From Verrucomicrobiota bacterium (GTDB lineage Bacteria; Verrucomicrobiota; Verrucomicrobiia; Limisphaerales; JADLHS01), in the NCBI GenBank assembly GCA_008933055.1, contig WBXK01000005.1, positions 1 to 38,259 on the forward strand: DNA of 38,259 nucleotides. The letters are read 5' to 3'. Numbering within the stretch: position 1 is the stretch's first letter; the number at the start of each line of letters is the position of its first letter. The notes under the pieces were generated by a model. That model saw nothing but the letters and a program-made list of their open reading frames with translations, was not told the origin of the DNA and did no database searches. Shown piece after piece: positions 1-38,259 of the stretch. The position numbers and the translations under genes were made by a program.

Positions 1-49
<49 letters not shown>

Positions 50-111
50 CTCCGAAGTGTGGTGAAGCTATCCCGTCCGCCCGGAATCGCCAAGAAAAAA
101 CTCCCTATTGT

Positions 112-1173
112 TCAGCCGAGCTTACTGCGCAGTGCTTCGGCGATCTTCAAAAACGCCTGGCCCGAAGGTTTGTCTGGTCCTGAAACCACGACGGGCACGC
201 CGCGGTCGCCGCCTTCGCGGATTTCGGTGTAGAGCGGGACTTCGCCAAGGAACGGAATCTTCAATCGCTCTGCTTCGTTGCGTCCACCGCCGTGGCCGAA
301 GATTTCCACGCGCTCACCATTGGGAGTAGTGTAGTAACTCATGTTCTCCACAATGCCGAGGATGGGCACGTTGACTTTCTCGAACATTCCGATGCCTTTG
401 CGCACGACCCCGAGTGACGCCTCTTGTGGCGTGGTCACGATGACCCCGCCGTCCAGTGGCACCGTCTGGCAAAGGGTGAGTTGCGCGTCGCCGGTGCCCG
501 GTGGGAGGTCAACAAGCAGATAATCCAGTTCGCCCCAGTCCACGACGGTGATGAATTGCTGGATAGTGCGCTGGATCATGGGGCCGCGCCAGATGACAGG
601 TTGATCGTCGTTCAGCAGGAACCCCATGCTCATCAGCTTCACGCCGTGGTTCGTCGGCGGAATCATCCTTTCCTGCTCGTTCAAGCCAGGGCGTTGGTTG
701 ATACCCATCATCAGCGGAACGCTCGGCCCATAGATGTCGCAATCCAACAAGCCGACTCGTGCTCCGAGATGTCTTAGGCCACACGCGAGATTCACTGAGG
801 TGGTGGATTTGCCGACACCGCCCTTGCCGCTGGCTACAGCCACAACGCGTTTGATTCCAGGCACGCGATTCTGATTCGCCCACGGCGTCGAACCTCCGGC
901 CCCGGCAGGCGCGCCAGCAGCGGCCGCGGGCTGGTTGACGTCCACGTGAACGACACGCACACCGGCAAGGCTTTTCAGCACTACCTCACAGTCCGCCTTG
1001 ATCTGTTTGGCGGCTTCGATGTTGGCGGAGGTCAGTTGCAAAGTGACTGCGATGGCGTCGGCGTTGGTGGCGATGTTTTTTACAAGGCCGAACGAGACGA
1101 CGTCCCGCGAATAGCCGGGATATTTTACGGCTTTGAGAGCGTTAAGGATTGTTTCTTGTGAGATCGAACTCAT
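112..1173 (-). CDS. Mrp/ApbC family P-loop ATPase (Fe-S cluster carrier-like)
   Basis: Putative cytoplasmic iron-sulfur cluster carrier or assembly ATPase of the Mrp/NBP35 family, 353 residues from the chosen ATG at 1173. An in-frame start at 1218 would add 15 residues unlike the family. Residues 1-85 form the DUF59/MIP18-like domain. A linker rich in Ala, Gly and Pro follows, then the ATPase with deviant Walker A SGKGGVGKST and family motifs DCDIYGPS, WRGPM and DLPPGTGD. Where many Mrp proteins have a CxxC that bridges the cluster at the dimer interface, after GIVENMSY, this one reads YTTPNGER and has no cysteine. No clear Shine-Dalgarno precedes the start. The gene faces away from the small cysteine-rich gene at 1351. 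Confidence 0.93.
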   Translation of the reverse strand: MSSISQETILNALKAVKYPGYSRDVVSFGLVKNIATNADAIAVTLQLTSANIEAAKQIKADCEVVLKSLAGVRVVHVDVNQPAAAAGAPAGAGGSTPWANQNRVPGIKRVVAVASGKGGVGKSTTSVNLACGLRHLGARVGLLDCDIYGPSVPLMMGINQRPGLNEQERMIPPTNHGVKLMSMGFLLNDDQPVIWRGPMIQRTIQQFITVVDWGELDYLLVDLPPGTGDAQLTLCQTVPLDGGVIVTTPQEASLGVVRKGIGMFEKVNVPILGIVENMSYYTTPNGERVEIFGHGGGRNEAERLKIPFLGEVPLYTEIREGGDRGVPVVVSGPDKPSGQAFLKIAEALRSKLG

Positions 1174-1281
1174 GGGGGGACAGGGTTGCCAGCCTGACCA
1201 GCGAAGGCAAGTTCGCATCGCTGAAAACCGGGTGCGAGAATCTACTTGGCAAGGTGCGCAAACAAACTACAGTTGTAAACA

Positions 1282-1324
1282 AGCCAAGCTAGCCGCCCCG
1301 GTGACACATCGGTGGCGGTTGGCT
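1282..1324 (+). promoter_or_regulatory. Hairpin in the leader of the small cysteine-rich gene
   Basis: The arms agccaa/ttggct (1282-1287 with 1319-1324) and ccgcc/ggcgg (1293-1297 with 1314-1318) form an 11-bp stem with a 5-nt bulge on the left side. It ends 26 nt before the ATG at 1351. No T-run follows, so it is not a simple terminator. It could affect mRNA stability or translation, or be a protein-binding palindrome near the promoter. Its function is not known. Confidence 0.4.
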
Positions 1325-1350
1325 AAGGCAAAACACACACAAAAGATACT

Positions 1351-1563
1351 ATGAAACTCATCAAATCACTGACGGTTGGACTCTTCGCCCTAGCATTAAT
1401 CGCCGGACCTGCAGCGTTCGCTGCCGACAAGAGCTGCTGCGAAAAAGCTAAGGCAGCTGGCAAGGACTGCGCACACAAATGCTGCGTGGAAGCTACCAAG
1501 GCCGCCAAAGTATGTGAAAAGTGCAACCACAAGAAAGACGAAAAGCACGAAGAGAAGAAGTAA
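1351..1563 (+). CDS. Small secreted cysteine-rich protein
   Basis: A 70-residue protein of unknown function. Residues 1-24 are a clear Sec signal peptide with a hydrophobic core and an AFA cleavage site, leaving a mature peptide of about 46 residues. That peptide has seven cysteines at 29, 30, 40, 44, 45, 55 and 58, arranged as CC, CxxxCC and CxxC. The C-terminal tail is rich in Lys, Glu and His. The composition suggests metal binding or disulfide bonding outside the cytoplasm; this is inference from residues only. The gene stands alone between a leader hairpin and a strong terminator, so it is probably transcribed as a short single-gene mRNA, perhaps at a high level. Confidence 0.8.
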   Translation: MKLIKSLTVGLFALALIAGPAAFAADKSCCEKAKAAGKDCAHKCCVEATKAAKVCEKCNHKKDEKHEEKK

Positions 1564-1587
1564 TTATCCTTCCATAGAAGGATAATT
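1562..1587 (+). repeat. Perfect 10-bp inverted repeat overlapping the stop codon
   Basis: The arms aattatcctt (1562-1571) and aaggataatt (1578-1587) are exact complements around the loop ccatag. The left arm begins inside the TAA stop of the small cysteine-rich gene. It sits directly before the terminator at 1592 and may protect the 3' end of the transcript. Confidence 0.6.
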
Positions 1588-1591
1588 GACG

Positions 1592-1622
1592 AACGACCGG
1601 GCTAATCCCCGGTCGTTTTTTT
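1592..1622 (+). terminator. Rho-independent terminator after the small cysteine-rich gene
   Basis: Stem aacgaccgg (1592-1600) pairs with ccggtcgtt (1609-1617) and is followed by an uninterrupted T-run to 1622. The GC-rich stem plus T-tract is a textbook intrinsic terminator for the gene ending at 1563. Confidence 0.88.
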
Positions 1623-1714
1623 AGTGCGATGGTGTTCTTGCTTTGAAATAAACCCCCGCTGCGTTTCAATCGTAATCAGTGCGCCGAACAACATGGGTTG
1701 AGGCGCTTTTGATT

Positions 1715-1732
1715 TTATTCCGCGCGGAATAA
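1715..1732. promoter_or_regulatory. 18-bp perfect palindrome, possible operator
   Basis: The 18 bases ttattccgcgcggaataa read identically on both strands. The site lies in the 228-bp gap between the terminator at 1622 and the phosphatase start at 1851. It may be a binding site for a dimeric regulator. A second inverted repeat, aacagg/cctgtt with loop gctg, lies at 1824-1839, just before the phosphatase start. I saw no convincing -35/-10 pair and no gene in this gap. Confidence 0.3.
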
Positions 1733-1850
1733 GCAGGTGCTGGGGCTGAAAACATGTGTCGCCTCGCATCAGCTTACCATTTTCAGAAGCGCATCGGCGA
1801 CCCTTGGTTTTTGACTTGGTTGTAACAGGGCTGCCTGTTCTACTTAGTCC

Positions 1851-2807
1851 ATGTCTGCCGTTCGCCGCGCCGTAATTGATGTCGGCACGAATTCCGTGAA
1901 GTTGCTTGTGGCTGATGTTTTAGGCCGCGAGATTCAACCCATCTGCGAAGAGAGCAAACAAACCCGTCTCGGTCAGGGGTTTTACGAAACGCACCGCCTG
2001 CTCCCCGAAGCCGTCGCAAATACGGCAAACGTCGTCGGTATGTTTGCCGCACAGGCGCGCAGCTTGAAGTCACTCCACATCTGTGTCATCGCCACGAGCG
2101 CCGCACGGGATGCGGTGAATGCGCATGAGCTTTCATCCGCCATCCAAGTTGCTTGCGGCATCCGTCTTGAAATCATCTCCGGCGAATGCGAGGCAGACTG
2201 GGCATTTCAAGGCGTGACCACGGATGCCTCCTTGGCGAGTGTTCCGTTTCTACTGTTGGACATCGGTGGCGGCAGCACTGAATTCATTTTGGGTGAAGGT
2301 GCGAAAAAGTATTTTCGCCACAGCTTCCGCCTCGGCACGGTTCGATTGATGGAAACCATCTCGCACAGTGATCCCCCCGCTGCAGACGAACTGGCGGACA
2401 CGCGGCGTTGGTTGCATGAGTTCATCGAGGACAAAATACGCCCGATGCTCGGCCCAGCGTTGGAACGCCAATCAAAACTTCATCCTGAAGGTAACGTCAT
2501 CCCGCTCGTGGGGACGGGCGGCACGACGACTATTCTGGCGCGCATGGAGGCGGCGTTGGAAACTTACGATCGCGTCGTCATCGAATCTACGAGGCTCAGC
2601 CTTACACGCGTGAAGTGGCACACGGAAAATCTCTGGTCACTGCCATTGGCAAAGCGACAAGAAATCGTCGGCCTGCCAAAGAAGCGTGCGGATGTGATTT
2701 TGCCCGGCGCGGTGATTATCGAGTCCGTGATGGAGGCGTTCGGCTTTCAGGAGTTACGTGTCAGCACGCGTGGGTTGCGATTCGCTGCGGTTATGGACAA
2801 CGCTTGA
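1851..2807 (+). CDS. Ppx/GppA family phosphatase
   Basis: Exopolyphosphatase or guanosine pentaphosphate phosphohydrolase family member with an ASKHA (actin-like) fold, 318 residues. This is the short, catalytic-core form without the C-terminal HD-type extension of the long E. coli enzymes. The N-terminal phosphate-1 motif VIDVGTNSVKLLVAD and the central phosphate-2 motif LLLDIGGGSTEFI are both clear, as is VGTGGTTT near residue 220. It would act in the cytoplasm on polyphosphate or pppGpp; the sequence does not decide between them. It converges on the DUF192 gene, with only 4 bp between the stop codons. Confidence 0.92.
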   Translation: MSAVRRAVIDVGTNSVKLLVADVLGREIQPICEESKQTRLGQGFYETHRLLPEAVANTANVVGMFAAQARSLKSLHICVIATSAARDAVNAHELSSAIQVACGIRLEIISGECEADWAFQGVTTDASLASVPFLLLDIGGGSTEFILGEGAKKYFRHSFRLGTVRLMETISHSDPPAADELADTRRWLHEFIEDKIRPMLGPALERQSKLHPEGNVIPLVGTGGTTTILARMEAALETYDRVVIESTRLSLTRVKWHTENLWSLPLAKRQEIVGLPKKRADVILPGAVIIESVMEAFGFQELRVSTRGLRFAAVMDNA

Positions 2808-2811
2808 GCTT

Positions 2812-3369
2812 CTACTTTGGAAAAAATGTTTCCAATAATGTTCCTTGTTCCGCGCGGATGAGCGCGCCGTTGGTGACGCCGTGTCGCTTAAACCAGCCTT
2901 GTGGTACTTCGAGAACGAATTGAATGTTGCCCGTCCGGGATTGCACGCCACGCTCGTCGCCGGGTTGCAGATCAATGATCTCAGCGATCTTGCCGTCCGG
3001 TTCGATGTACGCTGCCGAGAGTGGCACTAGACAGTTCCGCATGTAAAAATTTCTCGGCTCTGCGTTGGAGAACACAAAGATCATGGCTTCGTTTTCCGCC
3101 ATGCTTGTCCGGAACATCATGCCCGTGGCGATTTCTACCGGTTTACGACAAATCTCCGCGACCATCTCTTCGCTGCCGACACTCACTTTCAGGGTCGGCA
3201 ATTTCGCTTGCGCGTGCAGTAAATGTTGCACGGGAGCGAACGTCACAGGAACACTGGCTGGTCGATTGGCTGGGGCTGGCTTTTCGGACGTGATGAAAAG
3301 CGCACCGGCGATCACGAGGGCGACAACGATGACGACTAACCAAGGATTTTTTTTCTGCACTGTCTTCAC
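2812..3369 (-). CDS. DUF192 family protein, membrane-anchored
   Basis: 185 residues. An N-terminal segment at about residues 9-26 is a membrane anchor or uncleaved signal. The DUF192 domain covers the last 120 residues, with the family's pattern of GMMFRTSM, an MIFVF segment, FYMRNCLVPLSAAYI, a DLQPGDE-like turn and a final FVLEVPQGWFKRHGV. The family's function is unknown; members are small beta-barrel proteins usually sent to the periplasm. It stands alone on the minus strand, with its own upstream region facing kdsB. Confidence 0.85.
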   Translation of the reverse strand: MKTVQKKNPWLVVIVVALVIAGALFITSEKPAPANRPASVPVTFAPVQHLLHAQAKLPTLKVSVGSEEMVAEICRKPVEIATGMMFRTSMAENEAMIFVFSNAEPRNFYMRNCLVPLSAAYIEPDGKIAEIIDLQPGDERGVQSRTGNIQFVLEVPQGWFKRHGVTNGALIRAEQGTLLETFFPK

Positions 3370-3460
3370 GCCCGACAGTTTAGCAGTGGCATTGTTTTAT
3401 AACAGAATTATTCCAGATGGGTTCGCGCTGGTTTGTTTCTAATGGATTAGTATCCTTATC

Positions 3461-3489
3461 CGGTCACAGGCTGACGCTGGACCGTTTTT
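3461..3489 (+). terminator. Terminator-like hairpin in the kdsB leader
   Basis: Arms cggtc (3461-3465) and gaccg (3480-3484), with an inner cag/ctg, form an imperfect stem followed by ttttta. It lies 16 nt before the kdsB start and no plus-strand gene ends just upstream, so it would be a leader attenuator rather than a gene-end terminator. The stem is short and may be chance. Confidence 0.25.
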
Positions 3490-3504
3490 AGCAGAACAAT
3501 TGAG

Positions 3505-4239
3505 ATGAAAATCATCGGAGTCATTCCCGCACGCTACGCCTCCAGCCGGTTTCCCGGCAAGCCGCTCCATCCCATCGCGGGCAAGCCGCTCATCCAGCGC
3601 GTCGTCGAGCAATGCCGCAAAGCGAAGTCGCTTTCTGAAATCATCGTCGCTACGGACGATGCGCGCATTGCGGAGGTGGCGAAGGCTTTTTGCCGTGTGG
3701 AGATGACGCGCGAGGATCATCCAAGCGGATCAGATCGTATTGCGGAAGTGGCGGCGCGTTGCCAGTGCGACGCTATCGTGAACATCCAAGGTGACGAGCC
3801 GTTGATTGATCCCGTTGTAATTGACTTGGTAGCGCAGGCGTTGGTGGGGTGCGAAATGTCCACAGCCGCCACTCAGATCAAGGATGCCGCCGAATACGAC
3901 AGCGCGAATGTGGTGAAAGTCGTTGTCAACCTCGCCGGTCACGCTTTATATTTTTCGCGGCGCACGATTCCGTATCTGCGCGACGCCGCCAGTCGTTCAG
4001 CAAGCGAACAGTTGGCGGCATTTCCTTTTTTGAAACACCTCGGCATATACGGATTCCGGCGTGAGACGTTGTTGCGGCTGGTGAAATTTCCAGTGTCGCA
4101 TTTAGAAAATGCAGAAAAGCTCGAACAGTTACGTGCGCTGGACAACGGCATCCAGATCGCCGTGGTGAAAGTAGATTACGACAGCGTGGGCGTGGATGTG
4201 CCGGGAGATGTGGAGCGGGTGGAAAAACTGTTGAAGTAG
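3505..4239 (+). CDS. kdsB: 3-deoxy-manno-octulosonate cytidylyltransferase (CMP-Kdo synthetase)
   Basis: Activates Kdo with CTP to CMP-Kdo for the inner core of LPS, in the cytoplasm. At 244 residues it has the usual family length. The N-terminal nucleotide-binding motif IPARYASSRFPGKPL is canonical, as are IVATDD, the DHPSGSDRIAEV segment and NIQGDEPLI. The C-terminal YDSVGVDVPGDVERVE is also typical. It is first in a plus-strand run with pyrG (65 bp downstream) and folC. Its presence shows that the organism makes Kdo and therefore an LPS-type outer membrane. Confidence 0.96.
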   Translation: MKIIGVIPARYASSRFPGKPLHPIAGKPLIQRVVEQCRKAKSLSEIIVATDDARIAEVAKAFCRVEMTREDHPSGSDRIAEVAARCQCDAIVNIQGDEPLIDPVVIDLVAQALVGCEMSTAATQIKDAAEYDSANVVKVVVNLAGHALYFSRRTIPYLRDAASRSASEQLAAFPFLKHLGIYGFRRETLLRLVKFPVSHLENAEKLEQLRALDNGIQIAVVKVDYDSVGVDVPGDVERVEKLLK

Positions 4240-4245
4240 AAACTC

Positions 4246-4294
4246 AGGAACTCAGTAAGAACAGGGAATGCTTTCCCTAGGTTTCTGGGTTCCT
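4246..4294 (+). promoter_or_regulatory. Long hairpin between kdsB and pyrG
   Basis: The outer arms aggaactcag (4246-4255) and ctgggttcct (4285-4294) pair with one G-U. An aac/gtt segment follows, then an inner stem agggaa/ttccct (4263-4268 with 4273-4278) with loop tgct. This is about 19 bp in all. It ends 10 nt before the pyrG ATG and has no T-run. The bases just before pyrG read tcctcctt, which resembles the anti-Shine-Dalgarno and not a Shine-Dalgarno. The structure may control pyrG expression or mRNA processing between the two genes. Confidence 0.45.
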
Positions 4295-4304
4295 CCTTAA
4301 TAAA

Positions 4305-5918
4305 ATGAAATTTATATTCGTCACAGGCGGCGTGGTCAGTTCGCTCGGCAAGGGTCTCACGGCTGCCGCGCTCGGCACGTTGCTGGAAAATCGTGGCCTC
4401 AAGGTCGCCATGCAGAAGTTTGATCCCTACCTCAACGTGGATCCGGGCACCATGTCGCCGTATCAACATGGCGAGGTCTATGTCCTGGACGATGGCGCGG
4501 AAACCGATCTCGATCTCGGCCACTACGAGCGTTTCACCAACACCAAACTCTCGCGGTTAAACAATCTCACCAGCGGCCAAGTTTATCAGACGGTGCTGAA
4601 CAACGAGCGCGAGGGCATTTATCTCGGCAAGACCGTTCAGGTGATCCCGCATGTCACCGACGAGATCAAGCGCCGCATCTGGCTCGTGGCCGACCAGACT
4701 AAAGCCGATGTGCTCATCACCGAGATCGGTGGTACCACGGGCGACATTGAAGGCTTGCCGTTCCTCGAGGCCATCCGCGAGTTCGCGCTCGAAGCGGGCA
4801 TCGGGAACACCTGTTTCATCCATGTTACCTATGTGCCGTTTATCAAGGCGGCGGGTGAGCTTAAGACCAAACCCACACAACAATCCGTCGCTAAGCTGCG
4901 CGAAATCGGTATCTCGCCGCATCTGATTGCCGCGCGTTGCGAGAAGCCGCTGGATAAGGAATTGCGCCAGAAGATTTCCATGTTTTGCAGCGTCGCTCAG
5001 GAAGCCGTCATCGAAGTGAAGGATGTGGATCATTCCATCTATGAGTTGCCGTTGATGCTTCAGCGTGAGCGCGCAGACGAGCTTGTCTGTCGTGTATTGC
5101 ACCTAGAAACGCCCGCCCCGAAGATGGCCCATTGGCAGGAGATCATTCGCAAACTCATCGCGCCGCAACATCGCGTGCGCATTGGCGTCGTCGGCAAATA
5201 CATCGGTCTGCAAGACGCTTACAAATCCGTCTACGAAGCCATCATGCACGGAGGTATCGCAAATGATTGCGGCGTGGAGCTCGTGCAAGTGGACGCCGAG
5301 GAAATCGAGAAGAAAGACGGCGAGAAAATTCTTCAAGGACTCGGTGGTATCTGTGTGCCGGGCGGGTTTGGCGAACGCGGTATTGAAGGCAAGATCAAGG
5401 CTGCTAAGTTTGCGCGTGAAAACAAAGTTCCCTACCTCGGCCTGTGCCTTGGGATGCAGATCGCAACGATTGAATTTGCCCGCAACGTGATGAAACTGGA
5501 GAAAGCACACTCCACCGAGTTCGACGAGAACACGCCGCACCCCGTCATCGCGCTGCTCGACGCACAACGCAAAGTCACAAAAAAAGGCGGCACCATGCGC
5601 CTCGGCGCGCAGCCCTGCCAGCTCACCGTCGGCTCGAAGGCTAGTCAACTCTACGGTTCATTCGTCATCCACGAACGCCATCGCCACCGTTTTGAGTTCA
5701 ACAACGCCTATCGCGAGAGATTTGAGAAGGCCGGATTCACCTTCAGCGGCATGTCACCGGACGGTAAGCTCGTGGAAGTGATTGAACTGAAGGACCACCC
5801 GTTCTACATCGCGAGCCAGTTCCATCCCGAATTTCTGAGCAAGCCGCACCAGCCGCATCCGTTGTTCAAAGGCTTCATCGCCGCCGCGCATCATCACATC
5901 CATCACAAGCCGATCTGA
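4305..5918 (+). CDS. pyrG: CTP synthase (glutamine hydrolysing)
   Basis: Makes CTP from UTP, ATP and glutamine, the last step of pyrimidine nucleotide synthesis. The 537-residue length is normal. The N-terminal synthase domain starts with [13 protein letters not shown], with [15 protein letters not shown] and [20 protein letters not shown] after it. The C-terminal class I glutamine amidotransferase domain (from about residue 285) has its nucleophile Cys381 in YLGLCLGMQ and the His/Glu pair in QFHPEF. Its neighbour kdsB uses the CTP made here. Together with folC, 17-44 nt downstream, it is likely in one transcript. Confidence 0.98.
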
Positions 5919-5962
5919 AATCGGGCAACTACGGGGTGCCCAATTGCCGTTTTCTGCAACCG

Positions 5963-7255
5963 ATGTCCTACGCCGAAGCCATCCAGTTTCTATACGGACT
6001 TCAGATGTTCGGCGCGCGACCCGGGTTGCAGACAACCCGGCAGCTTGCAGCCTTGACGGGCAATCCTCAGGATAAACTCCGTTTCATTCACGTCGCAGGA
6101 ACGAACGGCAAAGGTTCGACCTGTGCGATGTTGGAGAGCATTTACCGCGCGGCTGGATTGCGCGTAGGATTGTTCACGTCGCCGCATCTGGTTTCGTTTC
6201 GTGAACGGATTCAGGTGAATCGGGAATTGATTTCGGCAAGTGGGGTGGCGCGGTTGGCCTCGGATATTCAGTTGTCGTTGAAAACATTTTCTGATGACCA
6301 GCACCCGACGATGTTTGAAGTGGTAACGGTGTTGGCGTTGCGCCATTTCGCAGAGCAGAAGTGCGATCTGGTGATCTGGGAAACAGGCCTCGGCGGACGG
6401 CTGGACGCGACGAACATCGTCACTCCGCTGGCGAGCGTCATCACGAACATCGCGCTCGATCATCAAGCATGGCTCGGTGATACCCTCGCCAAGATCGCGG
6501 CGGAAAAGGCTGGCATCATCAAGACCGGTGTGCCAGTGGTCACGACGGAACGTGGAGCTGAGGCTTTGGGGGTGGTTGAAAGGGTAGCGCGAGAAAACAA
6601 TTCCCCGCTCACTCGAGTCGAATCCACTCCATCCACTATCCTACCCCCTTCATCTTCACTTTCTGGCTCGCACCAAAGGACAAATTCAGCCTTGGCTCGC
6701 GCGACCGTTGAGATTCTCCGCGAAACCATTCCTGTCTCCGATGCACAGATTGCCGCAGGTCTCGCGCAAGTGAAATGGCTGGGGCGCTTGCAGCTCATCA
6801 CGCGTCAGAACGGCCAGCAGGTCTTGCTGGATGGCGCGCACAACATCGCGGGAGTCCAGACGTTGCGAGCTGCGCTTGAACAGAACTTCAAGCGAACAGA
6901 TCGCACGCTCATTCTCGGTATGTTGGGCGACAAAGATTGGCAGGTGATGTGTGACATGCTCGCGCCCCTCGCCTCGCGCATCATGCTCGTGCCGGTGGAT
7001 AGCGCACGCACCGCGACGCCGGAGGAACTTGCCGTGGTCTGTCGCGCCGCGAATCCACAGGCGGAAATTCACTGCATAAAAACTTTGTCGGTAGCTTTGG
7101 AGAGCGCGGCGGAAGACGCATTCGTTGTGATCGCGGGTTCGCTCTACCTGATCGGAGCGGCGCTGGCATTGTTGGATCCGGAATTCAGCGGAAGTGGGGA
7201 CGAACGCGGATTGAATGAATGGGGCGGCGGGCAGAAATCAAATTCCCCGCGCTGA
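5963..7255 (+). CDS. folC: Folylpolyglutamate synthase / dihydrofolate synthase
   Basis: Adds glutamate to dihydropteroate and then to folates, an ATP-dependent Mur-ligase-type reaction in the cytoplasm. I chose the ATG at 5963, which gives the family-like start MSYAEAIQFLYGLQMFG. A GTG at 5936 would add nine residues. The P-loop HVAGTNGKGST is followed by FTSPHLVSFRERI, ETGLGGRLDATN and NIALDH, all typical. A Pro/Ser-rich stretch around residues 215-235 is looser than usual. The C-terminus continues about 20 residues past the usual end, and its last 18 bp overlap the 3' end of the opposite-strand gene at 7238. Confidence 0.94.
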   Translation: MSYAEAIQFLYGLQMFGARPGLQTTRQLAALTGNPQDKLRFIHVAGTNGKGSTCAMLESIYRAAGLRVGLFTSPHLVSFRERIQVNRELISASGVARLASDIQLSLKTFSDDQHPTMFEVVTVLALRHFAEQKCDLVIWETGLGGRLDATNIVTPLASVITNIALDHQAWLGDTLAKIAAEKAGIIKTGVPVVTTERGAEALGVVERVARENNSPLTRVESTPSTILPPSSSLSGSHQRTNSALARATVEILRETIPVSDAQIAAGLAQVKWLGRLQLITRQNGQQVLLDGAHNIAGVQTLRAALEQNFKRTDRTLILGMLGDKDWQVMCDMLAPLASRIMLVPVDSARTATPEELAVVCRAANPQAEIHCIKTLSVALESAAEDAFVVIAGSLYLIGAALALLDPEFSGSGDERGLNEWGGGQKSNSPR

Positions 7256-8467
7256 CCCAAACTTCACTCGATAGACATGCGCGTCCCACGGGCCGAAGTG
7301 GTCGGTGAACGTTCCTTGCTTCGCGAAGACATTGCGGTTTTCTCCCAATACCTCGACGACTTCCAAGTCTGGAAATTGTTCCAACGTAAACGTCCCTTCG
7401 GTTTCCAGCGGACGCATCGCAACCGCGAAGATGTAGGTGAAGCCGCCGACCTGCTTGACCATCATGGCGATGGGTGCGGCGGTGTTCACGGATTGAATCC
7501 TCACTGCATTCGTTATGGTGGGAGAATTGAGAACAGGCGCGAGGCTGATGATCTGCTGGTTCAACTTAGTGACGGCGGCGAGCATTTCCTTATCCGCCAG
7601 TAACGCAGCTTCAACGAACTTAGGCTTGAACTGGTGCGCAAAGTAGATGATCCCGCGCGAGCCGTGGATAAGCGACATCCAGACTTCCGCCCGAACTTCG
7701 TGCGGTGTGGGCTTGAATCGAGGATGATCGCCATGCGTAGTTTCGATGCAGTTCCACACGGGTTTTTCATCGCGAGTCCAGTGGCGCAATCGCTCGATGC
7801 CGAGCGGCACGTACCAGAGATTTCCCATAACCTCAGCGTCGAGATGCGTAGCCGGATAGATGTCAAAAGACGCGATATCGCAGGCTTCGAGATAGAGCGG
7901 ATAATCTTCTGGGTGATGATTGCGAGTGCCACGCCCATACCAATTATGCCACGCTACGCCTTGGCCGAGATTTAGCAGCACCGGACGGGTCGAATCGTTA
8001 GCAATCATTCGACGATAATCTGCGGTGACTCTTTCCACGGGCACAGGTTTGGCAAGGCCGAAGCGCGCGCCCCAAGTCGTTGCATTGTCCGGCTCGTCGC
8101 GGTGCATCCAAGCGAGAATGTTTGAACATGCAGGATGATTGAGGGCGAGTTGATTTTGATCGCAGACCACAAGCATCCCCGCTTTGCTCAAGGCAGAAAG
8201 CTGTTTGTCAGTCGGTCCTTCCCAAAGGCCGACAAACGTATTGATGCCGATATCGTGGTAGGCTGGAGCGTTGCCTGGGTCTTGAAGCCAGACCGCGATG
8301 GGAAAAAAAGCAGGATTAGTATGCGTCGTCTGCCAAGCGTTGAGCGCGGTGTGATTGGTTTCGGCAAAAATTGCGCAATTAACCTTCCCCGCTATCGAGG
8401 CGACAAGCATTGCCATGACAGTGAATCCCACACTTACATTGGAATGTTGGTTTCGGTGAGTAGTCAT
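7238..8467 (-). CDS. Secreted TIM-barrel glycoside hydrolase-like protein
   Basis: 409 residues with an N-terminal signal segment (hydrophobic at about residues 14-27). It resembles the clan GH-A type barrels found in many putative Verrucomicrobial glycosidases, but the exact family cannot be told from sequence reading. Candidate catalytic acids are Glu125 in MHRDEPDN, at the expected end of strand 4, and Glu242 in WNCIETTHGD, near strand 7. Aromatic residues around them (WLQDPGN, WHNWYGRG, FDIYPA) suit a sugar-binding cleft. The last 100 residues look like a C-terminal beta domain. The decayed sugar ABC ATPase directly upstream hints at an old sugar-use locus. Substrate unknown. Confidence 0.65.
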   Translation of the reverse strand: MTTHRNQHSNVSVGFTVMAMLVASIAGKVNCAIFAETNHTALNAWQTTHTNPAFFPIAVWLQDPGNAPAYHDIGINTFVGLWEGPTDKQLSALSKAGMLVVCDQNQLALNHPACSNILAWMHRDEPDNATTWGARFGLAKPVPVERVTADYRRMIANDSTRPVLLNLGQGVAWHNWYGRGTRNHHPEDYPLYLEACDIASFDIYPATHLDAEVMGNLWYVPLGIERLRHWTRDEKPVWNCIETTHGDHPRFKPTPHEVRAEVWMSLIHGSRGIIYFAHQFKPKFVEAALLADKEMLAAVTKLNQQIISLAPVLNSPTITNAVRIQSVNTAAPIAMMVKQVGGFTYIFAVAMRPLETEGTFTLEQFPDLEVVEVLGENRNVFAKQGTFTDHFGPWDAHVYRVKFGSARGI

Positions 8468-8484
8468 TTGCGTCAGTCTACATC

Positions 8485-9650
8485 TCAGAATATATCACAC
8501 TGTAATTCAACCGATGCCCGCGCCGTCGCCACATCAAAGATGTGCCCGGGATTGGGATCGAAGCTGAGCCGCACTTCGTTGCCCGTCGGATGAGTGCTCG
8601 CATCGGTGGAAGGACAAATCATCCGTTCTCCGAATGGTGCGTCCAGTAAAGTTTTCGCTCCGATTAATTGTTCGTAGATGATTGCGCAGACTACCGGCGA
8701 TTTAGCTCCCGTCAAAGAAACATGTTTCGGTCTGAAGCCAACCAACACCTGGCGACCAAGGTTGCTCCCAAACCAAGTGGCACGCGCACCGCGGAGTTCG
8801 AGAGCAAACTTGGCGATCGAATCCGGCTCTTTTTCTGGACCCACGATCACCAACCGCCCTTCACGTTGTCCGCCGGCAGCGTGGAAAAGGTTCATCTTTA
8901 TAGTGCCGATGAATGCTGTGACAAACCGATTCGGGGGCGCATTGCAGACCTCGCTGTGGCGTGTCGCCTTGTTGGATGTCGCCGTTTCGCATCACGGTCA
9001 CGCAGTAGCCCAGTGACCAAGCTTCTTCCTGATCGTTTGTGGCAAAGAAAATCTTCGCGCCAGATCGCGCGCGGATCATCGGTAGTTCGTTCCAGATTCA
9101 AGAAGGGTTCGTCGAGGAGAAGTTTTTTTTGCCTTTCGAACTAGGGCACAAGCCAGAGCCACGCGTTGCCGCTTACCGCCGGAAAGTTTGCCTGGTTTGC
9201 GGTCGAGACAATGGCTTTCCCTAAACATCGCCGCTGCATCGCAAACGCGAGTTTTGATCTCACCGCGCGCTACACCGCGTGGTTTCAATCCAAACGCGAT
9301 ATTCTCGTGGCCGTTAGGTCCGGGAACAATGCGCGGAATTGGAACACCACCGCTACGTCCCGTTCATTCGGCGTATGGTGGGGCACGTTTTGTTCGTTGA
9401 ACAGAATTATGCCGAGATCGGCTGACTATAAGTCTGCGATGAGGCGCAGAAGCGTGGGCTTGCCCCAACCGGACGGGCCGACGAGTGCGACCAGTTCACG
9501 ATCTCCGACGGAGAGGTTAACCCAATCCGCAGCAAGAACGGATTTTCCGTCCGACGTCGCAAACGACTTGATCACATCCTGAAGAACGATGCGTGGCGGG
9601 GCGCGAATTGTTGTTTCGAAGAAAACACAAGGCGAGTGGAATGCCTCCAC
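8485..9650 (-). pseudogene. Degraded sugar ABC transporter ATPase (MalK/UgpC type)
   Basis: All parts of a MalK/UgpC-like ATPase can be read in order, but in changing frames. Walker A region: 9650-9426. Q-loop VVFQFRALFPDL: about 9400-9300. Signature KLSGGKRQRVALACAL: within 9288-9076. Walker B LLLDEPFLNLE: near 9120-9090. H-loop region TNDQEEAWSLG: within 9079-8861. C-terminal TOBE-like domain: 8895-8485. At least four frameshifts separate them. Key residues have also changed: Walker A is GPSGWGKPT (family GPSGCGKST), with the Thr/Ser after Lys replaced by Pro, and the H-loop His is Asn. No permease or binding-protein genes lie nearby. I judge this a true pseudogene and not a sequencing error, because catalytic residues are lost as well as frames. 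Confidence 0.88.
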
Positions 9651-11192
9651 CTACTTCACTTGCGGCTTCAGTGTCAACGGATCGCGCAGCGGAAGTTCGG
9701 TCAGCTTGCCGCCGCCCAGGTCGGTGAGTTTTGCCGCGTGGTCGGGATGACCTTTGAGAATCTCTTCCTTATCGCCGACGACGAGGATGACGAGTTGCTC
9801 CGGCGTGAGATATTTTTTTGCGACGCGCTGGATGTCGTTCTTGTTCACGGCTTTGATGCGCGCGGTGAATTGCTGAAAATATTCCGGATCCGTCTGATAA
9901 CGCCCGGTGTATTCTTCGCCCGCGAAAACGCCGACGACCTGGCCTCTGGAAGCAAAGTTGCGTGGCAGACGATCAATGTAGCTGTGTTTGCTGTTCTCCA
10001 GTTCCTCATCGGAAACAGGCTCGGCGGTGATGCGCTTGATCTCCTCCACGATGAGCGATGTCGCATACGCCACCGTGCGGGACTTGGTTTGGAACGCGGC
10101 GCGGAATACGTATGGAAAATAAACCCCACCTTGGAACACCGAGCCGACCGAGTAGGCCAAGCCTTCATCCGAGCGGACGCGATTGACAAGGCGCGATGAG
10201 AAACCGCTTCCGCCTAAGATGTCGTTCATCAGAAGTACGGGCAGGTAGTCCGGATTCTCTCGGCGGATGCCCGGCAACATGAGGGAGACGCGACCTTGGT
10301 TCACGGTTTTGTTCACGAGATAAACGCCCGGTGCGGCAATCTTCACGTCCTGCGGGATTGGCGGTGGGAGCGCGCCAGCCCAGGGCCAATCAGCGAAAAG
10401 TTTTTCGAGCTTTGTAATCATGTCAGCACGATTGAAATCCCCCGAGGCTGCGACGATAAAGTTGCCGGGAAAAAACCAGCGTCGATGGAATGCCTGCAGA
10501 TCTTCGCGTGAAATAGATTCGACGGATGCTGCGGTCTGATGACGGTTGTCCCAGAATTTTTCGCCGTAAGAAACGAATCCTTGCTCCATGGCTTCGATGT
10601 TCGCAGAGTCGTCATTCCGTTGCTTCATGGATTGCATCGTCATCCGTTTCTGAAGATCGAGACGGTCTTGTTGGAATCGGGGCTTGGTCAGAACTTCGCG
10701 CAAGATTGCTAGCCCCTCGTCAAGGTCTTTGGAAAGGAGATTAAGAGAGATTGTGCCTTGCGCGCCTTGGATATCGGAGCTGAGATTGGCCGCGAGAAAA
10801 GCGAGGCGCTCTTCGAGTTCCTGCGCGGTGCGGGATTCTGTTCCAGCTCTGGTGAGCAACGTGCCGCAAAAGTCGGTCAGACCTTCCTTGCCATCCGGTT
10901 CAACCCAATCGCCCGTGCGAACCAGAATCGAGAGGGTGACGAGCGGTAACTCGCGATCTTCCGCGACATACGCCACGGGCCCGCTCTTCAACGCCACCCG
11001 AAACTGTTCGGCCTTTGGCGGCATGAACTCGAACGGCGGGAAGGAAAGTTTCTCAGGACGATCGGGAATGGCGGGTGCGCTCGCTGATGCAGCGAGAGGC
11101 GAGCAACAGGATTTCTTGGCTGAGCTGCAAGCGGTCAGCACGCAAGCACAGGCCAGCAGGAATGTCGTGAGTTGGAAAGAATGTCGTTTCAT
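9651..11192 (-). CDS. M16 peptidase-like lipoprotein, non-catalytic partner
   Basis: 513 residues from the ATG at 11192; a TTG at 11216 would lengthen it by eight. The start is a lipoprotein signal with lipobox LTAC, so the protein is probably anchored in the outer or inner membrane facing the periplasm. Two M16 (insulinase) halves follow. The zinc motif HxxEH is absent: the matching stretch reads GLTDFCGTLLTRAGT, where the active partner has GIAHLFEHMMFKGT. The C-terminal half keeps the GGSGFSSRLVNRVRSDEGLAYSVGS segment typical of the substrate-binding subunit. Its start lies one base after the stop of the catalytic gene (TGATATG), which suggests translational coupling and a heterodimer. Confidence 0.9.
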   Translation of the reverse strand: MKRHSFQLTTFLLACACVLTACSSAKKSCCSPLAASASAPAIPDRPEKLSFPPFEFMPPKAEQFRVALKSGPVAYVAEDRELPLVTLSILVRTGDWVEPDGKEGLTDFCGTLLTRAGTESRTAQELEERLAFLAANLSSDIQGAQGTISLNLLSKDLDEGLAILREVLTKPRFQQDRLDLQKRMTMQSMKQRNDDSANIEAMEQGFVSYGEKFWDNRHQTAASVESISREDLQAFHRRWFFPGNFIVAASGDFNRADMITKLEKLFADWPWAGALPPPIPQDVKIAAPGVYLVNKTVNQGRVSLMLPGIRRENPDYLPVLLMNDILGGSGFSSRLVNRVRSDEGLAYSVGSVFQGGVYFPYVFRAAFQTKSRTVAYATSLIVEEIKRITAEPVSDEELENSKHSYIDRLPRNFASRGQVVGVFAGEEYTGRYQTDPEYFQQFTARIKAVNKNDIQRVAKKYLTPEQLVILVVGDKEEILKGHPDHAAKLTDLGGGKLTELPLRDPLTLKPQVK

Positions 11193-11193
11193 A

Positions 11194-12753
11194 TCAGTGA
11201 GCTTTTGCGGTTTCAACTTTGCGTGTGTAGGTGGCCACGGCGCGGTTTTCTTTCGTGAGATAAGCTTTCACGACCCGCTGAACATCGGCAGCAGTCACGG
11301 CTTGATACTTCGCACCAGACTCGTTGATCGCCCGCCAGTCGCCCATGCCATCGCAATGAAGAAGCTGCATCAGGATTGCAGAGTTCGAGCCAAGCTTGCG
11401 ATATTCGCCGGCGGCGAAATTGTTTTTCACCTTCTGCAATTCTTCGGCAGGCACTTCGTTTGCGCCGAGCTTCTCCAGCTCAACGTAGATGGCAGCTTCC
11501 ACTTCAGCAGGCGTCTTGCCGTCCTTGGCTTCTCCGCCGATGTTGAATGAGCCAGCCCATTTCTGGGACATCTGATGTCCCCAGACATCCGTAGCGACTT
11601 CATTGGTCAGCACCATACCCTTGAACAACCGACCCGTGCGTGTGGATAACAACTGCCCAAGAATCGCCAGCGGGTAAGAATCCTTGTGCCCGAACGGAAC
11701 AGTGTGCCAGAGGATGTCCACCTGAGGATTGGTTTCGGCTTCCGCGTTCATGCGTTTCTCGGCGACTTGTTTCACTTCAAGCGTGACGACGTCTGGCGCT
11801 TCCTTTTTGCCACGTGGGATGCGGGAGAAATATTTCTCGATAAGCAGTGCCGTTTTCTCAGCGTCAAGATCACCCACCAAGATCAGCGTGATGTTCTGCG
11901 GCGCATAAAACGTGGCGTAAAATTCATCCGCCTGCGCCTTCGAGATCGCAGAGATATCGGAGGGCCAGCCCACGGTCGGCCAACTGTAAGGATGCGATTC
12001 CCAGAACACCGAGTTGAAAGTCTCGTTGAATTTGCCGAGTGGCGTGGACTCCGTCCGCATCCTCCGTTCTTCAAATACGACATCGCGCTCGGAATAAAAT
12101 TCGCGGAAAACGGGACGCAACAGCCGTTCTGACTCCATCCACATCCAAAGCTCCAGTTTGTTGGAGGGCACATTGACGAAGTAAGCCGTCATGTCGTCAG
12201 ACGTGTAGGCGTTCATGCCCGAACCGCCGTTGCTCGTATAAATCTTGAAGAACTCATTCTTCACCAGCATCTGGCGTTGCTCTGCGACGAGCGCGTTGAA
12301 CTTCTTTTCCAGTTCCCTGTAACGTTCCGTCTTGTTTTCCAATTTCGCGATATCGTCAATCTCACCCCGGCGCATGGCTTGGCGCATCTTGACCTCCTCT
12401 GCGCGCATCTGATCGCGGAACTTTTCCTGTTCGAGGATGATTTCGTGATCGCGCTGATTGTTAGTCGTGCCGAGCGTGGGTGTGCCCTTGAACATCATGT
12501 GTTCGAACAGGTGTGCGATGCCCGTGATGCCGGGGCGTTCGTTGGAACTGCCGACGTGCGCCACCCAACCTCCGGCTACAGAGGCATCATCATGCCGCTC
12601 GACCAGCAGCAATTTCATGCCGTTGGACAAGGTCCTTTCGATGACGGGAACTTTCTGGGCCAAAAGAGGTGAACTCGCCATGGCGAGAACCAACAGGCAT
12701 CCGTAGATAATTTTTATGGCGCACATAGGTGACTTAACTTTTGGTTTGGTCAT
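11194..12753 (-). CDS. M16 family zinc peptidase, catalytic subunit
   Basis: 519 residues. It has a signal peptide (hydrophobic at about residues 14-31, cleavage near LLAQ) and an N-terminal M16 domain with the inverted zinc motif HLFEH (His81, Glu84, His85). A charged, helical insertion of about 60 residues (roughly 105-165) follows, likely coiled coil. A second glutamate-rich segment, RDVVFEERRMRTES, probably holds the third zinc ligand. The second half is the inactive M16 repeat. It would degrade peptides in the periplasm together with the lipoprotein encoded next. It is the first gene of the minus-strand block, and the 230 bp to guaB hold the divergent promoters. Confidence 0.93.
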   Translation of the reverse strand: MTKPKVKSPMCAIKIIYGCLLVLAMASSPLLAQKVPVIERTLSNGMKLLLVERHDDASVAGGWVAHVGSSNERPGITGIAHLFEHMMFKGTPTLGTTNNQRDHEIILEQEKFRDQMRAEEVKMRQAMRRGEIDDIAKLENKTERYRELEKKFNALVAEQRQMLVKNEFFKIYTSNGGSGMNAYTSDDMTAYFVNVPSNKLELWMWMESERLLRPVFREFYSERDVVFEERRMRTESTPLGKFNETFNSVFWESHPYSWPTVGWPSDISAISKAQADEFYATFYAPQNITLILVGDLDAEKTALLIEKYFSRIPRGKKEAPDVVTLEVKQVAEKRMNAEAETNPQVDILWHTVPFGHKDSYPLAILGQLLSTRTGRLFKGMVLTNEVATDVWGHQMSQKWAGSFNIGGEAKDGKTPAEVEAAIYVELEKLGANEVPAEELQKVKNNFAAGEYRKLGSNSAILMQLLHCDGMGDWRAINESGAKYQAVTAADVQRVVKAYLTKENRAVATYTRKVETAKAH

Positions 12754-12983
12754 GCAAGTCGGACAACGTTAGTCACCGAAAGTTCAAGAGCCAGATAAAA
12801 AAACAAGAGAAGGTGACATCGCATCGCAAGGCATAAGGGTTGGTTAAGATCAGGGAAACCTATTCACACAGCAGCCTCAGGAGCAATGGCGACGCTTGAT
12901 ACCTCATTGGGCTGCGAGGGGTGTGGCCTTTTTTGCGCTGCGTTTCGCCTTGCCAAGACTCCGGCTCGTTTTCATCCTCTGTC

Positions 12984-14543
12984 ATGGCAGCTCAAGCGCG
13001 CAATCTCGATTCACAATTCTACCAGTCGGCTGACACCTTTTTCCCCTGTCATAGCAATATCGGACTCACGTTCGACGATCTCACGCTCGCCACGCTTTAT
13101 TCGGATATCCTTCCTCGCGACACGCAGCTAGATACCCAGCTTGCAGACAGCTTGCGTTTGAATATCCCCGTCGTATCGGCGGACATGGATACTGTGACGG
13201 AATCCCGCATGGCAACGGCGATGGCGTTGAATGGGGGGCTCGGATTGATCCACTACAACATGCCGGAGCGTCAGCAGCTTTCCGAGGTTAGCCGTGTGAA
13301 ATATCACGTGCCAGGCATGATCGCCGATCCCATCAAGGTCGCGCCGGATCAGCTCGTCGGTGATGTGGTGAAGATGGTTGATGAACGAAAGTTTGGGTTC
13401 AGTACGTTCCCTGTGGTGGATGAAAAAGGCAAGCTCGTCGGTCTGCTTTCCGGACATGTCGTCAAACCGCGTTACGCGAAACGCAAGATCGTGGAGGCGA
13501 TGACGCCGCGCGAACAGGTTCATACGATCAATAAGAAAGAGCTTGGTAAAAACCCCATCGCGCGCGCGGATAAGTTTTTCACCGAGCGCCCCGGCATCCA
13601 CAAGTTGCTCGTCGTGGACGATGCGGACCACCTCCACGGGTTATTCACGATGAACGATGTGGAGCGCATCACGCAGGAAAAGACGGCGCAGTTCCGGCCC
13701 GCACGCGATGCGCAATTCCGCTTGGTCTGCGGCGCGGCGGTGAGTGCTACGCGGAATGCGTTCGGCGAATTAGATCGCGAACGAATTCTTACTCATGTGA
13801 GTGCGTTGGTGGAGCGCGGCATAGATGCCGTGGCGGTTTCAACCGCGCACGGGCACAGCAAAGGAGTAGGCGACACGGTTAAATTATTGCGCTCAGAGTT
13901 TCCTGATTTGGCCATCATCGCAGGCAATGTGACAACAGCCGCAGGTGTGGAATATCTTGCTGACTGCGGCGCGAACACGATCAAGATCGGGCAGGGTCCG
14001 GGTTCGATCTGTACGACGCGCATCGTGGCAGGCGTTGGAATCCCGCAGATGACCGCACTTTATATCTGCTCGCGTGTGGCGGCGAAGAAGGGGGTGACGA
14101 TTCTCGCAGACGGCGGCATCACCAAGAGTGGTGACATCGTGAAGGCCTTAACGTTGTCCAGCGCGGTGATCTGTGGCGGGATGCTGGCCGGGTGTAGCGA
14201 GGCGCCGGGCGACGTCATGGAGATCGGCGGGAAGATTTACAAACAGTATCGCGGCATGGGCAGTCTCGCCGCGATGCGCTCTGGCTCAGCGGCGCGCTAC
14301 GGTCACGACAAAAACCCGACGTTGAAAGTCGCCGCCGAAGGCATCGAAGCGTTGAAGGAAGTGGTCGGCCCAGTGGACCGCGTGTTGGGCCAACTCGTCG
14401 GCGGCATTCAATCTGGCATGGGCTACCTCGGTGCCGCGAACCTCGAACAACTGCGCGCCAAAGCCCGCTACATCCGCGTCAGCCCCGCCGGCATGAAGGA
14501 AGCCGCCCCGCACGATGTCGTCGAATTGAAGACGGGAAATTAA
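12984..14543 (+). CDS. guaB: Inosine-5'-monophosphate dehydrogenase
   Basis: Oxidises IMP to XMP with NAD+, the committed step of GMP synthesis. 519 residues from the ATG at 12984; the in-frame start at 12921 would add 21 residues unlike the family. The start region reads [19 protein letters not shown]. Two CBS domains lie at about residues 110-240. The catalytic loop [15 protein letters not shown] holds the nucleophile Cys343, followed by [10 protein letters not shown] and the flap region with YRGMGS. The C-terminal segment [12 protein letters not shown] is also typical. It is a single gene; no riboswitch or clear promoter was recognised in the 230 bp upstream. Confidence 0.96.
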
Positions 14544-14650
14544 ATCGCCGAAATGCCGGGCAAATACCCATAGGAGGCAGAAATTGCCGATATGAGGGCG
14601 AGAGGTTTTGAGCCCGCCACGATTGCTCAAGCCCAAGAACAAGCCGAGCG

Positions 14651-15073
14651 TTGGCACGCGCGCAAGAGTTATGCGCTTTGATTCAAGATGCGTTCGTAGG
14701 TGTTAAACTCGGTCGAGGTGTTGGTTTGATGCAGGCCCAAGGCTTGGATGATCACGCAGACTCAGCTACCTGTGCTTCCTATCGAGCAAGAGATGAGAAG
14801 GATGATTGGCGGAGAATTCCTGCCAGTGAATGAAATAGCTGTTCCAGCAGTCTCTGTTTTTTTGATGCGGAAGGAATGCGGTTTCACCTTCCTGCGTACC
14901 TGATTGCTGATTTGCGAGGTGAATATCAAGCGGGGATGGCTTTTATACTGACGCAAGCGCAACGAACGGCGGTAAGATTATTTCTAAAGTTTATCGAGAG
15001 TGACCCAGATTATCAGTGGGACCAGCCGCATATTGTCAGTGCTTTAAGCGGATATTGGGCTGAACAAGCCTAA
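14651..15073 (+). pseudogene. Broken DUF6714 family gene
   Basis: Two open stretches in the same frame, 14651-14833 and 14876-15073, together match from memory the DUF6714 pattern: a LIQDAF start, GLDDHAD, RARDEKDDWRRIP, then FFDAEGMRFHLPAYLIADL and a C-terminal RLFLKFI. A single TGA at 14831 interrupts the frame in mid-protein. After MAFILTQ the sequence jumps straight to AQRTAVRLF, where I expect about 15-20 more residues, so a deletion is likely too. The only start in frame is TTG. A separate 29-codon ORF at 14592-14681, preceded at a distance by aggagg, overlaps the 5' end and may be debris of an upstream gene. The function of the family is unknown. Confidence 0.7.
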
Positions 15074-15136
15074 GGGAATGACTCCTTCGTTTGGGAAAGC
15101 TTGCTTTCAAGCTCTCGGCTCTTTTATCCATTGCCC

Positions 15137-17275
15137 ATGAAATTTTGCCTGTTGCTTGGCGCGGTGTTACTGAGCGTGTTGCTGTTCGGCTGCGTCACCA
15201 TGAAAATCAAGATTCATTACCCCAAAACCGCCACCACGAACCAAGTGGACGTCTATCACGGCATCACGGTCAAAGACCCATATCGCTGGCTGGAGGATGA
15301 CAATTCGGCGGCAACCAAGGCGTGGGTCGAGGCGCAGAACCGGGTCGCTTTTGATTATCTCGCCACCATACCCGAGCGCGCGGCAATCAAGGCGCGGTTG
15401 ACTGAGTTGTGGAACTTCGAGCGTTATGGCGTGCCGTTCAAGGAGGGCGGGCGCTACTTCTATTACAAAAATGACGGGCTGCAAAATCAAAGCGTGCTTT
15501 ACACCTTGCCCTCGCTTGAATCGGAGCCAGCCGTCCTGCTCAACCCGAACAAACTCTCGACCGATGGCACGGTGGCATTGAGCGGCATGGAGATCAGCGC
15601 GGATGGAAATCTCATGGCGTATGGGTTGTCCGTGGCGGGATCGGACTGGCAGGAATGGCGCGTGCGCGATGTGCGGACGGCAGCGGATCTGCCAGACGTG
15701 ATCAAGTGGGTGAAGTTTTCCGGCGCAGCGTGGACCAAGGACGGCAGCGGCTTTTATTACTCGCGTTACGATGAGCCGACGGAAGCCGCGAAGCTCACGA
15801 AGGTGAATTATTTTCACAAGCTCTACTTCCATCGCCTTGGCACGCCGCAAGCCGAGGACAAGCTCGTTTATCATCGCCCGGACCAGAAGGAATGGAGCTT
15901 CGGCGGTGGCGTGACCGAGGACGGGCATTATCTCATAATCACATCCGGGCAGGGCACGGATACGAAGAATCGGGTGCTTTATCAGGATTTGCAGACGCCG
16001 GACGCGCCGGTGGTCGAGTTGCTGATGGATTTCGACGCGGATTATTCCTTCGTGGACAACGATGGCCCGGTGTTCTGGTTCAAGACCGATCTCAACGCGC
16101 CACGGCATCGCGTCATCGCCGTGGACATCCGCAATCCCGCGCGCGAGAACTGGAAGGAAATCATTCCACAAGCCGCCGAAACGCTCACGGGCGTTGGTGT
16201 CATCAATCATCAATTTCTCTGCACGTATCTAAAGGATGCACGTAGTCAGGTGAAGATGTTCCGGCTGGATGGCAAGTTCATGCGCGTGATCGAACTGCCA
16301 GGCATCGGTTCTGCGGGCGGCTTCGCTGGTAAACGCCACGATACCGAGACGTTTTATTCGTTCACCAGCTTCACGACGCCGGGCGTGATCTACCGGTTGA
16401 ATCTGGGCACGGGCCAGAGCAGGGAGTTTCGCGCGCCTAAGTTGAAGTTCGATCCGGCGGACTACGAGACCCAGCAGGTATTTTTCATCAGTAAAGACGG
16501 CACTAGCGTGCCGATGTTCATCACGCATAAACGCGGCATCAAGATCGATGGCCAGCGGCCCACGCTGCTTTATGGCTACGGCGGATTCAACATCAGTCTC
16601 ACGCCGGCGTTCTCGGTCGGCAATTTGGCATGGATGGAAATGGGCGGGGTGTATGCGGTGCCGAACCTCCGTGGCGGCGGCGAATACGGCGAGGCGTGGC
16701 ATCAAGCGGGCACGAAACTGCGGAAGCAAAATGTGTTCGATGATTTCATCTCGGCGGCGGAATGGTTGATCGCCAACGGCTATACTACGCCGAAGAAACT
16801 GGCAGCTTCCGGAGGAAGCAACGGCGGCTTGCTGGTGGCCGCGTGCATGACACAGCGCCCGGATTTGTTTGGCGCGTGTCTCCCGGCGGTGGGCGTGATG
16901 GACATGCTGCGCTTTCACAAATTCACCATCGGCTGGGCATGGACGAGCGATTACGGCTCGGCGGACAACGCGGAGGAATTCCCCGCCCTCTACAAGTATT
17001 CTCCCCTGCATAACCTCAAGCCAGGCTCGAAGTATCCAGCGACGCTGATCACGACCGCGGATCATGACGATCGTGTCGTGCCCGCCCACAGTTTCAAGTT
17101 CGCCGCTGCGTTGCAGGTCGCGCAGGCTGGTCCGGCCCCGACCTTGATTCGAATTGATGTCAAGGCCGGTCACGGCGCCGGCAAGCCGACCACGAAGATG
17201 ATCGAGGAAGTAGCCGACAAATGGGCGTTCCTTGTGAAGTCGCTGGAAGTTAATCCGACGCTTGGAGGTAAGTGA
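15137..17275 (+). CDS. Prolyl oligopeptidase family serine peptidase (S9A), lipoprotein
   Basis: 712 residues from the ATG at 15137; an upstream in-frame start at 15101 would bury the signal peptide. The start MKFCLLLGAVLL with lipobox LFGC marks a lipoprotein, so it is likely periplasmic. The N-terminal motif YPKTATTNQVDVYHG, then DPYRWLEDD, and a seven-bladed propeller precede the alpha/beta-hydrolase domain. The catalytic Ser561 lies in SGGSNGG, the Asp in ADHDDRVVP and the His in KAGHGAGKP. It cleaves short peptides after proline. It converges with the rhomboid gene 12 bp beyond its stop, and no terminator is visible between them. Confidence 0.95.
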   Translation: MKFCLLLGAVLLSVLLFGCVTMKIKIHYPKTATTNQVDVYHGITVKDPYRWLEDDNSAATKAWVEAQNRVAFDYLATIPERAAIKARLTELWNFERYGVPFKEGGRYFYYKNDGLQNQSVLYTLPSLESEPAVLLNPNKLSTDGTVALSGMEISADGNLMAYGLSVAGSDWQEWRVRDVRTAADLPDVIKWVKFSGAAWTKDGSGFYYSRYDEPTEAAKLTKVNYFHKLYFHRLGTPQAEDKLVYHRPDQKEWSFGGGVTEDGHYLIITSGQGTDTKNRVLYQDLQTPDAPVVELLMDFDADYSFVDNDGPVFWFKTDLNAPRHRVIAVDIRNPARENWKEIIPQAAETLTGVGVINHQFLCTYLKDARSQVKMFRLDGKFMRVIELPGIGSAGGFAGKRHDTETFYSFTSFTTPGVIYRLNLGTGQSREFRAPKLKFDPADYETQQVFFISKDGTSVPMFITHKRGIKIDGQRPTLLYGYGGFNISLTPAFSVGNLAWMEMGGVYAVPNLRGGGEYGEAWHQAGTKLRKQNVFDDFISAAEWLIANGYTTPKKLAASGGSNGGLLVAACMTQRPDLFGACLPAVGVMDMLRFHKFTIGWAWTSDYGSADNAEEFPALYKYSPLHNLKPGSKYPATLITTADHDDRVVPAHSFKFAAALQVAQAGPAPTLIRIDVKAGHGAGKPTTKMIEEVADKWAFLVKSLEVNPTLGGK

Positions 17276-17286
17276 TCCTCTGAGCG

Positions 17287-18159
17287 CTACCGCTTCTCCA
17301 ATTTTTTGCTCGCGGCTTCGAGCGTGTTGCGTTCAGCCTCTGTGAGGCTGTGGATACCTTTCTTGGAAATCTTGTCAAGGATGGTGTCCACTTCTTTGTT
17401 CAGAAATGCAGTTTCTATCCGCGCGCTTTTGGCTGGGCTGATTTTCTTTTCATCCTCGCTGGGTGTTTCGTAGATGGGGCGTCGTGCAAAAAATCGCAGC
17501 ATGAGCCAGCCTCCCAACATCCCGCCTGCGTGCGCGCCGTGAGCCACGTTGCCTTTGTCTATCAACACGCCGAGAACGCTAATGCCTGCGCTGACCCCGA
17601 GCAGAACTTTTGCGCTGACGGTCACGGGGAAAACAAAGAACAAGTAGAGGGTCAGATCTCGTTCAGGAAACATCAGCGCGAACGCAGCGATCAATCCAAA
17701 TAACCCAGCTGACGCGCCGACCATCGGGGTGTAATGAAGCTGCTGAAAAATATCCACGGCCACACCGAAGTGCGTCGGCCAGATGAGTCCGCCCAAGCAG
17801 TGGACAAACCCGCCGATGACGCCGCTGATCAAATAGAGCAGCAAAAATCGTTTCACGCCGAGGAATTGCTCCACCGCATGACCGAAAGAGAAAAGCCCGA
17901 GTGAATTCAACAGCAAGTGAATCAAGCTGCCGTGAAGAAACTGAAATGTGAGAAACTGCCAGACGTAGCCTTTTACCAGCCCCGCGATGCTGAGTCCGAG
18001 GTAATGATCCACCGGAACATTCTTTGTGAACTCGGACATCAAGGACTGCCAGACAAAAACCGCTACGTTGATGATTAGCAGAATTCCCGTGGCAGATTTC
18101 CAACGGTTAGCGTTGGGGCGATATTCCGGTTCCCGCATGTAATCACGGCTCTCAATCAT
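17287..18159 (-). CDS. Rhomboid family intramembrane serine protease
   Basis: 290 residues with about six membrane segments between residues 22 and 225. The serine-histidine dyad is present: Ser150 in GASAGLFG and His210 in HGAHAGGMLGG. The oxyanion-type HxxxN motif is His81-LLL-Asn85. The soluble C-terminal tail of about 60 residues, with KISKKGIHSLTEAER, is the short helical module often attached to bacterial rhomboids. It cleaves membrane proteins within the lipid bilayer; substrates cannot be predicted. It is a single gene on the minus strand, with 139 bp to the next gene. Confidence 0.93.
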   Translation of the reverse strand: MIESRDYMREPEYRPNANRWKSATGILLIINVAVFVWQSLMSEFTKNVPVDHYLGLSIAGLVKGYVWQFLTFQFLHGSLIHLLLNSLGLFSFGHAVEQFLGVKRFLLLYLISGVIGGFVHCLGGLIWPTHFGVAVDIFQQLHYTPMVGASAGLFGLIAAFALMFPERDLTLYLFFVFPVTVSAKVLLGVSAGISVLGVLIDKGNVAHGAHAGGMLGGWLMLRFFARRPIYETPSEDEKKISPAKSARIETAFLNKEVDTILDKISKKGIHSLTEAERNTLEAASKKLEKR

Positions 18160-18298
18160 GTGGGCGTGAAGCTAGAAGCCGGCAGAACGTTTTTCAATCC
18201 TGAATCCGAACGCGCAACAGGTGAACAACGAGAGACCAACATCGCAAAGCGTCAATCAACCGGCAAACCCAGTTTGATCATCTCTCTCTGACCAAGCG

Positions 18299-19111
18299 TT
18301 ATTGTTTCTTTTTACCGTTTAGCAGTTCACCCAAGCCCTTCGTGGCTTTGTTCAACACGTCGCTGGTGGCTTTGTTGATGGTGTTGGTGGCGTTTGCTGT
18401 GAGTTTTTTTAACGCTTCCTCGCCAGCCTTCGCCAGATTGTCGGTGTAAGTCTTGATTGCGCCTTTGTTGATCTGGGAGAGGATCACCTTGCCCAACTCC
18501 ACGCCTGTGATGCCTTCCGGGCCTTGGCCGAGATTGCTCAATCGGATTTCTGGTAGCGGTGCTTCGATCATTTTCCCACCGAGCATCGCGGCGCCGAGCG
18601 TGACCTTGCCGCCGCTGATGATGACTTCATCCACTTGCAATTTCTTGCCCGGCTTCGCCTCGGCGGCGGGTTTTTGTTCAGCAGGTTTGTTCGTGTCGGT
18701 GACGCTGCCGCCTGCGTAGGCTTCAAGGTTTTCCTGGATGCGTTGGAGATTGTTCCCGCCGGGGCCGAACTCAAACGTGACTTGCGGAGCTTCGATACGG
18801 ATGGATTTGACGACTATTTTTTCGGACAAAAGCGATCCCGGCGCGACGGTCACGCTGGCGAGTCCGAGACTAATGGCGTTAGGTGTCTTGTAGCCCTCCG
18901 GGTTGCCGATGATCAGGCCCTTGATGCCGCCCGAGCCGGAGAGGAGCGAGAGGTTCACGCCTTCCAAGGTCAGGGGCACCTTGGCGATTCGTGGGCCAAA
19001 GGTCTCGACGCCCTTCTTGATTGCGCTGTTGAGCGAGAGGACAATGGCGGCGATTCCGACGATGGCAAGGATGACGACAACGATGATGATGCGGATGAGT
19101 AATTTTTTCAT
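18299..19111 (-). CDS. AsmA-like membrane-anchored protein
   Basis: 270 residues from the ATG at 19111; an earlier in-frame start at 19159 would overlap tsaB and add 16 residues before the membrane anchor. Residues 4-28 are a strongly hydrophobic N-terminal anchor. The N-terminal third resembles the AsmA family beginning: VPLTLEGVNLSLLSGSGGIK, then VAPGSLLSEKIVVKSIRIE. The middle is a Pro/Ala/Lys-rich linker. The C-terminal 60 residues are helical with Asn/Lys/Thr repeats. AsmA-like proteins sit in the inner membrane, facing the periplasm, and take part in outer membrane lipid homeostasis. It is probably the last gene of the thiL-tsaE-tsaB operon; the 44-bp gap to tsaB is short. Confidence 0.65.
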   Translation of the reverse strand: MKKLLIRIIIVVVILAIVGIAAIVLSLNSAIKKGVETFGPRIAKVPLTLEGVNLSLLSGSGGIKGLIIGNPEGYKTPNAISLGLASVTVAPGSLLSEKIVVKSIRIEAPQVTFEFGPGGNNLQRIQENLEAYAGGSVTDTNKPAEQKPAAEAKPGKKLQVDEVIISGGKVTLGAAMLGGKMIEAPLPEIRLSNLGQGPEGITGVELGKVILSQINKGAIKTYTDNLAKAGEEALKKLTANATNTINKATSDVLNKATKGLGELLNGKKKQ

Positions 19112-19155
19112 AACAGCGACGCATAGTGGAGCAGAGGCGGATGCTCCCTGCAAAT

Positions 19156-19812
19156 TCAAAGAGGAATCGCTCTCGAGGCCGGAGCTTTCACGAACGTCGT
19201 CTCACGCAGATAAATCGGCTCGATCTTCTCCCCTGCGACAAAGTCGGATCGCTGCGCCGCCAATCGCGCCACCATGGCTGCGTGTGGAAAAATCAGTCTG
19301 CCGTTCGGAAACCACCGCGTCGCTTCTGGCCCGATCAACAGCTCGCCAGCACGCTCCAGTTCCTGCGCTTCTGCCAGCGTCGTAAGTTTTAAGGGGATTG
19401 TTTCCGTCACGCCCCGGCCTGTTGTTTCATAACTCGCCAGATAAAATTCGCCACGCAGTGCATCGATCGCCACGCTGAATTTCCCGCTCACGCCATCCGC
19501 CCCCGCCTGCGCAGCGATACCGGCTACGCTGCTGATCCCGAGAAGTCTTACGCCTGTGCCCAGTTGCCAACCTTGCGCCAGCGAGATCGCCACCCGGATG
19601 CCTGCGTACGAACCCGGGCCGATTCCAACGGCGATGCACTCGATCTCCTCACGCTCCAATTTCGCTAACCGCAATGCCGACTCAATCAAAGCAAAGGGTT
19701 TCATGTCGCGCCCCGGCGACACGTCAACTTCTTGGTGCGCAACCGCATCTTCGTCGTTAAATACAGCTGCGCTGCGCTGTGAGGAGCTGAAATCAAGTCC
19801 TAGAATCTTCAT
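19156..19812 (-). CDS. tsaB: tRNA threonylcarbamoyladenosine biosynthesis protein TsaB
   Basis: Non-catalytic partner of TsaD in the t6A modification of tRNAs that read ANN codons, cytoplasmic. 218 residues from the ATG at 19812; an in-frame TTG six bases upstream is less likely. ASKHA-fold motifs are clear: MKILGLDFSSSQRSAAVF at the start and AVGIGPGSYAGIRVAISLAQG near residue 65. Its 5' end overlaps the 3' end of tsaE by 20 bp, so the two are translated from one mRNA. Confidence 0.94.
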   Translation of the reverse strand: MKILGLDFSSSQRSAAVFNDEDAVAHQEVDVSPGRDMKPFALIESALRLAKLEREEIECIAVGIGPGSYAGIRVAISLAQGWQLGTGVRLLGISSVAGIAAQAGADGVSGKFSVAIDALRGEFYLASYETTGRGVTETIPLKLTTLAEAQELERAGELLIGPEATRWFPNGRLIFPHAAMVARLAAQRSDFVAGEKIEPIYLRETTFVKAPASRAIPL

Positions 19813-20230
19813 AGACAATCCGCCGTTCTGTTTCGCTGGCGACCTCGATCTTCACTGTTCTGAGTTTGCTATCTGCCATCTGCCAGTCTGCATCGTCGAT
19901 CCGCTCCGCCCATTCGATCACCGCTATGCCGTCCGGTTGGAGAAAATCCTCGATGCCCGCGCTGTGGATCTGCTCCCGCGTTTCCAGGCGATAGAGATCG
20001 AGGTGGAACAATGTGTGTCGTCCGCCGCTGTATTCGTTCACTAGTGTGAACGTGGGTGAATGAACCCGGGTGGTCACCCCCAGCCCGCGCGCGATGCCGC
20101 GTACGAGTTGCGTCTTGCCCGCTCCGAGATCGCCGCTCAACGCGATCACAAGCCCGCGTTGAGCTTCGCGTCCCCAGCGTTCCCCAAGGGATTCTGTCTC
20201 TGCAGGACTATGAGAAATGAACGTAGCCAT
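19793..20230 (-). CDS. tsaE: tRNA threonylcarbamoyladenosine biosynthesis ATPase TsaE
   Basis: ATPase of the TsaBDE complex, 145 residues from the ATG at 20230. The start at 20287 would reach far into thiL and add 19 unlike residues. The Walker A motif GDLGAGKT is at 33-40, followed by HSPTFTLVNEY, FHLDLYRL and the family end IEWAER. It overlaps thiL upstream by 23 bp and tsaB downstream by 20 bp, so the three genes form a tightly coupled operon. Confidence 0.95.
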   Translation of the reverse strand: MATFISHSPAETESLGERWGREAQRGLVIALSGDLGAGKTQLVRGIARGLGVTTRVHSPTFTLVNEYSGGRHTLFHLDLYRLETREQIHSAGIEDFLQPDGIAVIEWAERIDDADWQMADSKLRTVKIEVASETERRIVYEDSRT

Positions 20231-21140
20231 GGGCTGTGAATGGGCGGATGCCGGTCTTGTCGCGCAGTCGGATGCCTTCGCCCGCAATGATTCTGCCGAT
20301 ACAGCTGAGCTTCACGTCAGGAAACTTTTTCTTCCATGCATCCAGCACCGGTACGGCTTTCTTGCTGGCCAGAGTGAAGACCAATTCAAAATCTTCGCCA
20401 TCTGTGAGCGCGGCTACGAATGCCGGCTTCGCCGCATCCCCGCGTTTGGCGTTTTCTTTGGCAGCGCGGCTGATTGGGATGGCGGATTTCAACAGCTCGC
20501 CGCCCACACCGCTCGCGCGGAGGAGGTGCGGCAGATCTCCGGCCAGTCCGTCGCTCACGTCCATCATCGCGTGGATGGGAAATTGTTCCGCGAGCCAACG
20601 CGCTTCCGTGAGGCGTGGCTCGAAGTCCAGATGCTTGCCCGCGAGCGATCCTCCAAGTTCGCCGGTGACGAATATCGCGTCGCCCGCTGTCGCGCCGGAT
20701 CGCAAGACGGCTCTGCCGCGCGGCACGAAGCCCGTAAGGGAGATGGAGATCAACACTCGCTCTGGATTCGTTGTCGTTTCACCGCCGACGATGGCCACGT
20801 GATGTTGTGCTGCGAGCGTGTTCATTCCCGCGTAAATCTTCTCGATGTACTCCGGCGAGAAAGTTTTTGGCAACGCAATCGTCACGAGCCCGGCGTTCGG
20901 CGTTCCACCCATCGCAGCGATGTCGCTCAAGGCGCGAGCGAGAGCTTTGCGTCCGATTTTTTCAGGCGGCGTTTCCTTGGTGAAATGGATTCCCTCCACC
21001 ACAGCATCTGTCTTGAGCAACAATTGCCGCAACGGATCACCGCACTCCAGCACCGCGCAATCGTCGCCTGCGCCGACGACGACAGAATCATTCGTGGGTA
21101 ACGAGCGCGTGAGGCGGGCGATGAGTTCAAACTCGTTCAT
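20208..21140 (-). CDS. thiL: Thiamine-monophosphate kinase
   Basis: Phosphorylates thiamine monophosphate to thiamine diphosphate with ATP, the last step of cofactor synthesis. 310 residues from the ATG at 21140, in line with the family; the frame is open further upstream to 21566 but that part overlaps the CPBP gene. Motifs: the N-terminal FELIARL, GAGDDCAVL, LKTDAVVEGIHF, ALSDIAAMGG, VGGETT, SDGLAGDLPHLL, and the C-terminal TDGEDFELVFT. It starts 14 bp after the CPBP protease stop and overlaps tsaE at its end. Confidence 0.95.
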   Translation of the reverse strand: MNEFELIARLTRSLPTNDSVVVGAGDDCAVLECGDPLRQLLLKTDAVVEGIHFTKETPPEKIGRKALARALSDIAAMGGTPNAGLVTIALPKTFSPEYIEKIYAGMNTLAAQHHVAIVGGETTTNPERVLISISLTGFVPRGRAVLRSGATAGDAIFVTGELGGSLAGKHLDFEPRLTEARWLAEQFPIHAMMDVSDGLAGDLPHLLRASGVGGELLKSAIPISRAAKENAKRGDAAKPAFVAALTDGEDFELVFTLASKKAVPVLDAWKKKFPDVKLSCIGRIIAGEGIRLRDKTGIRPFTAHGYVHFS

Positions 21141-21154
21141 GGCGGGGCGGGGGT

Positions 21155-21871
21155 TTAGGGCGCGACATCTTTCATGAGGAAAAACATCGCGAAGTTCACC
21201 GCATTGAATGTGGCGTGCGCCGCGATGGGCGCGAGCAGGTTGTCCGTCTTTTCGTAAAGCCACACGAGCAGCAAAGCCAGTAACAGCAGTGGCACGAAGA
21301 TGGCCACGTTGAAATGGATCAGCGCGAACATTAAAGATGTGCCCCACAACGCAGCGCGCGGGAAGCCATGCTGCTTGAGGGTCGGATACAACACCCCCCG
21401 AAACAAAATCTCCTCCGCTATCGGCGCTAGGATGATGGTGGTGAACCCCAACGCAACGAGTTGCTGTGGGGAACTGGAATTCTTGAGGGCTTGCATCGCG
21501 AGTTGCAGCGATGGTTCGACGCCAAACTGTTTCATCACCGTGACCGAAACCCTCATCAGCCCCCAACCGATCGGAAGGAACACACCGACCGCCATCGCGC
21601 CGAGACCGATCGCTTTGGGCAAGTCGCGATGAAAACCAAACCCGCTCTGCCAGCCGACGTGATGGTCGCGCAGGAAACGCCAGGCAAGACCGAGGGTGAT
21701 GAGTTGAAAGCTGAGCGCGCTGACAATCGTCCTCCCCACGCTGGGTGCGGCTTTAGGATCAACATTCCCGCGCAGGAGAATCACCAATAAAGCGCCGACG
21801 CACTGACAGACAAGCACGCCAAACACAAACCGCAAAACGGATTCTAGTTTCCAATTTTTTTCCGACAACAC
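21155..21871 (-). CDS. CPBP family intramembrane metalloprotease (CAAX-like)
   Basis: 238 residues with about seven membrane helices. The three motifs of the family are present: EEILFR (Glu153, Glu154, Arg158), FALIHF with His186, and HATFNAVNF with His219 and Asn223. Such proteins are glutamate-type intramembrane proteases related to the CAAX endopeptidase Rce1; in bacteria they act on membrane proteins or peptides of unknown identity. It is the first gene of the operon with thiL, tsaE and tsaB, whose products it has no known link to. Confidence 0.92.
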   Translation of the reverse strand: MLSEKNWKLESVLRFVFGVLVCQCVGALLVILLRGNVDPKAAPSVGRTIVSALSFQLITLGLAWRFLRDHHVGWQSGFGFHRDLPKAIGLGAMAVGVFLPIGWGLMRVSVTVMKQFGVEPSLQLAMQALKNSSSPQQLVALGFTTIILAPIAEEILFRGVLYPTLKQHGFPRAALWGTSLMFALIHFNVAIFVPLLLLALLLVWLYEKTDNLLAPIAAHATFNAVNFAMFFLMKDVAP

Positions 21872-22178
21872 GACGCCAGTTTAGCGGGTGCATAGACACC
21901 GGGCGAGAATTGGTTTTGTGTTCAGGTTTGCCTTCCGGCTTGAGGGCTCACCTTGCTCCATTACCGATTTTCTGGGCCAACCTGGAAAGTCATGACTGCG
22001 GACCTCCTTGTTTGCCTCGATAAAGCCTTTACCTGATGTGAAAAATTCCTGCCAGCGAATAAAACTCTGCGCTTGAAAAAGCGGCACTCAAACGAATGCC
22101 GCCACCTGAAAGGCTTCGAAATACAGGTCGGAGCGCGCCCATCCTCGGGGGCAGCAATCTGGCCTTTATTCCAAAAAT
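21872..22178. other. Gap of 307 bp without a recognised gene
   Basis: Between the CPBP protease and the LOG-family gene I see only short open frames with no family resemblance, and the terminator described at 22076-22104. The promoter of the CPBP operon should lie at the low-coordinate end. No repeats of note. Confidence 0.5.
22076..22104 (-). terminator. Rho-independent terminator after the LOG-family gene
   Basis: On the minus strand the arms gcggca and tgccgc (22102-22097 with 22086-22081) form a hairpin followed by five T (22080-22076). It lies 75 bp after the stop at 22179 and would end that transcript. Confidence 0.65.
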
Positions 22179-23213
22179 TCACAAACTATTCAACACGTCC
22201 ACCATCTGCCGTAGCCGACCGTAATCGCGGCGGTTGAACTCGAACGCGATGCGTTGAAGTCCGAGTTGATCATTGTCATCGCGTTCTTCTGGCGTCGCCT
22301 CGATCCTTTTGATGGGAGGGCCGTTGTTGATGTCGCCAAAGTCTTCATTGATCGCTTCCAGCGCTGTGTCTGTCGGCGCGTGTTTGAGCCGGATGATGAA
22401 CAGATCTTTCACGAAGCGTGTAGAGTGGAAGTTGCGATAGAAGCGCGCGACGATCTTCACCGCTTCATCTGCGTTGTCCGTGATGCGATAGAGATTCAGG
22501 TCATCCGGCGAGATCAAGCCATCGCGCAAGAGATGTTCGCGGATGTTTTTGTCCCAGGTCTTCCAATAAGTGCCGCCGGGTTTGTCCACAAGCACGAGCG
22601 GCATGAGCTGGCTCTTGCCGGTCTGCATGAGCGTGATGGCCTCGTAACCTTCGTCCATCGTCCCGAATCCGCCGGGGAACAGCACGATGGCATCCGAGTG
22701 ACGGATGAAGATGAGTTTGCGGGTGAAGAAGTATTTGAACGTGATGAGCTTTTTATCTTCCCTGATGACGGGATTGGCACTCTGCTCCCACGGAAGTCGG
22801 ATGTTGACGCCAAAACTATTTTCCGGCCCCGCGCCTTCCATCCCGGCCTGCATGATGCCAGGGCCTGCGCCGGTGATGACCATGAATCCGGCTTTCACAA
22901 TTTTCTGCCCGAAATCTACCGCTTGTTGATATTCCTGCTTGGATGAATTAGTCCGCGCCGAGCCGAAAATGGTCACTTTTCGATGCTGCGCGTAAGGCGC
23001 AAAGAGCCGATAGGCGTAACGCAATTCCCGCACAGCGGTCTGGATGACGCGCACATCGCCCGTGTCTTTCACGTCAGTCAGGATTTTGAGGGCGTTTTCG
23101 ATGATGTCCACGACCGAGTCTTCATTGTAACCGCCGCCTTTGAATTTGATGAGGTCGAGGACGCGGCGATGCAATTCCGGATCCACCGGAATTCTTTCAT
23201 TCTTGTTGTTCAT
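22179..23213 (-). CDS. LOG family (TIGR00730-like) nucleotide hydrolase
   Basis: 344 residues, longer than the 190-residue cytokinin-type LOG proteins. The core at about residues 78-260 has a Rossmann fold with GSART, TGAGPGIMQAGMEGA and the diagnostic PGGFGTMDEGYE at 180-191. Members hydrolyse the N-glycosidic bond of nucleoside monophosphates. The N-terminal region of about 75 residues and the C-terminal region of about 85 residues are helical extensions, as in the longer PpnN-like forms, but which enzyme it is cannot be settled here. It is transcribed alone, with a terminator downstream. Confidence 0.88.
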   Translation of the reverse strand: MNNKNERIPVDPELHRRVLDLIKFKGGGYNEDSVVDIIENALKILTDVKDTGDVRVIQTAVRELRYAYRLFAPYAQHRKVTIFGSARTNSSKQEYQQAVDFGQKIVKAGFMVITGAGPGIMQAGMEGAGPENSFGVNIRLPWEQSANPVIREDKKLITFKYFFTRKLIFIRHSDAIVLFPGGFGTMDEGYEAITLMQTGKSQLMPLVLVDKPGGTYWKTWDKNIREHLLRDGLISPDDLNLYRITDNADEAVKIVARFYRNFHSTRFVKDLFIIRLKHAPTDTALEAINEDFGDINNGPPIKRIEATPEERDDNDQLGLQRIAFEFNRRDYGRLRQMVDVLNSL

Positions 23214-23319
23214 ACCGCGAGAATAGCTGGCAGGCTAAGGTTTGCAACTATGTCGGCGTTGTGTCTGGACAAATCCAAACTTTACAAACAGTCCGTCACC
23301 GTGCCACGCTACCCGAGCT

Positions 23320-23694
23320 ATGATGAAGAAAACTTTGATGGTTTTGCCTCTGCTCCTATTGCTCGCGGGTTGCTCCAGCCTTTCCACGAATCTTTCGGCT
23401 CAACGCCAGTTGCGGAACCCTGAAAACCTCTATCCCGTCGAAGTCTCGTTCGACTCCCGCCAGCAATCGCTGCGTTGGGATTCTATCCAAGTCACATTGA
23501 TGGTTGGCAAGGAATCCTACCCGATGCGCCGCACGCACCTGATGAACAACCGCTGGGAAGGTTTCGTGCCCGTGCCCGCTGGTGAAAAATCTTCAAGCTA
23601 CTTCTATAAGTTCAGCTACGACTACACAGACTTTGGCAAGCTCGGCAAAGGAAGCGCAGCCTCCCGCACCTACAAGTTGCAGATCGTTGACTGA
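23320..23694 (+). CDS. Small lipoprotein, beta-rich, unknown function
   Basis: 124 residues. ATGs at 23320 and 23323 are adjacent; the reading frame extends upstream, but the signal peptide fixes the start here. The beginning is MKKTLMVLPLL with lipobox LAGC, so the protein is lipid-anchored. The mature part of about 105 residues looks all-beta, with alternating charged and hydrophobic residues and many aromatics (YPVEVSFDS, NNRWEGFVPVP, SYFYKFSYDY). I do not recognise the family; the strand pattern would suit a carbohydrate- or protein-binding sandwich. It is divergent from the LOG-family gene and ends at a strong terminator. Confidence 0.8.
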   Translation: MMKKTLMVLPLLLLLAGCSSLSTNLSAQRQLRNPENLYPVEVSFDSRQQSLRWDSIQVTLMVGKESYPMRRTHLMNNRWEGFVPVPAGEKSSSYFYKFSYDYTDFGKLGKGSAASRTYKLQIVD

Positions 23695-23725
23695 AGCTGC
23701 GAACGGTTGGGATACTTTTGAAGAG

Positions 23726-23755
23726 ACGGGCGCTGGAAACAGCGCCCGTTTTCTT
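23726..23755 (+). terminator. Rho-independent terminator after the small lipoprotein gene
   Basis: Arms acgggcgctg (23726-23735) and cagcgcccgt (23740-23749) form a perfect 10-bp stem closed by a GAAA tetraloop, and a short T-run follows. It lies between two converging genes and may also slow transcription from the opposite side. Confidence 0.88.
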
Positions 23756-23772
23756 ATTTGTGGTGATGACTT

Positions 23773-24516
23773 TCAGCGAAGCAACGAAGCGTTCTGCTTC
23801 AACCACCGCTCCGCGGCCTCGTAGTCTGGGCAAACACTCTTCACTTCCTGCCAGAATCGCGCTGAGTGATTCATCTGCCGTAGATGCATCAACTCATGGA
23901 GAATGACGTAATCCTGCACAGGCAGCGGCGTATGGATCAGCCGCCAGTTTAGTGAAATCGTCCTGCGCCGTGAGCATGAACCCCAACGGGATTTCTGGTT
24001 GCGCACCGAGATGCGGTTGACGGTGACTTGATGCTCAGCGGCGTAAGCTTGGACGCGTGGCGGTAATTCCTCAGAGGCGAGCTGCCGCAAATGCTTTTCA
24101 ATCGCCGGACGAAAATCCGTCACATCAGCGGCCACGTTCACGACTTCCACACCGAAGCGAACCGCATTTCCCGTCACGCCCGTGGCGATTTCAATCACGG
24201 CAGTTTCTCCGCAAAGCAGGATGCTCGTTCCCAACGGCCACAGCCGCGAGCAGATAGGCCGTGCCGCTTGACGTTGTAGGGCTTGCTCTAGCCAACTTTT
24301 GCTCCGCTCCGCAAACCGCCGCGCCTCTGCCGCCGAGCCGCCGCGCGGAATGGTCACGCGCGCCGCGCCGTCGGGGGTTAACCGCAGGAGGTACCGTCGC
24401 GCACGTGGATGGCGGATCAGTACCAAAGGCAAACGCCGCCCGCCCACCTCCAGAGATTCCAGAGAATCATCCTGAGTGAAGCGCTTGGTCAGATGGCGAA
24501 AAAACTCGAACTGCAC
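23773..24516 (-). CDS. YgjP-like metallopeptidase domain protein (DUF45)
   Basis: 247 residues. The C-terminal half holds the YgjP/WLM-type zinc site: His207-Glu208-Leu-Met-His211, with His217 in MNHSARFW as a likely third ligand. Before it is the family's signature QKSRWGSCS at about 174-182, and ISLNWRLIH. The N-terminal 110 residues include LIRHPRARRYLLRL, RVTIPRGGS and SWLEQALQRQ. It is probably a soluble protease; the substrates of the family are not established. Its start lies 143 bp from the decayed HNH module, and it converges with the lipoprotein gene. Confidence 0.9.
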   Translation of the reverse strand: MQFEFFRHLTKRFTQDDSLESLEVGGRRLPLVLIRHPRARRYLLRLTPDGAARVTIPRGGSAAEARRFAERSKSWLEQALQRQAARPICSRLWPLGTSILLCGETAVIEIATGVTGNAVRFGVEVVNVAADVTDFRPAIEKHLRQLASEELPPRVQAYAAEHQVTVNRISVRNQKSRWGSCSRRRTISLNWRLIHTPLPVQDYVILHELMHLRQMNHSARFWQEVKSVCPDYEAAERWLKQNASLLR

Positions 24517-24659
24517 CCGCCGAGTAAACAGCGTCGGTTTTGTTTGGCAATCAATTCCTACCTGGCATGAACTGTTGGTTCGTTGTCGCGAACCTGTGAT
24601 GTTCGTTGAGGCGTTTCTTGCAGTCCAATGGCCGGAGATTATGGCGGCGACATGAAACG

Positions 24660-24919
24660 ATGAATGGCGGGCATGGGTTGGATCAGCTTCTGGATCTGGT
24701 GACGCGGTGTTTGACGCCCGAGGCTGCGCAGTCGTTCCTCAATCTAACTGGGCCTGCTGCTGCAAAAAATAAATAGAGGAGCTGGCTGATAAGTCCTGTG
24801 CGGGAGCTCTCTCGGCGGATGAAGTATCTGAGTGCGACAGTCATCTTTCCGCCGGAAATCTCATCGTGCTCCTGCAAGCCAAAGCCCCCGGGTTGCTCGC
24901 CAAAACTCCTCCGCGCTGA
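24660..24919 (+). pseudogene. Frameshifted small gene, partner of the HNH gene
   Basis: The first frame from ATG 24660 reads 38 codons (MNGGHGLDQLLDLVTRCLTP and on) to a TAG at 24774. The continuation lies in another frame, from about 24773: IEELADKSCAGALSADE, then LIVLLQAKAPGLLAKTPPR and a TGA at 24917. The frame changes near an A6 run at 24764-24769. The joined product of about 85 residues resembles, from memory, a small helical protein of unknown function encoded just before HNH endonucleases in Verrucomicrobiota and Planctomycetota. Its TGA overlaps the HNH ATG as TGATG, which supports an original coupled pair. Confidence 0.72.
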
Positions 24920-25320
24920 TGGATGCCCCTATCCGAAGGTCGGTGCGCTCTCATGCGAATGGCCGCTGTAAGTATTGCCGGGTCCGCTAGGAGGACGACG
25001 CGCTATTCTCTTTCCACACTGAACACATCATTGTCCTACAATACGGCGGCAGTGACGACGAATCGAATTTGGCGCTGGCCTGTTAACACTGCAGCCGACA
25101 CAAAGGGCCAAATCTTGCCGCCCTTGATCCTGAAACGAATCAGATGACGTGACTGTTTGGTCCGCTTCGTGACGGTTGGAATGAACACTTCAGAATCTTG
25201 GGTGCGGTGATTACCGGATGGACGCCAGATGGCAGAGCACCAGCACGGCTTTTAAAAATGAACGCCAACATCCGGCTCGATTTGCAGACTGAAGTGCTTG
25301 GAATCGGACGCTGGCCTTGA
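24919..25320 (+). pseudogene. HNH endonuclease gene with three in-frame stop codons
   Basis: A single frame of 134 codons from ATG 24919 to TGA 25320 reads as an HNH nuclease: CKYC (residues 17-20), HTEHI and GGSDDESNLALAC, HC-x3-HKGPNLAALDP, then WNEHFRILGAVITGWTP and a helical end. It is interrupted by TAG at 24988 (codon 24), TAA at 25084 (codon 56) and TGA at 25150 (codon 78), with no frameshift. Compared with relatives as I remember them, codon 24 would be Gln (CAG to TAG); codon 56 could be Gln or Tyr; codon 78 could be Trp or Arg. Family residues around all three are kept. No protein can be made by normal decoding. Other genes in the window end at the same stop codons, so recoding is unlikely. 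Confidence 0.82.
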
Positions 25321-25456
25321 CGGGGGAGAAGTTAACCTCACGTTGTTGCTAGCGTGCTAGGGTTGCTGGCGATGGTGCGGAGTCTCCGCGTCTCTGTAGT
25401 TCAAACCCGCAGCTCATCCGGCTTACGGCTATCTTCTGCCCCGCGGCGGAAAAGGA

Positions 25457-26434
25457 TTATCTCGCAAAAATCTGCCGGATGACGTCTTCGATGGGCACTT
25501 CTTCGATGTCGATGTCGCGCACGGGGAGTTCGTCCAGCAACGCTTTGCATACGGGGATGACCCGGTCGCGTTTGACCTTGAGCTTGATGCTGCCGGGGGT
25601 GTGCTCCACGAGTTCGCCGTATTTGGCTAGGCTCTCCTTGGTGCAAGCGTCTGCTGCGTCGCATTGAATGGTGATGAGCTTGAAGTCGGCAAAGCGGTCC
25701 ACCACATTGCTGAGTTTGCCGTCGAAGGAAATCTTCCCGTGGTCAATGATGATGACGCGTTCGCACAGGGCCTGGATGTCTGCCATGTAATGGCTGGTGA
25801 GCAGGATAGTCGTCTTGTACGTGGCGTTGTGGTGCTTAAGAAATTCGCGCACGACTTTCTGTGAAACGACGTCGAGGCCGATGGTCGGTTCGTCGAGAAA
25901 CAGAATCTTCGGCTGATGCAGGAGCGAGGCGATCAACTCCATTTTCATGCGTTCGCCGAGGGACAGTTCGCGCACGCTGATGTTGAGCTTTTCGCGGACG
26001 TTCAGCATCTCCGTCATCTCGGCCACGGTGCGCTCGAAGCGGTCTTGCGGGATGCCGTAAATCTTCGCGTTCAATTCCAGCGATTCGCGCGCGGGCAAAT
26101 CCCACCAGAGTTGATTTTTCCCCCCGAGCAGCAAAGCGAACTGACGCCGGTAGGCATCAGCCCGTTCCCACGGGACGTGACCAAGGACTTGAGCCTCGCC
26201 GCTCGTGGGGTAAAGCAAACCCGCAAGCATCTTGAGCGTGGTGGTTTTGCCCGCACCGTTCGGGCCGAGGAAGCCGACGAGTTCGCCGGGTTCGACTTTG
26301 AAGCTGACGTTGCTGACAGCAGCGATCTGTTCGTATTCGCGTTTGAACAAGCCGCGGATTGCACCCTTGAAGCCGGGTTGCTTCTTGTAGGTGCGGAAAT
26401 TTTTGGTGAGGCCGCTGACTTGGATTGCCGACAT
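25457..26434 (-). CDS. ABC-2 type exporter ATPase subunit
   Basis: 325 residues, matching the COG4586-like ATPases of ABC-2 exporters, whose usual partners are two permeases. Walker A is GPNGAGKT at 57-64, the Q-loop is in LLLGGKNQLWWDLP, the signature is ELSLGERMKMELIASLLHQP, Walker B is ILFLDEP and the H-loop is LLTSHYMADI. The N-terminal extension, with KKQPGFKGAIRGLFKREYE, and the 90-residue C-terminal domain are typical of this group. The permease genes normally follow directly, but here the next DNA is 137 bp of nothing and then the decayed HNH module on the other strand. It is therefore an orphan, or its permeases lie elsewhere. Confidence 0.92.
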   Translation of the reverse strand: MSAIQVSGLTKNFRTYKKQPGFKGAIRGLFKREYEQIAAVSNVSFKVEPGELVGFLGPNGAGKTTTLKMLAGLLYPTSGEAQVLGHVPWERADAYRRQFALLLGGKNQLWWDLPARESLELNAKIYGIPQDRFERTVAEMTEMLNVREKLNISVRELSLGERMKMELIASLLHQPKILFLDEPTIGLDVVSQKVVREFLKHHNATYKTTILLTSHYMADIQALCERVIIIDHGKISFDGKLSNVVDRFADFKLITIQCDAADACTKESLAKYGELVEHTPGSIKLKVKRDRVIPVCKALLDELPVRDIDIEEVPIEDVIRQIFAR

Positions 26435-26654
26435 TTTGAAGTTATAAAGTATAAAGTCGGAGGTCTAAAGTTAAAAACCATCGTGTCGCAGGCACGAAAG
26501 CTTTCCGACACCAGAAAAAAATTCTGAATAATTTGTGCAAGAACATCGCGAAAAGTTTTTTCTGTTTGACCCTTATGGTTATTTCCGTTTAGCTACGCGC
26601 GCCTCCTCGTCTAGTGTATTGAGGCGGCGCAAAACCCGGTTGGCGAAAAACCTA

Positions 26655-28547
26655 ATGCTCAAGAGCAATTCATTTTTGGCGGTGGATTTTGGCGCAGGTA
26701 GCCTCAAGCTGGCCGAGTTCGAAACGAACGAGGCAGGCGGGCTGGTGCTCAGGCAATACGCAATCAAGTCGCTTGGCCTCGAAGGCTCTCAGGAGACCAA
26801 GCGTGAGGCTCTTATCCTCAAGACGCTTCAGGAGCTGATCGCGTCTCTGGGTATCAAGGCCAAAGACATCAACGTTTGCGCCCCGGGATTCCATGTGTTT
26901 TCCAAGTTCGTGAAGTTGCCGCCCGTGGAAGCAAGCAAGGTCACGCAGATCATTCAATACGAAGCACAGCAAAACGTCCCGTTCCCGTTGGCTGAAGTGG
27001 TTTGGGATTATCAGATTCTCGGAACGACAGCGGGTGGAGAAATTGAAGTGCTTTTGGTGGCGATTAAGTCGGACATCGTGGAAGGCTTGTTCCGCACAGC
27101 GTCGGCCAGCGGGTTAAAGTTGCAGATTTGCGATGTGTCGCCAGCCGCGTTGTGCAATGCGTTCCGTTTCAACTACGGTGAGCTGGAGGATTGCACGATG
27201 TTGCTCGATATCGGAGCGAAAACGAGCAATCTGTTATTCTTTGAGAAGGGCAAGGTTTTCGCCCGCAGCATCAATTTGGGTGCGAACTCTATCACGCAGG
27301 ATTTTGCCAATGAGGCCAAGTTGAAGTTCGACATGGCAGACAAGATCAAGATTGACGAGGGTTTTGTCAGCCTTGGTGGGGCTTACGAAGAGCCTGAGAA
27401 TCAGCATCAGGCGGCTATTTCCAAGATCGCACGGCAGTTCATGACGCGCCTGCATATCCAGGTCAACCAGACCATGCAGTTTTATCGTGGGCAGCAGGGT
27501 GGGACAGCCCCGCAGCGCTTGTTTCTCTCAGGGGGGGCCGCCATCATGCCGTACACGGCTCAATTTTTCGCCGAAAAACTCAGCTTGCCGGTGGAATACT
27601 TTAATCCATTCCGCAACGTGCAGATTGACCCGGGTGTGAATCTGGAAGAGCTCTCCCGCGTGGCTCATTCGTTGGGTGAAGTGGTCGGATTGGGGCTTCG
27701 TAACATGGCGAACTGTCCCGTGGAGTTGAATCTGATGCCGGAAAGCACGTTGCGCTGGCAGAGCTTCAACCAGAAGAAGCCCTATTTCATTGCGACGCTC
27801 GCGAGTCTCGCGCTCATGGCCCTGGCAGTCGGTTTTCTGTTCAGCAAACTGGCATCCGTTAAAAAAGATCAGATCGAAAAGCTTCAGCCTACGATCCAGC
27901 AGTTACAGTCTAAGGAGCAAGGTTTCAAGCGTGCTTACGGTGACTTGAAGAAAATAGAGTCCACCGCCGAACAGTATTCACTGTGGATTGAAGAGAAATA
28001 TCTCTGGGCTGACGTTCTGCGTGAAGTGCGGGCAGCGCTGATTCGAGCTGAAGATTCGACCAAACGCGAATTTGGCACTGACACGGGTGTGTGGATTGAA
28101 ACCTTGAAATCACATACAGCATTAGGTGCCTTGAGTTCAGCGCCCGAGCAGGCGACCCAAGCTCCGGCCGCTCCTAGATATGAAATGGACGCATCCTCTA
28201 GGGCTTTGATGATGCAGCGATATGGCGGCGCTGAAGGACGGTTGCCACCAGAGATGGCTGCCCGGTTTGGTATCGCTCCTGCAGGCCAGCCAGCGGCTGC
28301 AAATCCCGATGGAACAGCGGTTACCAATCAGGTTGGCACGATTAAGATTCAATGTCGTGGTGTGAGTCTCCGTCAGAGTTCCTCTGCAGACAGCAAGGTT
28401 GCGTATGCTGTTCACGCTGAGTTGCTCGCGAGTCCTTTGGTGGATGCTGCTGGGACTCAGCTGGACCCGTCCATAACAGAAGATGAATCGACTGGCACGT
28501 TCAGCTTCGGAATCACCCTTGCGCTCAAAAGCCCTCTGAAACTTTAA
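26655..28547 (+). CDS. PilM-PilN fusion of a type IV pilus-like machine (Amuc_1101-like)
   Basis: 630 residues from the ATG at 26655; the frame is open back to 26535 but that part is unlike PilM. Residues 1-350 are the actin-like PilM domain, with AVDFGAGSLKLAEFE at the start, LLDIGAKTSNLLFFE in the middle and LFLSGGAA later. At about 353-362 comes CPVELNLMPES, which resembles the xINLLP peptide of PilN that binds PilM. A membrane helix (about 376-398) and a coiled-coil-rich periplasmic part of about 230 residues follow, as in PilN. So the two proteins appear to be fused and span the inner membrane. The stop and the next start are separated by a single base. Gene order matches Akkermansia. 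Confidence 0.88.
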   Translation: MLKSNSFLAVDFGAGSLKLAEFETNEAGGLVLRQYAIKSLGLEGSQETKREALILKTLQELIASLGIKAKDINVCAPGFHVFSKFVKLPPVEASKVTQIIQYEAQQNVPFPLAEVVWDYQILGTTAGGEIEVLLVAIKSDIVEGLFRTASASGLKLQICDVSPAALCNAFRFNYGELEDCTMLLDIGAKTSNLLFFEKGKVFARSINLGANSITQDFANEAKLKFDMADKIKIDEGFVSLGGAYEEPENQHQAAISKIARQFMTRLHIQVNQTMQFYRGQQGGTAPQRLFLSGGAAIMPYTAQFFAEKLSLPVEYFNPFRNVQIDPGVNLEELSRVAHSLGEVVGLGLRNMANCPVELNLMPESTLRWQSFNQKKPYFIATLASLALMALAVGFLFSKLASVKKDQIEKLQPTIQQLQSKEQGFKRAYGDLKKIESTAEQYSLWIEEKYLWADVLREVRAALIRAEDSTKREFGTDTGVWIETLKSHTALGALSSAPEQATQAPAAPRYEMDASSRALMMQRYGGAEGRLPPEMAARFGIAPAGQPAAANPDGTAVTNQVGTIKIQCRGVSLRQSSSADSKVAYAVHAELLASPLVDAAGTQLDPSITEDESTGTFSFGITLALKSPLKL

Positions 28548-28548
28548 C

Positions 28549-29598
28549 ATGGACTGGATCAAACGAAATCTGTTGTTCGTAATCGGCGCTGTTGTTGCCT
28601 TGGTCCTAATGGGCGTGGCGGGTTGGTATTGTTTTTCTGGTGCGCAAAATAGTTCTGAGCAAACCGCTAAATTGACCGAAGGCTACACCGAGTTGCAGCG
28701 GTTAAAGAATTTGAATCCCTCCCCCGGGGAAGGCAAGGTCAACAATATCGATCTCGCTAAAGAGCAGCAAAAGGAGGCAGGCAAATTTCTTGGTAAGTTG
28801 GGAACTCGTATTCAGGCCATTCCTGCATTGCCAGAAGGCACAAACATCGCTACCAAGGATTTCTCTTCAGCCTTGCAGGACACCATCAGTGACCTCCAAA
28901 TACAGGCCACCAACAACAGCGTTATACTCCCTCCGAAATATAAATTTTCGTTCGAAAAACAAGCTGGACTCGTAAAATTCGCTGATGGCACTCTTCAGCC
29001 GCTTGCGATTCAATTAGGAGAAGTTAAAGCGATTTGTGAAGTGCTGAACGAAGCTAAAATCAATGCACTTGAAAGCATCCGTCGCGAACGCGTGCCGGGT
29101 TCTCCTGACGATCAGGCAGGAACACCAGGGGACTATGTAGATTTCCAATCCACGACCAATGAGCTTGCAGTAATCACTCCTTACGAGGTGACGTTCAGGT
29201 GTTTCACGCCTGAATTGGCGGGCGTCTTGGCTGGCTTTGCTCGGTCGCCCTACGGATTGTTGGTCAAAGCCATCAACTCTGAGCCGGCACCTGTTTCTGT
29301 AGTGATGGAAACTCCGGTGGCCACCCCTGTTTATAGTCAGCCCGCGCCGCTGGCAGCACCGCGTTCATATCCAGGCGCTGCGGGTCCTGGCGGGTTGCCG
29401 TCAGTTTATAGTCGCTTAGGCAATCAAGGCTTTTCGGATCCTCGTTATGCGGCTCGGCCAACTCCGATACCGCAACCAGTTCAACCTTTAGCTGCGGTTC
29501 AACCTGCAAAAAGCAGTCTGCAAAACTTTCTGGTGGAAAAGCAGCTTAAGATCACGATGCTCGTTCACGTGGTCAAACTTCTACCTCCTCAAAAGTAG
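28549..29598 (+). CDS. Amuc_1100-like inner-membrane pilus protein (PilO-like position)
   Basis: 349 residues with an N-terminal membrane helix at about 9-30 and a periplasmic part. It has the layout of Amuc_1100 of Akkermansia: anchor, helical region with KEQQKEAGKFLGKL, a segment ALQDTISDLQIQA, a ferredoxin-like core with FRCFTPELAGVLAGFARSPY, a Pro/Ala-rich linker (about 245-320), and an end VEKQLKITMLVHVVKL like the matching end in Amuc_1100. By position it would play the PilO role, pairing with the PilN-like part of the preceding protein. It lies one base after pilM and four bases before the next gene. Confidence 0.82.
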   Translation: MDWIKRNLLFVIGAVVALVLMGVAGWYCFSGAQNSSEQTAKLTEGYTELQRLKNLNPSPGEGKVNNIDLAKEQQKEAGKFLGKLGTRIQAIPALPEGTNIATKDFSSALQDTISDLQIQATNNSVILPPKYKFSFEKQAGLVKFADGTLQPLAIQLGEVKAICEVLNEAKINALESIRRERVPGSPDDQAGTPGDYVDFQSTTNELAVITPYEVTFRCFTPELAGVLAGFARSPYGLLVKAINSEPAPVSVVMETPVATPVYSQPAPLAAPRSYPGAAGPGGLPSVYSRLGNQGFSDPRYAARPTPIPQPVQPLAAVQPAKSSLQNFLVEKQLKITMLVHVVKLLPPQK

Positions 29599-29602
29599 CC
29601 AC

Positions 29603-30397
29603 ATGGACCTGCTCAAAAAACATTACGAAAAAATCATTCTCGGCGCTGTGCTGCTCGTATTGGTGGTTGTGGCTGCTTGGTTGCCGATGAAAATTAAAGG
29701 TGAGCGCAGTGGTCTTGAACAGCAAGCCAATGACATCATCAACAAACCTTCCAAGCCTATTGCACCGTTGAATATTTCAACGCAGCAGATGCGTTTCTCA
29801 CGCTTGGCCACAGCGGGAGTGGTTGACCTCTCCACCACCAACAAAGCCTTGAACCCTTTACAGTGGCAGAAGGCCACCGACGGGCGGCTCATCAAGATCC
29901 AGACCGGTAAAGAGACGGGCCCAGACGCTCTCATCGTGACGAATCAGCGTCCGCTTCATCTAGTCATTACCTTTGACTCAGTTAGCACCTCAGACAGCGG
30001 CACGCGATATGTTTTTTATGTGGAGCGCGAGGCGGCCGCAAAGCCTGCAAACCGAGGCAGGAAAGCATTCATCTCCAAAAAAGATGAAAAGAACGAAGTG
30101 TTCGTTTTGCGCCAAGTCAAAGGCCCCCCGGATGCGCCGACCGAAGTGGTCCTCGAGTTGGTCGAAGGCGGAGAGTTGGTCAGCGTGGCAAAAGAGAAAC
30201 CTTTCAAACGCGTGGATGGGTATACTGTGGATTTGCGATATCCCCTCGAAAATCGTCCTCCTTGGTTGAATCAACGCGTTGGCGGTGCTCTTAAATTTGG
30301 CGGCGAGGATTACATTATCGTTGCCATCTCAAAGACGGAAGTTGTAGTGTTGGCAAAATCGAACCAGAAGAAAACGCCGGTTCCCGTTCCGCAGTGA
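29603..30397 (+). CDS. Amuc_1099-like protein, PilP-like
   Basis: 264 residues. A membrane helix at about 10-28 is followed by a periplasmic region with a central beta domain (about 85-185) and a C-terminal segment GGALKFGGEDYIIVAISKTE, similar to the beta end of PilP-like proteins that contact the secretin. By position (before the secretin) and architecture it corresponds to Amuc_1099 or PilP. Direct family motifs are weak, so the function rests mainly on context. Confidence 0.68.
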   Translation: MDLLKKHYEKIILGAVLLVLVVVAAWLPMKIKGERSGLEQQANDIINKPSKPIAPLNISTQQMRFSRLATAGVVDLSTTNKALNPLQWQKATDGRLIKIQTGKETGPDALIVTNQRPLHLVITFDSVSTSDSGTRYVFYVEREAAAKPANRGRKAFISKKDEKNEVFVLRQVKGPPDAPTEVVLELVEGGELVSVAKEKPFKRVDGYTVDLRYPLENRPPWLNQRVGGALKFGGEDYIIVAISKTEVVVLAKSNQKKTPVPVPQ

Positions 30398-30420
30398 CGG
30401 ACGGCGTGTTTTTATTTTTT
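30374..30420 (+). terminator. Possible partial terminator before the secretin gene
   Basis: Arms acgccg (30374-30379) and cggcgt (30402-30407), with an inner ccgt/acgg, form an interrupted stem spanning the 3' end of the PilP-like gene. A T-rich tract, gtttttatttttt, follows to 30420. If active it would lower secretin transcription relative to the three upstream genes. Confidence 0.4.
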
Positions 30421-30446
30421 AGCATCAAGCAAAAGAAGAAGTCATC

Positions 30447-33140
30447 ATGACAAAAGCAGCAATCTACTTCGGCATGGCATTCATCATTGCCTCCACATCA
30501 TTCGCAAATGCCCAAAACGGGGATGTGGATGCCGCCGTGAATCAGGCGGTGTATCGTGAGGCGAATCTCATCCTGTTGCGCCAGAAAATTGAGGAAGGCC
30601 AACAGGCAGTCGCTCGTCGGGATCTTGTTTCTGCCGCAAAAATTTACGATGCCGCCGTGGGGCTTGTAGAGCAGATCGGGCCGAACAACGCCGGTCGCGA
30701 GGCCGCGGCTGCCCTCCAAGGCTTTTCATCTGTCCGTCTTCAGCTCGCGGAAGCCGCGCGTCGCAGGGGTGACTATCGCGAAGTCCAAACCCAACTCGCA
30801 TTGATCCTTAAGGCTGACCCAAAGAATCCCTCAGCAGTCGTTGCAAAGTCCGCTAATGACAAGACGCTGGCCGAACTTGCAGGCGTTATACCCACGCCGG
30901 AAGTGATCAGTGACGCTAAGGCAGAGCGCGCCAATAAAATTACGGCTTCGACTCACGTCACCAACGCGCGCGTTTTGCTTGAGGCGGGCAAACTGGATCA
31001 AGCCGAAGTTGAATTAAAAAAAGCTCTGGCGCTTGATCCCCAGAGCAGTGCTGCCAAACGCCAGGTCAGCCAGCTGCAGGAAGCCCGCTATCGTATCAGC
31101 AAATCCAAGACTGAGCAGGATAACGGTGACAAGATTCTCGAGGTTGTTGACACATGGAACACGCCCAAAAAAGGTGCATCCCTCTCCGTTCCCAATGCCT
31201 ACAATAGCAACAGTCAGATTCATACCGGCAAAGGTCGCCAGGGGATCATGAACAAGTTGAATTCGATCAAGTTCGAGACCTTCCCCTTTGAGGGTGCTCC
31301 AGATACGATGCCGCTCAGTGAATTGGTTCGCATTTTGAGTGAAGAAACTCGCAAGCGCGACACCGAAAAACGCGGGGTGAATATTATCGTAAATCCCAAC
31401 TCAGCGCCTGCCGCTGCCGCTGCCCCATCAGCGGTGGATCCTGCCACCGGCTTACCCGTGGCAGCCCCGCCGGCTGAATCCGTCGACGTTGCTGGAATCG
31501 AAATTAAGCTTAGCCCTCCGCTCCGCAACGTGCGTTTGGCGGATGTCTTGGATGCCGTGTCTAAGGTAGCTCGCACACCTTTGAAGATTTCGTTTGAAGA
31601 GTATGCCGTCGTGATTTCGCTCAAAGGCTCGGAAATAGTGCCTTTGGAATCGCGTATTTTCCATGTGGACCCCAATACGTTCTATCAAGGCTTGGAAAGC
31701 GTTAGTGGATTGACCCTGGATGTTCAGTCATCAAGTGGCGGCGGCGGCGGCGGTGGCGGTGGCGGCGGTGGTGGTGGCGGCGGTAGTCAAAGTGGCTCAG
31801 GCAGCGGATTCATCATTCCGCGTGTGAGCGTGACGAGTGGATCAACTGGCGGCGGTGGTGGTGGTCAGACCGGCGGTCAAGGCGGTGGCCAGAGCGGCCA
31901 GGGTATCGCTGGGTTGACGCGCACTAATGCCATGGAAGCCGTTCATGCAGCGGTTCGCACCTTCTTTGTGACGATGGGCGTAAATCTTGACCCAGCGGTT
32001 GGCAAAACTGTGTTCTTCAACGACCGCGAGGGCTCGCTCTTCGTTCGCGCCACGGCAGAAGAATTGGACATCATCGAACAGGTGATTCGCGTTCTGAACA
32101 TTGCGCCTCCACAGATCAACATCAAGACACGATTCACGGAAATTTCTCAGAACGATAACAAGGCGATTGGTTTTGATTGGTATCTAGGCAATATGTTGTT
32201 TGGCAGTCGTAACAGTTCTGCCCTTTCCGGTGGCACTCAGCCTTCATATCAAGGATCTCCCAGCGTGGGAAATCCTTCAGGAGCGTTTCCTGGAACTTCC
32301 ACCGCAACTGCAATCGCATCGTCTGCTACAGATCAATTGCTGAGTGGCGGTTTGCGGAATAGTTTCGGTAGGGATAATTCTGTCACGCCTGCGCTGGCAA
32401 GCTTTACAGGAATCTTGACAGACCCTCAATTCAAAGTCGTGTTGCGCGCTATCGAACAGCGCGATGGCATTGACCTGCTTAACGAAGGTCAGGTCACGAC
32501 GCTGAGCGGTCGTCAGGCTCAGATTTCTGTGAACGAAGTTAAAACCATCGTCACGGGTATTAATCAACAACAAGGACAAAACGGGGGGGGTAATAATACT
32601 TCCACGGCGGGCGGAAATGGAACAGTCCAGCAAGCTCAAACATCTACCTTCCAGACGCCGACAACCTCCCCGATTCCGCTTGGACCTGTCATCGACGTTT
32701 TGCCGACGGTTTCAGCCGATGGGGTCACGATTCAAATGACGATCATTCCTACTCTCACCGAATTCGTCGGTTACGATTTTTCAACGGCTGAGATATTTGT
32801 ACCTAAAGCGGTTGTTCCCGGCGGTAGTTCAGTGACATCCGTCCTTCCGTTGCCGATTTTCCGCGTCCGCCAGGTCACCACAAGCTGCAGCGTGTGGGAT
32901 GGCCAGACGGTGGTGCTGGGGGGATTGATCTCTGACGAGGTGACGAAGATCAAGGACAAGGTGCCGATGCTCGGCGACCTGCCGTTCCTCGGCAAATTCT
33001 TCCGGAGCGAATCATCGCAGACGCGAAAGAAGAATCTCGTGATTTTTGTAACGCCTACAATCATTGACCCTGCGGGTAACCGTGCCCATCGGGATGAGGA
33101 TCTTCCTTTTTACCAAAGTGCACCAGCGGCAGGGAAGTGA
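30447..33140 (+). CDS. Type IV pilus-like secretin (PilQ/Amuc_1098-like)
   Basis: Outer-membrane pore of the pilus-like machine, 897 residues. A signal peptide (about 1-23, ANAQ) precedes a TPR-like helical region (25-210). N-domains follow: one with TMPLSELVRILSEET (about 280), then RLADVLDAVSKVARTPLKIS (about 360). A glycine tract of 16 residues (431-446) and a second Gly/Gln-rich stretch form a flexible low-complexity region. Next comes a secretin N-domain with AVRTFFVTMGVNLD, then the beta-barrel gate from about 545, ending in the hallmark VVLGGLISDEV, VPMLGDLPFLGKFF and NLVIFVTPTII. It follows the PilP-like gene by 49 bp. The Gly tract should make this gene hard to sequence and prone to length change. 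Confidence 0.93.
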   Translation: MTKAAIYFGMAFIIASTSFANAQNGDVDAAVNQAVYREANLILLRQKIEEGQQAVARRDLVSAAKIYDAAVGLVEQIGPNNAGREAAAALQGFSSVRLQLAEAARRRGDYREVQTQLALILKADPKNPSAVVAKSANDKTLAELAGVIPTPEVISDAKAERANKITASTHVTNARVLLEAGKLDQAEVELKKALALDPQSSAAKRQVSQLQEARYRISKSKTEQDNGDKILEVVDTWNTPKKGASLSVPNAYNSNSQIHTGKGRQGIMNKLNSIKFETFPFEGAPDTMPLSELVRILSEETRKRDTEKRGVNIIVNPNSAPAAAAAPSAVDPATGLPVAAPPAESVDVAGIEIKLSPPLRNVRLADVLDAVSKVARTPLKISFEEYAVVISLKGSEIVPLESRIFHVDPNTFYQGLESVSGLTLDVQSSSGGGGGGGGGGGGGGGGSQSGSGSGFIIPRVSVTSGSTGGGGGGQTGGQGGGQSGQGIAGLTRTNAMEAVHAAVRTFFVTMGVNLDPAVGKTVFFNDREGSLFVRATAEELDIIEQVIRVLNIAPPQINIKTRFTEISQNDNKAIGFDWYLGNMLFGSRNSSALSGGTQPSYQGSPSVGNPSGAFPGTSTATAIASSATDQLLSGGLRNSFGRDNSVTPALASFTGILTDPQFKVVLRAIEQRDGIDLLNEGQVTTLSGRQAQISVNEVKTIVTGINQQQGQNGGGNNTSTAGGNGTVQQAQTSTFQTPTTSPIPLGPVIDVLPTVSADGVTIQMTIIPTLTEFVGYDFSTAEIFVPKAVVPGGSSVTSVLPLPIFRVRQVTTSCSVWDGQTVVLGGLISDEVTKIKDKVPMLGDLPFLGKFFRSESSQTRKKNLVIFVTPTIIDPAGNRAHRDEDLPFYQSAPAAGK
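31737..31784 (+). repeat. Glycine-codon microsatellite in the secretin gene
   Basis: Sixteen consecutive GGC or GGT codons (Gly 431-446). Slippage by whole codons would change loop length without breaking the frame; slippage by 1-2 bases would end the protein early. Confidence 0.85.
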
Positions 33141-33149
33141 GTCTTTGAA

Positions 33150-34064
33150 TTGAAGATACTGGTCGTTGATGGTCACGCGTACGCTTACCGGGCTTTTTAC
33201 GCGATACGCAGCCTGAGTTCGCCGGAAGGCCGGCCGACAAACGCGATTTACGGATTTATAAAGATGCTCGGCAAGATGCGGGCAGTAGTGCAGCCCAGCC
33301 ATGTTATAGTGGTGTGGGACGGTGGATTGAGTGCAGAACGGCGCGAGGCGTTGCCGGGTTACAAGGCGCAACGACCCGAGATGCCGGCCGATCTCGGATC
33401 GCAATTGGACGAAATCGTCAGTTATCTGGGCGGGGCGAACATCGCCTCATACTGTGCAAATGGGGTTGAGGCGGACGATTATATCGCGTTCTTAACAGGC
33501 GCAGCGGTCAAGTCGGGAATGCAGGTGGTGATTGCTAGCGCGGATAAAGATTTTATGCAGCTCGTAGCGCCGGGCATCGGATTGTTGAACCCGAATGATA
33601 AATCGGAAACGATTTGGACGGCGGAGCAAGTGCGAGGCAAGACGGGAGTTGAGCCTGAGCAGATTGGGGATTGGTTGAGTCTGCTGGGAGACAGCGTGGA
33701 CAATATTCCCGGAGTGCCGGGAGTCGGGCCTAAGACGGCTACCGACTTGTTGAAGCAATTTGGATCGGTTGAAGAGTTGTATCAGCGGTTGGGCGAGGTA
33801 AAGTCTGAACGCATCCGGGGCGCACTGAAGGCTGCGGAAGCGGATGTTCGGAGGAACCAACTACTGGTCCGTTTGAAAACGGAAGTGGGGAATGAATTTT
33901 TGGCGGATTCGCTGGCGGTGAAACCGGCCGACGCCGGTAGATTGATGGAGCTGTATCGCCGTTGGGGCTTTCGCTCGATGTTGGAAGAATTAGAAAGCGC
34001 TGAGAAAATGGCCGGACGTGTGCGAGTTTCTGGTCAAAGCGGTCAACAGGAATTGAATTGGTAA
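33150..34064 (+). CDS. Stand-alone 5'-3' exonuclease (Pol I 5'-nuclease type)
   Basis: 304 residues, matching the N-terminal FEN/5'-nuclease domain of DNA polymerase I without any polymerase part. The start is a TTG at 33150, the only candidate that keeps the conserved KILVVDGHAYAYRAFYAI. The acidic metal-binding motifs are seen: VVDGHAYAYR, VVWDGG, ANGVEADDY, IASADKDFMQLV and LLGDSVDNIPG. The helix-hairpin-helix reads GVPGVGPKTATDLL. It would remove RNA primers or flaps from DNA. It begins 9 bp after the secretin stop, so it may be read from the pilus transcript; the functional link is unknown. Confidence 0.93.
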   Translation: MKILVVDGHAYAYRAFYAIRSLSSPEGRPTNAIYGFIKMLGKMRAVVQPSHVIVVWDGGLSAERREALPGYKAQRPEMPADLGSQLDEIVSYLGGANIASYCANGVEADDYIAFLTGAAVKSGMQVVIASADKDFMQLVAPGIGLLNPNDKSETIWTAEQVRGKTGVEPEQIGDWLSLLGDSVDNIPGVPGVGPKTATDLLKQFGSVEELYQRLGEVKSERIRGALKAAEADVRRNQLLVRLKTEVGNEFLADSLAVKPADAGRLMELYRRWGFRSMLEELESAEKMAGRVRVSGQSGQQELNW

Positions 34065-34091
34065 AGCTTTGGTAAAGCTTTGGTAAAGTTT
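34059..34091 (+). repeat. Three tandem copies of an 11-bp unit at the exonuclease stop
   Basis: The unit tggtaaagctt occurs at 34059-34069 and 34070-34080, with a near copy tggtaaagttt at 34081-34091. The first copy contains the TAA stop codon of the exonuclease. It may be a slippage product or a binding site. Confidence 0.75.
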
Positions 34092-34177
34092 TATCGAATC
34101 CAGGTGACGGGTTGGAACAAAAGTCCCCAACAAGTTGCTTCGAGGTAAGTTTGTAGAAGTGGCGGAGTTAAAGTTTT

Positions 34178-36055
34178 ATGGCTATGATCCCAAAGATTAA
34201 ACGATTTGCGGCCGCGATGATTGCGGTCGTCTTAAGTCCGGCTCTCGCCAAGGCGCAGGGCGGATTCGTGGCGCAAGGAGCGGAATACAAGGTCGCAGGG
34301 ACATTGGCTGGCGAGCAGGTCTATCCTCATTCCAGCATCAAGACGACTGGCGGCTATGTGGTCTGGCAGGATAATATCACCGATGGCGACGGATATGGTA
34401 TCAGCGGAAGAAAAATGGATGGAAGTTTCAGCGGCGCGTTGAGCACGTTTCGCGTGAATGCGAACGGCGCTAATGATCAAGAACGCCCTCAAGTGACCAT
34501 GCTGAATGATGGCGGCGCGATTTTTATCTGGCAGAGCGGTCGCCAGAGTTTCCAGAACATTTACGGACGCGTCCGTAACGCGTCCGGTATTTGGGGCACG
34601 GGTGATATTCTCATAAATTCTTCAACAAATGTTTATCAACGAGACGCTGCCCTTACGACTCTCTCAGGCGGTAACGTCGTAGTTGTTTATTCCAGTTACA
34701 ACCAGGTTGCAGCAGGCAGCATGCAGGATGTTTATGCGCAGATTTTAACTCCTACCGGCGCCAAGTCGGGTGGTGAGTTTGCAGTGAATACCACAACCGC
34801 ATTCAACCAGCGTTCCGCTGCGATCGCCCCGTTGAGTGACGGTCGGTTCGTCGTCGTCTGGATTTCGGAGCAGCAACGTTTTGAAAACAGTGCCGATGTT
34901 TACGCCCGCATTTACTCAGCCAACGGTACAGCCGCTACTAGTGAATTTTTGATCAATTCTTCGACGAACATTTGTGCAAGCCCTAGTGTTGCACCTTCCG
35001 CTGATGGCGGATTCTTGGTGACGTGGATGCAGCTTGATTTGGCTGTTTCTACCAACAGTTGGGATATCTATTCTCGCCCATTTTCTGGGGGGGCGAATGG
35101 CGGTGTGACGCGTCGGGTTAACAGCTTTACCTATGGCGATCAGCTCGCACCGAAGGTGAGTTCCATAGCCTCAGACTATCAGGTCGTTTGGACGAGTATG
35201 GGACAGGATGGTTCTGATGATGGTATCTATGGACAATTTCTGAAGAGTGACGGCTCATTGTCTGGGGCAGAGTTTCGAGTGAACACATCCACTCCTGGCC
35301 AGCAGATGCATCCTACCGTGTCTTCCGATGGCGTGGGGACATTTCTGACCGTCTGGACCGGATTTGTGGGTGGAGCAAATGCCTTTGATCTGTTCTCACA
35401 GCGTTATGTCAGCACGAATGCGCCATTGAATGCTCCGGGTGCACCCATCGTGACGGTGTTGAGTTCCAACACTCTTAGCGTGAGTTGGCCGCCGGTTCAG
35501 GGCATTTCGATCAGCAATTACGAAGTGTATGCGGACGGAGCCTCAGCGGCTTCAGCAGTGCTCACAAATACTTACTGGAACTCGACGGGTTTGGCTGCGG
35601 GCAGTACTCACAGCTACAAATTGGCCTATGTTGTCGCAGATGGGCGTCGCTCGCCGTTGTCTGTGGCGGTCACAAATACGACTTACCTATCAAATTGGTT
35701 TTATGACCAAATCGCCGGTGAATGGATGACGGCTAACTTTGGTAATGCCTATTGGACTTGGCCGCAACCGGGCATTGATTCGGATGGAGACGGGGCATCG
35801 AATCTCAACGAATTTCTTGCGGGCACCAACCCCAACGACGCAAACAGTGTCTTGAAGGTGCGGTTGCAACCGACGCCTCAAGGTTTGTTCCTGGATTGGA
35901 ACACGCAAATCGGGTTGATTTATCAAGTGCAGCAATCGACATCCGTAAACTCATGGTCGAACCTGGGCGGGCCGCGGTTTGCCTCGGGGTCGTTGGATTC
36001 AATGTATGTCAGCGGCGGGAATGCAACTTTTTACAGAATTGTTAGATTGCGTTAA
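34178..36055 (+). CDS. Large secreted protein: propeller-like repeats, FN3, calcium-binding repeat
   Basis: 625 residues, unknown function. A signal peptide (about 1-27, ALAKAQ) leads into about six beta repeats of 55-65 residues (roughly 45-415), each with a core like GGAIFIWQS, GRFVVVWIS, GGFLVTWMQ or TFLTVWTG, followed by an Asn/Thr/Ser turn and a FRVN/FLIN strand. This suggests a beta-propeller. A fibronectin type III-like domain (about 420-505) follows, with TLSVSWPPV and NYEVYAD. Next is a thrombospondin-3/dockerin-like loop, DSDGDGASNLNEFLAGTNP, and a final beta module ending in YRIVRLR, of a kind common in Verrucomicrobial exported proteins. It starts 113 bp after the exonuclease and ends 12 bp before the next gene. 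Confidence 0.8.
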   Translation: MAMIPKIKRFAAAMIAVVLSPALAKAQGGFVAQGAEYKVAGTLAGEQVYPHSSIKTTGGYVVWQDNITDGDGYGISGRKMDGSFSGALSTFRVNANGANDQERPQVTMLNDGGAIFIWQSGRQSFQNIYGRVRNASGIWGTGDILINSSTNVYQRDAALTTLSGGNVVVVYSSYNQVAAGSMQDVYAQILTPTGAKSGGEFAVNTTTAFNQRSAAIAPLSDGRFVVVWISEQQRFENSADVYARIYSANGTAATSEFLINSSTNICASPSVAPSADGGFLVTWMQLDLAVSTNSWDIYSRPFSGGANGGVTRRVNSFTYGDQLAPKVSSIASDYQVVWTSMGQDGSDDGIYGQFLKSDGSLSGAEFRVNTSTPGQQMHPTVSSDGVGTFLTVWTGFVGGANAFDLFSQRYVSTNAPLNAPGAPIVTVLSSNTLSVSWPPVQGISISNYEVYADGASAASAVLTNTYWNSTGLAAGSTHSYKLAYVVADGRRSPLSVAVTNTTYLSNWFYDQIAGEWMTANFGNAYWTWPQPGIDSDGDGASNLNEFLAGTNPNDANSVLKVRLQPTPQGLFLDWNTQIGLIYQVQQSTSVNSWSNLGGPRFASGSLDSMYVSGGNATFYRIVRLR

Positions 36056-36067
36056 TTCAAAGATTTT

Positions 36068-38254
36068 ATGGTGCGAATGTTTAAGAATTTTCTCGGTTTG
36101 ATGTTGGTTGCTTTGGCAACTACCAACGCCCCGGCGTTTTCCTTGTTGGGGCCGGCTCCCTCCAGCGGGACCGCCCCAGATGGATACCAACAGCCCGTTA
36201 TCGGTTATCATCTGGATGGTGAAATTGGTGGGCCTAAGAATTTGACTGAAGAATATCGTTGGAATACGCCGATTTTGAACTTCGCCATGGACGCAAACTT
36301 TTTTGATTATTATGGATCGAACGGAGCGGTAGCGATTGAACAGGCGATCGCGATTGTAAATGGAGTTTCGAATGTTTCTACATACACGCCGAGCATGAAT
36401 GAGCTCCCGTTGACATCCTCTAGGGTCAATTTTCAAGCGCGTGCACTTGGCTTGGTTGACCTAAAATCGGTTGCGTTGTCATTCGTCGTTGAAGAATTGG
36501 GCTTGGCGCAGCCAGATAGGTTTACATGGTGCATCCGTGACCGGCGGACACTTCCTGGGGCTTCTTGTCCAGCCATGCAGTATGACATAATCAAGCGCAA
36601 CTATGACCCTGAAACGGGATTGCCAACTAGTTATGTGAACGGCTCGTTGTACAGTTATAGAATTTTCGAGATATGTACTGGCGACAATCCGTTGGCTGAC
36701 GCAGTTGAAATTCCGGTCGATCCACTATCGTTCAATTTTACGGCTGTTGCATCTCAACTAACCCGACGTCAGGAGGGTATTTACAGAACAGGCCTTACTC
36801 GGGATGATGTTGGGGGGCTACGCTACATGATCCGCACAAACAATATCAATTTTGAGGCAGTCTCCTCAGACAGTGTTCTATTACAAACAAATCTCAACAC
36901 GGTCGAACTCCTGACCACCTCAGATTTGGGCGTTTTGGTCGCTGCATCGCAGACGAACAGTGCTGCAGCATTGACAGGATTGTTTCCCGGTTTGGAAGTA
37001 GCCAGCACCATCACTTATTTCACAAATGTCGTAACCACGAACCTCAACATCACGTTTGTCAATTACCCATGGGATCCAGTGGGAACGCCAGCGCATGTTC
37101 TGTTGACCACAACCTTCACAACTAATGTCGCCAGCCGTTTCATCCACAGTTTTGCAAATGTGATCACCAATACACATTTCACCAACTTTTCCCTTACTGT
37201 GGCCACAACAAATGTTGTTTTGTCACCTTATGCACCAGTTGGAAGCGGCGTATTGCAAACGAACGTGACACAAACCACGACGGTCACGCCTGGAGTCAGC
37301 GGCGATTATTATCTCTTGCTCGCTGGAGAATGTACACCAAGGATTGTTTCTACTCAGTTGGTGTCTTTAGTGACCTCCTCAAGCTTAAACTCATTTGGAA
37401 CAAACCCTGCGGGCGATGGGCAAACTTTTAGTCAAAGCCTCGTAACCTATTTCACGAACCGCACATTTGTTGTGAATCCTTGTGATCGTTTGACGGGAAC
37501 CGTTGGCTTAAGGCAGGGTATGGATAAATTCACATTTGTCCGCCAGAACTATGATTCACTGTTAGGCCGTTTCTTCCAACCCATTACCAATAGATACACA
37601 TTGGTCGGAATCACCAACTCCGCCACGGTTTCGCAGACCTTCGAACGGGTCGTGACCCGTCCGGATTTCTTGTTTTCAGCGGAGGAAAGGATGCTACCCG
37701 ATGAAGCGTGGTTGTCGGTTGGGTTCCGAACAATACCGGGCCGTGGGAACGGATACAATACTGACAATATTTTAAACCCTGGTGCTGTAGACGGTCCCGG
37801 CACACGTCAGCCTTTTGTTGAAATCACGTTCAACAAAGTCGGACCTTCATATCGTAACATAGGACCGAGCTTTTTGACTGAGGCAAACCAAACGACCAAT
37901 TTTATTTGGGGATCTTTTGATGGATCAACTAATGCCCCGATCGTTTATCCAAGCAGTTCCAGCCTTGCGAACTTAGAAAATCTTGTGTTGATTCAGATTA
38001 ACCCTTCGGTGCTCGCGATTGGCACTGCGGGTCTTGCTTACAATTCTGCGTTCTCTGTCACCGGAGGGCAGTCGCCTTATTCATTTGCAATCGCCCCAGG
38101 TAGCGGAGCCCTGCCATCAGGGTTAAGCCTTAGCTCCACCGGAGTGATTTCAGGGATTCCTGCAAATTCCGGCATATTTGATATTGTGGTGAGAATGACG
38201 GATTCGTCGTCGCGCACTGTAGATAAACCATATGCGCTTACGATAAATCCATAA
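36068..38254 (+). CDS. Large secreted protein with C-terminal putative Ig (He_PIG) domain
   Basis: 728 residues, complete in the window (TAA at 38252). The signal peptide covers about residues 1-24. The first 230 residues resemble the N-terminal part of matrixin-like secreted proteins: RWNTPILNFAMDANFFDYYG, then AIEQAIAIVNG and LVDLKSVALSF. The place where a HExGHxLG zinc site might fall reads VVEELGLAQ, with no histidines. The middle (about 290-480) is extraordinarily rich in Thr, Asn and Val. The last 90 residues form a putative Ig domain with SFAIAPGSGALPSGLSLSS and GVISGIP. It follows the previous gene by 12 bp and is probably cotranscribed. I do not know its role. Confidence 0.78.
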   Translation: MVRMFKNFLGLMLVALATTNAPAFSLLGPAPSSGTAPDGYQQPVIGYHLDGEIGGPKNLTEEYRWNTPILNFAMDANFFDYYGSNGAVAIEQAIAIVNGVSNVSTYTPSMNELPLTSSRVNFQARALGLVDLKSVALSFVVEELGLAQPDRFTWCIRDRRTLPGASCPAMQYDIIKRNYDPETGLPTSYVNGSLYSYRIFEICTGDNPLADAVEIPVDPLSFNFTAVASQLTRRQEGIYRTGLTRDDVGGLRYMIRTNNINFEAVSSDSVLLQTNLNTVELLTTSDLGVLVAASQTNSAAALTGLFPGLEVASTITYFTNVVTTNLNITFVNYPWDPVGTPAHVLLTTTFTTNVASRFIHSFANVITNTHFTNFSLTVATTNVVLSPYAPVGSGVLQTNVTQTTTVTPGVSGDYYLLLAGECTPRIVSTQLVSLVTSSSLNSFGTNPAGDGQTFSQSLVTYFTNRTFVVNPCDRLTGTVGLRQGMDKFTFVRQNYDSLLGRFFQPITNRYTLVGITNSATVSQTFERVVTRPDFLFSAEERMLPDEAWLSVGFRTIPGRGNGYNTDNILNPGAVDGPGTRQPFVEITFNKVGPSYRNIGPSFLTEANQTTNFIWGSFDGSTNAPIVYPSSSSLANLENLVLIQINPSVLAIGTAGLAYNSAFSVTGGQSPYSFAIAPGSGALPSGLSLSSTGVISGIPANSGIFDIVVRMTDSSSRTVDKPYALTINP

Positions 38255-38259
38255 CGCGA

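Follow-up and report, generated by a model that had tools for sequence, protein, structure and literature searches.

In the model systems of type IV pili, the role of PilM as a stator and the competition between extension and retraction ATPases for PilM are established (PMC11656802). PilM and PilN may also be found naturally in one chain, and GspL/PulL of type II secretion has been described as such a PilM-PilN fusion (PMC10191384; PMC6325625). The first-pass annotation of the DNA studied here set its PilM-PilN fusion against classical systems with separate PilM and PilN, and did not mention GspL/PulL; the architecture therefore has a precedent. For the MUL2 locus of Akkermansia muciniphila (Amuc_1101 to Amuc_1098), published work stresses mucin transport and attachment, and not a demonstrated retractile pilus, and no reference structure exists for Amuc_1101/MUL2B (PMC13174399). 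A description of Amuc_1101 as a PilM-PilN fusion was not found in the accessible literature, and a mention in the key primary papers is possible.

The window, that is, the whole stretch of 38,259 nucleotides that was analysed, is one contig (C5) of a fragmented genome (2.5 Mb in 199 contigs, 78% complete), and its nearest named relatives are MAGs of the Pedosphaera/Limisphaerales group (subdivision 3). Four tightly packed genes, separated by 1 to 49 bases between 26655 and 33140, probably encode a type IV pilus alignment complex in which PilM and PilN are joined in one polypeptide (Table 1). The Akkermansia-like gene order annotated initially, 1101-1100-1099-1098, was found here and in all relatives with enough DNA. 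All four proteins score below the NCBIfam equivalog cut-offs; the first one, for instance, reaches 488.5 bits against a cut-off of 650 for the Amuc_1101 equivalog NF045709, over positions 1-461 of a profile of 608. For this reason we class it as a fused PilM and do not apply the NCBI label of Amuc_1101 equivalog. A run of about 15 glycines is present around residues 430-450 of the secretin. The secretin gene is followed by a stand-alone 5'-3' exonuclease gene (PF02739 and PF01367, 33150-34064), an arrangement also present in 44 of the 58 relatives with enough DNA, and at six distant loci.

Table 1. Features of the fused PilM-PilN locus (positions in the window)
Feature	Coordinates	Strand	Basis
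Fused PilM-PilN protein, Amuc_1101-like, 630 aa (ATG start)	26655..28547	+	
PilM domain, residues 1-350, actin-like; motifs DFGAGS, DIGAKT, LSGGA	26655..27704	+	PF11104, VIA-align
PilN-type cytoplasmic peptide CPVELNLMP, residues 354-362	27714..27740	+	conservation, phmmer vs 5eou
Membrane helix, residues 378-396	27786..27842	+	hydropathy 2.37
Periplasmic coiled coil, residues 398-473	27846..28073	+	predicted helix; hhalign to split PilN
Periplasmic GspL/PilO-type domain, residues 479-630	28089..28544	+	VIA-align
Amuc_1100-like protein, one membrane helix	28549..29598	+	NF038287 E 1.9e-14, below its cut-off
Amuc_1099-like protein, one membrane helix	29603..30397	+	NF042425 E 0.03 (weak); synteny
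Secretin, N-terminal TPRs, Amuc_1098-like	30447..33140	+	NF042912 E 6e-102, PF00263 E 1.5e-30, TPR_19 E 2.6e-6

The initial methionine of the fused protein is invariant among 65 homologues. A PilM fold in residues 1-350, as proposed at first reading, was recovered by two profiles above their cut-offs, PilM_2 (PF11104; residues 10-350, E 2.9e-38, 132.1 against 27) and the pilM profile TIGR01175 (148.9 bits against 133), and by a VIA-align match of the full model to 2ych (Z 33.8 over 326 residues, rmsd 3.0). Next to 2ych, the top matches were 3jc8 (33.3) and 5eou (32.6), the three being close together, and the cytoplasmic domain as a whole was closest to PilM and FtsA structures. An INLLP-like peptide, a membrane helix and a periplasmic region follow, and the reading as a PilM-PilN fusion stands. 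The peptide VELNLMPES was correctly spotted, at residues 356-364 instead of the 353-362 first given. Residues 378-396 are the sole strongly hydrophobic stretch of the protein, and a single helix is predicted to span residues 363-473. Judging from the sequence, the peptide, the membrane helix and the coiled coil are PilN-type features.

The Pfam PilN family (PF05137) gave no match to the fused protein with E up to 1, and the C-terminal part was aligned with split PilN by hhalign (E 2.5e-7 in global mode, 2.6e-5 in local mode). Because the assignment is made by profile-profile and fold comparison, we name this half PilN-like, and not a member of PF05137. Modelled alone, the periplasmic part has a pLDDT of 82, and its best five solved matches in VIA-align are all GspL or PilO: XcpY, with two entries (6ghu, Z 9.4, 78 aligned residues, 22% identity), PulL (5hl8, 9.3), PilO (2rjz, 8.8) and EpsL (2w7v, 8.5). 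These values are modestly above those of unrelated structures (Z 8.3 and below), and GspL and PilO come on top in VIA-align only, Foldseek alone finding no significant match for this part (best E 0.06). An insert at about residues 489-556 of the periplasmic domain is modelled with low confidence.

The junction between the two halves is conserved. All 65 homologues have C354, P355, V356, E357, N359, L360 and P362, with L or M at residue 358, and a chance match of CPVELNLMP is thereby ruled out. Distant members of the phylum mostly have INLLP-like forms, such as CPIEINLLPP and GVNLLPDE, and a few have drifted. The same genome carries a split pilM-pilN-pilO-pilP operon on another contig (C174), whose relatives continue into a secretin, and in half of 16 relatives the split pilM and pilN share a reading frame, interrupted between the two genes by one stop codon. 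When aligned by eye, the split PilM-PilN junction (..GAAISTF(stop)HMPIRINLLAE..) and the fused one (..GLRNLAHCPVELNLMPES..) match residue for residue, C354-P355 of the fused protein standing in place of M1-P2 of the split PilN. The likely origin of the fused gene is therefore an ancestral pilM-pilN pair from which the stop disappeared. Using phmmer, the natural junction GLGLRNMANC-PVELNLMP was aligned with that of the 5eou chimera, GLALRSFDSSGMARINLLP; it is a near match to the junction engineered in the Pseudomonas aeruginosa PilM-PilN1-12 chimera.

The full-length model of the fused protein has a pLDDT of 80 (72-76 in the peptide region), and its best Foldseek match is 5eou_B. The PilN-bound structures 5eou and 2ych fit the model better (TMt 0.79-0.83) than the unbound PilM structures 5eox, 5eoy and 5eq6 (0.66-0.69), which suggests that the PilM domain is modelled in the PilN-bound conformation. 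In VIA-align, residues 5-363 of the model are aligned with residues 10-366 of 5eou_B, reaching the PilN part of the chimera, and an intramolecular contact between peptide and cleft is compatible with the model. The peptide of one chain might likewise lie in the cleft of its neighbour. Rings of PilM around PilB have been proposed (PMC8389850), and a peptide filling the groove of the next subunit would cross-link such a ring. This variant, which we hold to be unlikely, may draw on the R349-N359 spacing, near-constant across most of the fused family, which leaves little slack; the model and 5eou align within one chain up to residue 363, an agreement that says only that the two chains run the same way.

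The fused form is widespread. A strong match to the Amuc_1101 profile, free of internal stops, is present in 53 of 57 relatives of the same order, including one in which contig ends seem to have cut the gene into two pieces. Across Verrucomicrobiota, about 118 of 145 genomes have the fused gene (120 at E up to 1e-40, of which two are limited to roughly the first 200 profile positions). All of the 80 nearest loci are fused; 77 of them also have 1100 and 1099, and 75 have 1098, the remainder being short contigs, and the gene order is kept in distant members of the phylum. In the PilM tree, the fused proteins, that of Akkermansia included, form one clade (support 100/99) apart from split PilM, a group that carries a long-branch warning. 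Since the split operon of the genome studied forms a clade of its own, the fused gene does not derive from it; the converse, a secondary splitting of the fused gene into the split operon, is ruled out, each forming its own clade with full support. The fusion is an old one. In the complete genomes of the genus treated here as Akkermansia, the fused protein is about 32% identical to that of the window. One genome recorded as A. muciniphila (L060) has a protein 91% identical to it, and is probably a misnamed MAG.

The first-pass annotation noted no pilB, pilC or pilT close by, and searches with the PilB/PilT and PilC families indeed gave no match on the window contig. A pilB-pilT-pilB-pilC cluster is present on contig C27 of the same genome; the system is therefore probably dispersed, and unlikely to be motorless. 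Across 24 genomes, the presence of the fused gene and that of a pilB/pilT/pilC set agree in all cases (19 have both, the window genome included, and 5 have neither; Fisher p 2.4e-5, read from listed gene positions and ignoring kinship). PilT is usually part of the set that goes with the fused gene. Of the 18 other genomes carrying this gene, most of them complete, 17 have it as their only clear PilM, with PilB, PilT and PilC types present; G139 has two further, distant PilM matches.

The motor genes themselves vary in layout. The retraction ATPase gene lies apart from two pilB genes and the pilC gene in Akkermansia and in G134, and the extension ATPase gene lies apart from the other motor genes in G102. 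A diverged fused gene accompanies a full motor operon in G155. No PilC-type gene at all was detected in G098, G128, G092 and G113, and the PilC-type genes present in G144 belong to other systems, this genome having neither this motor set nor any PilM. The remote motor operon of Akkermansia is 51-55% identical to that of the window genome. As the motors are located away from the fused operon in nearly every genome examined, the pairing of the two is statistical, among genomes that are not independent. Two further loci of the genome studied hold related genes. A PilC/GspF-type gene with several stops (C8:30564-31391) is probably a pseudogene or a frameshifted copy. On C173 (positions 1-2071 of locus L055), a TPR and MshEN protein adjoins a PilB-type ATPase that runs off the contig end; the two frames are perhaps one frameshifted gene, of a further pilus-like system.

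Could the locus encode a polysaccharide uptake or attachment apparatus of the MUL2 kind, whose motor-driven pilus was lost? The Akkermansia locus is MUL2, which has been linked to mucin transport and processing, with attachment as a proposed function (PMC13174399), and only 1 of 70 relatives has a pilin-like gene upstream. A loss of the pilus is nevertheless improbable, for the fused gene tracks the PilB/PilC set across the 24 genomes, and the stator domain has kept its ATP motifs. Moreover, retractile pili could also underlie uptake, such that this scenario and a pilus alignment complex are not mutually exclusive.

Among the neighbours, the Amuc_1100-like protein is a probable counterpart of PilO/GspM, and hhalign aligns it weakly with split PilO (prob 56). 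We assume, by position only, that the Amuc_1099-like protein takes the PilP/GspC role; hhalign found no similarity between it and split PilP, and profiles of these two proteins found no solved structure. The TPR-secretin may act as PilQ; GspD gives it the higher score, 149 bits against 97 bits for PilQ. A type II secretion cluster (F, H, J and K) on contig C146 includes a GspL-like protein of its own, which matches PilN weakly. Neither Pfam nor NCBIfam gave a match of the fused protein to the T2SSL profile (GspL cytoplasmic domain) with E up to 1, and no GspL cytoplasmic-domain structure was among the fold matches listed for the full model. The proposal that the four genes supply GspL, GspM, GspC and GspD to a type II secretion system encoded for the rest elsewhere, the fusion being simply GspL, accounts for the domain order, for the periplasmic fold closest to XcpY/PulL/EpsL, for the higher GspD score and for an L-M-C-D-like gene order, but it is very improbable, because the cytoplasmic domain is of PilM type by family cut-offs and by structure, and because the C146 cluster already has an L-like protein; the INLLP-like peptide kept in the fused protein, and the PilT usually included in the motor set that tracks it, also count against it.

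Domains, distribution and motor co-occurrence together argue for a type IV pilus alignment platform, probably, with its motors encoded elsewhere. In such a platform, the PilM domain would form a cytoplasmic stator socket around the PilB and PilT motor ATPases. The groove-binding PilN peptide would come directly after the last PilM helix, and be followed by the membrane helix, the coiled coil and the periplasmic domain; the latter would pair with the Amuc_1100-like protein, in the role of PilO/GspM, and the Amuc_1099-like protein would make the link to the TPR-secretin. PilB and PilT, together with PilC, all from another locus, would drive extension and retraction. For the genome studied, we infer that the motors of contig C27 serve the fused operon; as a counterpoint, a second, split pilMNOPQ set, present in this taxonomic order, could serve the same motors. 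Covalent attachment of the peptide would keep PilM at the membrane permanently, probably in its PilN-bound state, with its groove presumably occupied at all times.

In P. aeruginosa, PilN binding reportedly alters the structure of PilM and its binding partners (McCallum et al. 2016, cited in PMC8389850). A tentative extension of our reading, on the doubtful side, is that the type IV pili of a whole phylum work with a PilM that always carries its PilN peptide. If this is true, the change from extension to retraction motors and back would not require release of PilN; alternatively, the switch would consist of an intramolecular release, or of a swap between neighbours in the ring. Being an ancient natural fusion with nearly the junction of the chimera, the protein would offer a ready-made test of whether binding of PilN to PilM must be reversible. 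Amuc_1101/MUL2B would gain a concrete role, that of a stator plus PilN, and candidates are indicated for the motors that power the pilus-like system of Akkermansia.

The locus resembles Amuc_1101-1098 (NF045709, NF038287, NF042425, NF042912) in the order and orientation of its genes, in a protein of the same fused-PilM clade and in a TPR-secretin, whereas a pilin gene of the Amuc_1102 kind is absent upstream. Like GspL, the fused protein joins, in a single chain, a cytoplasmic actin-like domain to a ferredoxin-like domain in the periplasm by way of one membrane helix; it differs by its PilM-type cytoplasmic domain and by the PilN groove peptide that it has kept, and the genome has a separate GspL-like gene. 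The classical PilM and PilN of Pseudomonas, Thermus and Myxococcus have the same PilM fold and ATP motifs, and likewise an INLLP-like peptide, a membrane helix and a coiled coil. However, classical type IVa pili use two genes where the window has one, and the 1100- and 1099-like proteins are too diverged for Pfam to recognize them as PilO and PilP. The 5eou chimera has nearly the same junction and spacing as the window protein, but it is man-made and ends after PilN residue 12, while the natural protein continues through the whole PilN-like part.
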